A DNA stretch of 64,000 nucleotides, from NCBI GenBank assembly GCA_031292755.1, contig JARLGM010000011.1, forward strand, positions 1 to 64,000, written 5' to 3'. Positions 1 through 64,000 of this stretch are shown here, one piece after another. Position 1 is the stretch's first letter. The number at the start of each line of letters is the position of its first letter. The notes below the pieces were generated by a model, which was not told the DNA's origin, searched no databases, and saw nothing but the letters and a program-made list of their open reading frames with translations. Position numbers and translations under genes: made by a program. Source of the DNA: Candidatus Sulfopaludibacter sp. (GTDB lineage Bacteria; Acidobacteriota; Terriglobia; Bryobacterales; Bryobacteraceae).

Positions 1-653
1 GTCTTCTCAGCGACCTAGCGCCTTCTGCGGAGATAGCGTTGCGAGACGCCTGGCTGCATGACGCAGTGACTGCCGTTTTGCGGGATAACTTCTACGGACT
101 GGAGCTAGACGCCCGTTGCGCTCAAATTGCGGCGTTCAACCTGGCGCTTGCGGCCTGGAGGCTTGCTGGGGAACACGTCCCGCTACCCGCGTTGAATCTT
201 GCCTGTTCCGGGCTCGGTATCCATGCTGCTGAGGCCGACTGGGTACGGTTGGCGGGCGAAGATGGGTTTGCACGGGAGGAGATGCGTCGGATCTACTCAC
301 TCTTCAAGGACGCTCCCATCCTCGGAAGCTTGATCGATCCGCGGCGACTCAGTGCCACAGTCTACTCGGCAGGCGCTGATCGCGTAATCCCCCTGATTGA
401 AGAGGCACTTCAAAGGGAACAAAGCGATGACGCTCGCGAACTCGCCATCGCGGCGGAGGGGGTACTCGCTGCGTTTCGGATCTTGGCGAATCGCTTCACG
501 CTGGTCGCGACCAATGTGCCGTACTTAGGGCGCGGCAAGCAGGACTCGCTACTAGCTCAATACTGCAGCGAGTTCCATGCGGAGGCTATCCGAGGCAGCA
601 TCCGCCGAAATCTTAAAGTTTCCGCCTCAGTTGAGCAAACAGTAGGAAGATGA
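1..653 (+). pseudogene. N6-adenine DNA methyltransferase (PglX/Eco57I-like), 5' cut by window edge and 3' truncated
   Basis: The frame is open to the left edge (from base 3), so the start lies outside the window. The translation has the AdoMet-region segment GLELDARCAQIAAFNLALAA (about 97-156) and, at 513-524, NVPY followed by LGRGKQ. This corresponds to the catalytic NPPY motif (motif IV) of gamma-class N6-adenine methyltransferases, close to BREX PglX and type IIG enzymes, here with V for the first P. Homology-like sequence continues for about 15 residues (LAQYCSEFHAEA) and then gives way to Arg/Ser-rich sequence and a TGA at 651-653. Family members continue for hundreds of residues with the target-recognition region, so the gene appears truncated and probably inactive. 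No continuation was recognised in the other frames as far as 794. Family assignment is fairly secure; the restriction or BREX role is inference. Confidence 0.75.
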
Positions 654-794
654 ACATGGATCAGCCAAACAAATTCCGGGTGTGGCCAGCGGCCGGAAAA
701 GCCTCTCTGGCTTGGCCTGCAGGTCCTGGTGACTCTTTGCAGTTGACGACTGTTCGCTTGCAGATCGCTGTTGATAGACGAGGTTGCCGTTCCA

Positions 795-1634
795 ATGTTC
801 AACTTGATTTCTCCTGAATACAGCTTTGAGAGGTTCTGCCATCTGATGTTGGGCAAGGATCCGACGGCGGTGTTGGACGCCGCGTCCGCCGAGATCACCT
901 ACGCCCGTCGAAACCACCGGGAGACAACGAAAGACGCAGATTTCCGCAAGGGGTCGAGGGGACGGGCTTACTGCGACAACCTTCAGCGGCTTGTTGGGTT
1001 GTGCATGGGATCGATTCCCTCCGATCCAGCGCCGGATTTCCTCATGACCGTCAAGCCTCTCGTCATGAACCTTTTGCAGAGATGGGAGATCGGCGATTTG
1101 CGGCAATTCTTTGCCGACGTCCCGGATGAAGGCCTACCGGGAGAGGTACTGAAGGTGATCGACTTTGTCACGGTGGTGGTATCTAGGCGAGACCTTGATT
1201 CTGCCGATATACAATCCACGTTGGGTGCGTTGCGACGACTAACCGAATCACCCGAAACTGCGAGGCGGTTCTTCGAGCGCGTTGAAATTTCCTTTCACGG
1301 GTACGATCAGATCCCGCAGGAATTATTTGAGATCGATGAAGTCCGCCATTTCGTTTACAAACTCGACGAGCAGTTCCCCTATTGGCTGTTTTTCTTGTCA
1401 AAACGCCACCTTGGGCTTCAGTGCTTGCTCTATTCTTTGTTGCCGCCATTTCTCACGGAGGAGGGGCGCGCCCAGGTATTCCCGGAACGCATCAACGAAT
1501 TGCTCACGCGCCGTTGGTTTCCGGCAATGAACCAGATCTGCCAGTACGTGGGATTCTCCAGTCACCAGATCGATCAACTTACAGACCGGACCATGACGTA
1601 CATCACCCAAGGGAGGTTGCCTCTCGATGGTTAA
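795..1634 (+). CDS. Hypothetical protein, 279 aa, next to methyltransferase remnant
   Basis: I do not recognise this protein. The frame is open from 747, after a stop at 744. The ATG at 795 is preferred, with TTG 771 as an alternative adding eight residues. It has no signal peptide or membrane segment and looks cytoplasmic and largely helical, with many aromatic and acidic residues in the second half (for example EQFPYWLFFLSK). It follows the truncated methyltransferase by 141 bp and precedes the metallopeptidase-like gene by 49 bp on the same strand, so the two may be co-transcribed. Codon use looks normal for coding DNA, and the overlapping minus-strand frames look like shadows. Its position suggests an accessory or defence-associated gene, but nothing in the sequence proves a role. 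Confidence 0.6.
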   Translation: MFNLISPEYSFERFCHLMLGKDPTAVLDAASAEITYARRNHRETTKDADFRKGSRGRAYCDNLQRLVGLCMGSIPSDPAPDFLMTVKPLVMNLLQRWEIGDLRQFFADVPDEGLPGEVLKVIDFVTVVVSRRDLDSADIQSTLGALRRLTESPETARRFFERVEISFHGYDQIPQELFEIDEVRHFVYKLDEQFPYWLFFLSKRHLGLQCLLYSLLPPFLTEEGRAQVFPERINELLTRRWFPAMNQICQYVGFSSHQIDQLTDRTMTYITQGRLPLDG

Positions 1635-1683
1635 CCTCAAAAAGTCCCGGCCGCTTGGCTTGATTGTCCTCATACCATAGCCA

Positions 1684-2250
1684 ATGCTTTTGGACCTCAA
1701 GCACTCGCGGGCGCTACACCGTCAGCACCAGGCTAGGAAGACGCCGCTCCTCATTTTCACGGCCAGCGACGTGGTCGGGATGGCGGATGCACTGCGGCGG
1801 GAGTTTTTCCCGACCGTGTCGATTTCCCCTGAGGTCATCTTTACGAATGGCTCGTTTCTTGGTTGCATCTCTCGCACTCCCCCAGCACCCGAGAGCCTGA
1901 TCTGTCTCCATGATATTCTGAACTCGCCCGACGTTCCCGAGCAGGTATTGCGGCACATTCTCACTCATGAGCTGATCCACCTGATCGTGGCACCTCGAGA
2001 GGTCGACGGGAAGGTCACCACCCATCCTCCCGAGTTCTGGCAACTCGAAAACGATTTGTGTCCAGAGCGTTCTTGGATTTGGGAATGGCTGTGGGACAAC
2101 TTCCATTCGTGCCTGCTCATCGACAAGAAGAACGAGTGCATCAAAGTCAAAAGGGACTGGCGAAAACGAACACACCTACAATGCCGCTCGCTCGACGAGA
2201 TCATCAGTGCCGCTCCGAGGCACCAACACCCTGAAGGAATTGGCATATAG
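1684..2250 (+). CDS. Small HExxH zinc metallopeptidase-like protein
   Basis: 188 aa with HELIH at residues 95-99 and a third histidine in HPPEFW at 114-119. The spacing HExxH-x14-HPxFW resembles YgjP/SprT-like (DUF45/WLM) gluzincin-type metalloproteins, which have HExxH followed by a His-x-x-x-Phe-Trp segment. Two histidines and E96 would form the zinc/catalytic site, with H114 as third ligand. There is no signal peptide or transmembrane helix, so it is probably cytoplasmic. The region after W119 is Trp- and Lys-rich (ERSWIWEWLWDN). It lies 49 bp after an unknown gene and converges with the kinase gene. In SprT-like families such proteins act on DNA-protein crosslinks, and YgjP-like ones are often linked to restriction genes; a defence or repair role here is inference only. 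Confidence 0.6.
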   Translation: MLLDLKHSRALHRQHQARKTPLLIFTASDVVGMADALRREFFPTVSISPEVIFTNGSFLGCISRTPPAPESLICLHDILNSPDVPEQVLRHILTHELIHLIVAPREVDGKVTTHPPEFWQLENDLCPERSWIWEWLWDNFHSCLLIDKKNECIKVKRDWRKRTHLQCRSLDEIISAAPRHQHPEGIGI

Positions 2251-2323
2251 CCTCGGGCCGGCTCTATCCCGTCACGCGGTCAAGAGAGCGGCAAACGCTG
2301 ACACTGAGGCAGCTATGCCGTAT

Positions 2324-4651
2324 CTATTCCTCGGCCAGTTGATCGCGAACCCGCTGCACTTCCTCGGCACGTCTGCTCGCGTCCGCTGCCTGAGTCACCT
2401 CCCCGAGGCGGCCAAGTATCGTGGCCAGCAGCTTCCAGGCCTGGGTCTTCCACGGTGCCAGCTCCGCGGCCCGCTGCGCAGGGCGTAGGGCTTCCTGTTC
2501 GTGGCCCGCCCGGAGCCGGAATACCGCCCGCTGAAACGGGAACTCCCAGTACGCTGGGTATAGCAACCGAGCTTCGGTGAGGACGGCGTATGCTTCTTCG
2601 TATTCCTCCATCCATTCATGGAGACGCGCGAGGTAGCAGAAGTCGCCCGCCTCCCGCAGTCCCTCGTCGCGAACGATGTGGGAGAAGAACTCGGACGCGA
2701 TCGGCGCAATCACCCGCTGCCCGTCCTTCATCTTGCCAATGCAGAACCCATCGGCGATGGTGGCCGCTCGAACCCGTTCAATCCGGACGCTCCTATGCCG
2801 TGGGACAGGATTTGTAACCTGGACCTCGGCAATCCGCTTGAGCCAGTCATCACAGAACTCCCAGCAGCCCCTGTGATCGTTGACACGGTCGAGGCAGCGG
2901 GCAAAGAGGTAGGCCAAGAAAACACGATCGGAAACGTGTAGTGGCAAGTCCTCCGCGGCGACAATCTCATCCGTACATTGAGCGTAGGCCGTCATTGCCT
3001 CAAGCGCGATCGGCAATTGAATACGAGCGGGGAGGTACCGTGGATTGAGATCCTTCGCTTCACGAAGTAGGCCAACGGCATACTTCAGATTTCTTACGGC
3101 AAGCGGCCAATCGAGTTCGCGGATCGTATCGGCGTACTTGCAGTGCAGAGCCGAAACCTCATGCAGTGAGTGGACATCACGCTGGTGCGCCAGCCTGATT
3201 TTCGCGGTTTCCGTGGCCTCGGCAAACGCTCCCCTTCCTGTCTGGGCCGCGAGCAAGTTGCCGATTAGATCCTGATCGCCGGCATAGATCAGCAGGCCCT
3301 CAGAGGCGGAGCTGGCGGCAGCAAGGTGGTCGGATTGGTGGATCTGTGCAAGCGAAAGGTTGACAAAATACGCGGCGGGTTTGGATCTCGCTCCTGCAAG
3401 GCAGTTCAGGGTCTGGATGGCCTCAGCAGCGCGCCCAAGCGCGATCAAACAATTCGCATAGTTGATTGCGACATGCTGGTTGTGGGGATAGTCAGGAACC
3501 GCGGATACGGCCTCGGGCACGAACAGGCTACCGTAGATCTCCGCCGCCTTGCCATAATCCCCCACGGCCGTTAGAGCCTGCGCCTCCCGCAGGTATTGCT
3601 CAATCTCGGAATGCTCGGCCACACCGTAGGTGCCGGCCTGGTTCCTAATTCCCATTCCGCCCGCTCGCATGAGTCGGCCGTACTCCCCAGCGCCTACCAT
3701 GGGCATCCCATAACGAAGCGAAGGCTGGAACGCCTGATACGGGACGCCCCTTCGTTTGGCTGCCTCAGCCAGTGCGAGGTCCAGCGATGCGTAATCGGGC
3801 AGTCGCTTCGTAGGGTCCTTTTCCAGGCAGGCGTCGATTACGTCTTCCGCCCCAAAAACCGTCTTCTTAAGGAAGCTAACGAGCGGAGCATGCCGCTCAA
3901 ACAAGTGTTTCAGGCAGACCTCTTTCGCTGTGGCGCCGGTGAACGGGCAATTGCCTGACTCCCATTCATACATGAGGCACCCGAGGCTGTAGATGTCCGT
4001 TCGCTGGTCAAGTGCCGCCTCTCCAAGAAGCTGCTCTGGGGACGCGTAATACACCGTTCCCAGGAAGCTTCCGGCCGCAGTCAGAACTGGATGGGTGCTT
4101 CCGCCAGCAACTGCGCGCGACGCCGGTGCGGAGTTTGGGAAGGTCAGTGGGCGGGCCAGCCCCCAGTCCGACACGAACGCCACGCCGGCTTCATCGAGCA
4201 GGATGTTGTCGGGCTTGAGATCTCGGTGAATTATCGCGTGCTTTTCATGCGCCCACCGCAGAGTGCCGACGATCCGGGACATCACCGTGAAGAACGAGTT
4301 GGGCGATCGGCTCCGGAGGTGCGACCTTAGATTGCCGCCGTCCATCCAGCGAGAACACACGACAGGAAGCTCGTTGAGCCGAAGAATGCAGAACGCTTCG
4401 ACCACTCCGTCGCAGGCCGATAGTGTCGTCCACAGCCGCAGTTCGCGAAGGAACCTGCTCCAGGCCTGTGGGTCCTCGACGAGCTCTCTTTGGATGACTT
4501 TCAGCGCAAACGAGCGTTCGCTTTGGACAATGCGGATACACTCGCCCATCCCACCCTTGATGATGCGAACGACCTTGAATTCTGGTGACGCCAATCCGAC
4601 ATGAGCCGCCAGTTCCGGGAGGACTACTACCTGATTCGGCGTGAAAACCAT
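2324..4651 (-). CDS. Serine/threonine protein kinase with C-terminal TPR-like repeats
   Basis: About 775 aa. The N-terminal kinase domain (about 15-290) has a Gly-rich GGMGE loop (33-37), the ATP-binding Lys in FALKVI (51), the catalytic loop HRDLKPDN (142-149), the metal-binding Asp in DWG (162-164, where most kinases have DFG) and YYASPEQL before the P+1 loop. The invariant residues are present, so it should be active. The rest is an array of degenerate TPR-like helices (about 360-770), e.g. AVGDYGKAAEIYGSLFV and PAQRAAELAPWKTQAWKLLA, suited to protein-protein contacts. There is no transmembrane segment, so it is cytosolic. I chose ATG 4651 over ATG 4708 because the extra 19 residues are Cys/Arg-rich and unlike a kinase; neither start has a clear ribosome binding site. 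It converges with the metallopeptidase gene. Confidence 0.85.
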   Translation of the reverse strand: MVFTPNQVVVLPELAAHVGLASPEFKVVRIIKGGMGECIRIVQSERSFALKVIQRELVEDPQAWSRFLRELRLWTTLSACDGVVEAFCILRLNELPVVCSRWMDGGNLRSHLRSRSPNSFFTVMSRIVGTLRWAHEKHAIIHRDLKPDNILLDEAGVAFVSDWGLARPLTFPNSAPASRAVAGGSTHPVLTAAGSFLGTVYYASPEQLLGEAALDQRTDIYSLGCLMYEWESGNCPFTGATAKEVCLKHLFERHAPLVSFLKKTVFGAEDVIDACLEKDPTKRLPDYASLDLALAEAAKRRGVPYQAFQPSLRYGMPMVGAGEYGRLMRAGGMGIRNQAGTYGVAEHSEIEQYLREAQALTAVGDYGKAAEIYGSLFVPEAVSAVPDYPHNQHVAINYANCLIALGRAAEAIQTLNCLAGARSKPAAYFVNLSLAQIHQSDHLAAASSASEGLLIYAGDQDLIGNLLAAQTGRGAFAEATETAKIRLAHQRDVHSLHEVSALHCKYADTIRELDWPLAVRNLKYAVGLLREAKDLNPRYLPARIQLPIALEAMTAYAQCTDEIVAAEDLPLHVSDRVFLAYLFARCLDRVNDHRGCWEFCDDWLKRIAEVQVTNPVPRHRSVRIERVRAATIADGFCIGKMKDGQRVIAPIASEFFSHIVRDEGLREAGDFCYLARLHEWMEEYEEAYAVLTEARLLYPAYWEFPFQRAVFRLRAGHEQEALRPAQRAAELAPWKTQAWKLLATILGRLGEVTQAADASRRAEEVQRVRDQLAEE

Positions 4652-4793
4652 CTTGAATCCGCAATTTCGTCGCGCTCGACCATTGTAAGTCGAATGGGCG
4701 CATACCATCTTTCGAATGATTCAAGTCCCGTCCGTACGTTTGCATCGACACGAGGGAAAGAATCCCTGGACTTGGACGGGCGCCCTTTCTATT

Positions 4794-4873
4794 AGCGAGC
4801 GAAGTCCGAAGAACAAAAGGGGTTATGCTGTATGGAGCGATACACTTGCGAATCGCTCGCTGCAGTACAGCAT
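4794..4873. promoter_or_regulatory. Nested inverted repeat with a competing stem between kinase and BRCT genes
   Basis: Outer arms ATGCTGTA (4825-4832) and TACAGCAT (4866-4873) are perfect 8-bp complements. Inside them GAGCGAT (4835-4841) pairs perfectly with ATCGCTC (4852-4858). AGCGAGCGA (4794-4802) is also a perfect complement of TCGCTCGCT (4853-4861), so two mutually exclusive structures are possible. It lies between divergent genes (kinase leftward, BRCT rightward). It could be an operator, an RNA switch in a leader, or a cruciform; no U-tract follows, so a simple terminator is less likely. Confidence 0.5.
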
Positions 4874-4916
4874 CTTTCCACCCCGCAAGCGATGTGGATT
4901 CGGGTCATGACGAGCC

Positions 4917-5303
4917 ATGCCAAACGGCGAGAGCAGAGAACCGGTTGAACAGCCAGCACCAAACATCAGCTCTGATTTCTTAACGGGAAGCACTGAGATC
5001 GGCCTCGACCGGATCCGAGAGCATGCATTTGCGTTTACCGGTGGCATGGCTGGGTGGCCGAGGGAATTGAAACTATACCCGACGATCAAGCGATACGGTG
5101 GGACGGTGGTTGAGATTGAGGGCTTGAACAAAACCGAGTGCCTGGTGCATGGCGATCGTCGTGGCGGGAGAAAAACGACGCGCAAACTGCGAGCGGCTCG
5201 GCACGCGGGTATCGACATCATCAATGAGAGCGATTTCTTTCGAATTCTTGCCAATGAAATCCGTTTGCGGAACAGGAACCGAACCAGCTCGGTACCGAAA
5301 TAG
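4917..5303 (+). CDS. Free-standing BRCT-domain protein
   Basis: 128 aa. Residues about 35-115 read as a single BRCT domain: FAFTGGM (strand 1 and turn), a helix ending before the GG of YGGTVVEIEGL, KTECLVHGD (strand 3), a basic RKTTRKLRAARHAG helix and GIDIINESDFFRIL, ending where the conserved hydrophobic helix of ligase-type BRCT domains lies. In bacteria BRCT domains usually sit at the C terminus of NAD-dependent DNA ligase LigA; a separate copy without ligase domains is uncommon. The first 35 residues look disordered and the tail is basic. It may bind DNA ends or phosphopeptides, and a kinase gene is its divergent neighbour, but any link is inference. No clear Shine-Dalgarno motif precedes the ATG. 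Confidence 0.65.
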   Translation: MPNGESREPVEQPAPNISSDFLTGSTEIGLDRIREHAFAFTGGMAGWPRELKLYPTIKRYGGTVVEIEGLNKTECLVHGDRRGGRKTTRKLRAARHAGIDIINESDFFRILANEIRLRNRNRTSSVPK

Positions 5304-5712
<409 letters not shown>

Positions 5713-5828
5713 CTGTTGACTCTGCTCACCTGCTCACCTTCAAGACCAAAAGAGCATCGGTCCCAATCCTGACGATTTCAACGAAATTGGTCTCGCACGC
5801 AAGCATGCTTCGGCGGTAATCTCATCGT

Positions 5829-6062
5829 ATGCCTCGACGCGGAAAAAATGGCACGACAGAACCGAGCGATGCTGAAGTGAGGGCGATCCTCGTTTCTGCG
5901 ATGGCCGAAGTCGGTGCTGATCCCGCTCTGATCTGCGCATTCCAAAGAACAGGTGTGTATGCCTGCGAAGACAACGAGCGGCGGTTGTTGCAGAGCCAGT
6001 TGGCAGCATGGAACGGTGCCGTTGAGGAGTACTACAAAACTCTGGCTGGACCGCGCCAGTGA
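5829..6062 (+). CDS. Small conserved hypothetical protein, 77 aa
   Basis: 77 aa with a variable N terminus, then a conserved-looking core: ADPALICAFQRTG (about 31-43), a short acidic linker and LAAWNGAVEEYY near the C terminus. I have the impression of similar small proteins (DPAxIYAFxKTG ... WxxAxxEY) in acidobacterial and other soil-bacterial genomes, but cannot check this here. No signal peptide or membrane segment. It follows the tRNA-Gly scar. Function unknown. Confidence 0.5.
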   Translation: MPRRGKNGTTEPSDAEVRAILVSAMAEVGADPALICAFQRTGVYACEDNERRLLQSQLAAWNGAVEEYYKTLAGPRQ

Positions 6063-6342
6063 ACGCGACCGCGGGTGTATGGCTGTCGTGATCGGCTGAC
6101 TGGTGGTCAAGCGGCAAATTTTCGCACGCTCGGAGCGGGCGCCCTCGGAGAAGGACCGTGTGCGCCGGCAATGTGCGGACCGCGATGGCGTCAAACGGAG
6201 ATCTTCAACCTCTGGGGAATCTTCGGATGGGCTTGGTGCGGAGACGTCCAGGGCGACTGGGGATGTCCCGCAGAACGGTCGGGCGGCGATCGAGATTCTT
6301 GGGGCCCCCTTGCGATACGGCTGAAATCAAGTCTCAGTCAAG
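6063..6342. other. Intergenic stretch with no recognisable gene
   Basis: Frames are open on the plus strand, but their translations are Arg/Ser-rich and resemble no family I know. They run into the antisense of the RES toxin gene. I see no hairpin or repeat of note. Confidence 0.4.
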
Positions 6343-6843
6343 CTAGACGAACTCGCGGTTGGCCTCTTTGTCGGTCAACGGCGGCTCCCGCGAGATCAGC
6401 CGCAGATCGAACCGAAAAGTCTCAGGTTGGGCAAACTCGATTCGCGCAAAGTCCGAGTGCGCGGGATTCAGAACGTAGTTCCGCTCGCCAAGGATTACGG
6501 AAGGCACGGACAAGACTGCCGATCGCTCCTGCGCAACCCAGACGTCTCCAAGAAGCCTCGTCGCAACCTGCTTGCGAGGACTTAATGCCGACCATCCCTC
6601 CGGCAAATCCTTATCAGCAATTCTCTCGATGGCCACGTCCTCCGGAATGCCGGCTGCGCCGAGAAGGTATTTGTCAGGCAGCGTACCGGACAAGTGCACG
6701 AGAACTTCGAGCACGGCGAGCGAGCGGTTTTCGCTCATGTACAGGACGCGGACCCCTTTTGAGTTCCACCGCCCACCGACGCGGCGAGCACCCTCGCCAT
6801 CGTATGCCGGGTAGGAACTCCGGCACAATCGGAATGCCCGCAT
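6343..6843 (-). CDS. RES-domain toxin (NAD-degrading) of a Res/Xre toxin-antitoxin pair
   Basis: 166 aa, full RES-domain length. It begins AFRLCRSSYP and contains the family motif GxGGRWNxxGxxxLY, seen as RRVGGRWNSKGVRVLYMSEN (about 20-39), and LAVLEVLVHL with the conserved Glu. The ending with FDLRLI fits the family. RES toxins resemble ADP-ribosyl transferases and deplete NAD+ when free of antitoxin. The ATG overlaps the antitoxin stop by one base (TGATG at 6841-6845), so the two are translationally coupled, antitoxin first. The long plus-strand frame across it is a shadow. Function is established for the family and predicted here. Confidence 0.88.
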   Translation of the reverse strand: MRAFRLCRSSYPAYDGEGARRVGGRWNSKGVRVLYMSENRSLAVLEVLVHLSGTLPDKYLLGAAGIPEDVAIERIADKDLPEGWSALSPRKQVATRLLGDVWVAQERSAVLSVPSVILGERNYVLNPAHSDFARIEFAQPETFRFDLRLISREPPLTDKEANREFV

Positions 6844-7076
6844 CAGCCAAGGACACCGAATTCAATTCGTGTAAGGACTTCGTCTGCTTCCTGGAAGCCC
6901 TCTTCTGTAGCGGTGGCCTCCAGCGGTGTGCGGCCGCTTAGGGAAGGATTCGGTGTCTGCAGCCAACCCAAGGCCTTCTGTTGGTTGGCGAAAACCTCGC
7001 CCGCGCGTACCGACAGCGTGATGAACCGGCCGGGCGGCATTGTCTCGAGCTCGCGATTTGACGGCGTCGTCGCCAC
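6843..7076 (-). CDS. Xre/MbcA/ParS-type antitoxin, toxin-binding domain only
   Basis: 77 aa. The C-terminal two thirds is the Xre/MbcA/ParS toxin-binding (DUF2384) domain: a helix ending in KALGWLQTPNPSL, then SGRTPLEATATEEG and VLTRIEFGV at the end, which matches the family pattern closely. Full antitoxins usually have about 60 further N-terminal residues forming an HTH. Here the ORF starts just before the toxin-binding domain and the upstream sequence is another frame that ends at 7122. The protein may still neutralise RES toxin but would be unable to repress its own promoter in the usual way. It could be a truncated gene kept for toxin neutralisation. Confidence 0.8.
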   Translation of the reverse strand: MATTPSNRELETMPPGRFITLSVRAGEVFANQQKALGWLQTPNPSLSGRTPLEATATEEGFQEADEVLTRIEFGVLG

Positions 7077-7121
7077 GTTACGAACCTCACTTCAAATATA
7101 CGCCTTTTTCGGCAGCTTCAC

Positions 7122-7262
7122 CTAACTCCTCCTCGCCCGAATCGCCCGAAAGGCCGCATCAACCTTGAGTCGGTGGTAGGCATTGAATCTGGCCACGTTG
7201 GCGAAACGAGCATCGCTGATCGGTCGTTCAGCTTTGTGCGCTTCCGCGCGCGGGGCAGGCAT
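7122..7262 (-). pseudogene. Possible gene tail upstream of the antitoxin
   Basis: A short frame (46 aa from ATG 7262, open further upstream without a start) reads as a plausible C-terminal tail: RPISDARFANVARFNAYHRL and FRAIRARRS, then stop. I recognise no family. It may be the end of a lost gene or of the missing antitoxin N-terminal region after rearrangement. Confidence 0.25.
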
Positions 7263-7355
7263 CTCGAAACGGAGTTCGGCGGTGCTCGACGTCCCGTCAC
7301 TTTCATCGCCAAAGGCCGATCAATCCTCGTTATCTAAACCGGCCGAAACAGGTCG

Positions 7356-8534
7356 TTAGCGGACCTCGTGTGCCATTTGTTCGCCGCGCACTGGCGGAGG
7401 TGTTTCAATGGTACGGAAAGTCGGACCGATCATTCGATGCAGCACTCGTATTTCGCCAGTGCGAGTATATAGTGGCCGCGAGGTCGAAACCAAGAAGCGA
7501 AAGTATGCCCATGCGGTTCTCCTGTCGGCCTTGAAGCACGCGGTATCCGGTGCCGGGTGCCGAAGGTTTGTGCGCTCGGCGGTTTGTCGCGCGGACCGAG
7601 CGTGCCGGTACATCAAAAACAACAGGGCCAGGAAAATGAGGACTATACCCAGTGCAACCAGGGTATAGATATTTTTCCGCCGCTGCTGCTGCAGATCGGC
7701 CAGCGAGCGAGCCTCGATATTCGAAAAAACAAACCACCGGCCGACGAATTTGGCGAAGCGCCCGTCTTGAAACATGAGTTCAATCTGTGCTCGGAGCCGC
7801 TTCGTCTCGTAACGAAATTCCGGGGTCGAAGCGATCGCCATTTTTGTCGACCGTTCATCGATCGCCTGCACCCGGAAATCGACCGTCTCGCAGCCATGCG
7901 GTCTACGCAATAGCATCGCTTCGAGAAGGCGCACCTCCATAAACGCCGCGTCCGCCTGACCCCGGCACAAGCGTTGCAGAGCGTTCGTGCGATCGGGCGC
8001 CGGATCCTCGATCGATCCGGGGAAAAACTGTCTGGCGAGTTGTCTGGCAAGAGGCAGTCTCGCGATAGCAATGGTCCGCCCCGTCCAGGTGGGAGAGTCA
8101 GTATGAACGCCGGAGCCATCGCCCTGCCACACCACAGCGTATTGGTTATCCAGTCAGGGTTCCGACGCGTAGACACCCGACTGCGCGGCTGCCCGGTTGG
8201 CCCATAGCGGCCAAAGGTCTACAGAGTGACTGGCAAATGCCTGTTTGGGGCCTTCCGGATGGAATTCCCACTGGAGTTCTATATGGGCTTGACGCGCAGC
8301 CTCATTCAGGATATCTACGCTGAAGCCCACAGGACCCCGGCCCGGAATCCAACTCTGGTACGGCGCCGCCTGATCCACCCCGATACGCACGCGCAGACGC
8401 TGAATTCCCCTGTTTCTGCTGACAGAGGACGAGACCAGGAAGGCGATCGCGATGAGAGCGCATATGCCAACAACCAGCGAGGCGCGGCCAGCTTTTTGGC
8501 CGGCCATTCCGTAACTATATCGCCAGATACTCAA
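7356..8534 (-). pseudogene. Membrane sensor with periplasmic solute-binding domain, interrupted by in-frame TGA and truncated
   Basis: Residues 1-126 (8534 to 8157) hold an N-terminal membrane helix and the start of a bacterial solute-binding type 3 domain: LRVRIGVDQAAPYQSW and GFSVDILNEAARQA. A TGA at 8154-8156 interrupts it. The same frame continues as LDNQYAVVWQGDG and the second half of the domain (QGRADAAF-like GQADAAFMEV, FQDGRFAKFVGRW), then a second membrane helix (IYTLVALGIVLIFLALLFLM) and a short linker ARSARQTAE. The expected signalling domain (kinase or GGDEF) is absent; the last 70 residues look like frameshifted debris. The stop sits where SEPWLDN would read with TGG, so one G-to-A change explains it. 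Confidence 0.8.
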
Positions 8535-8590
8535 TATTACTTTAGGAATCCCATGGAAGAACCTAAAATTAACCGGCGCCTAACCTGCCG

Positions 8591-8911
8591 CTATCGGGCA
8601 GGCCGGCGCAATAAGCGATGGAACAGCATTGCGGCAGGCGCCCGCCTTCCGTTGCGCGGCACGGATTCCGTTCCAACGCTGTCTATGACGGCTTCCCGCC
8701 AGCGCTGCACCGCTTTGACATAATCTTCTGCAAATTGGTCGACAATCCGGCGGCATTCGAACCACTGTCTCCTGAGGTCCGCAAGCTCGGCCCCCGGATT
8801 CACCGTATTGAAATCGTTCTCGACCGCTATGGCCAGCCTCAGGCGGTCACCTGCTGCCGTCATTTCCCTCTCAAGCCTTCGCGCGCCCGCCCGGGAATTT
8901 TGACTCGGCAT
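8591..8911 (-). CDS. Hypothetical small helical protein, about 106 aa
   Basis: Unrecognised. ATG at 8911 is preferred; ATG 8938 would add nine residues that look non-coding. The core has an Arg-rich helix (RAGARRLEREMTAAGDRL) followed by LADLRRQWFECRRIVDQF and DYVKAVQRWREAVID, an amphipathic helical pattern like a small helical bundle. No signal peptide. It lies 56 bp upstream of the broken sensor gene on the same strand, so it may once have been co-transcribed with it. Confidence 0.45.
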   Translation of the reverse strand: MPSQNSRAGARRLEREMTAAGDRLRLAIAVENDFNTVNPGAELADLRRQWFECRRIVDQFAEDYVKAVQRWREAVIDSVGTESVPRNGRRAPAAMLFHRLLRRPAR

Positions 8912-9059
8912 CTGTTTACACTGAAATACTAACCACACTTATAGGGTCAAAAGGGGTTGTCTTTGGATAATAAGGTAATGTCAGCACCACGTCTTAGTCG
9001 GTGAGAGTCCAAACGTGGCTTTCCCCCTACCGTAGCGGCGTGAAGGCCCTCGGCAGCGC

Positions 9060-9440
9060 CTATTCCTTGAGCACGTTATCGTCGTACCAGGGGCTGTACA
9101 AACCGCGGTCGCCTTCTTCCAGTTGGAAGCCCGCGTGTTCGTTCAGATCGAGGTGGAACTTCACGCGGCGTCCTTCGCTGTCAGCATAGATCCGCCCTTC
9201 CAGTTCCTTGCCGATCAGGCCCTCCAGATCGCTGAAGAACTGTGCCGGAAATACGAACGTCGGCCGGCGCTGGAATTCCGCCTCCGCCGCCGTCAGCACA
9301 TCGTGCGAGCGGCAATAGCACTTCGCAACGGGCACCATCCGATCGTCCTCGCCGAGCATTCGGGCCTCAGACCGGCGGATTTTGAGAAGCCGGCCGGCGC
9401 GGAGTTCCACGGAGTCGTAGTCGATATCCTGCGCGGCCAT
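9060..9440 (-). CDS. Hypothetical protein, about 126 aa
   Basis: Unrecognised. The ORF extends up to 9566, but ATG 9440 (MAAQDIDYDSVEL) is a better start because the upstream 42 codons contain a 14-bp tandem duplication and look non-coding. The protein is acidic, with no membrane segment. It contains KCYCRSHD and a C-terminal stretch rich in acidic and aromatic residues ending FHLDLNEHAGF, EEGDRGLYSPWYDD. It is divergent from the TPR lipoprotein-like gene at 9581. Confidence 0.45.
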   Translation of the reverse strand: MAAQDIDYDSVELRAGRLLKIRRSEARMLGEDDRMVPVAKCYCRSHDVLTAAEAEFQRRPTFVFPAQFFSDLEGLIGKELEGRIYADSEGRRVKFHLDLNEHAGFQLEEGDRGLYSPWYDDNVLKE

Positions 9441-9473
9441 GACGATTTTAGACAAGTATAGCTGAAGTTGCGG

Positions 9474-9501
9474 GATTCGATCTCCGAGATTCGATCTCCG
9501 A
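9474..9501. repeat. Perfect 14-bp tandem duplication
   Basis: GATTCGATCTCCGA occurs at 9474-9487 and again directly at 9488-9501. It lies in the gap between divergent genes at 9440 and 9581, about where promoters are expected. It may be replication slippage or a doubled binding site. Confidence 0.8.
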
Positions 9502-9580
9502 GTTGCACCTCCCTCTTCGGCTGTGATAGTTTTTCCCCAAACCTGGATTCTGCTGAGAGAGTCCACGAGGAGGGGAACAC

Positions 9581-10633
9581 ATGCTATCCGCGCAAACGCG
9601 GCGCGCTGTGGAACGGGTGACCTGGCTCGCCTGCCTGATTTTCACCGGGTGCAAACTGGAGGCGCAAACCAACCAGGCCTTGATTCTGAACGATCGCGGA
9701 GTCGATGCGGCCGCACACTCCGATTACGTGCAGGCCGAGCGGCTGTATCGCGAAGCCATCCGGATCTGGCGAGGGATGGGTTCCCGGTACGACGCCCACA
9801 CCGCGACCACGCTTTTCAACCTGGGCTCCGTTCTTTGTAACGAAGGGGACGCTCGCCAAGGCGTCCAGGTTCTGGAGGAAGCCTCGGAACTCCACCGGCG
9901 CGCTCTCGGCGCGAAACACATCCGCACCGTCCGCAACCTCAGCCTGCTAGGGTACGCCTATGTGCAGGCAGGCGACCTCGACCGAGCGGACGCGACGCTG
10001 ACTGAAGCGTTGGCCGACGAGAAAGAGTTGTATCCCAACGATCTTGTATTGGCCGAAACGCTGCTGTCGCTCTCGCTATCGCAACGGCTGCGCGGGAAGT
10101 TGGACGACGCGCTGCAACTCGGCGAAGAAAGCCTGAGCGCGGCTTTACGGACGGGAGGAGAACTCACCGGCGATGCCGCCCTGGCCTATGAGAACGTGGC
10201 AACCGTCCACCGTCTCGCGGGCAGGCCGCAGCGGGCTCTTCCCTTGTTTCGCAAGGCGCGCTTCATTTACGAGCACACCCTGGGCCCCGACAGCCCGCCA
10301 CTCGAATCACTCATCAGTCAGGAAGGCCTGGCCCTGTTCGAGGACGGCGAGGTCGGCCTGGCTGGGCAGGAACTGTCGCAGGCGGTCCAGGCGCTGACCC
10401 TCGCGGGCCCGGCCAGCGAGTATCGACTGGCGACCGCGGAAGACAACCTGGCGCTCCTCCGCTTGCGCCAGCGAAAGTTCGCCGATGCCGAACGGCTGCT
10501 GAATCATGCCCTCTCCATCGAACAGCGCCTGCCTTCGCGTCCGGTGTTCGAGACCACAACCACGTTGGAACTCCTGGTCCAATTGCGGAAGGCGCGGCGT
10601 GGCGACGCTTCGGCCGTCCGGCCCAGCCACTGA
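9581..10633 (+). CDS. Exported tetratricopeptide-repeat protein
   Basis: 350 aa. A hydrophobic leader (WLACLIFTGCKLEAQ) ends in an imperfect lipobox-like FTGC, so it may be a lipoprotein or simply secreted. From about residue 35 it is a series of 42-residue paired-helix units of the kinesin-light-chain/TPR_12 type: DYVQAERLYREAIRI, HTATTLFNLGSVLC, HIRTVRNLSLLGYAYVQAGD, AAYENVATVHRLAGRPQRA-like and FADAERLLNHALSIEQRL. Such proteins act as scaffolds. GAGGAGGGGA just upstream of the ATG is a strong ribosome binding site and fixes the start. It precedes the enolase-superfamily gene by 72 bp on the same strand. Partner unknown. Confidence 0.8.
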   Translation: MLSAQTRRAVERVTWLACLIFTGCKLEAQTNQALILNDRGVDAAAHSDYVQAERLYREAIRIWRGMGSRYDAHTATTLFNLGSVLCNEGDARQGVQVLEEASELHRRALGAKHIRTVRNLSLLGYAYVQAGDLDRADATLTEALADEKELYPNDLVLAETLLSLSLSQRLRGKLDDALQLGEESLSAALRTGGELTGDAALAYENVATVHRLAGRPQRALPLFRKARFIYEHTLGPDSPPLESLISQEGLALFEDGEVGLAGQELSQAVQALTLAGPASEYRLATAEDNLALLRLRQRKFADAERLLNHALSIEQRLPSRPVFETTTTLELLVQLRKARRGDASAVRPSH

Positions 10634-10705
10634 GCCGCCGACTCCGACTTTCGACTGAGTTCCTCGCCCGCGCATTGTCATATAGTGATGCGGGGGATCT
10701 TGCGC

Positions 10706-12073
10706 ATGAAGAAGAACACGCAAAACAGGATCAGCCGGCGGTCCCTGTTTCGGAACACCGCGGCAGCCGCCGCGCTGGGACCCTTGTTCAAGGCGACCCA
10801 GGGATCGGTGAGCGCTCAGTCTCGCGTCAACAGGAATTCCGCGCCGAGCGGGCTGAAAATTACCGATATGCGCGCCTGCCGGGTGGCGGCGAATTACGAT
10901 TATCCGATTATCAAAATCTTCACCAATCAGGACGTGTACGGCCTGGGCGAGGTGCGTGACGCCGGAGTGGAAGGCATCGCCTTGATCCTCAAGCCATACC
11001 TGGTGGGTAAGGACCCGCTCACCATCGAGGCCAACCTCCGCGGGCTGCGCCAGTTCGCGAACCACGGCCGCATGGGCGGCGGATATAGTGCCGTGGACAT
11101 GGCCCTGCACGACATCGCCGGCAAGGTTTACGGCGTGCCGGCCTACCGCCTTGTCGGTTCGAAGCAGCGGGACCGGATCCGCATCTACGCCGACACCACG
11201 GATCACAAGGACCCGAAGATTTACGCCGAGCGCATGCGCAAACGCAAAGAAATGGGGCTCACCTTCTTCAAGATGGACTTGCATACCGAACTTGTGGCCG
11301 ATCGTCCCGGCGCGGTCAACGAGCGCGGCGTTGCCACGGAAAAGGGCCTGGGCTATCTTTGCGAATACATCGAAGCCATCCGCGATGTCATCGGTTGGGG
11401 CACTCCCCTCGCCGCGGATCATTTCGGGCCGCTGAACGTCAAGGATGCCATCCGTTATGCCAAGGCCTTTGAACAGTATCAGCTCTCTTGGGCCGAAGAC
11501 ATGGTGCCCTGGACGAACTGGCAGGGCCTGAAGGAGATTCGGAACACCACCACGACTCCCATTCTGACCGGCGAGGATGTTTTCGGCCTGCGCGGCGGCT
11601 TCGACGCTCTGATCGACAACCACGCCGTGGACGCGATCCATCCGGATATCGAAACTTCCGGCGGCTTGCTGGAAACCAAGCGCATCGCTGATTACGCAGC
11701 GCTGGCAGGCGTGCAAGTGGCCATGCATCATGCCGGCTCGCCCGTGGGCGGATTCGCCGGATACCACTGTGCCGCCACTTTCTCCAACTTCCTGGCCATG
11801 GAGAATCACGCCCTGGACATGCCCTGGTGGCAGGACCTGGTGGCCGGTGTCCCGAAACCGATCGTCGATAAAGGGTATGTCGCGGTCCCCGAAAGGCCCG
11901 GCCTGGGGATCGAATTAAACGATGACGTAGTCAAAGAGCATCTGCGTCGCCCGGGATACTTCGAGCCAACCCCGATGTTCGACGACCCCATCGTTTCCGG
12001 CTTCCACCCCGGCGGCGCCTGGCCGCACTTCGATGAAAACGGAAAGTGGTGCAACTGTGTCAGCTACCAGTAG
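10706..12073 (+). CDS. Mandelate racemase/enolase-superfamily dehydratase with Tat-like leader
   Basis: About 455 aa. An N-terminal twin-arginine-like leader (RRSLFRNTAAAAALG) predicts export, unusual for this mostly cytosolic superfamily. The N-terminal capping domain (about 45-170) is followed by the barrel: FFKMDLH (second-strand Lys region), AADHFG (Asp metal ligand), WAEDMVPW (Glu ligand), TGEDVF (Glu ligand), DIETSGG and MHHAGSPVGG (His base region). This order fits the acid-sugar dehydratase branch (galactonate/gluconate dehydratase-like). GGGGGA 9 bases before ATG 10706 supports this start over GTG 10685 and ATG 10688. The 3' end overlaps the bicupin gene by 41 bp, pointing to coupled expression and a linked substrate. 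Exact substrate unknown. Confidence 0.82.
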   Translation: MKKNTQNRISRRSLFRNTAAAAALGPLFKATQGSVSAQSRVNRNSAPSGLKITDMRACRVAANYDYPIIKIFTNQDVYGLGEVRDAGVEGIALILKPYLVGKDPLTIEANLRGLRQFANHGRMGGGYSAVDMALHDIAGKVYGVPAYRLVGSKQRDRIRIYADTTDHKDPKIYAERMRKRKEMGLTFFKMDLHTELVADRPGAVNERGVATEKGLGYLCEYIEAIRDVIGWGTPLAADHFGPLNVKDAIRYAKAFEQYQLSWAEDMVPWTNWQGLKEIRNTTTTPILTGEDVFGLRGGFDALIDNHAVDAIHPDIETSGGLLETKRIADYAALAGVQVAMHHAGSPVGGFAGYHCAATFSNFLAMENHALDMPWWQDLVAGVPKPIVDKGYVAVPERPGLGIELNDDVVKEHLRRPGYFEPTPMFDDPIVSGFHPGGAWPHFDENGKWCNCVSYQ

Positions 12074-12926
12074 CGCGGCTCTCTGTCTGGCGGTGGCGCT
12101 GCGCTTGGGCGCGGCGGATCCGACATTCCTCCACCGCTACCTTCCGGATGTCGAACCGCGGCCGGACGATCTGACAAAAGATGGCAGGTCCGCCTCCTAC
12201 CGGCCGATATTCGGCTCCGGCGACGCGCAGGCCAATCAATTGAAAGGAATCGCCCGCTACGGCGAGCTGACCGTCGGAGCCGGCGGCGAAAGCGCGCTCG
12301 TTCTCTATCCGGCCGAAGAGCAGATTTACTACGTGCTGGTTGGCTCCGCGACCCTGCTCTACGGCGATCAAAAGACGCCCTTGCGAAAGAACGATTTTTT
12401 GTACCTCCCGCCTGGAGTCAGGCATGGCATTGTCAACACATCGGATTCGCCCGTGCGCCTGCTCGTGATGGGATTCAAAATTCCATCCGGGACGGCACTC
12501 ACCGCGCCGGCGAAGCTCATGCTGGCAAATGCCGGCGAGGTCCCTCTGGTGAAACTGGACAGTCACGGGCCTACCACGCAATTCAAGCTGTTGATGGGGA
12601 CCACCCGGAGCACGCGCGATAAACTGGCGGCGGCCAGCCAGATGACCAGCCTCTTCCTCATGGATTTCGCGCCCGGCGGCACCAACATTCCACATCACCA
12701 CGAGATGGAGGAAGAGATCTACTATGTCCTCAGGGGCCGCGGCGACATGGTGGCCGGCGGTGGAGCGGATGGCAACGAGGGGCGATATCCTGCCCGCGAG
12801 GGTGACGCTTACTTTATCCGGCTAAACACCACGGTCGGCTTTTACAGCGCGTCGAAAGCCGGTGAAGAGCACGACCTGATTCTGGTCGTGCGATCCAGTT
12901 TTCCCTTCCCGCGGATGAGGCAGTGA
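12033..12926 (+). CDS. Exported two-cupin protein
   Basis: 297 aa (289 from GTG 12057, whose short hydrophobic leader ALCLAVALRLGAADP fits a signal peptide better). Two cupin barrels are visible. The first has EEQIYYVLVGSATLLYGD, LRKNDFLYLPPGVRHGI. The second has PHHHEMEEEIYYVLRGRGDM and AREGDAYFIRLNTTVGFY. The second keeps a metal-binding-like HHHxxxEE cluster; the first keeps only the late His, so probably one metal site. It overlaps the dehydratase gene by 41 bp in another frame, so it is probably an isomerase or lactonase-like partner in sugar-acid catabolism; this is inference. Confidence 0.8.
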   Translation: MKTESGATVSATSSAALCLAVALRLGAADPTFLHRYLPDVEPRPDDLTKDGRSASYRPIFGSGDAQANQLKGIARYGELTVGAGGESALVLYPAEEQIYYVLVGSATLLYGDQKTPLRKNDFLYLPPGVRHGIVNTSDSPVRLLVMGFKIPSGTALTAPAKLMLANAGEVPLVKLDSHGPTTQFKLLMGTTRSTRDKLAAASQMTSLFLMDFAPGGTNIPHHHEMEEEIYYVLRGRGDMVAGGGADGNEGRYPAREGDAYFIRLNTTVGFYSASKAGEEHDLILVVRSSFPFPRMRQ

Positions 12927-13226
12927 CTCAGTGCAGGCGCCTCCAGAAAATCCTCAATGGCGTTTGCTTCCGCTGAGGGAAGCCATGGTCGATGATGTCC
13001 CGGGTGTCCCGGCTTGGCGCTGAACTGTTAACCGGATTCGGGAAGGATGCCACACCGGCGGTGCGCGATGCGGCCGTAATTGCCGCTTGCCAGCGGTGGA
13101 GCACCCTGAGATCGGGGCTTACGGCGGCGGATGCGAAGTTGACCGAGTTGGCCAACCACGGCATCGCCACGCAGGCGACGCGCGGCTCCCCGGTGGAACC
13201 GCGCGTGCACTGCCAGTCGGTATCTA
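12927..13226. other. Intergenic stretch without a supported gene
   Basis: An open plus frame (12992-13273) with RDAAVIAACQRW and DAKLTELANHGIA reads as possibly coding but runs into the antisense of the receptor gene. I could not match it to a family and found no start with a ribosome binding site. It could be gene debris. Confidence 0.35.
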
Positions 13227-16200
13227 CTAGAAGTCGAAGCGCAGCGCCCCTTGCAGGAGGCGCGGGTTGTTGACGACTCCGCTGATTTTGCCGAACGTGG
13301 CTGGGCTGGAAATGGCGAGACTGGGATTTCCAAAATCCACGTTGTTGAGCAGGTTATAGGCTTCCGCGCGGAAGACCACCTTTTTGGTTTCGGTGATGGC
13401 GAACGATTTCACCAGAGAAGCATCCACGTTGAAGAACCGCGGACCGCGGAACGTGTTGCGGCCCGCGTTTCCGTAGTCTCCGGCGAGGGGATAAGTGAAG
13501 CTGTTGATCAGCGACGGATCGATGAAGTAGACGCCATCTCCGCGCCGCATGGTGCTTCCGATATTGCGGCTGCCGGTGTAGTTGTCCCACGAAGCTACGC
13601 CATAGGATAACGCCGTGTAACGGCCCGAACTGGCCGTCATCACGCCGCCGCTTTCCCATATGGCCAGACCGCCGACATCCCAGCCGCCGATCAGTGCGTC
13701 GGCCCACTTTGGCATGCCGCCGCCCAGCGCGTGTCCGCGGCCGATGGGCAATGTGTACAGGCCCTGCAGGTTGAAGACTTGCGGACGGTCGAAATCCGAA
13801 CGGCCCTTGTTCAGCCCGAGGTTATAGTTGTCCATCACGTCCGTGAAGCCGTTTCCTTCCGCGGAAATGTTGTCCAGGCTTTTGCTGAACGTGTAGTTTG
13901 CGAAAATCCGGTACGACTTGGTCTGGTGATGGATGCTGAACTGGAAGGAATTGTAAGTCGCGCTACCGGAATTGGTTCCATAGATCAATTGCAGGAATTG
14001 CGGGTAGTTGCGCAGGAAATACTCCGAAACACCCGCGGCCTGGTATTTGGCCTGCACATTCGCCGACTGCTCCACGTTGTTCACGGCGTTGTTGTATTGA
14101 GCGGTCTGCAGGTTGCTCGCGCCGAGCGTGGACACCGCACTGCTGGCGCTGCCCATCATCTTGACGAAAACGTTGTTCGGGGACACGTTGGCCAGCGTTC
14201 CTGCATTGTAATTGCTGGCGAGTTCATTGAAGGCCGCGAGTGCGGTGGCATTCGGATGAACCTGGTCGATGTCCTGGTTCATGAACATCTTGGTACTGTG
14301 GTTCGCCACGTAGCCAGCCTGAATCACGGTATCTTTGAGGATCTGGCGTTGGATGTTCAGACTCCACATCTGCACGTATCCGGTGCGCAGGTTGGGATTG
14401 AATGCCACCACCGAAGTGCTGCGGGTGGCCGGCAGCGTAAGGACCGGTACCGCCGGCTGCGAGGGCACCACAACGCCGTCCGCAATACGCAGGTCGCTTC
14501 CGGGCGTCTGGTTCGGGTACACGGTCACGCTCTGGGAGAAGCCCGGCGTGTTGCCATCCACCAGACTGGTAGTGGCGCCGATGATGCGGTCGTAGAACAC
14601 GCCGTAGTTAGCGCGTATGGCCGTTTTGCCGTCGCCTTTCGGATCCCAGGCAAGACCCAGGCGCGGGGCGAAGTTGTTCCAGTCGTTGTTGTACCACTGG
14701 CTGCCTTTCTGGATGGTCAGGTTGTCGATCTGGCTCACCGTGTTCAGGTTTGCCGCCTGGTTGAGCGTGCCCTGGAATCCGCTGGTTTCAGACGGAACGC
14801 CGCTGAAGTCCCACCGCAGCCCCAGGTTCAGGGTCAGGTTTCGCGATAGTTTCCAGTCGTCCTGCACAAACAGGCCGTACTCGTGAAAGACGAAATTGCG
14901 TACGCGCGGGGTACCTGCCGCCTGCCAGGTATTCAGGTCGCTGTAAAAAGTCTGAGCCACCGACCCTACACGGCCCAGCAGGTTGTTGTAGAGGCCCTGG
15001 AAGATAGTGAGCTGCGTGGAGTTCAAACCTGCCGGTTGCACCGCGGGAGGTGTGTTGCCCGTGGCCGCGGAACTCAGGCTGGCGTTCGGATAGATGCCTG
15101 CGTCGTTGTATCCCCATTGGGTGGTGAAGCGGAAATTCCCGCCTACCTTGATCGTGTGATTACCGTGAATCTTGGTCAGGTTGTCGGTGTATTCGTTGAC
15201 CGGTGAATTGCGCCCTTGCGCAAAGGCGTTATAGATGGGCATGGTCCACTGGTTGAAGCTGTACATCGTGCCGGCCACGCGGTCCGGGCGGACGAAGTCC
15301 GTGGTGGCGCTCTGGTGCCCGTATCGGAACTGGTTCACCGTCGATGCATCGATGGTCCAGTCCCAGCCGCCGGCCACGCCCCAGCGCCTCCCGCCCTGTG
15401 TGCCTTGTGGCTGCCCGGGGAAATATGCATCCGCGCTGTTGGTGGTGTCGATGCCGGAGTTACGCTGCCACGACACGCGCGCGAAGATGTGCTGATTGTC
15501 CTTCAGGTTGTAGTCCGCCTTGATGGTGAACTGATCTTCCAGTGTATTGGCCGGGTTGTTGAACCGGTAACCCGCATAATTCAGGCCGTCGCCCACGTCG
15601 TTGTTGTTCGACGAAGGGTAAATTTTGAGCAGCGAGGCGATGGTCGGATCGATGCCCAGGTGCCGTGGGTCGGCATTGAGGATGTTGAACTGCTGGGTGG
15701 TCCCGCCGGCGATCCACTGGTAAATACCCTGTTTCGCCAAGTCGGTGGGAACCGTACGGTTGCGCGACACCTGCTGGTGCGTCCGCCGCGCCTGGACGTT
15801 ACCGAAGATGAAAAGTTTGTTGTGCTTGATGGGGCCGCCGAAGTTGCCGCCGAACATGTTCTGAATGAACATGGGCTTGGCGACCCCGCTTTTGTTGCTG
15901 AAGAAGTCGTTGGCATTCAGGGCCGTGTTGCGGAGATATTCAAAAAGGCCGCCGTGATACTGGTTGGTGCCCGAGCGCGTGATCAGCTCGATCTGGCCAC
16001 CCGCGTTGCGCCCGTATTCGGCTTTGCCGCCCTCGGTGACGACGCGAAATTCCTCCACCGAGTCGGTGTTGTTCGCGGTCATCGCCAGGCCGAGGCGCGG
16101 CGCCACCGCATCGTTCACGTCGATGCCGTCGAGCGTATTGTTGTTGCTACCCTGCCGCATCCCGTTGATGTGCGAGTAGCTGTAGTCCGCCCCCGCGTTC

Positions 16201-16712
16201 GACCCGTTCTGCGAGATCGCCACGCCCGGCTGAAAATAGGTTAACTGGATCGGTTGCCGCGCCAGTTGCGGCAGGTTATTGATTTCGTTGATGGTCACTG
16301 CCGCGGAAACCTGCGCGTCGGCGGTGGTCACCGCCACGGCGTTGGCGGCGACTTCCACCACCTCCGTCATTTTGCCGACATCGAGGGTCACGTCCTGGGT
16401 TTTGTTGTCCGAGACGGCCAGTTCGATGCCCGTCACTATGGATTTGGAAAATCCCGCCGCTTCCACGTTCAGCGTATAAACACCGGAACGCAACGCCGGC
16501 AGCACGTAGACACCGCTGCTGTTGGTCGTGGCATCGCTGGATTCCCTGGTTGCGTCATTCACCGCAACGACCTTGGCATTCGGCACAATGGCCCCGGATG
16601 CATCATGGATCGTCCCTTGCAGGCGCGCAGTCTGGGTCTGTCCGAAGCACAGACCCGCGAGGAGAACAATTATCCCAAGCGGCAACAGTTTGCCGTGGAA
16701 ACCGCTTTTCAT
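13227..16712 (-). CDS. Oar-like TonB-dependent outer-membrane receptor with carboxypeptidase-regulatory domain
   Basis: 1161 aa. Signal peptide MKSGFHGKLLPLGIIVLLAG, then a carboxypeptidase-regulatory-like Ig domain (about 25-115; GTIHDASGAIVPNAKVVAVN, GVYVLPALRSGVYTL). A plug domain follows (about 125-260; INEINNLPQLARQPIQL, NTLDGIDVNDAVAPRLG, EYGRNAGGQIELITRSGTN) and then a long beta-barrel ending in the aromatic terminus LRFDF. This layout is typical of acidobacterial receptors expanded for carbohydrate or peptide uptake. It is monocistronic by position; an AT-rich 290-bp leader with a candidate promoter lies upstream. Neighbouring catabolic genes suggest an oligosaccharide or sugar-acid ligand, but this is inference. 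Confidence 0.93.
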   Translation of the reverse strand: MKSGFHGKLLPLGIIVLLAGLCFGQTQTARLQGTIHDASGAIVPNAKVVAVNDATRESSDATTNSSGVYVLPALRSGVYTLNVEAAGFSKSIVTGIELAVSDNKTQDVTLDVGKMTEVVEVAANAVAVTTADAQVSAAVTINEINNLPQLARQPIQLTYFQPGVAISQNGSNAGADYSYSHINGMRQGSNNNTLDGIDVNDAVAPRLGLAMTANNTDSVEEFRVVTEGGKAEYGRNAGGQIELITRSGTNQYHGGLFEYLRNTALNANDFFSNKSGVAKPMFIQNMFGGNFGGPIKHNKLFIFGNVQARRTHQQVSRNRTVPTDLAKQGIYQWIAGGTTQQFNILNADPRHLGIDPTIASLLKIYPSSNNNDVGDGLNYAGYRFNNPANTLEDQFTIKADYNLKDNQHIFARVSWQRNSGIDTTNSADAYFPGQPQGTQGGRRWGVAGGWDWTIDASTVNQFRYGHQSATTDFVRPDRVAGTMYSFNQWTMPIYNAFAQGRNSPVNEYTDNLTKIHGNHTIKVGGNFRFTTQWGYNDAGIYPNASLSSAATGNTPPAVQPAGLNSTQLTIFQGLYNNLLGRVGSVAQTFYSDLNTWQAAGTPRVRNFVFHEYGLFVQDDWKLSRNLTLNLGLRWDFSGVPSETSGFQGTLNQAANLNTVSQIDNLTIQKGSQWYNNDWNNFAPRLGLAWDPKGDGKTAIRANYGVFYDRIIGATTSLVDGNTPGFSQSVTVYPNQTPGSDLRIADGVVVPSQPAVPVLTLPATRSTSVVAFNPNLRTGYVQMWSLNIQRQILKDTVIQAGYVANHSTKMFMNQDIDQVHPNATALAAFNELASNYNAGTLANVSPNNVFVKMMGSASSAVSTLGASNLQTAQYNNAVNNVEQSANVQAKYQAAGVSEYFLRNYPQFLQLIYGTNSGSATYNSFQFSIHHQTKSYRIFANYTFSKSLDNISAEGNGFTDVMDNYNLGLNKGRSDFDRPQVFNLQGLYTLPIGRGHALGGGMPKWADALIGGWDVGGLAIWESGGVMTASSGRYTALSYGVASWDNYTGSRNIGSTMRRGDGVYFIDPSLINSFTYPLAGDYGNAGRNTFRGPRFFNVDASLVKSFAITETKKVVFRAEAYNLLNNVDFGNPSLAISSPATFGKISGVVNNPRLLQGALRFDF

Positions 16713-16797
16713 CTTATTTCACTCCAAAGTGAGACTTTTGGAACACCCTAACCCGGGTCGAGACGGATTCACCGGCCCGCCGTGTAGAATTGGGAGT

Positions 16798-16827
16798 ATT
16801 TTATCCTAATCGTGTGCGTTTTCACAA
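16798..16827 (-). promoter_or_regulatory. Candidate sigma-70 promoter of the receptor gene
   Basis: Read on the minus strand: TTGTGA (16827-16822) as -35, an 18-bp spacer, and TAAAAT (16803-16798) as -10, a 5/6 match. Transcription would start near 16790, about 80 bases before the receptor ATG at 16712. The surrounding DNA is much more AT-rich than the window. Confidence 0.45.
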
Positions 16828-16840
16828 TATAATTTAGGAT
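16803..16840. promoter_or_regulatory. 7-bp inverted repeat overlapping the receptor promoter
   Basis: ATCCTAA (16803-16809) and TTAGGAT (16834-16840) are perfect complements 24 bp apart. One arm abuts the candidate -10 and the other lies just upstream of the candidate -35, a layout expected for a repressor or activator operator. No regulator gene lies nearby. Confidence 0.35.
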
Positions 16841-17002
16841 CTGTAATTCTATTTTTGTGATTTGGGTGAGACTTTGTCGCGAACACACAAATAGCTACGA
16901 CACGAACGGAGTGCCTGAGAGGGAGTATGGCACAAATGACATTCGGATTACAAGGTAAAAGGTTCTGATTTACTGAAACATGCGACGGACCAGGGGCCCC
17001 TC
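16841..17002. other. Remaining intergenic DNA between receptor and GMC operon
   Basis: AT-rich near 16841-16860, then mixed. No gene, repeat or clear hairpin seen. It lies downstream of the gluconate-dehydrogenase-subunit-3 gene and upstream of the receptor promoter. Confidence 0.4.
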
Positions 17003-17611
17003 TTACGCGAAGGGGCTGCGTTTGACCGCGTAATCGATGGCTTCCCGGGGAACGCTGAAATGCGTCATGGCGGTGTTCCCCATGTAGCCCAAATCCTTGA
17101 TGCCGATGGGGCTGGTGTAATAGGCATCGGCCACCATCTTGCGTGCCCAGGCGAAGAAATCGATTCCCGGCGAAAGTGCGGGGTCCTGCCGCAGGTTTTC
17201 GCGATAGGCAATCAGGTCCAGCAGGGCGGTCTGTTGGGAAGGATCCGCGGCCAGGAAGGTCTTGCCGCCGTAGCGGTGCTTCATGGCCTCATCGATCCAG
17301 GCGAGTCCGCCGGTGTAAATCAACTTCATCTCGTCACTGGCCGAGCACAGAAAATCGATAAAATCCGCCGCGCCCGCTGACAGGGCGCCGGGCGAGAGTT
17401 CGTCGGCGGGAATAATCAAATCGCTCAGGCGCTGGAGGGTCGCGTATTCGTGAGCGGTGAGGCTTTTGGGCGTGTAATGGCCGTTCTGGGGCGCCAGAGT
17501 CTGGTGGATATGCTGTACGTCCTGCGCAGCGAGGACATACTCGCCGGCGGCGCCTAGCGTGAGAGAGATGCCGATGTGGCGAAGCAGGTCTCGCCGGGAG
17601 TATTCAGACAT
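17003..17611 (-). CDS. Gluconate 2-dehydrogenase subunit 3 family protein
   Basis: 202 aa with a Tat leader (SRRDLLRHIGISLTLGAAG). After the leader, LTAHEYATLQRLSDLIIPAD is the hallmark opening of gluconate 2-dehydrogenase subunit 3, followed by AGAADFIDFLC and, near the end, YYTSPIGIKDLGYMGN. These small subunits escort and partner membrane-bound or periplasmic GMC flavoenzymes. The ATG overlaps the 3' end of the GMC gene by 8 bp, so the two form an operon with the catalytic subunit first. No cytochrome c subunit follows, so electrons must leave by another acceptor. Confidence 0.88.
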   Translation of the reverse strand: MSEYSRRDLLRHIGISLTLGAAGEYVLAAQDVQHIHQTLAPQNGHYTPKSLTAHEYATLQRLSDLIIPADELSPGALSAGAADFIDFLCSASDEMKLIYTGGLAWIDEAMKHRYGGKTFLAADPSQQTALLDLIAYRENLRQDPALSPGIDFFAWARKMVADAYYTSPIGIKDLGYMGNTAMTHFSVPREAIDYAVKRSPFA

Positions 17612-19304
17612 TGCCTTTCCTCATTTCCTCCGCCAGATACTCGGATGCGCGCCAGGCGAACGCCACGATGCTGAGGGTCACGTTCTTATCGGGCTGGCTG
17701 ACGAAGGGCGCGGCATCGCAAACGAACAGGTTCTTGACCTCGTGGGCCTGGCAGTACTTGTTCAGGACCGAACGGTTGGGGTCGTCCCCCATCTTCACGG
17801 TTCCGGCTTCGTGGATGATGGTGCCGGGGGTGGAGATGCCGGCGGTTTTGGGATCGGGGCGCCCGCCCATGACGCGGCCACCCATGGTTTCGATAATGCC
17901 CGTGAAGGTTTCGTGCATGTGGCGCACCTGGTTGATTTCGGCATCGCTCCACCGGGCATGGAAGCGAATAACGGGAATGCCCCAGGCGTCCACGCGCTCC
18001 GGGTCGATTTCGCACCAGGTGTCCTTATTGGGAATCATTTCTCCCCGGCCGGCGAAGCCCACGGTGGCGCCGTACTGTTCGCGGATGGAATCCTTGAGCT
18101 TTCTGCCGTAGCCCTGGAAGGCGGCGCATTCGCCATGGAAGCTGCCGATCATGGGCATGCGGAAGCCGCCGCCGATTTCGATGTGATAGCCGCGCGGGAA
18201 GTTCTTTTTCTTATCGTCCAACAGCCACCAGGGCACGTAGACGTGCATGCCGTCGATGCCGTCGCTGTTGTGCCGGGGGAGATTGGCCAGCGCGGGAACG
18301 GTGCCGCTGAGGCTGTAGCCCACCGAATCGGTAAGATTGCGGCCCACCTGTCCCGACGAGTTGGCGATACCGGCGGAGAAGCGCGCCGATTTGGAATTCA
18401 GCAGCAGGCGCGCCGATTCGCACGCGCTGGCCGCCACGACCACGGCGCGGCAGCGGATCTGCTGTTCGGATCGTGTGGCCTTATCGACATACGATACCGC
18501 GGTTACCTTGCCGGAGCCGTCCGTGACCAGCTCGCGCGCCATGGCGCCGGTGATCAGGGTCAGCTTGCCGGTCTTCATCGCGGGGAAGATCATAGCCTGG
18601 CTGGACGAGAACGCCGAGGCCGTGACGCAGCCTCGCCCGCACTGACCGCAATAGTGGCAGGCAGCCCGCCCGTTGATGGATTTGGTGAGCATGGCCATGC
18701 GCGAAGGGATGCACGGGATACCCAGCTTCCCGCAGGATTTCTGGATCAGCACCTCGTGCACACGCGGCGCGATGGCGGGCAGGAAGTTGCCGTCCGGCGC
18801 GGTGCGCAAGCCTTCTTTCGTGCCGGTGACGCCGATGAAACCTTCGGCCTTGTCGTACCAGGGCGACATCTCCTGGTAGGTGACGGGCCAGGGATCGCTC
18901 AGGCCGTCTTCGGGCTGGAAATCGTAATCGGAGAAGCGGAGGGAGATGCGGCCGTAGTGATTGGTACGGCCGCCCACAATGCGCGACCGGAACCAGCGCC
19001 ATTCCTGGCCGGCGGCCACGGTATAAGGCTCGTCGGGGATATCCCAATAGCCCACGGGCGCGGCGAAGTAGCCCCACTGCTGGCGTCCGAAGTACAGCTC
19101 GGAATGCGCGCCGGCGCCGCGGTTATCCACCTGATAGGGCCAGACATGCTCCCGGAAGTCCTTGGCGGGGTTGAGCATGGGTCCCGCCTCCAGGAGGGCT
19201 ACCTGGAGGCCCTTGTCGGTGAGGACCTTGACGGCGGTGCCGCCGCCGGCTCCGGAGCCGACCACTACGACATCAAAGACCTGCGCCGATTTTGTGCTTT
19301 GCAT
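17604..19304 (-). CDS. GMC-family FAD-dependent sugar/alcohol oxidoreductase, catalytic subunit
   Basis: 566 aa. It has the FAD Rossmann motif GSGAGGGTAVKVL (about 16-28) and LLEAGP, the GMC signature region GGRTNHYG, and the C-terminal catalytic pair seen as the His in TIIHEAGT and the Asn in DKNVTLSIVA. A cysteine cluster CHYCGQCGRGC at about residues 213-223 could hold an iron-sulfur centre, as in fructose/gluconate dehydrogenase complexes, or a disulfide. No leader of its own is visible; it may be exported with the Tat-tagged subunit 3, whose gene overlaps it by 8 bp. Substrate is likely a sugar, sugar acid or polyol. A slightly longer open frame on the opposite strand is a shadow. Confidence 0.9.
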   Translation of the reverse strand: MQSTKSAQVFDVVVVGSGAGGGTAVKVLTDKGLQVALLEAGPMLNPAKDFREHVWPYQVDNRGAGAHSELYFGRQQWGYFAAPVGYWDIPDEPYTVAAGQEWRWFRSRIVGGRTNHYGRISLRFSDYDFQPEDGLSDPWPVTYQEMSPWYDKAEGFIGVTGTKEGLRTAPDGNFLPAIAPRVHEVLIQKSCGKLGIPCIPSRMAMLTKSINGRAACHYCGQCGRGCVTASAFSSSQAMIFPAMKTGKLTLITGAMARELVTDGSGKVTAVSYVDKATRSEQQIRCRAVVVAASACESARLLLNSKSARFSAGIANSSGQVGRNLTDSVGYSLSGTVPALANLPRHNSDGIDGMHVYVPWWLLDDKKKNFPRGYHIEIGGGFRMPMIGSFHGECAAFQGYGRKLKDSIREQYGATVGFAGRGEMIPNKDTWCEIDPERVDAWGIPVIRFHARWSDAEINQVRHMHETFTGIIETMGGRVMGGRPDPKTAGISTPGTIIHEAGTVKMGDDPNRSVLNKYCQAHEVKNLFVCDAAPFVSQPDKNVTLSIVAFAWRASEYLAEEMRKGNV

Positions 19305-19435
19305 CCCAGTGTGCCTGATTCATGATACTCCGGCGCCCGGGTCCAATATCCCCTACGGACGGTAGATACCGCCGGAGCGCGGGCGCATCTAAATAGATGG
19401 AAACAGAAAAAGAGATTCCGAGGAGAATCAAGACC

Positions 19436-19762
19436 ATGAAGAAATCACTCATCCTGACGGGAGCAGTCGCTCTCTTCAGTCTCATCGCCAGTGCCAAGTC
19501 GTACGAAATCGCGCTATCCAACCCAGCGTATGCCGGAAACGTGCAACTGAAGGCCGGCGAGTACAGCGTAAAAGTGAAGGGCAATACCGCCACGTTCACC
19601 AATCAGGACACGTTCAAGACTTACACGGCGCCAGTGAAGATTGAGCAAACCCCCTCAAAATTTGACCAGACCGCCGTCGACACGACCAAACAGGATGGGT
19701 CTGACCACATTCAGCGGATCCAGTTAGGCGGATCAACCACCCAACTCGATTTCGGCGAGTAA
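19436..19762 (+). CDS. Small secreted beta-rich protein, paralogue of the 24358-24684 gene
   Basis: 108 aa after choosing ATG 19436, which has GAGGAGAA about 8 bases upstream. It has a signal peptide (KKSLILTGAVALFSLIASA), then KSYEIALSNPAYAGNVQLKAG, GEYSVKVKGNTATFTNQ, an alternating strand pattern, and GSDHIQRIQLGGSTTQLDFG at the end. The order of motifs (YEIxLxxP, LKxGxYxxKVxGxTATF, FDxTxVD, IQLGGxxTQxDF) is shared with the other protein in this window. Function unknown; probably a small beta-sandwich. A terminator follows. It is divergent from the GMC operon. Confidence 0.8.
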   Translation: MKKSLILTGAVALFSLIASAKSYEIALSNPAYAGNVQLKAGEYSVKVKGNTATFTNQDTFKTYTAPVKIEQTPSKFDQTAVDTTKQDGSDHIQRIQLGGSTTQLDFGE

Positions 19763-19783
19763 TCCACCCCAAAAACCCCAATT

Positions 19784-19815
19784 GTGAGCGGTGCGCGAGC
19801 GCCGCTCACGTTTTT
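19784..19815 (+). terminator. Intrinsic terminator after the small secreted protein gene
   Basis: GTGAGCG (19784-19790) pairs with CGCTCAC (19803-19809), followed by GTTTTT (19810-19815). It lies 22 bp beyond the stop codon and also sits before the convergent M1 peptidase gene's end. Confidence 0.75.
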
Positions 19816-19853
19816 CCATAGAAGTAGCAATCGCCCCAAAAACAAAATCCTGC

Positions 19854-22340
19854 TCATTTCTTCTCCAGCCGTTCGATGCGCGCTTTCAGCTCCGCATTCT
19901 CCTTCTCCACTTCCGAGAGGCGGGTACGCAGTGCTGTGAGGGGGTCGTCAGCTTGGCGTGGAGCGACGGCTGCGGGGCTGCGGATTTGCCCGGCGACCAT
20001 CCCGGCAAGCCGCGCAACGTTGGGTTGGGTGTCGGAACCGGCGATGCGGTCGAGCACCGGGAGCGCCGCGGTATCCCGGCGGGCCGCCAGGCTTTGCATG
20101 GCCGGCTGCTTGTCGCCGGCGGGGGAATCGTCATCGAGCGCTTCCATCAGGCGATCGGTCACGGCATGATTGTTCCTGCCGAGTACGCCGAAGGAACGCA
20201 GAGCGCTTTGGCGGATGCGGTCATTGCCGTCGCGGCTCAAGTCCAGCAGAAGGGGGACCGCGGCTTCGTCGCCCGCGGATTGAAGCGCGGCCGTGGCGGC
20301 ATAGCGCATGATGGCATTCGGCGAGTCCACGGCGAGGAACGGCTTCACCAGATCGACGGTGTGCTCCGGTTTCAGCCTTCCGACGCTCAGTAAGGCGCTC
20401 TGCCGGACGTCGAAGCTGGCATCGGTGCGCGCGACTTCCAGAAGCCGGCTCATCAGTGCGCCGTTGCTCTTGAGGCTGCCGAGAGAGCTTGCCGCGCTGC
20501 GCCGGACTTCCGCATGCTTGTCGGCGAGCATTTTCAGCAGAGGCGCCTCCGAGCCCAGGCGTCCGAGCGATTGAGCCGCTTCGATGCGCACGCCGTAAAA
20601 GCTATCGGTAGTGCCGGCCTTTTCCAGTGCGGCCAGGGAGGCGGCACTGTTCACCGATCGCAACTGGTAAGCGGCTTCGGCGCGATTGAGCGCGCGCGGA
20701 GCATGCTCCAGTTGCCAGACCCACTCCACCGCGGGTTTGCGATCGTTCACCGATTTCAAAATAATGTCGCGCGGGTCGAACAGCACGGTGGCCGGCTGCT
20801 CGTTCAAGCCGAAGTAGAATTCCTGCGATTCGTCGCGGACATCCAGCCGGAAGCTCTGCGATGACCCGCGATCGCCGAGCGCTTCAATCTCCACCGGGAC
20901 ATGGAACAGCGTCTTTTGCGTCTGCTTGACCGAAAGGTGCAGCAGACGATTTCCCGAATCGTAATCCCAGGCGACCTCGAATGCGGGATAGCCGGGCCGG
21001 TAAACGTACTGGTCGAAGAGCCACTCGACGTCGCGGCCGGTGGCTTCGCTCACCGCTTCCACGAAATCGCCGGTGGTGGCGGTCTGGTAGCTGAACTTCC
21101 TGGCGTAGTGCTGGATGGCCTTCCAGAAAAGCGCATCCCCCAGTTGGCCGCGGAGCATGTGGAGGGTCCAGCCGCCCTTGTTGTAAATCAGGCTGTAGGC
21201 GCCGTTCCCTTGGGTGTCGGTCTTGGGCACGACCGATGCGGGACTCACCGGTCCCGAGGTCATAGCGCGCGCGGCCTGCATTTCCTTCCAATCGAAAACG
21301 TCGCGGCCGTAGGCGTGCTCTTCCCAAAGCGCTTCGAAGTAAGTGGCGAATCCTTCGTTAAGCCAGGTATGGCGCCAGTCGGCGCAGGTCACCAGGTCGC
21401 CAAACCACTGGTGGGCCATCTCGTGGGCAATCAGGCTGTCGGTGCCGGCTTTGCGATCTTCAAAATCGCGCGCATCCAGAATGGCGGAAGCGCCTTCGGT
21501 GGTGGCACTGGTATTCTCCATGCCGCCGCCGAACGTATCCACCATGGATTGCGCGTACTTGGCCCAAGGATAGGGCGCGATGTTGTCGGAGAAGAACTGC
21601 AGCATGTCCACAGTGCGGCCGAAGGTTCGCGGAATGTCCGCACCCCGGCCGTGGGGAACGTAATATTCCACCGGCACGATCCATTTATCCTGGCCCTTGT
21701 CGAACTCGCCGGCGACCAGCGAGATGAGGTAGGTGGACATGGGCTTGTCCTGCACCCAGTGGAAGGTGTTGTGGGCGTCGACGCCGGCCAGTTTTCCGTT
21801 GGAGAGCACCTGCCAGCCGGCGGGAACGGTGACCAGCATTTCGGTGGTGGTCTTGTCGTTGGGAAAGTCGTAGCCGGGGAACCAGTAGCGATTGTTCCCT
21901 CCGGCGGTATCGCCATTGGCCCAGATTTGCCTGGGGCGATCTGGATGGAACTTATCGGGGAAGACGAAGAAGAGTCCGCGCTTGGGCTGGGCGCTGTAAT
22001 GGATCACGAAATCGATGGGCGCGCCGGCGGCATATTGGCGGTCGAGCGTGACGATGAGTTTGTCACCGGTGGTGCGGTAAGCCAGCTTGCGGCCGCCCAC
22101 GGTGACGCTGTCGATGTCCAGGTCCGCGCTGTCCAGCGTCATGTCCCGCAGATCCCCCGCGAGGGGCGCCATGCGCAGAGTTGCAGTGCCGATGATCTTG
22201 CGCGCGGGCAGATCGAAAGAGAGTTCGAGCTTGAGATTCTGGAGATCGAAATTCCGGCTACGAGCGTAGGTCGGAATTTCGTTGTAGGGCGCCTGGGCAA
22301 AGGCCGACGCCAGGGAAAGCAGACAAAGAGCAAATTTCAT
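19854..22340 (-). CDS. M1-family zinc aminopeptidase with C-terminal HEAT repeats
   Basis: 828 aa. A signal peptide (MKFALCLLSLASAFAQ) sends it to the periplasm or outside. The N-terminal saddle domain is followed by the exopeptidase motif GGMENTS and the zinc site HEMAHQWFGDLV...NEGFATYFEALW (HExxH-x18-E), so it should be an active metallo-aminopeptidase. From about residue 560 the usual M1 tail is replaced by HEAT/PBS-like repeats (TTDSFYGVRIEAAQSLGRLG, VRRSAASSLGSL, FDVRQSALLSVGRL), ending in a short coiled coil (EKENAELKARIERLEKK). The repeat tail suggests binding to a partner or large substrate. The neighbouring M28 peptidase gene suggests scavenging of peptides. Confidence 0.93.
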   Translation of the reverse strand: MKFALCLLSLASAFAQAPYNEIPTYARSRNFDLQNLKLELSFDLPARKIIGTATLRMAPLAGDLRDMTLDSADLDIDSVTVGGRKLAYRTTGDKLIVTLDRQYAAGAPIDFVIHYSAQPKRGLFFVFPDKFHPDRPRQIWANGDTAGGNNRYWFPGYDFPNDKTTTEMLVTVPAGWQVLSNGKLAGVDAHNTFHWVQDKPMSTYLISLVAGEFDKGQDKWIVPVEYYVPHGRGADIPRTFGRTVDMLQFFSDNIAPYPWAKYAQSMVDTFGGGMENTSATTEGASAILDARDFEDRKAGTDSLIAHEMAHQWFGDLVTCADWRHTWLNEGFATYFEALWEEHAYGRDVFDWKEMQAARAMTSGPVSPASVVPKTDTQGNGAYSLIYNKGGWTLHMLRGQLGDALFWKAIQHYARKFSYQTATTGDFVEAVSEATGRDVEWLFDQYVYRPGYPAFEVAWDYDSGNRLLHLSVKQTQKTLFHVPVEIEALGDRGSSQSFRLDVRDESQEFYFGLNEQPATVLFDPRDIILKSVNDRKPAVEWVWQLEHAPRALNRAEAAYQLRSVNSAASLAALEKAGTTDSFYGVRIEAAQSLGRLGSEAPLLKMLADKHAEVRRSAASSLGSLKSNGALMSRLLEVARTDASFDVRQSALLSVGRLKPEHTVDLVKPFLAVDSPNAIMRYAATAALQSAGDEAAVPLLLDLSRDGNDRIRQSALRSFGVLGRNNHAVTDRLMEALDDDSPAGDKQPAMQSLAARRDTAALPVLDRIAGSDTQPNVARLAGMVAGQIRSPAAVAPRQADDPLTALRTRLSEVEKENAELKARIERLEKK

Positions 22341-22428
22341 AAAAGTGAAAACAATTTGGCCGCCGATGAACGCCGATAAGAATTGGTTTTCATCTGCGTT
22401 TATCTGCGTTCATCCGCGGCCCATTCTC

Positions 22429-23562
22429 TTATGCCGTCTTTACGATGGGAATGCGCGCGGCCACCGGCGGCATCTCCGGGAAGTCGGTGTAGGGCGTGGA
22501 TTGATACCAGTAGCCGACGGAGAAGAAGTTGTCGCCGCGATCGTTGGCGTGGCCGTGTTCCATGGTGTGCTTCATGTAGCGCTGGAAGGTGACGGGGTTG
22601 TCGCCGTGCCAGCGGTAGCAGCAGTAGCGGCCGCCGGTGCGTTCCGCGTTGACGATGAGGGGGGCTCCGTACATGGCGTGAGCGAATGGCTGGGCGCCGT
22701 CGCGGCCGCCGAAATCCCAACTGCCGAGGAAGTAGTCTTCCGAGCCGGTGCCATTGATGACGGGCTTTTTCTCGTCATCGATGAAGATCATGTCGTCGCC
22801 TTCGCCCCACCAGCCGTTGGCGTTCTGCAACACGCCCAGCGTGACACCCATCAGGTGGCCGCGGCCGCGCGTTTCAGCGTAGACGTAATTCTTCTGGCCA
22901 TCCAGATTGAGCTTGGGCCCTTCGCTCGTCACCGGCACGCAGGGGGCGGCCTGACGGTACTGCGCATGGAAATAGAGCACGTCGTCGGGCAGGCGCGGCA
23001 CGGTCATGTAGTCGATGTTGGAGTAGAAGGCATTGACGTCGCGTTTGCCTTCGTTGGTGACCGTGAAGCGCGCCGACCGTTTGTAGGGCATGGCGAAGTA
23101 GCAGTTGAGCGATTTGCCGGGCGAGCAGGCCAGGTACTTCGATTCGTAGATGAAATAGGAATTCAGGTTCAGGCCGAAGAAATCGCCGATGGGGGCTTCC
23201 ACGCTGGGCTTGGCATTGCCGTCCCAGTATCCGCGCAGCACCAGTTCCTTCAGGTGGTCGCCGCTCTGCGCCGCGATAGTGAACCAGATGTGGCTGATGA
23301 CGCCGGGCCCATCGGCCTGGAACACGTCGCGCGTGGCGCCCGCGGGAACGCGCCAGGAGTCCGCGTTGCCGCCCGTCTTATCGGCGCTGGACTGTTTCAG
23401 CGAGGTATAGTTTTGCGCGCGCGCGTAGGGTGGGAGCGCGAGTTCGGACGGGGTGGCGCCGCCGCTCTGAGCCTGCGCCGCCGCGGGCGCAACTGCCGCT
23501 ACACTTCCAAAAGTCAAGAGGCGGCGCAGGAAACTGCGCCTGGGATTTTCGGGAGTAGTCAT
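22429..23562 (-). CDS. DUF2961 (GH172) family protein with Tat leader
   Basis: 377 aa with a Tat leader (RRSFLRRLLTFGSVAAVAPAA). The body matches DUF2961, now GH172: an N-terminal DADGPGVISHIW-like segment (FQADGPGVISHIWFT), GYWDGNAKPSVEAPIGDFF, YFAMPYKRSARFTVTNEG, and the active-site-like NGTGSEDYFLGSWDFGG near residue 270. GH172 enzymes act on difructose dianhydrides and some arabinofuranose- or fructose-containing glycans; the substrate here is not predictable. Its stop lies 88 bp from the M1 gene start, and its start abuts the SGNH gene end with a 2-bp gap, indicating an operon. Confidence 0.88.
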   Translation of the reverse strand: MTTPENPRRSFLRRLLTFGSVAAVAPAAAQAQSGGATPSELALPPYARAQNYTSLKQSSADKTGGNADSWRVPAGATRDVFQADGPGVISHIWFTIAAQSGDHLKELVLRGYWDGNAKPSVEAPIGDFFGLNLNSYFIYESKYLACSPGKSLNCYFAMPYKRSARFTVTNEGKRDVNAFYSNIDYMTVPRLPDDVLYFHAQYRQAAPCVPVTSEGPKLNLDGQKNYVYAETRGRGHLMGVTLGVLQNANGWWGEGDDMIFIDDEKKPVINGTGSEDYFLGSWDFGGRDGAQPFAHAMYGAPLIVNAERTGGRYCCYRWHGDNPVTFQRYMKHTMEHGHANDRGDNFFSVGYWYQSTPYTDFPEMPPVAARIPIVKTA

Positions 23563-23564
23563 AG

Positions 23565-24293
23565 TTATTTCGCCAGTGCCTGGTCAATGGCTTTTTGCGC
23601 CAGCGGGACCATGATTTCGTAGCCCTTGTTATTGGGATGCAGGCCGTCGTCGGTGATATCCGCTTTAAAAAAGCCCTTGTCATCGACGGTGGAGGTGAAG
23701 TAATCCAGGTAAGTGAAGTGATTGCGGGCGGTGTAATCCTTGATCCACTGATTCAGGGCATTGATTTTTTCGGGCGGGCGGGTCACCGTCTGCGGGCGGT
23801 GGTAATCGCACACCGGGGTGAGGGTGGCCAGGATGACCTTAATATTGTTGGAGCGGGCCATGTCCGCCATGGCCATGAGATTCTGCTCAATGGATTCCAG
23901 CGTAACCGGTCCGAGGTTGCCGCCGATATCGTTGGTGCCGGCCAGAATGAGGACGGCCTTCGGCTGGAGCGCGATGACGTCGGGGTAGAACCGGAGCAGC
24001 ATCTGTGCGGTGGTCTGCCCGCTGATGCCGCGGTTGATATACGGCTTGCCAGGAAAGAAGGGTGCTCGGCCGGGGCCGCGTCCCCAGCCATCGGTGATGG
24101 AGTCGCCCATGAATACGACTCGCTCCTCTCCGGATGCCGGCGCCTGGACTTTGGCATCATCGGCGGCATACCGCGCGGTATTGCCGAAATCGTTAATCAG
24201 TTGCGCGGCCTGGCGCAATGGGGGAGGCAGAGGCGGTTCCGGACGTTGAGCCCATGCCGCGGCACACATCAATAGAGCAAGCGTAAGTCGCAT
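23565..24293 (-). CDS. Secreted SGNH/GDSL-family hydrolase (esterase)
   Basis: 242 aa with a short signal peptide (RLTLALLMCAAAWA). All four SGNH blocks are visible: block I FMGDSITDGWG (Ser nucleophile), block II GISGQTTAQML (Gly), block III LAGTNDIGGN (Asn) and block V DDGLHPNNKGY (Asp/His). These enzymes are typically carbohydrate esterases or platelet-activating-factor acetylhydrolase-like. With the GH172 gene 2 bp downstream it probably works on a substituted glycan, for example removing acyl groups before cleavage; this pairing is inference from the operon. Confidence 0.92.
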   Translation of the reverse strand: MRLTLALLMCAAAWAQRPEPPLPPPLRQAAQLINDFGNTARYAADDAKVQAPASGEERVVFMGDSITDGWGRGPGRAPFFPGKPYINRGISGQTTAQMLLRFYPDVIALQPKAVLILAGTNDIGGNLGPVTLESIEQNLMAMADMARSNNIKVILATLTPVCDYHRPQTVTRPPEKINALNQWIKDYTARNHFTYLDYFTSTVDDKGFFKADITDDGLHPNNKGYEIMVPLAQKAIDQALAK

Positions 24294-24323
24294 GCAGCTA
24301 TTGTATTTCCAAACGATAGGGAT

Positions 24324-24345
24324 GGACAGGCCTCGCGGCCTGTCC
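24324..24345. terminator. Perfect 9-bp hairpin with TCGC loop
   Basis: GGACAGGCC (24324-24332), loop TCGC, GGCCTGTCC (24337-24345). It lies just past the stop of the small secreted gene at 24358 (minus strand) and before the SGNH gene. No T-run follows on either strand, so it may be a mRNA 3' stabiliser or a repetitive palindrome rather than a true terminator. Confidence 0.5.
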
Positions 24346-24357
24346 GGGGGAACGGGA

Positions 24358-24684
24358 TTAGAAGTCGACTTGGGTCTTGGTGCCGCCCAGTTGGATGTCT
24401 TTGATCACGTCGGTGCCGTTGTCCTTGTTGGCATCCACGCGGGTATCGTCGAACTTTTTGTCGGAAGTGTTCACTTTGACGGTTGTGGTGAACTGTTTGG
24501 AAGTCTCGACAAATGTGAAGGTGGCGGTAGTACCTTCGACCTTCAGCCGGTACTGTCCGGGTTTCAGGGTCAGATTGCCGGCCTTCGTGGGCCCGGCCAG
24601 GGAAATCTCGTAAGTCTTTGCGTTTGCGAGAGTTAAAGAAGAGATTGCGAGCACTCCAGCGAGGAGCACGGATTTGACGGTCAT
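24358..24684 (-). CDS. Small secreted beta-rich protein, paralogue of the 19436-19762 gene
   Basis: 108 aa with a signal peptide (SVLLAGVLAISSLTLANA). The mature part KTYEISLAGPTKAGNLTLKP, QYRLKVEGTTATFTF, KKFDDTRVDANKDNGTD and IQLGGTKTQVDF follows the same motif order as the other small secreted protein about 4.6 kb away, with roughly 35-40 percent identical positions by eye. Function unknown. The two genes are on opposite strands flanking the M1, GH172 and SGNH genes. Confidence 0.8.
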   Translation of the reverse strand: MTVKSVLLAGVLAISSLTLANAKTYEISLAGPTKAGNLTLKPGQYRLKVEGTTATFTFVETSKQFTTTVKVNTSDKKFDDTRVDANKDNGTDVIKDIQLGGTKTQVDF

Positions 24685-24889
24685 GGGATTAAGTGAGTCT
24701 CCTTACAGACGTTCAACGTAGAACCCGAGAATCCTCGCGGCGCGATCCCGCTATAGAGATTCTCTTCTGTTGGTTCGCATTTATGTAGGCGAACTCGACA
24801 GGCGAAGGGTTACACCACAAGTCGGAGGGAAGCAAAAAAGGTAAAATTACTCCGATATCTTTAGTTATTCCCAATGGTATGCTTTGGCA

Positions 24890-26551
24890 ATGAGAAAATT
24901 GCTTGCCGGCCTGAGCCTTTGCGGGCTGCTCGCGGCGCAGACGGCGGTGGATGAGGGCACGTTTGCGCGCATTCGCAGCGAGGAAGCCGAACATTCGCAG
25001 ATCATGCACACGTTGCATATGTTAACGGACCGTTACGGACCGCGCCTGACCGGCTCGCCGAATCATGAGGCCGCGGCGAAATGGGCCGTCCAGCAACTCA
25101 CCGGCTGGGGATTCAAGAACGCACACCTGGAACCGTGGGAGTTCGGGCACCCTGGCTGGTTGAATGAGCGCGCGGCGGGCTACATCGTGTCTCCGGTGCA
25201 CGAGAATCTGAAATTCGAAGTGCTGGCGTGGACGCCTTCGACAAAAGGGACGGTCACCGGGTCGGTGGTGGAGGTAGTGCTGCCGCGCGGTCCCGAGATT
25301 CCGCGCGCTGCCGATGCCGGCGGCGGTCGCGGCGGACGGGGCGCGCCGGCCGGTCCGCAGTATCAGCAGCCCACGCAGGCGGAATTGACCGCGTGGATGG
25401 AGGCCAATCAGGCGAGTGTCAAAGGCAAGATCGTCATGGTGGGCAAGGCGGCGGTGATTCCGGTGAATTTCGAACCGGTTCCGCTGCGCCGCGACGATGA
25501 GCAGGTGCGGCAGAGCTACGACCCCAACAATCCCAATGCCGGCCGGGGATTCGGACGCGGAGGCGCTGGCCGGGGCGCGCCGGACCCGAGCCGCCTGACC
25601 GCCGCGCAGGTGGCCGAGCAGGTGGACGGATTCCTGGTGGCGAACGGCGCGTCGATGCGCATCAACGACGCCGGAATGGACCACGGCCTGATTCGCGCTT
25701 TCAACAATCGCACGTTCGACGAAAAGAAAGCCGTGCCCACGGTGGTGATGCGCAACGAAGATTACGGCCGCATCGAGCGTCTGGCGGGCGATGGCGATGA
25801 CGTGAAGCTGGAATTCACCATCGTCAACCACTGGTATCCCGAGGGCAAGACTACATACAACGTAGTGGCCGAAATTCCCGGCAGCGATAAGGCGGACGAA
25901 GTGGTGATGCTGGGCGGGCACCTGGATTCCTGGCACGCCGCCACGGGTGCCACGGACAACGCCATCGGCTCTTCGATCATGATGGAAGCGGCGCGGCTGA
26001 TTCAGGCGCTGGGCCTGAAGCCGCGGCGGACCATTCGGGTGGCGCTGTGGTCCGGCGAGGAAGAGGGCCTGCTGGGGTCGAAGGCGTACGTGGCGCAGCA
26101 TTTCGGTACGGCGGAAGATCCCAAGCCGGAATGGTACAAGCTGGATTGCTACTTCAATGTAGACTCCGGCACCGGCCGTCTGCGCGGGGCGGGTGTCTTC
26201 GGGCCTCCGGAAGCGGCTGTGGTGCTTCGTCCGGCGCTCAAGGAGTTTGAAGATTGGGGCGTGTTCGGCGCCAATGTGACCAACAGCCGCGCCACCGGCG
26301 GCACCGACAGCACCTCATTCAACGCGGCGGGTTTGCCGGGTGTGGGGCTGCAACAGGACCCGGTGGAATACCAGAGCTTCACCTGGCACACCAATTTGGA
26401 CACTTACGAGCGCATCGTTCCGGAGGATGTGAAACATGCGGCGACCGAAGTGAGCGCCGCGGTTTGGCACGTGGCCAACCTGGACCGGATGGTGCCGCGA
26501 TTCAGCAAAGAGGCGATGCCGAAGCCTCCGGAGGCTGGCCGGGGCCAATAA
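24890..26551 (+). CDS. M28-family zinc aminopeptidase/carboxypeptidase, secreted
   Basis: 553 aa from ATG 24890 (TTG 24884 is an alternative). Signal peptide [16 protein letters not shown]. An inserted protease-associated (PA) domain lies at about 110-280 and carries two Gly/Arg-rich loops ([10 protein letters not shown] and [14 protein letters not shown]). The co-catalytic zinc peptidase core has LGGHLDSWH (His, Asp base), GATDNAIGS (bridging Asp), [12 protein letters not shown] (Glu base, Glu ligand), YFNVDSGTG (Asp) and [10 protein letters not shown] (His). All metal ligands are present. The Gly-rich loops are unusual for the family and may be flexible linkers. It is divergent from the small secreted gene at 24358. 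Confidence 0.93.
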
Positions 26552-26608
26552 GTTGCGCGAGCGTGTCAAGGAATGGTCCGATAGTTCCGATATAAAGGGT
26601 GTGCGGCG

Positions 26609-26836
26609 ATGAAAGGGAAACGCTCGAAGATGCCCCATTCGACTTCGGGAGCTGGCGCGGCCCCCGCTGGCGCCACCTGTTATACCGGACCTGCGCCTTT
26701 ACGGGAAGTCATGTTCGAACAATTGGACTACCTGCTGGCGCACAACGGAAAGGGTTGTCCTAGTGGCTGCGCCGAGTGCATACGGCTGGAGCACGTGAAG
26801 TTTTGGCTGCTGGAACCGTTCCAGGGAGTGATCTAA
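26609..26836 (+). CDS. Small cysteine-containing protein, 75 aa
   Basis: 75 aa; ATG 26609 has AAAGGG nine bases upstream (ATG 26630 is an alternative). The C-terminal half looks conserved: LREVMFEQLDYLLAHNGKG, then CPSGCAECIRLEHVKFWLL. The CPxGCxxC motif with a following helix could bind zinc with an external ligand or act as a redox site. I believe short proteins with CPxGCxxCxRLxxVxxxLLxPF occur in related genomes, but cannot check. It sits between the M28 peptidase and the GH3 gene on the same strand. Confidence 0.5.
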   Translation: MKGKRSKMPHSTSGAGAAPAGATCYTGPAPLREVMFEQLDYLLAHNGKGCPSGCAECIRLEHVKFWLLEPFQGVI

Positions 26837-26911
26837 AAGCGCGGCGGCGTATTGTTTGCGCGGCAAGGTTAGTTGTGAGCCCAAACTATAGGGGTTAGAA
26901 TCGGAATCGCG

Positions 26912-29395
26912 ATGAGAATTCCAGCCTTGCTGCTGTGCCTGGCCGCCGCGGTGTCCGGTCAATCGACGGATGTTCCGGCGTACACCAAACCCGATCTTCC
27001 CTCCGAAAAACGGGCCGCCGACCTCGTCTCCCGAATGAGCTTGGAGGAAAAAGTCCTGCAGATGCAGAACAGCGCGCCCGCCCTGCCGCGTCTGAACATT
27101 CCGGCCTACGACTGGTGGAACGAAGCGCTGCACGGAGTGGCGCGCGCCGGCGAAGCCACCGTGTTTCCGCAGGCCATCGGCCTGGCCGCCACCTTCGATA
27201 CCAGCCTGATGAACCGCATCGCCACCACCATCTCCACCGAGGCTCGCGCCAAGTACAACGAGGCTATCCGCAATAATAATCACGCCCGTTATTTCGGTCT
27301 GACCTTCTGGTCGCCGAACATCAATATCTTTCGCGATCCGCGTTGGGGACGCGGTCAGGAAACCTATGGCGAGGATCCGTTTCTGACCGGCCGCATGGCC
27401 GTGGCGTTCATCAAGGGCATGCAGGGCGATGACCCGCACTACTTCAAGGTGATCGCCACCGCCAAGCATTACGCCGTGCACAGCGGCCCGGAGACAACGC
27501 GCCACCAGGCGGACATCAAGCCGAGCGAGCGTGACCTGAATTACACCTACCTGCCTGCCTTTCGCGCCAGCATCGTGGAAGGCAAAGCCGATTCGGTGAT
27601 GTGCGCCTACAACGCCGTGGATGGCGTGCCCGCCTGCGCCAATACCGACCTGCTGCAGAAACACCTGAAGCAGGACTGGGGCTTCCAGGGATATGTGGTG
27701 AGCGATTGCGGCGCCATTTCCGACATCTACCGCGGACATAAATATAAGGCCACCGCCGCGGAAGCATCCGCCGTAGCCGTGAAAGCCGGAACCGACCTCA
27801 CCTGCGGCAACGAGTACCGCTCGCTGGTGGAAGCCGTGAAGTCCGGGCTGATCGCCGAAGCGGAGATCGATCGCGCGCTGGAGCGGCTTTTCACGGCGCG
27901 TTTCAAGCTGGGAATGTTCGACCCGCCGGACCGCGTGCCGTTCTCCAAAATTCCGTATTCGGAGGTCGATTCGGCGGAGCACCGCAAGGTGGCGCTGGAC
28001 GCGGCGCGCGCCGCCCTCGTGCTGCTCAAAAACGAAAACGAGACGCTGCCGGTGAAAGCTTCGGTGCGCAAAATCGCGGTCATTGGGCCATCGGCGGACG
28101 ATCCCGTGGCGCTGCTGGGTAACTACAACGGATTCTCGTCGCATCACGTGGCGCCGCTCGAAGGCATCGAGAAGCAGTTCGCGGGCAAGGCGGAGATCCG
28201 CTATGCCCTCGGCGCGACCTACACTTCGCAATCGCCGGCGCTTTTGCCCGAGTTGGCTCTGACGCCTCCTAGCGGTGCGGGCCACGGCGTATTAGCCGAG
28301 TATTTTGACAACCCGGAATTTCAGGGCACGCCGAAGATCTCGCGCGTCGAGCCGCGTCCATACCTCGCGTTCCAGCAGGGCAGTTACTCCATCCGCTGGA
28401 CCGGTACCCTGCATCCGCCGGTGACCGGCGACTACGCCTTCACCATCGGCGGCGCCCCCCGCACTCCCGCCACGCACCTCTTCCTGGACGATAAGGAACT
28501 CGTGGCTGCCTCTCTGCACACCCAACTGGAAGCCGGACACGCCTACAAGCTCCGCGTGGAGTTCCGGCCGCAGGGACCGGCCGGCAGCGTGCAGATTTCC
28601 TGGATTCCTCCGTCCGCGCCGCTGCTGGCCGAAGCGCTCGATGCGGTGAAGAATAGCGACCTGACAGTGGCGTTTGTCGGTCTGAATCCCAATCTGGAAG
28701 GCGAGGAGATGCGCGTCTCCATCCCGGGATTCGCGGGCGGCGACCGCACCAATCTCGAACTGCCGGAATCGCAGGAGAAACTGATCGAGGCCGCCATGGG
28801 AACGGGCAAGCCGGTGGTGGTAGTGCTGACCAGCGGCAGCGCGCTCTCGGCGAACTATGCCGCCGCCCACGCCGCGGCATTGCTGGAGTTGTGGTATGGC
28901 GGTGAAGAAGCCGGAACGGCCGTCGCCGAAACCCTTGCCGGCGTCAACAATCCCTCCGGGCGCCTGCCGGTGACATTTTATAAAAGCGTTGACCAGCTTC
29001 CTTCCTTCGACGATTATTCGATGGACGGGCGGACTTATCGCTATTTCAAAGGCGAGGCCCTCTACGGCTTCGGTTTTGGTCTGAGTTATTCGAAATTCCA
29101 GTACTCCGGCCTGCGCGCGCAGCGCACCGCGAAGAGCGGCCAGGTGTCCGTCCGGGTGAAGAACGCCTCCACGCGCGACGGCGACGAAGTAGTGCAACTG
29201 TACATGGACGGCGGCACGCCGGATGCCGCCATCCGCGAACTCCGCGGCTTCCAGCGCGTTCATCTGCGCGCCGGAGAAACGCGTGAAGTACAGTTCGCCC
29301 TCGACGCCGCATCCCTGCCGGCGAGCAAGGTGAAGATCAGCGTGGGCGGAGGGCAGCCGGTGGGCGCCATCGCCCACGTAGACGCGATGATGTAG
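26912..29395 (+). CDS. GH3 beta-glycosidase (xylosidase/glucosidase-like) with PA14 domain
   Basis: 827 aa, signal peptide RIPALLLCLAAAVSG. N-terminal TIM-barrel GH3 domain with YDWWNEALHGVAR, FGLTFWSPNINIFRDPRWGR, KHYAVHSGPE and nucleophile Asp 265 in VVSDCGAISD. The C-terminal alpha/beta sandwich (DPVALLGNYNGF, GEEMRVSIPGFAGGDR, LWYGGEEAGTAVAETLAG) is split by a PA14 domain at about 455-570 (EYFDNPEFQG, SIRWTGTLHPPVTGDYAF), and a fibronectin III-like domain ends the protein. WNEALHGVA is typical of beta-xylosidase/arabinofuranosidase-type GH3. PA14 insertions help select the substrate. It probably releases xylose or glucose from plant oligosaccharides in the periplasm. Confidence 0.93.
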   Translation: MRIPALLLCLAAAVSGQSTDVPAYTKPDLPSEKRAADLVSRMSLEEKVLQMQNSAPALPRLNIPAYDWWNEALHGVARAGEATVFPQAIGLAATFDTSLMNRIATTISTEARAKYNEAIRNNNHARYFGLTFWSPNINIFRDPRWGRGQETYGEDPFLTGRMAVAFIKGMQGDDPHYFKVIATAKHYAVHSGPETTRHQADIKPSERDLNYTYLPAFRASIVEGKADSVMCAYNAVDGVPACANTDLLQKHLKQDWGFQGYVVSDCGAISDIYRGHKYKATAAEASAVAVKAGTDLTCGNEYRSLVEAVKSGLIAEAEIDRALERLFTARFKLGMFDPPDRVPFSKIPYSEVDSAEHRKVALDAARAALVLLKNENETLPVKASVRKIAVIGPSADDPVALLGNYNGFSSHHVAPLEGIEKQFAGKAEIRYALGATYTSQSPALLPELALTPPSGAGHGVLAEYFDNPEFQGTPKISRVEPRPYLAFQQGSYSIRWTGTLHPPVTGDYAFTIGGAPRTPATHLFLDDKELVAASLHTQLEAGHAYKLRVEFRPQGPAGSVQISWIPPSAPLLAEALDAVKNSDLTVAFVGLNPNLEGEEMRVSIPGFAGGDRTNLELPESQEKLIEAAMGTGKPVVVVLTSGSALSANYAAAHAAALLELWYGGEEAGTAVAETLAGVNNPSGRLPVTFYKSVDQLPSFDDYSMDGRTYRYFKGEALYGFGFGLSYSKFQYSGLRAQRTAKSGQVSVRVKNASTRDGDEVVQLYMDGGTPDAAIRELRGFQRVHLRAGETREVQFALDAASLPASKVKISVGGGQPVGAIAHVDAMM

Positions 29396-29445
29396 TCCGG
29401 CTCCACACTTTGGGGCTGGAATGCGTCAAAATGTGTTAGGGCCCG

Positions 29446-30087
29446 ATGCGCTTTCTGCTAATCCTGTTCCTTTCCGGTTCCTGTCTGGCGGGCGAGTATG
29501 CCGTGCTGGCCAGCGGTTCGCGTCTGCTGGTGGATCGTCACGAGACCGAAGGGAACAAGATAAAGCTATATAATGGCGCGGGTTACATGGAAATGGACGC
29601 GGCGCAAGTGCGCGGATTTGAACCTGACGACCGCCCCGTGGAAGCAACGCCGGAGGTCCCGCCCGTCCCGACACCCACGGAGGAAACTGCCGGCGGCCCG
29701 GTGGCGCTGACGCCCATCGAACTGGCCGATTCCGCGGCGGACCGCTACGGTTTGCCGCACTGGCTGGTGCGCGAAGTCATGCGGGCGGAATCCGGTTTCC
29801 AGCCGCAGGCGATTTCGCCCAAGGGCGCGATCGGCCTGATGCAGTTGATGCCCGAGACCGCGCAACTGCTGGGTGCGGATCCCCGGGACCCGGCCCAAAA
29901 TGCCGATGCCGGAGCGCGATACCTGCGCGAATTATTGGACAAGTACGACGGCCTTTTATGGCACGCCCTGGCTGCCTACAACGCCGGTCCGAAAGCGGTA
30001 GAGAAATATCACGGCGTGCCGCCCTACCGCGAAACCATCGACTACATCTACCGGATCGATCAGGAACGCAAGCGCAACGAAAAGTAG
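29446..30087 (+). CDS. Lytic transglycosylase (SLT domain, family 1)
   Basis: 213 aa. Signal peptide RFLLILFLSGSCLAGE, a small N-terminal beta domain (about 17-60), a Pro-rich linker, and the SLT domain from about 90. The catalytic Glu is E115 in MRAESGF. The family motifs AISPKGAIGLMQLMP and ALAAYNAGPKAVEKY follow. It cleaves peptidoglycan glycan strands with formation of 1,6-anhydro ends. It is short and soluble, so a housekeeping periplasmic murein enzyme rather than a phage or secretion-system one. It converges with the gene at 30136; a small GC hairpin lies between. Confidence 0.92.
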   Translation: MRFLLILFLSGSCLAGEYAVLASGSRLLVDRHETEGNKIKLYNGAGYMEMDAAQVRGFEPDDRPVEATPEVPPVPTPTEETAGGPVALTPIELADSAADRYGLPHWLVREVMRAESGFQPQAISPKGAIGLMQLMPETAQLLGADPRDPAQNADAGARYLRELLDKYDGLLWHALAAYNAGPKAVEKYHGVPPYRETIDYIYRIDQERKRNEK

Positions 30088-30135
30088 AACCGTGGGCGGA
30101 CGCCCTCGTCCGCAGCCGGCCCCTTCGGTTGCAGC

Positions 30136-30639
30136 TTAGTTCCGCGACCCTACGGTCTCGGTCCGCCCGGCGAGAGGCTGCACGACCCCGTTGCCGCAGA
30201 CGGCCACTCCGGTCTTAGTCAGCGCGTCCAGAAAATTGACCAGAATGTGATAGAAAACCTGCTCGGTGAGCGGCTGCTTACCCGGCAGCCGGAAGGTGGC
30301 GGGCAACTCCTTGGAGATCGCGATCTTCACCGAATTGCGCTGCGCCCGGCCGCCGCGGTCGCGCTTGTTCGCCAGGGTGATCGGGGTCTGCATCACCATC
30401 CCCGTCCGCCCATCCACATAAAACTGGCAGCGCGAAAACCAGCCCAGGTTGGCCGGGTCGGCGGCGTCGAACAGCAGCAGGGGCGCCTGGCGATGCGGAA
30501 TGTTCAGGTCAAGCTGCATCACTCGCTGGCCGTCCTTGGCTTTAATCTCAAACCCCGCCTGCCGGGCGATATTCGACACCATCTCCGGCTGGAGTTCCAG
30601 ATAAATCAATTTGTGCTGCCCGGCCTGAAGTACCTGCAT
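30136..30639 (-). CDS. Hypothetical protein, 167 aa
   Basis: Unrecognised. ATG 30639 is chosen; the longer open frame upstream overlaps the divergent DUF4252 gene and looks like a shadow. The protein begins QVLQAGQHKLIYLELQPEMV, has QVMQLDLNIPH-like and LGWFSRCQFYVDGRTGMVMQ segments with beta-strand character, and ends with a basic-aromatic helix (QVFYHILVNFLDAL). No signal peptide. It converges with the lytic transglycosylase and is divergent from the DUF4252 gene. Confidence 0.6.
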   Translation of the reverse strand: MQVLQAGQHKLIYLELQPEMVSNIARQAGFEIKAKDGQRVMQLDLNIPHRQAPLLLFDAADPANLGWFSRCQFYVDGRTGMVMQTPITLANKRDRGGRAQRNSVKIAISKELPATFRLPGKQPLTEQVFYHILVNFLDALTKTGVAVCGNGVVQPLAGRTETVGSRN

Positions 30640-30735
30640 GATCGAAGGGCTATTGTAACGCAGTGGCTCGCCGGCCGCAGATATTGCGTTCCTCCGCGCC
30701 GCCGCGTCGTATTGAGCTAGTGAAGGGAACGAATG

Positions 30736-31284
30736 ATGAAAATCGCAGGATTCCTCGTGGCGCTGGTCTTGTCCGCGCCGTCTTGGGCACAGCCGCCGAA
30801 ACTGCCCGCCAACCTGGAAAAACTGGCACAGAAAGCCAAAGAGAGCGCCGAAGTGACATTGGACGGCTCGCTGCTGAAACTCGCCGCCCGCTTTCTGTCG
30901 GACAAAGACACCGACGAGGCGGGCGCTAAAAAAGCGCTGAACGGCATCGACGCCATATACGTGCGAAGCTTTACCTTCGACCATGACGCCGCTTACGACG
31001 AGGCCGACCTGAACGAGTTGCGCGCAGCCTACCGCGGGCCCGAATGGTCGCGCATCGTGGGCGTCCGCTCGCAGACTTCCGGCGATAATGCCGACGTTTT
31101 CTTCAAAGTCTCGGCCAATGGCCAACTGGGCGGAATTGCGGTGATTGCCGCCGGCACGCGCGAGTTGACCGTCGTGAGCATCACCGGAAATATCGATCCG
31201 GCCCAGTTGATGGATCTCGGCGGCCAGTACCACATTCCCAAACTGGAATTCTCACCCAAGCAAATCCGGAGGATGGAGCAGTGA
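30736..31284 (+). CDS. DUF4252 secreted protein
   Basis: 182 aa. Signal peptide KIAGFLVALVLSAPSWAQ. The mature part fits DUF4252: LEKLAQKAKESAEVTLDGSLL, GIDAIYVRSFTFD, and a C-terminal half with VRSQTSGDNADVFFKV and GIAVIAAGTRELTVVSITG, the domain's typical closing strand pattern. DUF4252 genes often accompany sigma-E-like regulators and anti-sigma factors; none is visible here. It overlaps the next gene by four bases (31281-31284), so the two are co-translated. Function unknown. Confidence 0.75.
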   Translation: MKIAGFLVALVLSAPSWAQPPKLPANLEKLAQKAKESAEVTLDGSLLKLAARFLSDKDTDEAGAKKALNGIDAIYVRSFTFDHDAAYDEADLNELRAAYRGPEWSRIVGVRSQTSGDNADVFFKVSANGQLGGIAVIAAGTRELTVVSITGNIDPAQLMDLGGQYHIPKLEFSPKQIRRMEQ

Positions 31285-31781
31285 TGCGACTGTTGCGCGT
31301 GGCGGCGATGCTGCTGGCGTGCTCGGGAATCGCCGCCGCCGGCCACGAGTTCGATCGGGTGGTGAAGGCCATCGAGACGCATTTCGGCGCCACCCGAACG
31401 CACATACCGCTGATGGGCGTGGCCAACCTCGTGCTCCAGGTGGGCCACCCCGCCGGCGCCAGCGGGTTTCACATCGCGCTGTTTCAGGACCTCCATACCG
31501 ATTTGGACGAAGATCGCCAGGCGGAATTGGACCGCTTCATGGACACCCTGTCTTCGCCCACGCTGCACCCTTTCATCCGAACCCGTTCGCAACCGGACGC
31601 GGAGGCCACCTACCTCTTCTGCGGCGATACCGGCAAGACCACGCAGATTCTGCTGGTCACCTTCAATCGCAGGGAGGCCACGGCGATCGAAGTCAAGGTG
31701 AGTTTCGAGACCATCCTGCGCTGGATCCAGCATCCCGATGAGGCCGGCAAAACGCTGAATCCCGACCGCGACGGAAACTGA
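31281..31781 (+). CDS. Hypothetical secreted protein, coupled to DUF4252 gene
   Basis: 166 aa (ATG 31284 may be the true start). Signal peptide RLLRVAAMLLACSGIAAAG, then FDRVVKAIETHFGATRTHIP, which resembles a DUF4252-type opening, and later RTRSQPDAEATYLFCGDTG, QILLVTFNRREATAIEVKV. It is probably a diverged partner of the upstream DUF4252 protein with which it overlaps by 4 bp. It ends 4 bp from the stop of the convergent methyltransferase gene. Confidence 0.65.
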   Translation: MMRLLRVAAMLLACSGIAAAGHEFDRVVKAIETHFGATRTHIPLMGVANLVLQVGHPAGASGFHIALFQDLHTDLDEDRQAELDRFMDTLSSPTLHPFIRTRSQPDAEATYLFCGDTGKTTQILLVTFNRREATAIEVKVSFETILRWIQHPDEAGKTLNPDRDGN

Positions 31782-31785
31782 AGCC

Positions 31786-32415
31786 CTACCTCACCGCGAT
31801 GAACGATTTCGTGAAGCCGCCCAGATGCTCGCGAATGATGCGGGCTCCGGGGAACAGTTCCCGCACTTCGGCGAACCCGAGCAGGCGGACTTCCGAGAGG
31901 TAATGTTCGATGTAGAAGCGCCGGCGGTCGGGAGTCACCCGCACCATCAGGCTCCACAAATTGAAGCGCGGCACCACCACCCGCTGCCAGCGCCGCGGCA
32001 GCCAGTGAATGAACGGCGTGAGCAGGTGCTGTTCCACGGGGAACCAGCGATTGGGCGTCTGCACCCAGTAGCGGCGCCCCACGCGCGCCACCTCGCGCGC
32101 GAAACGCCGCTGGCTGGCCGCGTCTCCCACGTGCTCGATCACCGAGTTGCTGAACACCACGTCGAAGGCGCCGTCGCGGAACGGCAGGTCCCGGCCGTCA
32201 CCGGCCACCCAGGCGGCATCCCCCACGTCAGCGCGCGCCCGCGGTGTGTTCAACAAAGTGACTCGCGGGCGCTCGGGCAGTAGAGCCCAGCACTCCGGCG
32301 TGCCGCCGATGTCCAGGATGCGCGTATCGCGGGTAATGCGCAGTTCCGAGGCGAAGCGCATCATGCGCCGGCGGCGGAACCAGGAGGAGATTGACGAAAT
32401 CCCGGGCAAGCTCAA
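31786..32415 (-). CDS. SAM-dependent class I methyltransferase
   Basis: 209 aa. Motif I ILDIGGTPECW (AdoMet binding, about 36), then an acidic loop and VAGDGRDLPFRDGAFDVVFSNSVIEHV, the Methyltransf_11 signature, and RRYWVQTPNRWFPVEQHLL, as in methyltransferases acting on small molecules or lipids. It is the last gene of the efflux cluster, 8 bp after the ATPase, so its product may modify the exported or resisted compound; this is inference from position. Confidence 0.85.
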   Translation of the reverse strand: MSLPGISSISSWFRRRRMMRFASELRITRDTRILDIGGTPECWALLPERPRVTLLNTPRARADVGDAAWVAGDGRDLPFRDGAFDVVFSNSVIEHVGDAASQRRFAREVARVGRRYWVQTPNRWFPVEQHLLTPFIHWLPRRWQRVVVPRFNLWSLMVRVTPDRRRFYIEHYLSEVRLLGFAEVRELFPGARIIREHLGGFTKSFIAVR

Positions 32416-32423
32416 AGCTTACC

Positions 32424-33107
32424 CTACGCCACCGCTTCCGCGCCGCCGCTCACCACCCAGCCGTCGGCCAGTTGGATGACGCGATGGCCGAACTTGGCGT
32501 TCTCCAGCGAGTGCGTCACCTGAACGATGGTCGCGCCTTCGCCGTTAAGCCTCTTGAACAGTTCCATGATCTCCTTGCCCTGGCTGGAATGCAGGTTGCC
32601 GGTGGGTTCGTCGGCCAGAATCAGCTTGGGGTTGGCGATCACGGCGCGCGCCACGGCCACCAGTTGCTGCTGTCCGCCGGAAAGCTGGCTAGGGTACAGA
32701 TCGCGCTTGCCCACAATGTGGAAACGGTCCAGCGTGTCGCACACAATGGCCGCGCGCTCAGATCCTTTCACGTTGCGATACGAAAGCGGAATGTCCAGGT
32801 TCTCGTAAACCGTCAGATTGTCGATCAGGTGGTAGCTCTGGAAAACGAACCCGATGTACTTCTTGTTCAGTTCCACGCGGTCTTTCGGCTTCATGCGATG
32901 CACCATGTGGCCGAAGAACTCGAACTCGCCGGTCCAGGCGCCATCCAACATGCCGAGGATGCTTAACAGCGTTGACTTACCGGCGCCCGAAGGGCCCATG
33001 ATCGTAACGAACTCGCCCTCCTTGATATCGATGTTCACCCGGCGCAGCACGTAGCTGCGTCCGTAACCGCCCTCGTAAAACTTTTCCAGGTTGCGAAGTG
33101 TAATCAT
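32424..33107 (-). CDS. MacB/LolD-type ABC transporter ATPase (second of the cluster)
   Basis: 227 aa nucleotide-binding subunit. Walker [12 protein letters not shown] (about 37-47), Q-loop in [13 protein letters not shown], signature [14 protein letters not shown], Walker [13 protein letters not shown]-loop [25 protein letters not shown] is typical of the MacB/LolD/FtsE group acting with FtsX-fold permeases. Its start lies 9 bp after the ADOP permease stop, so it is the obvious motor for that permease. The cluster has another such ATPase at 36428. Confidence 0.93.
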
Positions 33108-33116
33108 GTGTCTGTC

Positions 33117-35543
33117 CTATTCATGCCGCAGAGCCACCACGGGATCCAGTGCCATGGCGCGGCGCGACGGAATGTAGCTGGCCGCCAGCGCCACCGCTCC
33201 CAGCGCCAGCGAGATGGTTGCGAAGGTATAAAAATCGGTCGGATTCACGCCGTACAGCATGGAGGCCATCAGGCGCGTCAGCAGCAGCGCCGCGCCCAGG
33301 CCGATCGCGATGCCTAAAGCCGCCAGGCGCGCTCCGTGTCCCACGACCAGGCGCAGCACATGCGCGCGCTCCGCGCCCAGCGCCATGCGAATGCCCAGTT
33401 CGTGCGTCCGGTCGCTGACGTCGTAGGAGATCACTCCGTAGATTCCCACTGCGGCCAGCATGAAAGCCACCACCGCCAGGAATGCCAGAATGGCCGCGGC
33501 AAACCGTGGTGCGGATACGGCGCGATCCATCACGTCCTGCATGGTGCGCACCTCGGTCACCGGCTGATCCGGATCGAGTTGATGAATCGCCCGCTCCGCG
33601 GGGAGTGCCAGGCCGCGCGGTTCGCCTGCCGTGCGCAGTGTCACGATGACGGACGCAGGGGGCCATTGCGTGTAAGGGTTGTAGAGGGTGGGCCATTGCT
33701 CTTCCACAATCTTCTCCTGCCTCACGTCGCCGACTACGCCCACCACTGCGGCCTCCCCCGGCGTCATGGCATCCAGAATCAGATGGTGGCCGATCGGGTT
33801 GTCGCCGGGAAAATAGCGCCGTACCAGCGCCTGGTTGACGATAACTACTGGCGGGGATTCCGGTGTATCGGCATCGGAAAATGTGCGCCCGGCGATCAGC
33901 GGGATTCCCATGCTGGCAAAGTAGCCGCCGCTGATATAGCGGACCAGCGTCAGCGGTCTCTGGTCGGGCGGAGGCGCGGGCAGGCCGGCTACCTCGATGG
34001 TGGTGCCCACACCCAGGCCCGCCAGGGGCAGCGAGCTGATCGCCGCCGTACTTTGCGCTCCAGGCAGCCCGGACAGGTTCTCCAACACCTGGTGGATAAA
34101 CGGGGCGCTGCGCGCGCGCGAGCCATTGCGCCCGCCTAGCAGCGGAACCCGCAGCGTCAGCACTCCCTCCGGCCGGAAGCCCGGATTTACGGCTCGCAGG
34201 CGAAGGAAACTGCGCACCAGCAGGCCGGCGGCAATCAGCACCACCACCGCCAGGGCCACTTCGGCAATCACCAGGGCGCCGCGCATGACACGCCCGCCAC
34301 GGCTCGCCGTGCCGCCGCGTGAGGTCGCCGAGAGAGCCGCGTTCAAATCGATCGCCGAAGTGGCGAGGGCGGGCAGAATGCCGAAGAGAATGCCTGTCCC
34401 CACGGCCACTAGCAGCGCAAACAGGAGCACCCTGCCGTCCATTGTTACGTTGCGCAACTGCGGAATGCCGGCGGGTCCGAAGCGATGCACCAGGGCGATT
34501 CCTAAAAGCGCGACAGCCATGCCCAGTAGCCCGCCCGCCAGGGACAGCACCAGGCTTTCCGAAAGCAGTTGAGCCACGATCCGGCCGCGCGAGGCGCCCA
34601 TCGCGAACCGCACGGCGATTTCCTTGCGCCGCGAGGCGCCGCGCGCCAGTAGCAGGCTGGCCACGTTGGCGCAGGCCATTAGCAGCAGCAGGCCCACCGC
34701 GCCGGACAACACCTCGAGAGGCTGGCGCGTATCCCCGGAAAGCTCTTCGCGAATGGGAAACAGGCTCGGCCGGAAACCGGCATTCAGAGCCTTGTTGGCC
34801 GCCTCCAGCCGGCTGCCGATCGTATCCATTTCCCGGTCTGCCTGTTCCAGGCTGACATCCGGTTTCAATCGCGCGATCACTTTTAGACTACGGGCGCCAA
34901 ACCTCCGCGGATCGTTCGGGTTCAACCCCAGCGGCAGCCACAAATCCACATCCGGTTCCAGCAGGGAAAAACCCGCCGGCAGAATCCCGACCACCGTGTA
35001 GCTCTGGTCCCGCAGCCGGATGGATTTGCCCGCAATGGCGGCATCGGCGCCGAATCGGCGCTGCCACAGATTGTGACTCAGGAGTGCGAAATTGGTGTGG
35101 CCGGGCTGATCTTCCTCCGGCTGAAACGTGCGTCCCACTTTAGCTTGGACGCCCAGCAGGGGAAATAGGCCCGCCGAAACGCGCTCCGCTTTCAACTCCT
35201 CCGGCTCGATATATCCATTGAGCCCGCCGGTCAAGTTGATTTGAGCCTCCTCGATGGCGGCCATATCCGAAAATGCCCGGCTTTGCCGCCGCCATTCCCA
35301 GAAATTACTGCGGGCTACAAACATTTTGTGCAAGTTACGGACGGAACCTTTTTCCAAAATCACCACTAACTGCTGAGGGTCGCGAAACGGCAGGGGTTTG
35401 AGGAGCGCCGCATCCAGAACGCTGAAAATCGCCGTAGCAGTGCCGATTCCAAGAGCCAGCGCAATCAGAGCGATCACGGTGGTCGAACGGGTTCTCCCCA
35501 GGATGCGCGCTCCGTGCCGCAGATCCTGACTAACCAGGGGCAT
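33117..35543 (-). CDS. ADOP-type MacB/FtsX-fold permease
   Basis: 808 aa. The layout is N-terminal helix ([20 protein letters not shown]), a large periplasmic MacB_PCD domain, three helices, a second periplasmic domain and three C-terminal helices, ending with the hallmark [12 protein letters not shown]. It has no fused ATPase, unlike E. coli MacB. Acidobacterial duplicated orphan permeases (ADOP) of this length occur in large numbers in Solibacter-like genomes and usually lack partners. Here the gene lies 9 bp before an ATPase gene and downstream of a MacA-like adaptor and TolC, so it is not orphan. It probably forms the inner-membrane part of a tripartite exporter. Confidence 0.92.
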
Positions 35544-35585
35544 GGCTTGTCAGGTTAACAGATTTTGCGTGACGATAGGTGAGGA

Positions 35586-36374
35586 CTAGCTCCCTAACCC
35601 CTTGCCGCGCATTCCCGACTTAGCCGAGTGGATCGAAATACCGCCATTTACATTGTGAACATGAATGTGCGCCCCGCCATGATTCACTACGGCGCGCAGG
35701 TCGTGGCCGTCATCGGCGCGCGAGACGCGCCCCACGTCGCTCTCGATGCCGCCGCTCAGATTGTGCGCGCTCAAACTGGCTCCACCGCCGGCGGGAAGCG
35801 ACAGTTTGATGGGCCCGTTCACCGAACTCAGCGAAATCGGTTTGGAGGGACTCAGGCGATTGAACGTGGCATCCAGCTTGCCGTTCACCGTGGAAAGATC
35901 GGCTTCCCCTTCCAGTTTGTCGGCGTGGATGCTGCCGTTCACCGAGGAAGCTTTGATGGGACCCGCCACGCCGCTGATCGAAAGGCCGCCGTTCACCAAC
36001 TTGATTTGGTCCAGATTGGCGCGGCGGGGCACCATGATGCGGTACTCCACGCTGGCCGGGTGCTCTGCGTCGGTCCCCGTGTAGACGGTGTGAATCGACA
36101 GTGCGCCCGACGACGGTTCAACAATGATGCGAGCGTCATCCAGACGGTGCGGATCGGGCGAGTGCTTGATCGCTTCCACCAGCACATCGTCGCGGTCCCA
36201 GGCGGTGATGCTGACGTCGCCATACAGGTTTTGAATCACTACACGGCCGTAAGGTCCGAGTGCAAACCTTTGGCGAAAATCAACGCGCGCATTGCCAATT
36301 GCGTTAGCATGCAACGCGATACCGCCGAGCAGCAGCGGCAACAGGCCCAGAGACAGTTTCCCCCTTTTAACCAT
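35586..36374 (-). CDS. DUF4097 (putative adhesin) protein, secreted
   Basis: 262 aa from ATG 36374 (the open frame starts earlier, but the upstream part looks non-coding). Signal peptide SLGLLPLLLGGIALHANA. The mature protein has the DUF4097 repeating beta pattern: VVIQNLYGDVSITAWDRDDV, LDQIKLVNGGLSISGVAGPI, KASSVNGSIHADKLEGEADL, LSSVNGPIKLSLPAGGGASL. It forms a right-handed beta-helix-like fold seen with sensor and transporter operons. It sits inside the efflux cluster between ATPase and permease genes, suggesting a periplasmic sensing or structural role. Confidence 0.85.
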   Translation of the reverse strand: MVKRGKLSLGLLPLLLGGIALHANAIGNARVDFRQRFALGPYGRVVIQNLYGDVSITAWDRDDVLVEAIKHSPDPHRLDDARIIVEPSSGALSIHTVYTGTDAEHPASVEYRIMVPRRANLDQIKLVNGGLSISGVAGPIKASSVNGSIHADKLEGEADLSTVNGKLDATFNRLSPSKPISLSSVNGPIKLSLPAGGGASLSAHNLSGGIESDVGRVSRADDGHDLRAVVNHGGAHIHVHNVNGGISIHSAKSGMRGKGLGS

Positions 36375-36427
36375 TGCGCCCCCCGTGCCGCGGGCCCAGC
36401 GCCCGCGCTTGTTGTGCTGGTTGATCT

Positions 36428-37144
36428 TTACGACGTCTTTGCCGACTCGATACTCTCTTCCACAATGCGCCCGTCGAACAACCGGATGGTCCGGTCTGCG
36501 AACTCGGCATAGCGTGGATCGTGAGTTACCATGCAAATCGTCGAGCCGGCCGCGTGCAGTTCACGCAGCAGGTTCATGACTGCCTCGCCGTTGGCTGAAT
36601 CCAGGTTTCCAGTCGGCTCATCCGCCAGCAGGATCAGGGGATCGCCGCTGAGCGCGCGCGCCACTGCCACGCGCTGCTGTTGACCGCCGGAGAGTTGGGA
36701 GGGGTAATGCTTCATGCGGTGCGACATTCCCACCCGCTCCAGCGCCTCCTGCACGCGGCGTTTCCGCTCCGCCGACGGCATGCCCCGATACGTCAAAGGC
36801 AGTTCTACGTTTTCGTACACTGTCAAATCGCCGATCAGATTAAATGCCTGGAAGATGAAGCCGATTTCCCGGTTGCGAATGCGCGCGCGCTCGGAGAGTT
36901 TCAGGCCGGTCACAGGCTTGCCGTTCAGATAATAAGTGCCGTCGCTCGGCGTATCCAGCAGCCCGAGAATCGCCAGCAGGGTCGACTTGCCGCAACCGGA
37001 CGGTCCGGCGATCGACAGGTACTCCCCCTTCTTTACGTCAAAGTGAATGCCTGAAAGAGCATGCGTCTCAACTTCATCGGTCACAAAGACCTTGCTGACC
37101 TGTTCCAGACGAATCAACGGTTGGGAGCCATTATCCATATGCAT
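36428..37144 (-). CDS. MacB-type ABC transporter ATPase (first of the cluster)
   Basis: 238 aa. Walker A GPSGCGKSTLL, Q-loop in FIFQAFNLIGDLT, signature LSGGQQQRVAVARAL, Walker [16 protein letters not shown]-loop MVTHDPRYA. The sequence is of the MacB/LolD group and about half identical by eye to the other ATPase at 32424. It starts 28 bp after the MacA-like gene. With two ATPases and one permease in the operon, the ATPases may form a heterodimer or one may serve a permease encoded elsewhere. Confidence 0.93.
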   Translation of the reverse strand: MHMDNGSQPLIRLEQVSKVFVTDEVETHALSGIHFDVKKGEYLSIAGPSGCGKSTLLAILGLLDTPSDGTYYLNGKPVTGLKLSERARIRNREIGFIFQAFNLIGDLTVYENVELPLTYRGMPSAERKRRVQEALERVGMSHRMKHYPSQLSGGQQQRVAVARALSGDPLILLADEPTGNLDSANGEAVMNLLRELHAAGSTICMVTHDPRYAEFADRTIRLFDGRIVEESIESAKTS

Positions 37145-37172
37145 TTACCCCTTTTACGAATTTGCCAAGCGC

Positions 37173-38459
37173 TTAGTTCAACTTAATTCGATCGTAATTG
37201 TCATAGGCGGACATGTCGGATAGAATCACCCGATCGCCCACGTTCAATCCGCCCTTGATTTCTATAGTACTGACGGAACTGCGGCCAAAAATGACTTTGA
37301 CTTTGTTCGCATACTTACCAGCAGGCTCTATCTTGAAGAGTTGCACGGTGCTGTCCTGCTGTCCAAACACCGGACGCCCGACATAGACTACGTCATCCAG
37401 CTTCATCAACTGAATGGTTCCGTCCACGCTCAGATCCGGCCGCGAACCCGGAGGCAGGGCGCCCTGAAGAGCCACGTCCACCGTGACTGTGCCATTTAAT
37501 ACGGAAGAATCGATGCGCGATACCTTCCCGTTGATCATACCGTTCGACCCGCCACCCGCCAGGCGCGTATCGATCACGGCCGGCAGCCCGATGGTAATAT
37601 CTTTTACCTGGGTTTCCGCAATCTTTAATTCCGCTTTCAGGTGCGAAGGCTGCGCCACCTTGCCGAGCGGCGTCCCGGCCGTGACCTTCTGACCTTCCTC
37701 CACCGGGTTCAATGGCGGTGGCACGGCTTCCAGCCTCCCGGCGAAACCGGCCCGCACGTTCAACTGGTCCACCTGGCTCTTTTTGAGCTCGTACTCGCTC
37801 TTCAACTGGTCCACTTTCACTTTGGACGCAGCAAGCTGCGCTTCCTGCGCCTGCGCGTCAATGGCGATGCGTTGCTTCTGCAGTTCCAGTTGATCGCCCA
37901 ACCCCTTGGCCTTCTGAGCCGAAATCTTGGCATCGATATCGGACACGAGCCCGTCCTTGCCTAATGTGGCGTCCCGTTCCGCCTGCAGCTTGGCATTGTT
38001 GTAATCGGAGCTGAGCTGGGCGGCCTGCGATTGCAGATCGAGCAGCGATTTCTGCAGCGTGACTTTCAGGTTGGCGAAATCCGCTTCAGCGCCCTTCATC
38101 AGGTATTCCGCCGTCACAAGTTGCGTTTGCAGTTCCGGGTTGCTCATGATCATCACCACGGAATCGGCCCGCACGTCCGCGCCGGGCCTGATCAGGATCC
38201 GCTCTACACGCCCATCGGTGGTAGCGGTGATCAACAGCGTGTCTTCCGGTACCAACGTTCCCAATCCGCGGACGTCCAGGACCATGGGACCGCGCCGCAC
38301 CTGGTCCGGCCACAGGGTGGACATCTCTACGCTGGGAGCGGCGGGCTTTAACTGTTTCAGCATTACGCTGCCGCCCACCAGTACGCCCACCAGGAGCACG
38401 ATGGTAATCGTCCAGCGGATGACTTTCTTGCGGCCGACGTTCTTGCGTTGAATATCCAT
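37173..38459 (-). CDS. MacA/HlyD-type periplasmic adaptor protein
   Basis: 428 aa. It has one N-terminal membrane anchor (TITIVLLVGVLVGGSVML, about 14-32), then a lipoyl/barrel-sandwich half (GTLVPEDTLLITATTDGRVE, PGADVRADSVVMIMSNPEL), a long alpha-hairpin coiled coil (about 120-230, rich in Gln/Lys/Asp), the second lipoyl half (VRAGFAGRLEAVPPP, VEEGQKVTAGTPLGKVAQ), and beta-barrel and membrane-proximal domains. This is the membrane-fusion protein that links the inner-membrane permease to TolC. The gene starts the second half of the cluster, 28 bp before the ATPase. Confidence 0.92.
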   Translation of the reverse strand: MDIQRKNVGRKKVIRWTITIVLLVGVLVGGSVMLKQLKPAAPSVEMSTLWPDQVRRGPMVLDVRGLGTLVPEDTLLITATTDGRVERILIRPGADVRADSVVMIMSNPELQTQLVTAEYLMKGAEADFANLKVTLQKSLLDLQSQAAQLSSDYNNAKLQAERDATLGKDGLVSDIDAKISAQKAKGLGDQLELQKQRIAIDAQAQEAQLAASKVKVDQLKSEYELKKSQVDQLNVRAGFAGRLEAVPPPLNPVEEGQKVTAGTPLGKVAQPSHLKAELKIAETQVKDITIGLPAVIDTRLAGGGSNGMINGKVSRIDSSVLNGTVTVDVALQGALPPGSRPDLSVDGTIQLMKLDDVVYVGRPVFGQQDSTVQLFKIEPAGKYANKVKVIFGRSSVSTIEIKGGLNVGDRVILSDMSAYDNYDRIKLN

Positions 38460-38606
38460 TTAGGGTTCCTGACCCTGAAAGGCACGGCGCCTGCCAATCC
38501 GCGATTAGTCTAACATATGACGTTTCATGGGCTAAACCGGATAGTCGAGGTATTTTGAGTGTCCGCTTGTGGGACTTCCTGTGCAGGCATGGGAATTCGC
38601 CCGCTC
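38460..38606. other. Intergenic gap within the efflux cluster
   Basis: 147 bp between the CPBP-2 gene end and the adaptor start, the largest gap in the cluster. No gene is visible. It may hold a promoter for the downstream half, but I cannot point to a confident motif. Confidence 0.4.
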
Positions 38607-39228
38607 CTAATATCCCGGTCCGATATTCAGGTGATGACTGATTGAATCCGGCACCACCAGATACAAAACAAAGCCAAATACGGCATGCGCCAGACCCAGA
38701 AACCAGAGGTTACGATACCGGCGATAGAGCTGCGTGGCGGCGTACCCGCCCAGTAGTGTGACCCGTCATGAGGAACCAGTTCGGAGTGTGCGCGCCGGAA
38801 AACAGCGCCGCCGAGAGAAGCGCCGCAGTTCGCTTGGAAAGCACTGCATCGAAACGAGTTAGGAAGTAGCCATGAAGCATATACTGCTGGAAAACACCCC
38901 ACGGGACGTAGGCCGCGAAGGCGAATACCCCTTGCTGGAAAGCGATGGGCCTTGTGGTCTGTAACAGGATGCCGGCGGCCAGGCCTGTTAACCCCAGGAA
39001 AGCCAGCAGGGGCGCATAGGTGAGCAGGCAATCGCGCAGATTTGCCGCTTGGAAGCCAAGATCGTTGGGCCGCTCGCTACGGGCATAATGGGAGAGCAGA
39101 ATGCAGCCGAGAATCGGGATCCACAGGAGACGATGGCGTCCGCGCAGCAGCCAGATGTAACACTCGATCAGAAGGAAGACTGCCAGGGGTTCGGCAAAGT
39201 TGAGATTGCGGGTGGCAACGCGCGACAT
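38607..39228 (-). pseudogene. CPBP-family intramembrane protease, single-base frameshift near the C terminus
   Basis: The frame from about ATG 39228 reads as a membrane protein with CPBP features: FAAYVPWGVFQQYMLHGYFL and LLSAALFSGAHTPNWFLM (two of the conserved His/Asn regions). The first motif has QQ where active CPBP enzymes have EE. At CCC 38762-38764 the frame runs into HTTGRVRR and stops at 38710. Removing one base there gives MTVTLLGGYAATQLY, RNLWFLGLAHAVFGFVLYLV and a stop at 38607, clearly the natural ending with the conserved membrane His. So the reading frame is broken by one extra base. A sequencing error cannot be excluded. Confidence 0.75.
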
Positions 39229-39251
39229 CGGGGCCTGAGAACATAATAGCG

Positions 39252-40103
39252 CTAGAACCAGAAGTGTTTGGTCCAATCCACCAGAGTGTGGAGGATAGCG
39301 GAGGAGCACACGCTATCCGACCGCTGAAACACCTTGCCATATGCCACGCCGGCGATGGTCGCCTCGATCATATAGCGCCAGTTCGGCAAAGCTTGCGGGC
39401 CGTTATCGAGATGCGCCGCGCCGAAAATTACGCTGGCGAGCAGCAGCGTACGCGTGGTGGCGCCCAGCCGCTGCATCAGCAGATTTTGAATCAGAGCGCG
39501 AAACAGAATCTCTTCGGGCAGCGCGGTTCCGGCGAAGATAATCGCGGCGGCGGCGGCCATTTTCCCCGCCGGCTGCACCGGCAGATGCGGTGCCGGTATG
39601 AACCCAATAGCAATTCCCACCACGACCAGCACTGGCGCTACTGCCACGAATCCCACCAGGGGCAGCCGGAGATCGCGCCTGGTCCGCGGCGCCCGGTACT
39701 TCATTCCGGGTAGCGCGCGGAAGCCCAGGAACAGCACCAATCCAAGCAGAATCGCGATTCCATAGGCTGCGCTGTGCAGAAAGCCCCGGGCGGGAACCGG
39801 CACCAGCGACCGTCCCGCGGCGAATTCGATGGGCAGCCATAACAGCAGAACCGTCAGCAGATCCTGATGCCACCATGCGGTAATCACCGGGACGGCGGTA
39901 TAAGCCAGTACCGCCGCGGTCAGCGGTAAGGTGAAGGCTCCCGCCAGCAGCGATGCCCCCGCGAAGACCGCGGTCAAAACCGGCGGCGCCAGCCATACCA
40001 GCCGTGGAGTGGCCCGCAGCGATTCGCGGAGACGGTCCTGGACCGCCGGAGCGAGCAGGCTCAGTACCGCCCCCAGCAATACGGCGAGAAATATGGTCTG
40101 CAC
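39252..40103 (-). CDS. CPBP-family intramembrane metalloprotease
   Basis: 283 aa with about eight membrane segments. The CPBP (type II CAAX protease-like) motifs are complete: LPEEILFRALIQNLL (motif 1 EExxxR), LLASVIFGAAHLDNG (motif 2 F-x-x-x-H) and SAILHTLVDW (motif 3 His). All putative metal-binding residues are therefore present. Such proteases in bacteria act in self-immunity to, or processing of, peptides and membrane-anchored signals. It follows the TolC gene by 3 bp and precedes the frameshifted CPBP gene by 23 bp. The link with an efflux machine suggests a peptide or lipopeptide substrate. Confidence 0.88.
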   Translation of the reverse strand: MQTIFLAVLLGAVLSLLAPAVQDRLRESLRATPRLVWLAPPVLTAVFAGASLLAGAFTLPLTAAVLAYTAVPVITAWWHQDLLTVLLLWLPIEFAAGRSLVPVPARGFLHSAAYGIAILLGLVLFLGFRALPGMKYRAPRTRRDLRLPLVGFVAVAPVLVVVGIAIGFIPAPHLPVQPAGKMAAAAAIIFAGTALPEEILFRALIQNLLMQRLGATTRTLLLASVIFGAAHLDNGPQALPNWRYMIEATIAGVAYGKVFQRSDSVCSSAILHTLVDWTKHFWF

Positions 40104-40106
40104 AGC

Positions 40107-41720
40107 TTACTGTACGACGATCCCGCTCTGTTCCAGCAATTCACCCGTCTGGGTGTAAAGATTCAACAGATTGCGCCGCAGCCCCACCTGCGCTTGTACC
40201 ACTTGCGATTGCGCTTGGGTCAGGGTGTTCTGGGCCTGCAGGACGAACTGCATCTGATCGATCCCCAAGGTGTACTTCTGGTTTTCGGCATCCAGGTACT
40301 TGGCCGCGAAATCGGCCGCCGCGCGGGCCAGCTCCAGCGACTTCTTGCTCGATTCCAGGTTGCTTACCGCATTCAGGATGCTCAGCCGGATCTGCTGCTG
40401 GGTGGTGCGCACGTTGAGCGTATCGCGCTTCTTCTGCACCAGGGCGTCCGCCATGTCGGCCACGGCAGCGTGGTTGCGCAGCGGCAATTGCAGGTTGAGG
40501 CCGAAGGAGTAGACCGGAAATCCGAAGCCGAACATCTGGCTCAGGGCATCGCCGAGACCGCCGGGGATCGGGTTGGTATAAGGATTGACAATGCCGCCGA
40601 TTCCCTGGGTTTGATACGAGCCTGTAACGCTCAGGTTGGGCAGAATCTCGTTATGGGCGGAGTTCAGGCTCAGGTCGTCAATGTCCAGATTCTGGGAGGC
40701 GGCCTTCAGGTCCGGCCGGGTATGTAGTGCAACTTCCACCTCCTTTTCGGCATCCACCTCCAACCCGGTAAGGGGCGCTTCCACGCCCTCAGTCAGGACG
40801 ATTGGGAGTTGGCGGATGGCGGGATCCAGATCTGCGCCCATCTGCCGGCGTAGCGCATATTCGGTCTGGGCCAGGCTGAACTGCGCCTGCGAGACGCCCA
40901 GGTTCGCCGTCGCGAGCTGCTGTTCGGGGTTGTAGATGTCGAGCGGCGACAGTGCCCCCAATGCCAGCTCCTTCTGGGAAAGCTTGAGGGTTTCGTCGGC
41001 CAGTTTCTGGGCGCTTTCCGCCACGTGCAGATTCTCGCGCGCCTGAATTACATCCCAATACGCGTTTTCGGCGGCCGCGACCATTTGCAGGAGATTATTT
41101 TTCAGATTGTAATCCGCCGCCCGATAACGGCTCTTGGCGAGGATGAGGTTGATGTGATTAATGAAGTATCCCCGGTTGCGCAGCAGAGGCTGACTCACTT
41201 CCAGGCTCATTCCGGAGTTCAGGTTGGGATTCAGGAGAGCGTAACTGCTGTTGGATGAGTTCTTGGATGCCGAAAACCCGGCTGTATACTGCGCCCCGGT
41301 GGGCAGCACCTGGCTGACACTGAAGTTGGCCGGCTGGCTCAGCGCTTCGCTGGTACTCGCTCCGGCGAGCTCGGTGACCGAAGGCGCTTTCGACCGCGTG
41401 GAGCTGAAAGTCGCGTTGGCGGTGGGATCCCAGGTGGCCAACGCCCGCATAATCGCGTTCTTAGGCGCTTCCACGCTGAGCATCTGGATCTGAATATCGG
41501 TATTGTTGGCCATGACAAGCTGCAGATACGACTTGAGGGACAGAGACAGCTGGCCGTCCAGAACGAAGTCTTTCAGCCCCACCGGCCCCTTCAGTTCCAC
41601 CCTGGTATTGACTTGGGAAAAGGTCTCGCGGAAGTAGGACGGCTTCGGAAAGGATGACAGTTGCGCAAACGCGCTCCCCGCCAGAACAGGTATCAAGACA
41701 AAAACAGACCGGATGGACAT
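40107..41720 (-). CDS. TolC-family outer-membrane efflux channel protein
   Basis: 537 aa from ATG 41720, chosen because SIRSVFVLIPVLAGSAFAQ is a good signal peptide (the longer frame lacks one at its start). Two outer-membrane efflux (OEP) repeats are visible, e.g. LSLNSAHNEILPNLSVTGSY and long amphipathic coiled helices such as ENAYWDVIQARENLHVAESA and AAAENAYW. It is the first gene of the minus-strand cluster and provides the outer-membrane duct for the ABC exporter. The final segment ends LLNLYTQTGELLEQSGIVVQ, typical of the family. Confidence 0.92.
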   Translation of the reverse strand: MSIRSVFVLIPVLAGSAFAQLSSFPKPSYFRETFSQVNTRVELKGPVGLKDFVLDGQLSLSLKSYLQLVMANNTDIQIQMLSVEAPKNAIMRALATWDPTANATFSSTRSKAPSVTELAGASTSEALSQPANFSVSQVLPTGAQYTAGFSASKNSSNSSYALLNPNLNSGMSLEVSQPLLRNRGYFINHINLILAKSRYRAADYNLKNNLLQMVAAAENAYWDVIQARENLHVAESAQKLADETLKLSQKELALGALSPLDIYNPEQQLATANLGVSQAQFSLAQTEYALRRQMGADLDPAIRQLPIVLTEGVEAPLTGLEVDAEKEVEVALHTRPDLKAASQNLDIDDLSLNSAHNEILPNLSVTGSYQTQGIGGIVNPYTNPIPGGLGDALSQMFGFGFPVYSFGLNLQLPLRNHAAVADMADALVQKKRDTLNVRTTQQQIRLSILNAVSNLESSKKSLELARAAADFAAKYLDAENQKYTLGIDQMQFVLQAQNTLTQAQSQVVQAQVGLRRNLLNLYTQTGELLEQSGIVVQ

Positions 41721-41972
41721 AGTTATCGAGAACACTGCCGCCTTAAGCAGACACTGACGTACAAAACAGGTTAGCCGTGGACCGATTGTCACTGTGGTGC
41801 CGCTCCGTCACGCCTGGGTATAACGCAAAGACGCTGGTTCGGCGGAAAAGTTTGCTGTTTAGCCTCTTTTCCGGGCGGGAGGGCCAGAGGAAGCACGCAG
41901 GGTACCAACCTCGAAATCAGTGACGATTTCCTGAAAGAGCCATTTTAGCTCCGAAATGGTTGTTTCGGGATT
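41721..41972. other. Upstream region of the efflux cluster, no gene
   Basis: The promoter of the cluster should be here. It has an AT-richer patch with TTAGC near 41950-41975 but no confident -35/-10 pair. No ORF with a recognisable product. Confidence 0.35.
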
Positions 41973-42116
41973 TTACCCTACCAGAAGGTCCAAGCGATCC
42001 ACGGCATCGCCTCCCCGAGCGGATTCCACCGCTGCATTCAATGCCACAATGGTGGTCGGGAAGGCGATTTCGTCAATCACCCGGATGATTCGCCCGGTGG
42101 CGTCGCAGGGGCTAAC
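41973..42116 (-). pseudogene. Fossil of a methyl-accepting chemotaxis protein signalling domain
   Basis: The minus frame downstream of the TAG at 42117-42119 reads GRIIRVIDEIAFPTTIVALN then AAVESARGGDAV and stops at 41973. This matches the highly conserved hairpin tip of chemoreceptors ([31 protein letters not shown]) almost residue by residue. It has no start and no other part of the receptor; it is in frame with the preceding gene's stop codon. It is therefore a degenerate 47-codon remnant. Confidence 0.75.
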
Positions 42117-42668
42117 CTAGTGCGGGCCGGCGTTTACCACAGGCCGCATCTCGAGATATGGGTAGCCGCTGATCGACTGGACAGCGCTGGTGACGAACTG
42201 CGTGTAGCCGGTATCGTTGTTGTAGATTTCCAGCGTGGCCTTAACGGGGCATCCGGCATTGAAAATGGGGGTGGCGCCGTTGGTCGACGTCGAAACCGGG
42301 TTGGTGCGCACCACGCCGCGGATGGCGAAACGCGGCATGGTGGAGCCGGTTACCTCCGTGCGCGCCAGCGTCAGCGACGCGGCGGCGCCCGGCGAAACAT
42401 TGTTGATCGCAAGCTGTTTCAGCAGTGCGTTATTGCTGTCGTAGAACTGCAACTCCACCGGGCACGCGGTCGCCGTAGCTCCTGTCGTGCCGGCTACCGG
42501 GTTCAGATTCACTACGTTGAGCTGGGCCGTTTGATTGGTGGTAAAGCTGACGATTCCCGTCGATACCGCCTGAACATAAGTGGGTGTCCCAACGGTTTGG
42601 GCCATCAGGACAAAGCCGAATGCCAGAGTGCCGGTGAGCGCGCACCGACCGGCTGAAGAATACTTCAT
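42117..42668 (-). CDS. Hypothetical secreted protein, 183 aa
   Basis: ATG 42668 is chosen because GGAGG lies six bases upstream; the ORF extends earlier without support. Signal peptide SAGRCALTGTLAFGFVLMAQ. The mature protein is Thr/Ser/Asn-rich with a beta-strand pattern (TQAQLNVVNLNP, ACPVELQFYDSNNALL, AASLTLARTEVTG) and two Cys, and looks like an Ig-like or adhesin fold. Function unknown. Confidence 0.65.
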   Translation of the reverse strand: MKYSSAGRCALTGTLAFGFVLMAQTVGTPTYVQAVSTGIVSFTTNQTAQLNVVNLNPVAGTTGATATACPVELQFYDSNNALLKQLAINNVSPGAAASLTLARTEVTGSTMPRFAIRGVVRTNPVSTSTNGATPIFNAGCPVKATLEIYNNDTGYTQFVTSAVQSISGYPYLEMRPVVNAGPH

Positions 42669-42770
42669 ACTGCCTCCGTAAAATGGGTAGACTTCCGGCC
42701 GTCTACGGAGTGGACGCGCTGTTCTCCGGGTGGCCTGAAGAACCAACACGCTATGCGAGGAAAAGTTGCG

Positions 42771-42825
42771 AAAAAAACACGCGCGCCAGGCCGCCGGGGT
42801 AGGGGGAATCGACAGCCTGGCGCGC
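42771..42825 (-). terminator. Intrinsic terminator on the minus strand
   Basis: GCGCGCCAGGC (42781-42791) and GCCTGGCGCGC (42815-42825) form a perfect 11-bp stem; on the minus strand the stem is followed by GTG and seven T (42777-42771). It should end transcripts coming from the ADOP permease at 43072, before the hypothetical secreted gene. Confidence 0.8.
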
Positions 42826-42923
42826 TGTTACAGAAGACCGACCATGAATCGAGCCGGGATGCTCTGTCCCGGTCTGCCAGAATAGAACCCGGCCCCCCCG
42901 GGAAAGTAGCGGACGCCTTCCGA

Positions 42924-43064
42924 CTATCTTTTTTTTCTTGACAGCCCGGGATCAGGGAGCTTTATAGCGACACCGCCCGAGAGGGTCACGCGATCTCCAT
43001 CACGGTGAATCTTCAGGGAGCCGGCGGGAGTAAGTCCTTCGACTACCTTCTCCGGCCTTGCCAA
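42924..43064 (-). other. Possible short coding remnant after the second ADOP gene
   Basis: 46 codons from TTG 43064 read PEKVVEGLTPAGSLKIHRDG then a strand-like RVTLSGGVAIKLPDPGL and a Lys/Arg-rich end. The pattern is protein-like and the frame is also open back into the ADOP 3' end, but there is no ribosome binding site and no recognisable family. It may be a remnant of a gene tail. Confidence 0.25.
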
Positions 43065-43071
43065 TGTTGCT

Positions 43072-45516
43072 TTATTCGTGGCGCAAGGCCGTCATGGGAT
43101 CCAGGCCGGCCGCACGCCGCGCCGGAATGAAGCAGGCCAGCAAGGCCGCGATGGCCAGTAGAGCCACCACGCCCAATACGGCAATGGGATCGGTGACAGG
43201 CACCTGAAACACTTCGCTGCGCAGTAGGCGCGCCAGCACGAAGCTGCCAAGCAGCCCGGCGCCCAGGCCCGCGATGGCCAGCCTGCCGCCCATGGCGAGC
43301 ATCAGGCTGAGCACGTCGCGACGCTGCGCTCCCAGCGCCATGCGCACACCGATCTCGTGGGTGCGCCGCGCAACCGTATAGGAGAGCACGCTGTATATTC
43401 CGATGGCGGCCAGGGCTAGCCCGAGCAATCCGAAGAAGCTGAACAAGGCCATGTTGAAGCGCGGCTGCACGATTTCCTGTCCTACGATGTCTTCGAGCGT
43501 GATGGGGCGGCTCACCGGCTGGTCTTTGTCGAGTGCCGACACCTGCCGGCGCACCGCATTCAACAGCAGCATGGGGTTGCCCAGGGTACGCACGGCAAGC
43601 ACGCGGCCCGGCGGCGCCACGCTGGTGTAGGGGACATAAATTGCCGGGGCTGGTGCGTCCCGCAGCCCCTCATTCCTTGTATTCCCGAGTATACCGGCGA
43701 TGGTGACATAGCCCGTGGCGCCGGGAGCCGGCAGTGCCGAACCGCCAGGCTTTTCGAGCAAATCCAGCTTGACGCGCCGGCCGATAGGGTTCTCGCCGGC
43801 GGGCCACAATTTCACCGCGGCTTCGTTGATGAGGGCCACGCCGTCGCCGTGGGCCACCTCCTGTTCCGTGATGCCGCGGCCCAGGCGCAGCGGGATTCCC
43901 AGCGTTTGGCCATAGCCCGCGCTCACAAGGCCCACGATGATATTCGGATCGGCGGCAGGCGGCAGGCCTTCAATCGTGTACCGGGACGGGATTCCGCCGA
44001 ACGGCATGCTGCCATTGCCAATCGCCGCCGATTGCACTCCGGGCAGAGCCTGCACTCGTTCCAGGACGCTCTGCGTGAACGCCACGCGCTGCTGATAGGT
44101 GACGTAGCGTTTGGGCGGTAGTTGCACACCCACCATGAGGACGCGGTCCGGCTGAAAGCCCACGTCCACGTGTTGCAAATTCACGAAGCCGCGGATGGTC
44201 AGGCTGGCGCCCACCAGCAGCATGACGGAAAGGGCCACTTCAGCTACCACCAGCAGGGACCGGGTCCGGCCGCCGGCGGAAGAGGCGCCGGACATCCGCG
44301 CGGCGTCTTTGAGCGCTTCCACCAGGTCCTGGCGCGAACATTGCAGGGCGGGCACGAGGCCGAAAAGAATGCCGGTCAGGAGTGAGACGCCCACGGAAAA
44401 CGCCAGCACGTACGCGTTGACGGTAATGCGCGCTTCGTTGGGAACGTAGAAATCCGGCATCAGCGCGACGACGCCTTTGGTGAGAGCTTCGGCAAACAGA
44501 ATACCCAAAGCGCCGCCCGCCACGGAGAGGACCAGACTTTCCGTGAGCAACTGGCGGAAGACGTGGCCGCGCGCCGCGCCGACGGACATGCGGACGGCGA
44601 TTTCGCGCGCTCGCGAGGTGGCGCGCGCCAGTTGCAGGTTGGCCACGTTGGCGCAGGCGATCAGCAAGAGGAAACCCACCGCGCCGAACAGCAGCCGCAG
44701 GCTGGATTGCATCTCTCCGGCGGCCGTGGTGATGTCCAGATAGTTGTGCAGCACCGTATCGAAGCCGGTCCGCGGAAAGTTCTCCGGGTGTTCGGCGGCC
44801 AGGCGCATATGCAGAGCCTGCAATTGCTGCTCGGCCGCGCTTTTGGAAACGCCGGGCCGCAGCCGCACGATCGCAGCCACATTCAGACCGCGGTGCAGAT
44901 CCACCGGCATGGGTAGCCAGCCGCCTTCGTTGGTGTACCAGCCAAAGCGCGGCGGCATCACTCCGATGACCGTGCGCGGCTGATCGTTCAGAACCAGCTT
45001 CTGGCCTACGGCGTCGGCGCGGCCATCGAACAGGCGCTGCCAGGCCTTGTAGCTCAGCACGATCACCGGTTCCGGCACGCCGCCGGACGAAACATCGGAA
45101 GGCTGAATGGTGCGGCCGATCACCGGGGGGACGCCGAGAAACTGAAATGCATTGGCGGAGACCAGGATGGACTGGAAGCTCTCCGGCGCGTGATTGCCGG
45201 TGAGCAGGCTCCCCTCGGGATCGGTCGCCATCGCAGCGGAGAACGCGGGCAGCTTTTGCACGTCCAGAAACTCGGCGAGGTGGTGATACCCGCGGCCCTG
45301 CTGGGGATTTTTGCGATTGCGGATCTCGGGCGCCCAGATCTCGCCCGGGCGCGCATAAGGGTATGGCGAGATCAGGACGCCATACACCACGCTGAAGATA
45401 GACGTGGTCGCCCCGATTCCAAGCGCCAGAGAAAGCAGCGCCACCGCGGTGAATCCCGGGCTCTTGCGCAATACGCGGGTGGCGTAGCGGAGGTTCTGCC
45501 AGAAATTTGCGATCAC
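43072..45516 (-). CDS. ADOP-type MacB/FtsX-fold permease, without ATPase partner
   Basis: 814 aa with the duplicated layout: helix AVALLSLALGIGATTSIFSV, MacB_PCD domain, three helices, a second periplasmic domain and three helices, ending GLDPMTALRHE. It shares many motifs with the permease at 33117 (e.g. ARATSRAREIAVRMSVGA, SYTVARRTHEIGVRMALGAQ). No ATPase or adaptor lies beside it, so this is a true orphan of the kind described for Solibacter. The 5' end lies 35 bp from a divergent ADOP fossil on the plus strand. Substrate unknown. Confidence 0.92.
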   Translation of the reverse strand: MIANFWQNLRYATRVLRKSPGFTAVALLSLALGIGATTSIFSVVYGVLISPYPYARPGEIWAPEIRNRKNPQQGRGYHHLAEFLDVQKLPAFSAAMATDPEGSLLTGNHAPESFQSILVSANAFQFLGVPPVIGRTIQPSDVSSGGVPEPVIVLSYKAWQRLFDGRADAVGQKLVLNDQPRTVIGVMPPRFGWYTNEGGWLPMPVDLHRGLNVAAIVRLRPGVSKSAAEQQLQALHMRLAAEHPENFPRTGFDTVLHNYLDITTAAGEMQSSLRLLFGAVGFLLLIACANVANLQLARATSRAREIAVRMSVGAARGHVFRQLLTESLVLSVAGGALGILFAEALTKGVVALMPDFYVPNEARITVNAYVLAFSVGVSLLTGILFGLVPALQCSRQDLVEALKDAARMSGASSAGGRTRSLLVVAEVALSVMLLVGASLTIRGFVNLQHVDVGFQPDRVLMVGVQLPPKRYVTYQQRVAFTQSVLERVQALPGVQSAAIGNGSMPFGGIPSRYTIEGLPPAADPNIIVGLVSAGYGQTLGIPLRLGRGITEQEVAHGDGVALINEAAVKLWPAGENPIGRRVKLDLLEKPGGSALPAPGATGYVTIAGILGNTRNEGLRDAPAPAIYVPYTSVAPPGRVLAVRTLGNPMLLLNAVRRQVSALDKDQPVSRPITLEDIVGQEIVQPRFNMALFSFFGLLGLALAAIGIYSVLSYTVARRTHEIGVRMALGAQRRDVLSLMLAMGGRLAIAGLGAGLLGSFVLARLLRSEVFQVPVTDPIAVLGVVALLAIAALLACFIPARRAAGLDPMTALRHE

Positions 45517-45551
45517 CTTTGGTAGACGATGGGAGCGAAGATATTGTTAGG

Positions 45552-45870
45552 ATGCCGATCTGGATTCTGGCGTTTTTCCTCGCCGCTCAGGATCATCCCA
45601 CACAGACGGGCGCGCCGCTGGGGAAGGTGGAGCTGCCGCCCGGGCAGTACCGCCTGAAAGGCCATCGCAATGGCTACCGGGTTACGTATTATTTCAATCC
45701 GGATATCCCCATCGGCAGTATCCAGACGCTCGACGCCATGCTGGACGGCGCCATGCGCGAGGAGCGCATGATCGCGCAGCTTTCCGGCGTTTTCGGAGTC
45801 CCGGCGCTGCCGCTGGCGGCCACCGGATTGTATCGATCCGCTGGTGGCCCTCCGCCACGAAGAATCTACC
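45552..45870 (+). pseudogene. ADOP permease fossil fused to another gene's 5' end
   Basis: The frame from ATG 45552 has a signal-peptide-like start (PIWILAFFLAAQ). From 45696 it reads NPDIPIGSIQTLDAMLDGAM and REERMIAQLSGVFGVPALPLAATGLY, the second periplasmic domain and third-last helix of an ADOP permease. Near 45829 the frame shifts by one and reads CIDPLVALRHEE, the ADOP C terminus (compare [12 protein letters not shown] and GLDPMTALRHE). The roughly 90-100 residues normally lying between are deleted. It is therefore a decayed permease 3' end with an unrelated start. Confidence 0.7.
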
Positions 45871-45879
45871 GTGAATCGT

Positions 45880-47322
45880 TCAAGCCGTCCCCGGCGGACG
45901 CCGCTTGTGCCAGTCGGTGCGTGTCTGGAAATCTCTGCCGATGGTCAGCAGCAGGTTTTCCGAGAACGGCGCGCCCACCACCTGCAGGGCCACCGGCAGG
46001 CTCCCGGCCATGCCGCAGGGCAGCACCAGCGCAGGCAGGCCGGCCAGGTTACCGGCGGGAATAATCCCCTGGAAACCCGGCGGGGTGCCTTCGGGAGGCT
46101 GCGCGCTGCCGGGCGCGGGGCGATCCAGCGGCTGATCGATTTTGGTGGCCGGTCCCGGCCGGCCCGGCGTGACCACCGCATCCACTTCGCTGAAAAATCG
46201 CCGGAAGGCTGCCTGCATCAGACGGCGCAGGCGCATGGCCTTCAGGTAATCCTTGGCGGGCACTTCCAGGCTGGCCTTCAGACCGGCAATCTGCATGGCA
46301 TCGGTTAGTTGATCCACCTTGCCGCTGGTGATCAGCGGTTCGAAAATGGAACCCTGCTCGGCGGCCAGGATGGTGGAGAGCGCCGGCCCGTAAGGGAACT
46401 GCGGCAGCTTGACCTCGACCATCGTCGCCCCATTCTGCTTGAACGCTTCCAGCGCGGCCTGAAAGGCGGGACGCGCGGCTGGGTCGGCGCGATCGGCAAA
46501 ATCCACTGGCGCGTACCCGATTTTCAGTTCCTTCAGCGCTCGTCCGTATTGCGGGGTGTAATAGAAGCTCCTGCCGGCCGAACCGGGGTCGTCGCTATCC
46601 TTGCCGGAGATCGCTTGCAGGATCGTCCCGCAATCTTCCGCCGTGTGGGCGAAGGGACCCAGCTTGTCCAGCGTCCAGGAGAGCGCCATGGCGCCGCGCC
46701 GGCTCACCAGTCCGTAGGTAGGCCGCAGCGCGGTGACGCCGCAATAAGAAGCCGGGGTGACGATGGATCCCGAAGTCTCCGACCCGATGGCGAACGGCAC
46801 CAGCCCGGCAGCCACGGCGGCGGCCGACCCGCTGGAAGATCCGCCCGACCAGCACGAACGGTCCCAGGGATTCAGCCCCGGACCGAACAGCGAGGCCGAC
46901 GCATAGCGGTATCCGCCTCCGCCGGCCAGTTCCACCATGGAGAGCTTGCCGGCCAGCACGGCGCCCACGCCGGAGAGCTTGTCGATCACCGCGGCGTTGG
47001 TATCGAACACCTGTGCGGCATACGGCTTCGCGCCCCATGTAGTGGGTTGTCCGGCATACGCCAGAAGATCCTTGACCCCGTAGGGAACGCCTTGCAGGGG
47101 GCCGCGCAGACGGCCGCGTTTGATGTCCTGATCGACGGCTTTAGCCTGCTTCAGTGCCTGTTGCAGCAGCGGGAGGGCCAGCGCGTTGTAGCGCGGGCCT
47201 TGCTGTTCCAGGCGATTCACGAACGCGCGAGCCAGTTCTTCGGCGGAGATTTCCTTGCTGGTGAGCTTGCGGTTCAGCTCGTCGATGGTGGCGAAGAAGA
47301 TGTCGGTTCCAATGTCGCCCAT
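45880..47322 (-). CDS. Amidase signature family enzyme
   Basis: 480 aa. The Ser-cisSer-Lys triad is visible: Lys in GVPYGVKDLLAYAG, the Ser-rich cSer region SGGSSSGSAAAVAAG and nucleophile Ser in GSETSGSIVTPAS. This gives a GatA-like fold; but GatB and GatC are not adjacent, and the protein is probably a stand-alone amidase or hydrolase of aryl/alkyl amides. It has no signal peptide. A small Tat-leader peptide gene lies 8 bp upstream on the same strand, suggesting an operon. The 3' end lies 10 bp from an ADOP fossil on the opposite strand. Confidence 0.9.
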   Translation of the reverse strand: MGDIGTDIFFATIDELNRKLTSKEISAEELARAFVNRLEQQGPRYNALALPLLQQALKQAKAVDQDIKRGRLRGPLQGVPYGVKDLLAYAGQPTTWGAKPYAAQVFDTNAAVIDKLSGVGAVLAGKLSMVELAGGGGYRYASASLFGPGLNPWDRSCWSGGSSSGSAAAVAAGLVPFAIGSETSGSIVTPASYCGVTALRPTYGLVSRRGAMALSWTLDKLGPFAHTAEDCGTILQAISGKDSDDPGSAGRSFYYTPQYGRALKELKIGYAPVDFADRADPAARPAFQAALEAFKQNGATMVEVKLPQFPYGPALSTILAAEQGSIFEPLITSGKVDQLTDAMQIAGLKASLEVPAKDYLKAMRLRRLMQAAFRRFFSEVDAVVTPGRPGPATKIDQPLDRPAPGSAQPPEGTPPGFQGIIPAGNLAGLPALVLPCGMAGSLPVALQVVGAPFSENLLLTIGRDFQTRTDWHKRRPPGTA

Positions 47323-47330
47323 GGTCAGCC

Positions 47331-47522
47331 TCAGGCTTTGAACTGGAATGCCGGCTCGGTGCTCATGGGCAATGCCTGGCGGTCCAGGGCGCCGGCGGCA
47401 GTCTTCAGGCGGGCCTGCGCGGCTTTCAGTTCGTCGGCGGGACTGGCGGGCGCGGCAGTCTGGGCAACGGCAGCGGCGGCGGGTGCAAGGATGACGGCAA
47501 GTTCTCGGCGCGTAAACTGCAT
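47331..47522 (-). CDS. Small Tat-leader protein before the amidase gene
   Basis: 63 aa from ATG 47522. A twin-arginine-like leader (MQFTRRELAVILAPAAAAVA) is followed by a short Ala-rich helical stretch DELKAAQARLKTAAGALDRQ and STEPAFQFKA. I recognise no family, but similar short Tat-leader peptides often precede amidase or dehydrogenase genes in related genomes. It is 8 bp from the amidase start and is probably its escort or partner. Confidence 0.5.
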   Translation of the reverse strand: MQFTRRELAVILAPAAAAVAQTAAPASPADELKAAQARLKTAAGALDRQALPMSTEPAFQFKA

Positions 47523-47560
47523 ACGAACCAGCTTACAACGGCGCACGCCGGCTGCCTACG

Positions 47561-49069
47561 CTACCCCTTATACTCCAGCGCTTCGGTGGCGGCTTTCAGC
47601 ATCACGAGGCGTGGAGCGGATTCGCCGGTCCAGATCTCGAACTGGCGAACCGCCTGTTCGATGAACATGTCCAGGCCCGGGATGACGGTCTTTCCCTGTT
47701 CGCGGGCATGTTGCACCAGCAGCGTTTCCAAGGGATTGTAGACCATATCGAAGACAATGTCGGCGGGAATGCTGCCGTTGAAGAAGCATTCGTTCACGTG
47801 GGGGAACATACCCAGCGGCGTGGCATGAATGACGGCATCGAAGTGACGCTGGCCGAGTTGCTCGCGGCCCAGCGCTTCGGCGCCGCAGAGTTTGGAGAGG
47901 GCGCGGACGCGATCGGCATTGCGGCCCACCAGCGAAACCCTGGCGCCGGCATCGGAGAGGGCGCAGGCCGCTCCGCGCGCGGCTCCCCCGTTGCCCACGA
48001 TCAGCACGGACGCTTTCGGCAGCTTCAGAACGCGGGAGAGCGGACCGGTGACGCCGGCGGCATCGGTATTGGTGCCGCGCCACTTACCGGCTTTGCGCCA
48101 CACGGTGTTCACGGCGCCGATGCGCTTGGCCAGCGGATCCACCGCGTCCAGATAGCGGATGATCTTTTGTTTATGCGGAATGGTGACGCTGAACCCGGCC
48201 AGCGGCAGCTTGGCGGCCATGGAGAAAAAGTCGCGCAGGCACGACGGCGACACCAGGAAAGGTAGATAAACCGCGTCCAGCCGGCGGGACTGAAACGCAC
48301 GGTTGTGGACCGCCGGCGAAATGGAGTGGCGAATCGGGTCGGCAATCACCCCGTAGATCTTGGCGGACTTCCCGAGTTTCTCCACGCGATAGAGGTGCCG
48401 CAGGTAACGCGCGTTGACTTGCCCGGCCGCGGTCCCCGAGGCGAACATGGGCGCCGCGTAGGTGTAGACGCCGCCGAACACCGGGGAGAGCACGCGCGTG
48501 GGAAAGCCCAGTTCGCCCATCGCCAGAACGATGAGTTTATGTTTGGGAAGCGCTTTCGCGGCAGAGAGGACGCGGATATTGTCCGAGGGTTTGCGCGCGG
48601 TTGTCACCACCTTGTAAGCGTCGGCCTGCACCTTCATGACGCGATTCATCACCGTGTCCATGGGCGGCGTGGCTTCGAAATTGTGGTACGAAACGATCAC
48701 CTGGGTGCGGCCGCGGAGATAGTGCAGCCGGTCCTGCGCCACTTCCGCCGTTTCGATTTCGATATCGATGGCGTGAGCGCCGGCATCGATCGCCAGGTCC
48801 AGAACCGCCAGTTGCTCTTCGATGCTGCCGTTGAATTTTCCGTGGTTCTGGTGCCGCCGGCAAGTGGCCAGAATGATGCAGTCGGGGAATTGTTCCAGGA
48901 AACCGCGGATCGCGGTCGCGCCCTGGCAAGGGTCATCCAGAAAATCCAAACGGAATTCCAGGAAAACCTCTCCGGCCTCGGCCTCGCGCCGGGCATGGTC
49001 GAGCAATGTTGCAATATCTGGTAATCCCAGCGCGATGCAAATGCGAGGGAGCGACCTTGTCTGCGCCAT
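47561..49069 (-). CDS. aroDE: Bifunctional 3-dehydroquinate dehydratase / shikimate dehydrogenase
   Basis: 502 aa in two parts. Residues about 8-220 are type I dehydroquinase: EFRLDFLDD, DIEIETAEV, the base His in VIVSYHNFEATP, and the Schiff-base Lys in ADAYKVVTTA. Residues about 230-500 are shikimate dehydrogenase: YGVIADPIRHSISPAVHN, TIPHKQKI (catalytic Lys), NTVWRKAGKW-GTNTD, and the NADP-binding GNGGAARGAACAL. Both catalytic sets are complete, so steps three and four of the shikimate pathway are on one chain. Plant and chlamydial enzymes show the same fusion; separate genes are usual in bacteria. It is the last gene of the Tol-Pal cluster, 60 bp after the deoC-like gene. Confidence 0.92.
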   Translation of the reverse strand: MAQTRSLPRICIALGLPDIATLLDHARREAEAGEVFLEFRLDFLDDPCQGATAIRGFLEQFPDCIILATCRRHQNHGKFNGSIEEQLAVLDLAIDAGAHAIDIEIETAEVAQDRLHYLRGRTQVIVSYHNFEATPPMDTVMNRVMKVQADAYKVVTTARKPSDNIRVLSAAKALPKHKLIVLAMGELGFPTRVLSPVFGGVYTYAAPMFASGTAAGQVNARYLRHLYRVEKLGKSAKIYGVIADPIRHSISPAVHNRAFQSRRLDAVYLPFLVSPSCLRDFFSMAAKLPLAGFSVTIPHKQKIIRYLDAVDPLAKRIGAVNTVWRKAGKWRGTNTDAAGVTGPLSRVLKLPKASVLIVGNGGAARGAACALSDAGARVSLVGRNADRVRALSKLCGAEALGREQLGQRHFDAVIHATPLGMFPHVNECFFNGSIPADIVFDMVYNPLETLLVQHAREQGKTVIPGLDMFIEQAVRQFEIWTGESAPRLVMLKAATEALEYKG

Positions 49070-49129
49070 TTAGTCCAAAGACACCTCAGAATAACACGGA
49101 AGAAGCTGCCGTCTTTCAGCTTTCGGCGT

Positions 49130-49843
49130 TCAACTTTTGGGCGCTTCGAGGCACGATTTCCATCCGTCCAGAATAGCCTTGGTAGACTCCGTTCCGATGC
49201 GCGAACAGCCGGCTTCGTACGCCTCCAGCACTTGCTCTACCGTGCTAAGACCCCCAGCCGCCTTGACGCCGATTTCGTCCGGCAGGTGGCGGCGCAGCAG
49301 GGTGACGTCGCTCCGGACATACCCCGAGGGAGCGAAGCCCGTGGAGGTCTGGACGAAATCGACTTCGGCGCGTTCGCAGCAGCCGCAGGCGATGATCTTC
49401 AGCTCATCGGTGAGGTAGGCGGTCTCCAGAATCACCTGGAGCAGGGCGCCCTCGCGGTGGCAGGCTTCCGATGCCTGCATCAGTTCGGTCTGAACGTGCT
49501 GGAACTCACGCGAAATCAGATTCGGCAGCGCGATCGTCATGTCCACTTCCCGGGCTCCGCGGCGGAGCAGGTCGCGAACCTCGTACAGTTTGACGGCGGT
49601 GGTTTGGGATCCGTGCGGAAAGCCCGCCACGCTACCCGGTTTCACAGTGCTACCCTGCAGGGTGCGCACCGCCAGATCGAGATCGCAAGGGCGCACTATG
49701 ACGCTGGCGACACCATAACGTCGGGCCAGTTCCAGGCCCGCCAGCACGGCGGAGGAAGCGAGTTCCGGCTTGACGAGACTGTGATCGATCAGCGCGGCGA
49801 GGTCCTGGTAGGTGGCCAGCGGGGGCCGCGGATCGGGTGCCAC
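49130..49843 (-). CDS. DeoC-family deoxyribose-phosphate aldolase homologue lacking the Schiff-base lysine
   Basis: 237 aa from GTG 49843, which shares a base with the cpoB stop (TAGTG), an arrangement for coupled translation. The TIM-barrel follows DeoC along its whole length: LIDHSLVKPE, VAGFPHGSQTTAVKLYE, REVDMTIAL, LQVILETAYLTDE, VDFVQTSTGFAPSGY, EIGVKAAGGLSTVEQ. In E. coli DeoC the lysine of FIKTSTG (K167) makes the Schiff base; here the codon is CAG (Gln 165). The second catalytic lysine (K201 in E. coli) is kept as K194 in VKAAGG. The enzyme may therefore be inactive as an aldolase or do something else. Confidence 0.85.
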   Translation of the reverse strand: MAPDPRPPLATYQDLAALIDHSLVKPELASSAVLAGLELARRYGVASVIVRPCDLDLAVRTLQGSTVKPGSVAGFPHGSQTTAVKLYEVRDLLRRGAREVDMTIALPNLISREFQHVQTELMQASEACHREGALLQVILETAYLTDELKIIACGCCERAEVDFVQTSTGFAPSGYVRSDVTLLRRHLPDEIGVKAAGGLSTVEQVLEAYEAGCSRIGTESTKAILDGWKSCLEAPKS

Positions 49844-50793
49844 TAGCCCTTCTTCTTCTTCGGAGTGCCGGGTCTGGAGGCTGCCGGCGTAGGGCAATGA
49901 TAGCCCAGGGACGTCAACTGGTTGCAAGCCTGGGCGGCCTGGTCCGAACGCGGATAGTGGGTGATCAGATCGGTGAATTCATCCTTGCCCTGGGTGCGCC
50001 GGCCGGCCTTCACCAGGCTCATGCCCTTGTAGTACATGGCGTCCTTGGTTTTGGCATTCTCGGGGTATTTTTCCAGCACCATGTCGAACTCATTGGCGGC
50101 ATTGTCGTAATCGCCCCGCGAATAGTGAATCTGGGCGATGTAATACTGCGCCATGGGGGCTTGATCGCCGGTGCCGTAATACTTCAGATAATCGCTGTAC
50201 TCCTGCAAAGCCAGATCGAAATTCCCGCCCTGCCGGTCATGTTCCGCCGCGGAATACAGTTCCCCCGGCTGCATCTGCGGCACTGGGGAGCCGGATGGCA
50301 TGGACGTGCCTCCGGGGCCGGTGGTGGTGCTGCCGGGCGGCGGTACGGGTGGCGTCGAGAGCACCTTGACGGCGTTATTGATATCGCTAAGCTGGCTCTT
50401 CAACTGGGAGACTAAGGTCGTCAACTCGCTCACCGCCTGGCTCACCTGGCGGAAGTCGTTGGACAGGGAATCCATGCGGGCGGAGAGGCCGACCACCGGC
50501 GTGACCACCTTTTCCTGTTGGTCGCGCAGATTCTGCTGAATGCTGCTCTGAATCACGGCGACCGAGGTGTTGGCCCGATTGGCAGCGTCGAGCGCCTGCT
50601 GGGTCATAACCGTTAGAGCAGCGAAATTCTTGTCCTGCGCCTGTTGCAGTTGTTTCATCATATCCTGCAACTGAGCGATATCCCGTTGCAGCTCTTGAAT
50701 CTCTTTGCTGGCCGCCTGAGATCGTTCGGGAGCCAGGGTCATCGCCGCCGCCAGCAGCGCCACACACACGAAAAGGCGTCGGAACATATACAA
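49843..50793 (-). CDS. cpoB: Tol-Pal system protein CpoB (YbgF)
   Basis: 316 aa. A signal peptide (MFRRLFVCVALLAAAMTLAP) and an N-terminal coiled-coil trimerisation segment (KEIQELQRDIAQLQDMMKQL). A Pro/Gly linker and a TPR-like C-terminal domain follow (GGNFDLALQEYSDYLKYYGT, NAANEFDMVLEKYPENAKTKD, YYKGMSLVKAGRRTQGKDEF). CpoB coordinates peptidoglycan synthesis with outer-membrane constriction. It follows pal in the usual operon order, and the deoC-like GTG overlaps its stop by one base. Confidence 0.92.
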   Translation of the reverse strand: MYMFRRLFVCVALLAAAMTLAPERSQAASKEIQELQRDIAQLQDMMKQLQQAQDKNFAALTVMTQQALDAANRANTSVAVIQSSIQQNLRDQQEKVVTPVVGLSARMDSLSNDFRQVSQAVSELTTLVSQLKSQLSDINNAVKVLSTPPVPPPGSTTTGPGGTSMPSGSPVPQMQPGELYSAAEHDRQGGNFDLALQEYSDYLKYYGTGDQAPMAQYYIAQIHYSRGDYDNAANEFDMVLEKYPENAKTKDAMYYKGMSLVKAGRRTQGKDEFTDLITHYPRSDQAAQACNQLTSLGYHCPTPAASRPGTPKKKKG

Positions 50794-50858
50794 CTCTCCT
50801 CTCGGAGGCGATGACGGCCGCGATCGGCCGTCCCCGCCACACTGCCTCTGGTACTATT

Positions 50859-51659
50859 TTACTGTCCCGGCGAGAGATGGACGCGCCGGTTCTTTTGCCA
50901 GCAGGACTCGTCGGATTCCGTACACTGCGGGCGCTCCTTGCCGTAGCTGATGGTTTTCAGGCGGTCGGCAGGCACTCCCAGTTGCACCAGGAAGTCGCGG
51001 GCCGAGGTGGCACGGCGGTCGCCCAAGCCCAGGTTGTACTCAGCCGAGCCTCTTTCGTCGCAGTGGCCTTCAATCACGATGGTGGAACTGGGGAAGTCCG
51101 CCAGAATGGACTTCAGCGACGTGGCGTCCTGAGTCAACGCACTTTGGGCGTCGCCGCGGATGTCGCTCTTGTCGTAATCGAAATAGGCATCCTGTACGTC
51201 CGACGCCATGCGCTGCTCGAACGTCACCTTGGGGGCGGCGGGCGGCGGCGGGGGTGGCGGCGGCGGCGGCGAAGAAACGCTCACCGTGGCCGAGGCCGTG
51301 GTGGTTCCGCCCGGTCCGGTCACGGAGAGGACATACGTGGTGGAGTCGCTCGGAGAGACGCTGCGGCTGCCGGTGTTCTGCACCGTGCCCACCCCCTGAT
51401 TGATGGAAACGCTGGATACGTCGCCCGAAACTTCCCAGCGCAGCGTGGACGATTGCCCGCGCTGAATGCTGGTCGGCTCCGCCGAAAACTGTGAGACTCT
51501 AGGCGCGCTGGCCGGTGGTGGCGGCGCCGGAGCGGGAGCCGCGGCCGGTGGCGGCGGCGGTGGAGGTGGCGGTACCTTTTTCTTGCATCCCGCCGCGAAC
51601 ATCGCCAGAGAAACTGCAAGACAGATGGCTGAAACTTTCCGTTTACTGAACATGAACAT
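50859..51659 (-). CDS. pal: Peptidoglycan-associated lipoprotein Pal, with an inserted Ig-like domain between polyproline tracts
   Basis: 266 aa. Lipobox-like AAGC (Cys 25) after a Lys-rich leader. Then nine Pro, an Ala/Pro segment, an Ig-like domain (about 55-125; TSIQRGQSSTLRWEVSG, SDSTTYVLSVTGPGGTT), a second run of ten Pro, and the OmpA-like domain (about 150-266) with FDYDKSDIRGD, VIEGHCDERGSAEYNLGLG, RRATSARDFLVQLGV. These are the peptidoglycan-binding residues of Pal. The extra Ig-like domain between two polyproline stretches is unusual for Pal, which is normally a simple linker plus OmpA domain. Confidence 0.92.
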   Translation of the reverse strand: MFMFSKRKVSAICLAVSLAMFAAGCKKKVPPPPPPPPPAAAPAPAPPPPASAPRVSQFSAEPTSIQRGQSSTLRWEVSGDVSSVSINQGVGTVQNTGSRSVSPSDSTTYVLSVTGPGGTTTASATVSVSSPPPPPPPPPPAAPKVTFEQRMASDVQDAYFDYDKSDIRGDAQSALTQDATSLKSILADFPSSTIVIEGHCDERGSAEYNLGLGDRRATSARDFLVQLGVPADRLKTISYGKERPQCTESDESCWQKNRRVHLSPGQ

Positions 51660-51678
51660 CGCCTCCTGAAAACTTTAG

Positions 51679-53082
51679 CTACATGCCCCACACGGGGGTC
51701 GAATTGAGGCCCCGCTTGGTAATCTGCTGCGGTTGCGATCCATCGGCCAGCATGCTCCAGATCTGCTCCGTCCCTGAACGGTTGGACATGAAGGCCAGGT
51801 GGATGCCGTCCAGCGCCCAACTGGGGTTCTCGTTCTTGCCTTCATCATGGGTCAGTTGAAGATACGAGCGGCTCGAAACATCCATGATGAAGATATTGAA
51901 CTTTCCAGCGGCGAATCCGCGCGTCCAGGAAAAAGCGATCTTCTGGCCGTTGGGATGCCACGAGGGGTTGGAAGCCTCGCCGGTTCCATCGCTCAGTCTC
52001 TCCACATCGCCGCCGTCCATATTCATTTTATAGATTTGTTCGGGGCCGGAGCGGCCTGAGGAGAATACAACGTCGGCTCCCGTTTTCGGATTGACCTTCG
52101 GCTCAGCGTCAATAAAAACCGAAGTGGTTAAAGGACGCACGCCGCTGCCGTCCAAATTGGCTACGAAAATCCGACAGCAACGGTCCGTACCCTCGGTAGA
52201 CATGAAGACGATCTGCTTGCCGTCGGGTGTAAAGGAAGGCTGCGCGTTCATCCGCGTATTCGGATTGTAGAACCGCAAATCCTTGACCGGATCCACCGAA
52301 AACACAAATATATCCCATTTAAAGCCGCGGTTGCTAGTGAACGCTATTTTCGTGCCGTCCGGCGAGACCGCCGGTTCGTGGGTCAAGCCGCCGAACTTCG
52401 TCAACTGCTGCGGATTGCCGCCGTCCGGATCCATGCGCCAGATCTCCTTGGGGCTGCGGGCGCTGTCCTGGTGTACATAGTAGATATGGGTGCCGAACAT
52501 CGATTTGCCGCCAAACAGGGCGATAATGTCGGTGGCGAATTCATGAGCCGTCTTGCGCGCCCCGGCTTCGTCCACCGTCCCCAGATACGTCTTGCCGAAC
52601 ATCTGGGCGGTGGACGCGTCGGACTTGCTCACGTCGAAGAGCCAGCCGCGCAGCACGAAGACACCGTTCTGCACCGCAGTGTATCCGAACGCCAGATAGT
52701 TGGTGCTGGCGGGCGGACCGGCCCAATCGCTCAGCCAATGGCCGCCCCCGTTTTGCGGTACCGAAATGGCCTGGCCGCCGCGCCGCCGCGGATTATCGGG
52801 CTGGGGCGGCGGAGGCTGCACGAAGTCCGAAGGCTGCTGCGGGGTGAAGGCGGGCATCATGCTTTTGGAAATCAACTTGAGCTGCCCGGAAGATTCCACG
52901 TCGGCGGAGAGTGTCTGGTTGAAAGCGGCCATGAACTTCTGGGCGTCGCCCGCGCCGCGAAAATCCGGAATGGCGATCTTAGGAAGATTCTGGCCTTTCG
53001 GAATCACGCCCGTGAAATCCTGCGCGGCCAGCATCAGCAACGCGCCAATCGATGCGACGATCAGCCAGAGAAGTTTTTTCAT
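51679..53082 (-). CDS. tolB: Tol-Pal system beta-propeller protein TolB
   Basis: 467 aa. Signal peptide KKLLWLIVASIGALLMLAAQ, then a small alpha/beta N-terminal domain (IPKGQNLPKIAIPDFRGAGD, LSADVESSGQLKLISKSMM) and a WD40-like beta-propeller of TolB repeats, e.g. QQLTKFGGLTHEPAVSPDGT, IAFTSNRGFKWDIFVFSVDP, QPSFTPDGKQIVFMSTEGTD. TolB moves between TolA and Pal during outer-membrane constriction. The propeller is preceded by a Pro/Arg-rich insert (PPPPQPDNPRRRGGQA). It lies between the TonB-like gene and pal in standard order. Confidence 0.95.
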   Translation of the reverse strand: MKKLLWLIVASIGALLMLAAQDFTGVIPKGQNLPKIAIPDFRGAGDAQKFMAAFNQTLSADVESSGQLKLISKSMMPAFTPQQPSDFVQPPPPQPDNPRRRGGQAISVPQNGGGHWLSDWAGPPASTNYLAFGYTAVQNGVFVLRGWLFDVSKSDASTAQMFGKTYLGTVDEAGARKTAHEFATDIIALFGGKSMFGTHIYYVHQDSARSPKEIWRMDPDGGNPQQLTKFGGLTHEPAVSPDGTKIAFTSNRGFKWDIFVFSVDPVKDLRFYNPNTRMNAQPSFTPDGKQIVFMSTEGTDRCCRIFVANLDGSGVRPLTTSVFIDAEPKVNPKTGADVVFSSGRSGPEQIYKMNMDGGDVERLSDGTGEASNPSWHPNGQKIAFSWTRGFAAGKFNIFIMDVSSRSYLQLTHDEGKNENPSWALDGIHLAFMSNRSGTEQIWSMLADGSQPQQITKRGLNSTPVWGM

Positions 53083-53892
53083 CTAGCGCCTCAATTCAAA
53101 TCGTAATTCGACATCCGCGTCGTTCTTGGGAAACCCCTGGGGAAGCTGCGCGAACGGCACGGAGTTCAGAATGGCATGCTGGGCGGAAAGATCCAGCGAA
53201 ATGATTCCGCTGCTCTGCTTCACTTTCAGCGATCCGGGCGCCAGCGAACCATCCTTGCGAATGGTAAAGGTGACCACTACCGCGGGCGCGGTGGTGAACC
53301 GGCCGTCCACCGTGCTAGTCTCCCAATTCCCGGCCACTTTCCTTTGCAGCAAGTCGGCGTACCAGCCGTATTGCTGTCCGAAGGGCGAGGCGGTGCCCAC
53401 TCCCACACCGCCGGCTCCCGGTTTGGAGAACATCGGGCTGCTCAATGCCTGGCCCTGGTTGCTGTACACCTGATTTTCCGCGTAGGTCTGCTTCTCGCGG
53501 AATTTGTTCATCGGCGGCGGCTCGGGAGTGTTTCTCCGCACCGCATTTTTGCTGGGAAGCCGCACCGCATCCGCCGGTATTTCCTTAGGTTTCGCCTTGG
53601 GCTGCGGCTTGGCTTTCGCTTTGGGCGGCGGCGTGGGCAATGAAGATTCGGTATCGTTGGCTACCGGATTCATGGGGGCATTCCGTTGCGCCAGCGGAAT
53701 CTGGCTGGTCACATTCACCGCCACGGCGCCGAATCCGCCGCCGTTGGGCGACCCCATATTGAGGTGAAAATGCGACTCGAACGCCGCGTATCCCAACAGC
53801 GCCCCGGCTGCCGAAACGTGCAGAATTATCGATCCGGCGAACCATTTCGCCATCGGCTCTTTCTGATCGAGAGTGTCGACATGCGCGGACAT
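53083..53892 (-). CDS. TolA/TonB-like energy-transducing protein of the Tol-Pal system
   Basis: 269 aa. One N-terminal membrane helix (IILHVSAAGALLGYAAF, about 22-38), a Pro/Lys-rich spacer (PPPKAKAKPQPKAKPKEIPA) spanning the periplasm, and a TonB_C-type C-terminal domain (KVAGNWETSTVDGRFTTAPA, VVVTFTIRKDGSLAPGSLKV, AILNSVPFAQLPQGF). The position between tolR and tolB shows it fills the TolA role, although the C-terminal domain reads as TonB-like. The ending in ELRFELRR overlaps no other gene; it abuts tolB. Confidence 0.88.
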   Translation of the reverse strand: MSAHVDTLDQKEPMAKWFAGSIILHVSAAGALLGYAAFESHFHLNMGSPNGGGFGAVAVNVTSQIPLAQRNAPMNPVANDTESSLPTPPPKAKAKPQPKAKPKEIPADAVRLPSKNAVRRNTPEPPPMNKFREKQTYAENQVYSNQGQALSSPMFSKPGAGGVGVGTASPFGQQYGWYADLLQRKVAGNWETSTVDGRFTTAPAVVVTFTIRKDGSLAPGSLKVKQSSGIISLDLSAQHAILNSVPFAQLPQGFPKNDADVELRFELRR

Positions 53893-53894
53893 GG

Positions 53895-54344
<450 letters not shown>

Positions 54345-54348
54345 GCGA

Positions 54349-55062
54349 TCATTCCCCGAAACTACGTTCCGCCAGGTTCAGAAATTCCATGGAAAAATCG
54401 TCCATGCGCGCGCCCAGTTCGCGAATCTTCTGCCCGAAAAGGTTATAGAAAATTGCCGCCGGGATGGCCGCGATCAGACCGATCGCGGTCGAAATCAAAG
54501 CTTCCGAGATGCCCGGACCCAGCGTGCGCAGGCTCGTGGCCCCCTGCTGGCCGAGTCCCTGGAACGCCTGAATGATACCGAGCACCGTGCCCAGCAACCC
54601 GATGAACGGCGTCACCGATGCCGTGGTGGCCAGCTTGTCCATATTGCGCTCCAGCTTGGCGATCTCTTCGCTCACGCCCAGTTGCAGCGAGCGCTCCAGC
54701 GCGATTTTGTTGGTGACCGAGCCGCGCGCTTTCACCTGGCGCTCAATTTCCTCGTAGCCGAAATCGAAAACCGCCACCAGCGGCGACGGCCGGTACTGCT
54801 CGCTGGCCACCATCACCGCTTCCAGTCCGGGCGCTTTGCGGAAGGCCCGCAGGAATCGCGCGTTGCTGGTGCGCGCGCCCCGAAAGGTCTGCCATTTGGC
54901 GAAGATCACGGTCCACGAAAAAATCGAAAAACAAACCAGGATGCCCATTACAACCATCCCGGTGGGGCCGCTGTTCCGGATCATATCCAGAAATTCCAGC
55001 TGTTGAAGGAAGGCAAAGGGAGCTGCGAAGTTCAACTCGTCTCCTAATCTCAAATCTATCAC
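54349..55062 (-). CDS. tolQ: TolQ/ExbB-family protein
   Basis: 237 aa with three membrane helices: GMVVMGILVCFSIFSWTVIF, ATTASVTPFIGLLGTVLGII and STAIGLIAAIPAAIFYNLFG. GLLGTVLGIIQAFQGLG is the MotA/TolQ/ExbB signature with the proton-path region. It is the first gene of the Tol-Pal operon; divergent from recN with 106 bp between starts. Confidence 0.94.
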   Translation of the reverse strand: MIDLRLGDELNFAAPFAFLQQLEFLDMIRNSGPTGMVVMGILVCFSIFSWTVIFAKWQTFRGARTSNARFLRAFRKAPGLEAVMVASEQYRPSPLVAVFDFGYEEIERQVKARGSVTNKIALERSLQLGVSEEIAKLERNMDKLATTASVTPFIGLLGTVLGIIQAFQGLGQQGATSLRTLGPGISEALISTAIGLIAAIPAAIFYNLFGQKIRELGARMDDFSMEFLNLAERSFGE

Positions 55063-55168
55063 AGAGACGCCTCAAAACAGGTGAAAGACGAGACGGTCGC
55101 ATGAACCTTTCGTAATCCTAGACAACCTGCGCGGAACTGAAGTTATGCAGCTATAATTTCCATCAGTC

Positions 55169-56848
55169 ATGCTGTTGGAACTGGTGGTGGAGAATTATGC
55201 CGTGGTGGAGCGCCTGCGCGTGAATTTTCACGCCGGCCTGAATCTGCTGACCGGCGAAACCGGTAGCGGCAAGTCAATTGTAGTGGACGCGCTGGGTCTG
55301 CTGCTGGGCGGACGCGCGTCGGCGGACATGATTCGCACCGGAGAGACCCGGGCGCGCGTGGCGGGGATTTTCGATGTGCGGGAACAGACGGCCATCCGGC
55401 GGCTCCTGGAGCCTTCGGGGCTGGAAGTGGAAGACGGGGAACTCTTGGTGGAACGCGAGATTCTCTCGGGTGGAAAATCGCGAGCCTTCGTGGGCAGCCG
55501 GCCTGTATCGGTGTCGCTGCTGAAGGACCTTGCGCCGTTCCTGGCCGATATCCACGGACAGCACGATCAGCAGCTTCTGTTTTCACCCGATGCGCAGCGC
55601 GAGATGCTGGACGCTTTCGGGAACCACCGCGAGCTCGTGGAACAGATCGATACGCTCTTCGGCGAGTGGCGCGTCACCGCCTCGGAACTGGAAGCGCTGG
55701 AGCACAGCGAGCAGGAGAAACTGCGCCTGCTGGACCTGTGGAGTTTTCAGCGCAAGGAAATCGAAAGCGCCGCGCTCGAGGCGGACGAAGAGGCGGCGCT
55801 CGAAAACGAGCGGCGCGTGCTCAATAACGTGCAGCGCCTGGAGGACGCCGCCGCCGCGGCCTATACCGCGATTTATGACGGACCGGAAGCGGCCTGCTCG
55901 CTGGTGCGCGTGGCCGCCCGGCGAATCGAGGAACTGGCGCGCATCGATGCTTCGGTGAGCGCCCTGAGCGAGCACCTGAAGTCGGCGGACCTGAGCCTGC
56001 AGGAGGTCTCGTATTCGCTGCGCGATTATCTGGGGCGGCTGGAGGCGAATCCGGGGCGGCTGGAAGAAGTGGAACTGCGGCTGGCGACTATCGACAAGCT
56101 CAAGCGCAAGTACGGCCCTTCGGTCCCCGGCATCCTCGGTTTCCTTTCCGATGTGGCGCGGCAGATCGAAATGGTGGAGACGGCGGGCGAGCGGATGGAA
56201 GCCCTGCGCCAGCGGCGGAAGAAGGTGGCCGGCGAATACGAGGCGCTCGCGGCGGAACTGACGGGGCGGCGCAACGCGGCGGCGCGCAAACTGGAGAAGC
56301 GCGTCGAAGAGGAACTGGCGCAACTCGCCATGGAGCGCACCGTGTTTCGCGTGCAGCTCGCTCCGGCGCCGTGGTCGGCGGATGGCGCGGACCGGGTGGA
56401 GTTCCTGGTGTCGCCGAATGTGGGCGAAGAGCCACGCGCGCTGGAGAAGGTGGCGTCGGGCGGCGAGATTTCGCGCATCGCGCTGGCGCTGAAGACCTGC
56501 CTCGCGGGCGTGGCGCGCGCCAAAGGCGACGTACCGGTGCGCACGCTGGTGTTCGACGAAGTGGACGCGGGCGTAGGCGGCAGTGCCGCCGAGGGCGTGG
56601 GCCGCCGCCTCAAGCGGCTGGCTGCCACCAGTCAGGTGCTGTGTGTCACGCACCTGCCCCAAATCGCCTCCTTCGCGGATCATCATTACAGGGTGGAGAA
56701 GGTGGAGTCCGGCGGCCGCACCGTAGCGCGCATGGAGGAATTGGATGCCCCCGGCCGCACCCGAGAGGTGGGCCGGATGCTATCGGGCCAGAAGCTGACC
56801 CCGGAGGCCCTGAAGAATGCCGAGCAGCTCATCAAGATGAGCCGGTAG
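55169..56848 (+). CDS. recN: DNA repair protein RecN
   Basis: 559 aa, normal length. N-terminal SMC-like ATPase half with ENYAVVERLRV and Walker A TGETGSGKSIVVDALGLLLG; a central coiled coil (about 160-350) rich in Glu/Arg/Leu; and the C-terminal half with the ABC signature VASGGEISRIALALKTCLAG, Walker B VFDEVDAGVGG and D-loop/H-loop LCVTHLPQIASFADHHYRVE. RecN is an SMC-family protein acting early in double-strand break repair. It is monocistronic and divergent from the tol operon. Confidence 0.95.
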   Translation: MLLELVVENYAVVERLRVNFHAGLNLLTGETGSGKSIVVDALGLLLGGRASADMIRTGETRARVAGIFDVREQTAIRRLLEPSGLEVEDGELLVEREILSGGKSRAFVGSRPVSVSLLKDLAPFLADIHGQHDQQLLFSPDAQREMLDAFGNHRELVEQIDTLFGEWRVTASELEALEHSEQEKLRLLDLWSFQRKEIESAALEADEEAALENERRVLNNVQRLEDAAAAAYTAIYDGPEAACSLVRVAARRIEELARIDASVSALSEHLKSADLSLQEVSYSLRDYLGRLEANPGRLEEVELRLATIDKLKRKYGPSVPGILGFLSDVARQIEMVETAGERMEALRQRRKKVAGEYEALAAELTGRRNAAARKLEKRVEEELAQLAMERTVFRVQLAPAPWSADGADRVEFLVSPNVGEEPRALEKVASGGEISRIALALKTCLAGVARAKGDVPVRTLVFDEVDAGVGGSAAEGVGRRLKRLAATSQVLCVTHLPQIASFADHHYRVEKVESGGRTVARMEELDAPGRTREVGRMLSGQKLTPEALKNAEQLIKMSR

Positions 56849-56960
56849 GGGTGCCCCTGGCCCCCGCTCGCGAAGCGCCCCCTGTCACTCGATTTGACAA
56901 TGCATCCCTTTTCCCGGTACGCTAAAACTTTGTAAACGAAGAGCTGGAGACGTGTGTCAA

Positions 56961-57404
56961 ATGAGTACCGAGTTCCCCTCCAAGAATGGCGTTGAGCGCC
57001 ACTGGCATGTCATCGATGCCCAGGACCTGGTGTTGGGCAAGCTTGCCAGCAAGGCGGCTATGCTGCTGATGGGCAAGACGAAACCCATCTATACGCCATT
57101 TATCGATACGGGCGATCATGTGGTCGTTATCAACGCCGAAAAAGTCCGGGTCACGGGCCGGAAAGAAACTGACAAAATGTACCGCCATTTCACCGGATAC
57201 CCCGGCGGTTTGGTGGAAAAGAGCTTGCAGAAGGTGCGCGAAGAGCGTCCCGTGCGCCTGATCGAAGACGCGATTTTCGGCATGCTTCCCAAAACCAAGC
57301 TCGGCAAACAGATGTATCGAAAACTAAAGGTATATGCGGGCGACAAGCACCCGCACGCGGCTCAGAAACCAGCCGCGCTGGATATCTCACGGAAGGTAGT
57401 GTAG
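56961..57404 (+). CDS. rplM: 50S ribosomal protein L13
   Basis: 147 aa from ATG 56961 (upstream frame codons 56952-56960 look like leader). L13 features: [89 protein letters not shown]. It shares one base with the rpsI start (TAGTG), the conserved rplM-rpsI pair. Confidence 0.97.
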
Positions 57405-57802
57405 TGGCTGCGACGATTGTTCAATATTTAGGTACAGGGCGCCGCAAACGTTCGGTAGCTCGCGTGTTTTTGCGCCCCGGTAAGGGCGAGATCAAGGTCA
57501 ACAACCGTTCCTTCGAGAATTATTTCCCCACGGAAAGTTCGCGCGCCATGGTGCGGCAGCCGCTTGCGGCCACCGAAACTATGGAAAAGTTCGATCTCCT
57601 GATTCTCGCCGATGGCGGCGGCGTGACCGGCCAGGCGGGAGCAGCCCGTTTGGGCATTTCCCGCGCCCTGGTGGAGTTCAACGCCGAATTGCGGTCCCGG
57701 CTCAAGAAGCTCGGCTTCCTCACCCGCGATCCCCGCTCCCACGAACGAAAGAAGTACGGCCAGAAGGGCGCCCGCAAACGGTTCCAGTTCTCCAAGCGTT
57801 AG
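57404..57802 (+). CDS. rpsI: 30S ribosomal protein S9
   Basis: 132 aa from GTG 57404, overlapping the rplM stop by one base. S9 motifs: [69 protein letters not shown], and the basic C-terminal tail ending [17 protein letters not shown], which contacts tRNA at the P site. Confidence 0.97.
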
Positions 57803-57814
57803 GATCCCCGCGAA

Positions 57815-57852
57815 GCCGGAAGGGTGTTGTGCCGCGGTTCAACCCTTCGGGC
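57815..57852 (+). promoter_or_regulatory. Stem-loop between rpsI and rpsB (terminator or S2 leader element)
   Basis: GCCGGAAGGGT (57815-57825) pairs with ACCCTTCGGGC (57842-57852) with one mismatch. It follows the rpsI stop by 12 bp and lies in the 218-bp gap before rpsB. No T-run follows directly. It could attenuate rplM-rpsI readthrough or take part in ribosomal-protein leader control. Confidence 0.45.
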
Positions 57853-58020
57853 TCTGCCGTCTTTATTCTTTGGACCGGGTGGTCCGGTCCATATTTGGAA
57901 GCCTTTCGTTCCCTGCCACGGCGCAAATCTCGCTTTGGGCCGCGCAGCGGCTTGGGAACCACGAAGGAAGGCTGTTCGGTACCGGGGGCTTCGGCCCTCA
58001 CAATCTGACTAGGAGGTAGT

Positions 58021-58929
58021 TTGCCCGCAATATCCATGAAGGAATTGCTCGAAGCTGGCGTTCACTTCGGGCACCAGACCAAGCGCTGGAATCCGAAGAT
58101 GAAAGAATACATCTTCGGCGAACGTAACGGCATTTACATTATCGATCTGCAGAAGACCTTGAAAATGTTCAAGGACGCTGCCCGGTTTGTCGGCGAAATG
58201 GCCGCGCAGGGCAAGAACGTGCTCTTCGTCGGCACCAAGCGTCAGGCCCAGGAAGCCATTGCCGAAGAAGCCACCCGCTGCGCCATGTACTACGTGAATC
58301 AGCGCTGGCTCGGCGGTCTGCTCACCAACATGCTCACGGTGCAGAAGTCCATCAAGCGGCTCAAGGAACTGGAAGGCATGGCCAATGTGGAAGGCGGCTA
58401 TGCCGGCCGTCCCAAAAAGGAAGTCATCCGCCTCGAACGCGAACGCAAGCACCTGGACCAGAACCTCGCCGGTATCAAGGATATGCCGGGTCTGCCCGAC
58501 GTGCTGTTCGTCATCGATTCGAATAAGGAAGGCATCGCCGTCAAGGAGGCCCGCAGGCTGGGCATCCCGGTAGTCGCCATCGTAGACACCAACTGCGATC
58601 CCGATGAAGTCGATTACGTGATTCCCGGCAACGATGACGCCCTCCGCGCCATCCGCCTGTTCGCCAGCAAGATCGCCGATGCCGTAGTCGAAGGCCGTGC
58701 CCTCGCCACCGAACAGGATTTCACCGCCGACAAGATCGTGACCGATGAGACCCCCAGCGAAGAAGGTATGCTGGAATACACCGAATACGTGGATCCTAAG
58801 TACGCTGAGAAGATTATGGCGGAGAGTCTGAGCATGGAAGATGAACCGGTTCAGAGCCCCCGTAAAGGCCCCGCTTCCGAAACCGCCGAGCCGGCCCCCG
58901 AGCCGGCCGTGACCGAAAGCGGCCACTAG
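58021..58929 (+). CDS. rpsB: 30S ribosomal protein S2, long acidic C-terminal tail
   Basis: 302 aa. TTG 58021 is preferred to ATG 58036 because AGGAGG (58011-58016) lies 4 bases upstream and S2 proteins usually start a few residues before [11 protein letters not shown]2 motifs are clear: [67 protein letters not shown]. The last 70 or so residues are an acidic, Pro/Glu-rich tail longer than in E. coli S2 (241 aa). The next gene is tsf, after a hairpin. Confidence 0.95.
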
Positions 58930-58938
58930 CTCCCAGGC

Positions 58939-58962
58939 GGGGCAGGCGGTTTCGCCTGCCCC
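58939..58962 (+). terminator. Hairpin between rpsB and tsf, no T-run
   Basis: GGGGCAGGC (58939-58947), loop GGTTTC, GCCTGCCCC (58954-58962): perfect 9-bp stem. No U-tract follows. Probably a partial attenuator or mRNA stabiliser. It resembles in style the hairpin at 24324, so a dispersed palindromic repeat is possible. Confidence 0.5.
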
Positions 58963-58993
58963 AGCCAACAACTGAAGGAATCAACCGAATTCT

Positions 58994-59635
58994 ATGGCGG
59001 AAATCACCGCGGCATTAGTGAAAGACCTGCGCGAGCGCACCGGCGCGGGCATGATGGAGTGCAAGAAGGCCCTGGTAGAGGCCAACGGCGATCTGGCCGA
59101 AGCGGAAGTGGTCCTGCGCAAGCACGGTATCGCCTCGGCCGGCAAGAAGGCGTTCCGCGCTACCAAACAGGGCTTGATCGGCAGCTATATTCACCACGGC
59201 GGCCAACTCGGCGTCATGGTCGAAGTCAACTGCGAGTCGGATTTCGTGGCCCGCACCGAGGATTTCCAGGAACTGGTGCATGACATCGCTATGCACATCG
59301 CGGCCGCTGACCCTCGTTTCATCCGGAAAGAGGACGTCACCGGCGACGTCATCGAAAAGGAAAAGGACATTCAGCGCGCCCGCGCCGTGCTCGAAGGCAA
59401 GCCCGAAAAGATGGTCGACAAGATCGTCGAAGGCCGCATGAGCAAGTTTTACGAAGAGATCTGCCTGCTGGAGCAGCCCTTCGTCAAAGAGGCCACCCTT
59501 ACCGTGGGTCAACTCGTCAAAACCAAGATCGCCAAACTCGGTGAAAATATCAGCGTGTCCCGCTTCATCCGCTTCAAAGTGGGCGATGTGGCGGCCATGG
59601 AAGCCGGTAACGAGAACCCCGCGGTCGCCGAATAA
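58994..59635 (+). CDS. tsf: Elongation factor Ts
   Basis: 213 aa, the shorter form of the family. [20 protein letters not shown] is the EF-Ts opening; then [60 protein letters not shown] and the C-terminal domain with [20 protein letters not shown]. It recharges EF-Tu with GTP. It overlaps the pyrH start by one base (TAATG at 59633-59637). Confidence 0.96.
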
Positions 59636-60342
59636 TGGGCGCCTATAAGCGGATTCTGTTGAAATTGAGCGGCGAAGTCCTCGCGGGCGGCGCCGCTTTT
59701 GGCATTAATGCCGATCGCGTCGCCGAACTCGCCCGCGAAGTCTCCGACGTCGCGGCCACCGGAGTCCAGATCGGCGTGGTAGTGGGTGGCGGCAACATCT
59801 TCCGGGGCGTAGCCGCCGCCGCCCGGAAAATGGACCGCGTCACCGCCGACCACATGGGCATGCTCGCCACCGTCATCAATTCCCTCGCCCTGTCCGACGC
59901 GCTGGAGCAGATCGGCAAACCTACCCGCGTCATGAGCGCCATCGAAATGCACCAGGTCGCCGAACCCTATATCCGCCGCCGCGCCATCCGCCACCTCGAA
60001 AAGGGCCGCATCGTCATCTTCGCCGCCGGAACCTCCAACCCGTATTTCTCCACCGACACGGCCGCCACCCTCCGCGCCCTCGAAATCAAGGCCGATGTCA
60101 TCGCCAAGGCTACCCGTGTCGATGGCGTCTACGACCGCGACCCCCTCAAGTTCCCCGAAGCCGTCAAGTATCCTGAAATCACCTACCTGGAGGTCCTCTC
60201 CCAGGGTCTCGGGGTCATGGACGCCACCTCCATCGCCATGTGCCGGGACAATAAGCTGCCCATTATCGTTTTCAATCTGAACACCATAGGCAATATAATG
60301 CGTATGTCGATGGGTGAGCCCGTCGGCACCGTAATTCATTAG
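59635..60342 (+). CDS. pyrH: Uridylate kinase (UMP kinase)
   Basis: 235 aa. [16 protein letters not shown] (phosphate-binding start), [67 protein letters not shown], and the ending MGEPVGTVI are all typical. It phosphorylates UMP to UDP for nucleotide synthesis. ATG is in TAATG with tsf. The frr gene follows by 23 bp. Confidence 0.96.
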
Positions 60343-60365
60343 CCGCGATTCGGAGATACTGCGCT

Positions 60366-60971
60366 ATGAAGACTGAACCTCAAGCAGCACCCAGCGGTCC
60401 CACTTTCAATTCCATCAAAGACGTCGAAGGGAACGTCAAGACCCGCATGGAGAAGGCCATCTCGGATTTGCAGCACGAAATGGCGCACATCCGCACCGGG
60501 CGTGCCTCGCTCGGCATCCTCGACCACATCCGCGTGGACTATTACGGGACGCCCACCCCGCTCAATCAGGTCGCCAACCTGCACGTTCCCGAGCCCGCCC
60601 TGATCACCATTCAGCCGTGGGATGTCTCGCAGATCGGCCCCATCGAAAAAGCCATCCGCACCTCCGACCTGGGGCTCAACCCCTCCAACGATGGCAAATT
60701 GATCCGCCTGCCCATCCCGCCTCTCACCGAGGAGCGGCGCAAAGAACTGGTCAAGAAACTGCACGCCGTCGCCGAACACCATCGCGTCTCCGTCCGCAAC
60801 ATCCGCCGCGACGGCAACGAAGCAGTCAAGAAACTGCTGAGAGACAAGAAGATCACCGAAGACGATGACAAAAAGGCCCACGATGAGATCCAAAAACTCA
60901 CCGACGCCTACATGCTGAAAATCGACCAGGCCTCCAAGACCAAAGAAAAAGAGATCATGGAAATCAAGTAA
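60366..60971 (+). CDS. frr: Ribosome recycling factor
   Basis: 201 aa. GGAG about 10 bases upstream. The RRF fold is seen in HEMAHIRTGRASLGILDHIR, VDYYGTPTPLNQVANLHVPE, ITIQPWDVSQIGPIEKAIR, SDLGLNPSNDGKLIRLPIPP, LTEERRKELVKKLHAVAEHH. It splits terminated ribosomes with EF-G. The N-terminal 20 residues are longer than usual. The tsf-pyrH-frr order is the standard bacterial cluster. Confidence 0.96.
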   Translation: MKTEPQAAPSGPTFNSIKDVEGNVKTRMEKAISDLQHEMAHIRTGRASLGILDHIRVDYYGTPTPLNQVANLHVPEPALITIQPWDVSQIGPIEKAIRTSDLGLNPSNDGKLIRLPIPPLTEERRKELVKKLHAVAEHHRVSVRNIRRDGNEAVKKLLRDKKITEDDDKKAHDEIQKLTDAYMLKIDQASKTKEKEIMEIK

Positions 60972-61287
60972 TACCGTCCTCCCGGCCTTTCCGCTTGCGT
61001 TCGCGGTCAGTGTCCATGCATCCCTGAGGTCCGCGAAACCCAAAGGGCCCTGATGCATCTCTGGAAGGCTTACCCGGGCTGGAAGCCGGTCGCGTGCCGC
61101 GCGTGGCAGTCTGGAGATCGCCTTGGATTCGCTGGTGACCGATTTCTGCGTCTTCCGGCTCTGCCTGGTGCTCTATCCGTTCCCGCTCGCGGGCCGGGCA
61201 ATCGTTCGAAATTTATTGGCTGTCCGGGGATTTATCGCGCGCCCCGTTCGTCCGAAATCCAGCCTGACCCCTGTGTTAACTTCGAAT
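60972..61287. other. Intergenic region between frr and thrB
   Basis: 316 bp. An open frame from 61123 joins thrB, but its translation (many hydrophobic and Arg residues, no motif) looks like chance. The real thrB start is at 61288. TGCATC (61016-61021) and GATGCA (61052-61057) are complementary, but the pairing is weak. No gene is supported. Confidence 0.5.
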
Positions 61288-62190
61288 ATGTCCTGGTTCT
61301 CGCTCCGTGTGCCCGCTTCGAGTGCTAATCTCGGTCCCGGCTTCGACGCCCTCGGTCTCGCACTGAGTGTCTACCTGACCTGCCGCTTCCGGCAAAGCGA
61401 GTCCCTCCGCATCAGCGTCCAGGGCCGCGATGCTCATACCATTTCCACCGGCCCCGACAACCTCATCTGGCAGACCGCCGAATCCGTGGCCCAGGCGCAG
61501 GGCATGACCATGCCGCCCATCGAACTCGAAATCCAGAACGACATCCCCATCGGCAAAGGCATGGGCTCCAGCGCTGCCGCCCTCACCGCTGGAGTGGTGA
61601 TCGCCGACGAACTGCTCGACCTCGGTTGGAAGCCCCTCCGCATCCTCGACGAAGCCGCCCGCCTGGAAGGCCACCCGGATAACGTCGCGCCCTGCACCCT
61701 CGGCTCCATCGTCGCCAGCGCCATCGATTCCGGCGGCGTGGTCCGCTCCGTGCGCCTCCATCTGCCCAGCGGCTTCGGAGTCGGCATCGTGGTGCCCGAT
61801 TTCGACCTGCCCACCGTCAAGGCCCGCGCCGTCCTGCCCGCCTGCTATTCCAAGGAGGACGCCATCTTCAACCTGCAACGCGCTTCTCTGCTCATCGCCG
61901 CGCTGGCCACCGGATCCACCTGGGCGTTCCCCGTCGCGCTGGAAGATCGCTTCCATCAACCCTACCGCGTTCCCCTGGTCCCCGGCCTCGACGCCATTCT
62001 CAAATTGCGCGCCCCCGGACTGCTGGGCTGCGCGCTGAGCGGCGCCGGCCCCTCCATCCTGGTCTTCTTCGAGCAGGGCTACGACGCCGTGTGCCACCTG
62101 GTCCGCCAGATCTTCGCCGTGCACGGGCATGGCGCCGATGTGCTGTTTGCCGAAATCGCCGAGAACGGCTTCGAGCTTCAAACCCTATGA
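61288..62190 (+). CDS. thrB: Homoserine kinase
   Basis: 300 aa from ATG 61288 (MSWFSLRVPASSANLGPG); longer frames upstream lack family sequence. GHMP-kinase motifs: VPASSANLGPGFDALGLALS, IPIGKGMGSSAAALTAGVV (ATP loop), and the C-terminal LGCALSGAGPSILVFF. It phosphorylates homoserine in threonine biosynthesis. Its stop overlaps the next ATG by three bases (ATGA at 62187-62190), so the NIPSNAP gene is likely co-translated. Confidence 0.94.
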   Translation: MSWFSLRVPASSANLGPGFDALGLALSVYLTCRFRQSESLRISVQGRDAHTISTGPDNLIWQTAESVAQAQGMTMPPIELEIQNDIPIGKGMGSSAAALTAGVVIADELLDLGWKPLRILDEAARLEGHPDNVAPCTLGSIVASAIDSGGVVRSVRLHLPSGFGVGIVVPDFDLPTVKARAVLPACYSKEDAIFNLQRASLLIAALATGSTWAFPVALEDRFHQPYRVPLVPGLDAILKLRAPGLLGCALSGAGPSILVFFEQGYDAVCHLVRQIFAVHGHGADVLFAEIAENGFELQTL

Positions 62191-62957
62191 AACGCAGATC
62201 TTTTTTGACAGTGCCGGCGGGAGCAGCGTTGCTGGCTCAACCGGCGGCCGCCGCCCGGCGTGCCTTCTTCGAGCTTCGCTACTATCGCATGCGCACCGGG
62301 CCCCAGTCGGAGCGCACCACCGGCTACCTCCAGCGCGGATGGCTGCCCGCCGCACAGCGCGCCGGCGTGGGGCCGCTCGGCTTCTTCAATTGCGTGATCG
62401 GCCCGCAGAGTCCCTTCATCCTCAGCCTGGCCAGTTTCCCTTCCCTGGCATCCATGGAGACCGCGCACGAAAAACTGGCCGCCGACAAGGAGTTCCAGGC
62501 CGCCTTCGACGAGTACAATTCGGCCACCGAGCTGAGCTACATCCGCATGGAGACTTCCCTGCTCTATGCCTTTCCTTCCATGCCGGCCATCGCTCCGCCG
62601 CCCGCCCGCGAAAACCGCGCGGCCCACATCTTCGAAATCCGCACCTACGAATCGCCCAACGAAAAGGCGTCCAACCGTAAGGTGAAGATGTTCGACGACG
62701 CCGAAATCGCCATCTTCCGCCGCAACGGCATGACCCCCGTCTTCTTCGGCCAGACCCTCTTCGGCGCTAACCAGCCGAGCCTCACCTATATGCTGGCCTT
62801 CGACGACCTCGCCGCCCGCGACAAAGCCTGGAGCGCCTTCGGCAAAGATCCCGACTGGCAGAAACTCCGCGTGACTCCCGGCCTCACCGATCCCGAGATC
62901 GTCTCTAACATCACCAACGCGATTCTAAGACCGCTGCCCTTCTCGCCGGTCCGTTGA
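62187..62957 (+). CDS. NIPSNAP-family protein with leader peptide
   Basis: 256 aa. A Tat- or Sec-like leader (MKRRSFLTVPAGAALLAQPA) precedes two NIPSNAP-type dimeric alpha/beta-barrel halves: FFELRYYRMRTGPQSERTTG, LPAAQRAGVGPLGFFNCVIG and HIFEIRTYESPNEKASNRKV, FRRNGMTPVFFGQTLFGANQ. The two halves are typical of soil-bacterial secreted NIPSNAP proteins of unknown role. It overlaps thrB by four bases (ATGA). Function unknown; probably an exported small-molecule-binding protein. Confidence 0.85.
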   Translation: MKRRSFLTVPAGAALLAQPAAAARRAFFELRYYRMRTGPQSERTTGYLQRGWLPAAQRAGVGPLGFFNCVIGPQSPFILSLASFPSLASMETAHEKLAADKEFQAAFDEYNSATELSYIRMETSLLYAFPSMPAIAPPPARENRAAHIFEIRTYESPNEKASNRKVKMFDDAEIAIFRRNGMTPVFFGQTLFGANQPSLTYMLAFDDLAARDKAWSAFGKDPDWQKLRVTPGLTDPEIVSNITNAILRPLPFSPVR

Positions 62958-63038
62958 AGCTGAAGTCTTTCTCCGCGTTCGTCCTCCGCGCCTCTGCGCC
63001 TCCGCGATGAGTTTCTCGCGTTCTCTTCTCTTACGTCT

Positions 63039-64000
63039 TTAAGGCTTTACGTATTTCTTGAGATCCTTCTGCTGCACTTCCGCGCCGTAAATGGTGCCCT
63101 TGCCGTCCGCCGCCAGGCCTTCGGAGCCGCTGGTAGCCGAGTTCTCCGGAGTGGCGTACGTGTCGGGAATGAATGCCGTCACCGTGCCGTCCTTGGCGCT
63201 GCCCACGCGGATCCCGCGCTTCCACCCGGGATGATGTCCGTAGCCTTCCTTCTCGCGCGATTCCGAATCGGAAACATAGATCGCATCGTTGCGGTCGATG
63301 TAGATCGCGCTGGGCCGGCTGAACTGTTTCCACTCGTCTAGGAACGCGCCGTCCTGCGTGAAAATCTGGATGCGATTGTTGGCGCGGTCGCCCACGAACA
63401 GGCGTCCCTTGGAATCGAATGCCAGCGTGTGAGGCGTATCGAATTCGCCCGGCGCCGTCCCCTTCTTGCCCCAGGTCTTGAGGAACTTGCCGTCTTTGGA
63501 GAACTTCACGATGCGCGCATTGGTGTTGCCGCCGTGACCGTCGGCCACGAAGATATCGCCGTTCGTCGCGATGGCCACTGCGGACGGCTGGTTGAACGTG
63601 TCGTTGCCGTCGCCCGCCACGCCCGCCTTGCCCAGAGTCATCAGCACCTTGCCATCGGTATTGAACTGGAAGACCTGGTGGCTGTGGCCATCCACGATCC
63701 AAATGTCGCCGCCGCGATCCACCACCAGGCAGTGCGGGAACTGGAACATGCCTGCGCCGAAGCTCTTCAGCAGTTTCCCTCCGGGGCTGAACTGCATCAC
63801 CGGCGCGTCTGTCTTGCCGGCGCAACTGTTGGCGCCGCAGCGGTCGGCCACCCAGATGTTGCCGTCGCGGTCCAGGTCCACCGAACTGGTCGAGCCCCAG
63901 GTGCGGCCTTCGGGCAGCTTGAACCAGTTCTCTACCGTATGATAGGGGTTGGGTTGCGCACTGGCAGCCAGAGCGATGGCGAATCCCAGACAGGCTCGAA
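63039..64000 (-). CDS. Secreted NHL-repeat beta-propeller protein, 5' end beyond the window
   Basis: The frame is open to the right edge, so the start is outside. A signal-peptide-like GFAIALAASAQ and HTVENWFKLPEGRTWGSTSS precede the body near the edge. The body is a chain of NHL repeats: VDLDRDGNIWVADRCG, FPHCLVVDRGGDIWIVDGHS, FNQPSAVAIATNGDIFVADG, TPHTLAFDSKGRLFVGDRAN, AIYIDRNDAIYVSDSES. This is a six-bladed propeller as in peptidyl-alpha-hydroxyglycine lyase-like proteins, common and of unknown role in Acidobacteria. The frame reaches the edge 319 codons from its stop. Confidence 0.88.
   Translation of the reverse strand, partial: RACLGFAIALAASAQPNPYHTVENWFKLPEGRTWGSTSSVDLDRDGNIWVADRCGANSCAGKTDAPVMQFSPGGKLLKSFGAGMFQFPHCLVVDRGGDIWIVDGHSHQVFQFNTDGKVLMTLGKAGVAGDGNDTFNQPSAVAIATNGDIFVADGHGGNTNARIVKFSKDGKFLKTWGKKGTAPGEFDTPHTLAFDSKGRLFVGDRANNRIQIFTQDGAFLDEWKQFSRPSAIYIDRNDAIYVSDSESREKEGYGHHPGWKRGIRVGSAKDGTVTAFIPDTYATPENSATSGSEGLAADGKGTIYGAEVQQKDLKKYVKP

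Follow-up and report, generated by a model that had tools for sequence, protein, structure and literature searches.

Repeated loss of the Schiff-base lysine in a DeoC-like family encoded near cpoB and aroDE, a probable DERA-fold pseudoenzyme of Acidobacteria

The stretch of DNA that we analysed (the window, 64,000 nucleotides) carries a deoC-like gene whose product has glutamine at the position of the lysine that forms the Schiff base in DeoC. The protein belongs to a clade of DeoC paralogues in which this lysine has been lost many separate times (6 as a minimum, about 17 as the probable number), and the copies without it are under purifying selection. That selection keeps the gene intact despite the lysine loss suggests a job which needs the shape of the protein and not its chemistry. 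We consider it likely, with a probability of roughly 0.6, that the clade is a family of DERA-fold pseudoenzymes, kept for a binding or assembly role, from which the aldolase chemistry has been discarded repeatedly. A narrower version of this reading, which we regard as an even bet, is that the DERA barrel, encoded together with Tol-Pal/cpoB and aroDE, was recruited to a non-enzymatic role. It would probably serve in assembly or as an adaptor by way of helices 2-4, and catalysis would be a dispensable leftover shed independently in each of these events.

The deoC-like gene of the window and its clade

The positions of the gene, its neighbours and the residues discussed are given in Table 1, with residue numbers mapped by alignment to E. 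coli K-12 DeoC (NC_000913 b4381). The window protein passes the family test of NCBIfam TIGR00126 (deoC) with 179.4 bits at a cut-off of 117.3, and it scores 31.5 bits against Pfam PF01791 (cut-off 23.8). The AlphaFold model of the window protein, for which the window protein and five relatives were the input, has a mean pLDDT of 90.9. The best PDB matches of this model are DERA structures with both Foldseek and VIA-align, and the VIA-align superposition of the predicted model reaches a Z of up to 34.1 with an rmsd of 1.5 over 221 residues. By its profile scores and its model, the window protein is a DeoC homologue with a predicted DERA-type barrel, and chance similarity is ruled out.

Among the features of an active class I DERA, the Schiff-base lysine is absent from the window protein, and the equivalents of K201 and Asp102 are present. 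A preliminary description of the gene had reported the glutamine (CAG) at the Schiff-base position and the retention of the second catalytic lysine, and both are confirmed by the window codons and the alignment. It gave no strand for the gene and had missed a second replaced lysine, Q136 at E. coli K137, a position where lysine is kept in 49/49 canonical DeoCs compared. A same-genus relative (L004/L009) is 82% identical to the window protein and retains the Schiff-base lysine. Two further DeoCs are encoded in the genome of the window (G000 C36 and C89); they are about 40% identical to the window protein, and both read FVKTSTG. The translational coupling to cpoB that had also been proposed is plausible from the overlap between the GTG start of the gene and the TAG stop of its upstream neighbour. 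The product of the cpoB/ybgF-like gene itself scores 76.3 bits against TIGR02795, under the cut-off of 90.1.

Table 1. Features of the window that are discussed in the text, with positions in the window.
Feature	Positions	Strand	Description and evidence
deoC-like gene of the cpoB/aroDE-linked clade	49130..49843	minus	237 aa, GTG start, without Schiff-base lysine; ORF and translation, TIGR00126, predicted model
Q165, codon CAG	49349..49351	minus	at E. coli Schiff-base K167; window codons and alignment
Q136, codon CAG	49436..49438	minus	at E. coli K137; window codons and alignment
D101, codon GAC	49541..49543	minus	at E. coli D102, kept; window codons and alignment
K194, codon AAG	49262..49264	minus	at E. 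coli K201, kept; window codons and alignment
Residues 51-128, from the end of strand 2 through helix 4	49460..49693	minus	contain 14/16 of the clade-specific sites that lysine-bearing and lysine-less members both conserve
Overlap of cpoB stop TAG and deoC-like start GTG	49841..49845	minus	gggcTAGTGgca, TAGTG
cpoB/ybgF-like gene, upstream Tol-Pal cluster neighbour	49843..50793	minus	PF13525 and TPR matches; start codon uncertain
aroDE, fused type I 3-dehydroquinate dehydratase / shikimate dehydrogenase, downstream neighbour	47561..49069	minus	PF01487, PF08501; TIGR00507 above cut-off

We searched 150 and then 237 genomes of the acidobacterial family of the window, and 247 genomes sampled across the phylum were surveyed with profile A1. 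In these family and phylum genomes, members of the clade were seen in the family of the window only. Records that share a coding sequence with it connect this family to a Bryobacter sp. and to Solibacteraceae/Bryobacterales MAGs. The 29 best matches from other genomes of the phylum (L129-L157) contain no lysine-less copy and all keep the lysine, and the five of them that were placed in the tree (L129-L133) group with canonical DeoC. Since this outside survey covers the best 29 matches and degenerate clade members score down at the level of canonical DeoC, rare clade members may occur elsewhere. The clade has at least 112 distinct members, a lower bound because the low-scoring ones were fetched in part only. 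Rows with identical last 500 coding bases were merged into one, and the truncated L068 was dropped. TIGR00126 matches all 50 A1 members at E <= 0.001, and its cut-off is passed by 10 of the 15 lysine-less copies checked and failed by 5. The support for monophyly of the clade was SH-aLRT 99 in a first, quick tree, which left out five canonical rows and L134-L157, and 61/71 in a careful tree with long branches. The careful tree has 110 rows, with 97 clade leaves (59 without the lysine); 22 near-duplicate or canonical rows were left out of it.

By hand tally, cpoB is the immediate upstream neighbour on the same strand at 55 of the 112 clade loci, and it stands upstream at a distance of 0.7-1.0 kb at a further 38. 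The start of aroDE, taken as the start of the BLAST match, is 9-219 bp downstream of the deoC-like stop in 65/112 loci. Some of the clade loci without a neighbour stop at a contig end. Neither cpoB nor aroDE was found beside canonical DeoC at any of 20 loci, within the flanks compared. Downstream aroDE was also present at loci with no cpoB found upstream, L008 and L071 among them. At L020, L034, L176, L190 and other loci, cpoB and deoC are separated by a conserved gene of some 280 codons whose N-terminus is signal-like, and this gene is present at the loci of lysine-bearing and lysine-less members alike. This intervening gene had no Pfam match at E <= 0.001 (PF06452, CBM9_1, at 0.0038 was below the cut-off) and no match in the genome of the window.

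Loss of the lysine and state of the active site

The Schiff-base lysine is absent in 72/112 distinct clade members, a fraction biased by the partial fetching of low-scoring members and by the full weight that related rows carry, compared with 0/49 canonical DeoCs. Ten residues replace it at position 165 (19 S, 16 E, 10 V, 5 A, 5 T, 4 Q, 4 R, 4 C, 4 G and 1 H). An irreversible-loss count on the careful tree gives 17 events and plain parsimony over the tree 16 changes, and the lower bounds on losses with soft polytomies are 14, 13, 11, 7 or 6, depending on the support threshold. Forcing the window protein together with the lysine-less L006, L013, L116 and L158, a group picked after seeing the tree, changed the log-likelihood by -110.7 (p-AU 5e-117). 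Aligning acidobacterial homologues for the same substitution, as had been suggested, thus revealed a loss that recurs independently within the family. As a control from the same operon we used the Schiff-base lysine of AroD, which we take to be catalytic. It is kept in 64/64 readable clade loci, and in 37/37 beside a lysine-less DeoC.

Of the 32 positions that canonical and lysine-bearing members both conserve, three are changed in the window protein (V103T, K136Q and K165Q), K165 alone in L116, two in L158 and none in L004, and the other lysine-less sequences have 2 to 20 changes (24 sequences listed). With three of the 32 conserved sites changed in the window protein and up to 20 in its relatives, the loss in the window has the appearance of a recent one. 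The window lineage would have lost the lysine after splitting from its same-genus relative. The preliminary description had allowed that a nearby lysine might substitute for the missing one. We looked for a migrated lysine and found no new lysine column at any barrel strand; gains in lysine-less members occur only at positions 157, 184 and 188. Among the lysine-bearing members, K165, K194 and D101 are all kept in 37/40. The three exceptions, L015, L057 and L065, keep K165 and have lost the K201 equivalent (to Ala or Glu), and one of the three is also without D101; catalysis may therefore also go by another route.

According to the available part of PMC6016325, K167 forms the Schiff base and is not exchangeable without losing function. 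This gives good support to the expectation that the window protein should not function like an ordinary DeoC, and on the same chemistry the lysine-less members would lack aldolase activity. D101 is kept in 24/72 lysine-less members and lost in 48/72, and S167, T168, the glycines 197/198 and G217 are retained in 50-60% of them. K194 is kept in 55/72, K136 in 54/72 and both in 42/72, and all three lysines are gone in 5/72. The preliminary description had left two options, a lyase with another mechanism or a non-catalytic protein. The non-catalytic option is favoured because no single replacement residue is found across the lineages and other active-site residues are often lost, and the lyase is the less likely of the two.

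The alternative closest to such a lyase is a changed enzyme, in which K194 or K136, or a new site made of R51, D54, K85 and R112, catalyses a different reaction. It deserves consideration because K194 and K136 are so often kept, alone or together, and in the secondary structure of the model conserved polar residues follow strands 2-4. Some loci also have neighbours that resemble sugar catabolism, presumably a frame like an amidohydrolase below L160 and one like a sugar isomerase above L022. Against it stand the ten different residues at position 165, the frequent loss of Asp101, changes of the glycines 197/198 in about 40% and the five members that have none of the three lysines. The window protein, too, is without K136 as well as K165. 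We regard this alternative as rather unlikely.

Selection and the conserved surface of helices 2-4

Selection on the lysine-less copies was estimated with a custom-written codon model in 16 sets of subclades whose members are all lysine-less. In 16/16 sets omega = 1 was rejected (p <= 5.3e-11). Omega was 0.021-0.078 in twelve sets, 0.135 in one and 0.201 in one, and the values of two saturated pairs (L066/L069 and L175/L176) were left unused. For comparison, omega was 0.011-0.053 in seven lysine-bearing sets and 0.010-0.032 in three canonical ones. Several of the twelve low values are rough because their trees are long, with up to 6.9 substitutions per codon and 5.7 in the pair L193/L194. The sets with short trees agree with them, L177-L179 (length 0.59) having an omega of 0.040 and the nine-member E group (2.84) one of 0.032. 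On the window branch omega was 0.10 against a background of 0.05 (p = 0.050), and omega = 1 was rejected (p = 3.3e-6). All 72 lysine-less proteins are 223-261 aa long. The lysine-less members look like maintained genes and not like pseudogenes, and the raised omega of the window branch and the pair at 0.20 also fit relaxed constraint. In terms of the two marks of a pseudoenzyme, the catalytic motif is missing from the window protein by sequence, and for its retention the purifying selection is seen and a non-catalytic function is what we infer.

Relaxed constraint would be expected if the clade were a redundant aldolase paralogue in slow decay toward loss, with no new function. Redundancy is indeed common, since among good-quality genomes (>=90% complete, <=5% contaminated) a hand tally found another DeoC match in 42/45 with a lysine-less copy and in 19/22 with an intact one. 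Redundancy as the cause of the lysine loss was rejected, since lysine-less copies are not associated with the presence of a further DeoC (Fisher p = 0.39). The gene can also be absent. We inspected 30 hand-chosen genomes without a clade-level match, all of which have aroDE (30/30). In 6/30 of them cpoB lies directly before aroDE with no DeoC match between (with a gap of <100 bp in five genomes and of about 470 bp in the sixth), so the deoC-like gene is dispensable in places. A DeoC-profile match upstream of aroDE was seen in 0/30, for frames of at least 120 aa within the stretch examined. Decay without function is nevertheless disfavoured by the codon models, with omega below 1 in every lysine-less set, as well as by the preserved length of all the lysine-less proteins and by five polar sites kept in every member, four of them unlike the usual canonical DeoC residue. 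We consider it unlikely.

These five sites, K85, R95, R112, E120 and Q123, are kept in 112/112 members, and K85 alone of them is also canonical. The column entropy of lysine-less members exceeds that of lysine-bearing ones by 0.9-1.6 bits on strands 1 and 4-8, by 0.7-0.9 bits (0.74-0.91) on helix 1 and helices 6-8 and by about 0.4-0.5 bits on strands 2 and 3 as well as helix 5; on helices 2, 3 and 4 the difference is just 0.16-0.22 bits, in a comparison with unweighted rows in which the lysine-less rows are more diverged overall. The strands that line the active site have diverged, and the charged surface on helices 2-4 is close to invariant. Helix 3 has an entropy of 0.72 bits in lysine-less members and 1.57 bits in canonical DeoCs, and helix 4 has 1.31 and 1.98 bits, the canonical set spanning two paralogues and more taxa than the lysine-less set. 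Lysine-bearing and lysine-less members alike conserve sixteen sites that are unlike canonical DeoC. The segment of residues 51-128 holds 14/16 of these kept sites compared with 4/29 of the lost sites (Fisher p = 1.7e-6, the limits of the segment having been set after seeing the sites). L008, in which 20/32 universally conserved sites are changed, still models as a DERA-type barrel with a predicted pLDDT of 90.3.

The arginines R60, R94 and R95 of the clade align with E. coli K58, A95 and Y96. In the available part of PMC4725968, the dimer interface of E. coli-type DERA includes K58 and A95, with A95 near the two-fold axis; helices 5-7 lie opposite this interface, and the dimerisation mode of hyperthermophilic DERAs differs. 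Because K58 and A95 are at the interface and helices 5-7 are opposite, the conserved half would correspond to the interface side of E. coli-type DERA, a mapping made from a distant alignment of about 25% identity. Two arginines at the two-fold axis would disfavour an E. coli-type dimer.

In the pseudoenzyme reading that we prefer, a DeoC duplicate in an ancestor of the acidobacterial family would have come to lie next to Tol-Pal/cpoB and aroDE and taken on a second, non-catalytic role. As the genome usually has other DeoCs, the aldolase activity of the duplicate would have become dispensable and then been lost many times. Selection would preserve the fold and the charged surface of helices 2-4 (R51, D54, D56, Y87, D91, R94, R95, R112, F114, E120 and Q123, with R158 and W228). 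The conservation of these sites points to a binding role, and the surface may bind a partner or form an assembly on the face with which E. coli DeoC dimerises. Candidate partners are CpoB, AroDE and canonical DeoC.

If the partner is canonical DeoC, the lysine-less protein might be a regulatory subunit in mixed dimers with the canonical DeoC of the same genome, which it would tune. This is a special case of the pseudoenzyme reading, so that our confidence in the two overlaps. The two other DeoCs with KTST in the genome of the window would supply such a partner, another DeoC match is present in most good-quality lysine-less genomes, and pseudoenzymes are known to act via heterodimers with active paralogues (PMC10211241, in the part available). 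However, the lysine-less copy is the only DeoC found in G196, G198 (both at about 97% completeness) and G120 (91%), and also in the less complete G060 and G192. Moreover, as noted above, another DeoC is about as frequent in genomes with an intact copy. We consider mixed dimers unlikely. A sequencing or assembly error behind Q165 would need one base (AAG to CAG) in the single assembly of the species seen, but it is hardly credible because a single intact frame carries two lysine changes and the lysine is also missing from 71 other distinct relatives, and the window branch is longer than that of L004 in their pair (0.20 vs 0.05).

Relation to known systems

Work on pseudoenzyme families usually deals with the outcome of a single old loss, so that the old function is hard to separate from the new one. 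The clade described here is one ortholog group with many independent losses, some of them recent, beside relatives with an intact active site. With so many losses next to intact relatives, as in the window protein and L004, the order and the cost of losing catalysis become directly testable. The clade is also a hazard for annotation: the 10/15 checked copies that pass the TIGR00126 cut-off without the lysine would count as working aldolases, and in G196 and G198 this would be done where no other DeoC was found. In the open-licence PMC literature on DeoC pseudoenzymes and on DeoC in Acidobacteria or Bryobacter we found no protein of this kind, and the mention of pseudoenzymes in the available part of PMC4207490 is a title in the reference list only.

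The nearest known system is DeoC/DERA itself (TIGR00126, PF01791; E. coli DeoC b4381), with which the window protein shares the predicted barrel fold, homology over the full length and the equivalents of Asp102 and Lys201. Unlike E. coli DeoC, the window protein has Gln at Lys167 and at K137, and the clade has its own conserved charged surface on helices 2-4. The location differs too, E. coli deoC lying with deoA, deoB and deoD, whereas the window gene adjoins cpoB and aroDE. The two canonical DeoCs of the same genome are of the same family, but they keep the motif that the window protein has lost. Pseudoenzymes such as FAM20A/FAM20C (PMC10211241, in the part available) are alike in that a catalytic residue was lost and a role kept, but here a single ortholog group of bacteria shows the loss many times over. 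Macrodomains, which are host-virus conflict proteins and differ from the DeoC-like clade in fold and context, resemble it in the repeated independent loss of catalysis among orthologues (PMC10221186, in the part available).
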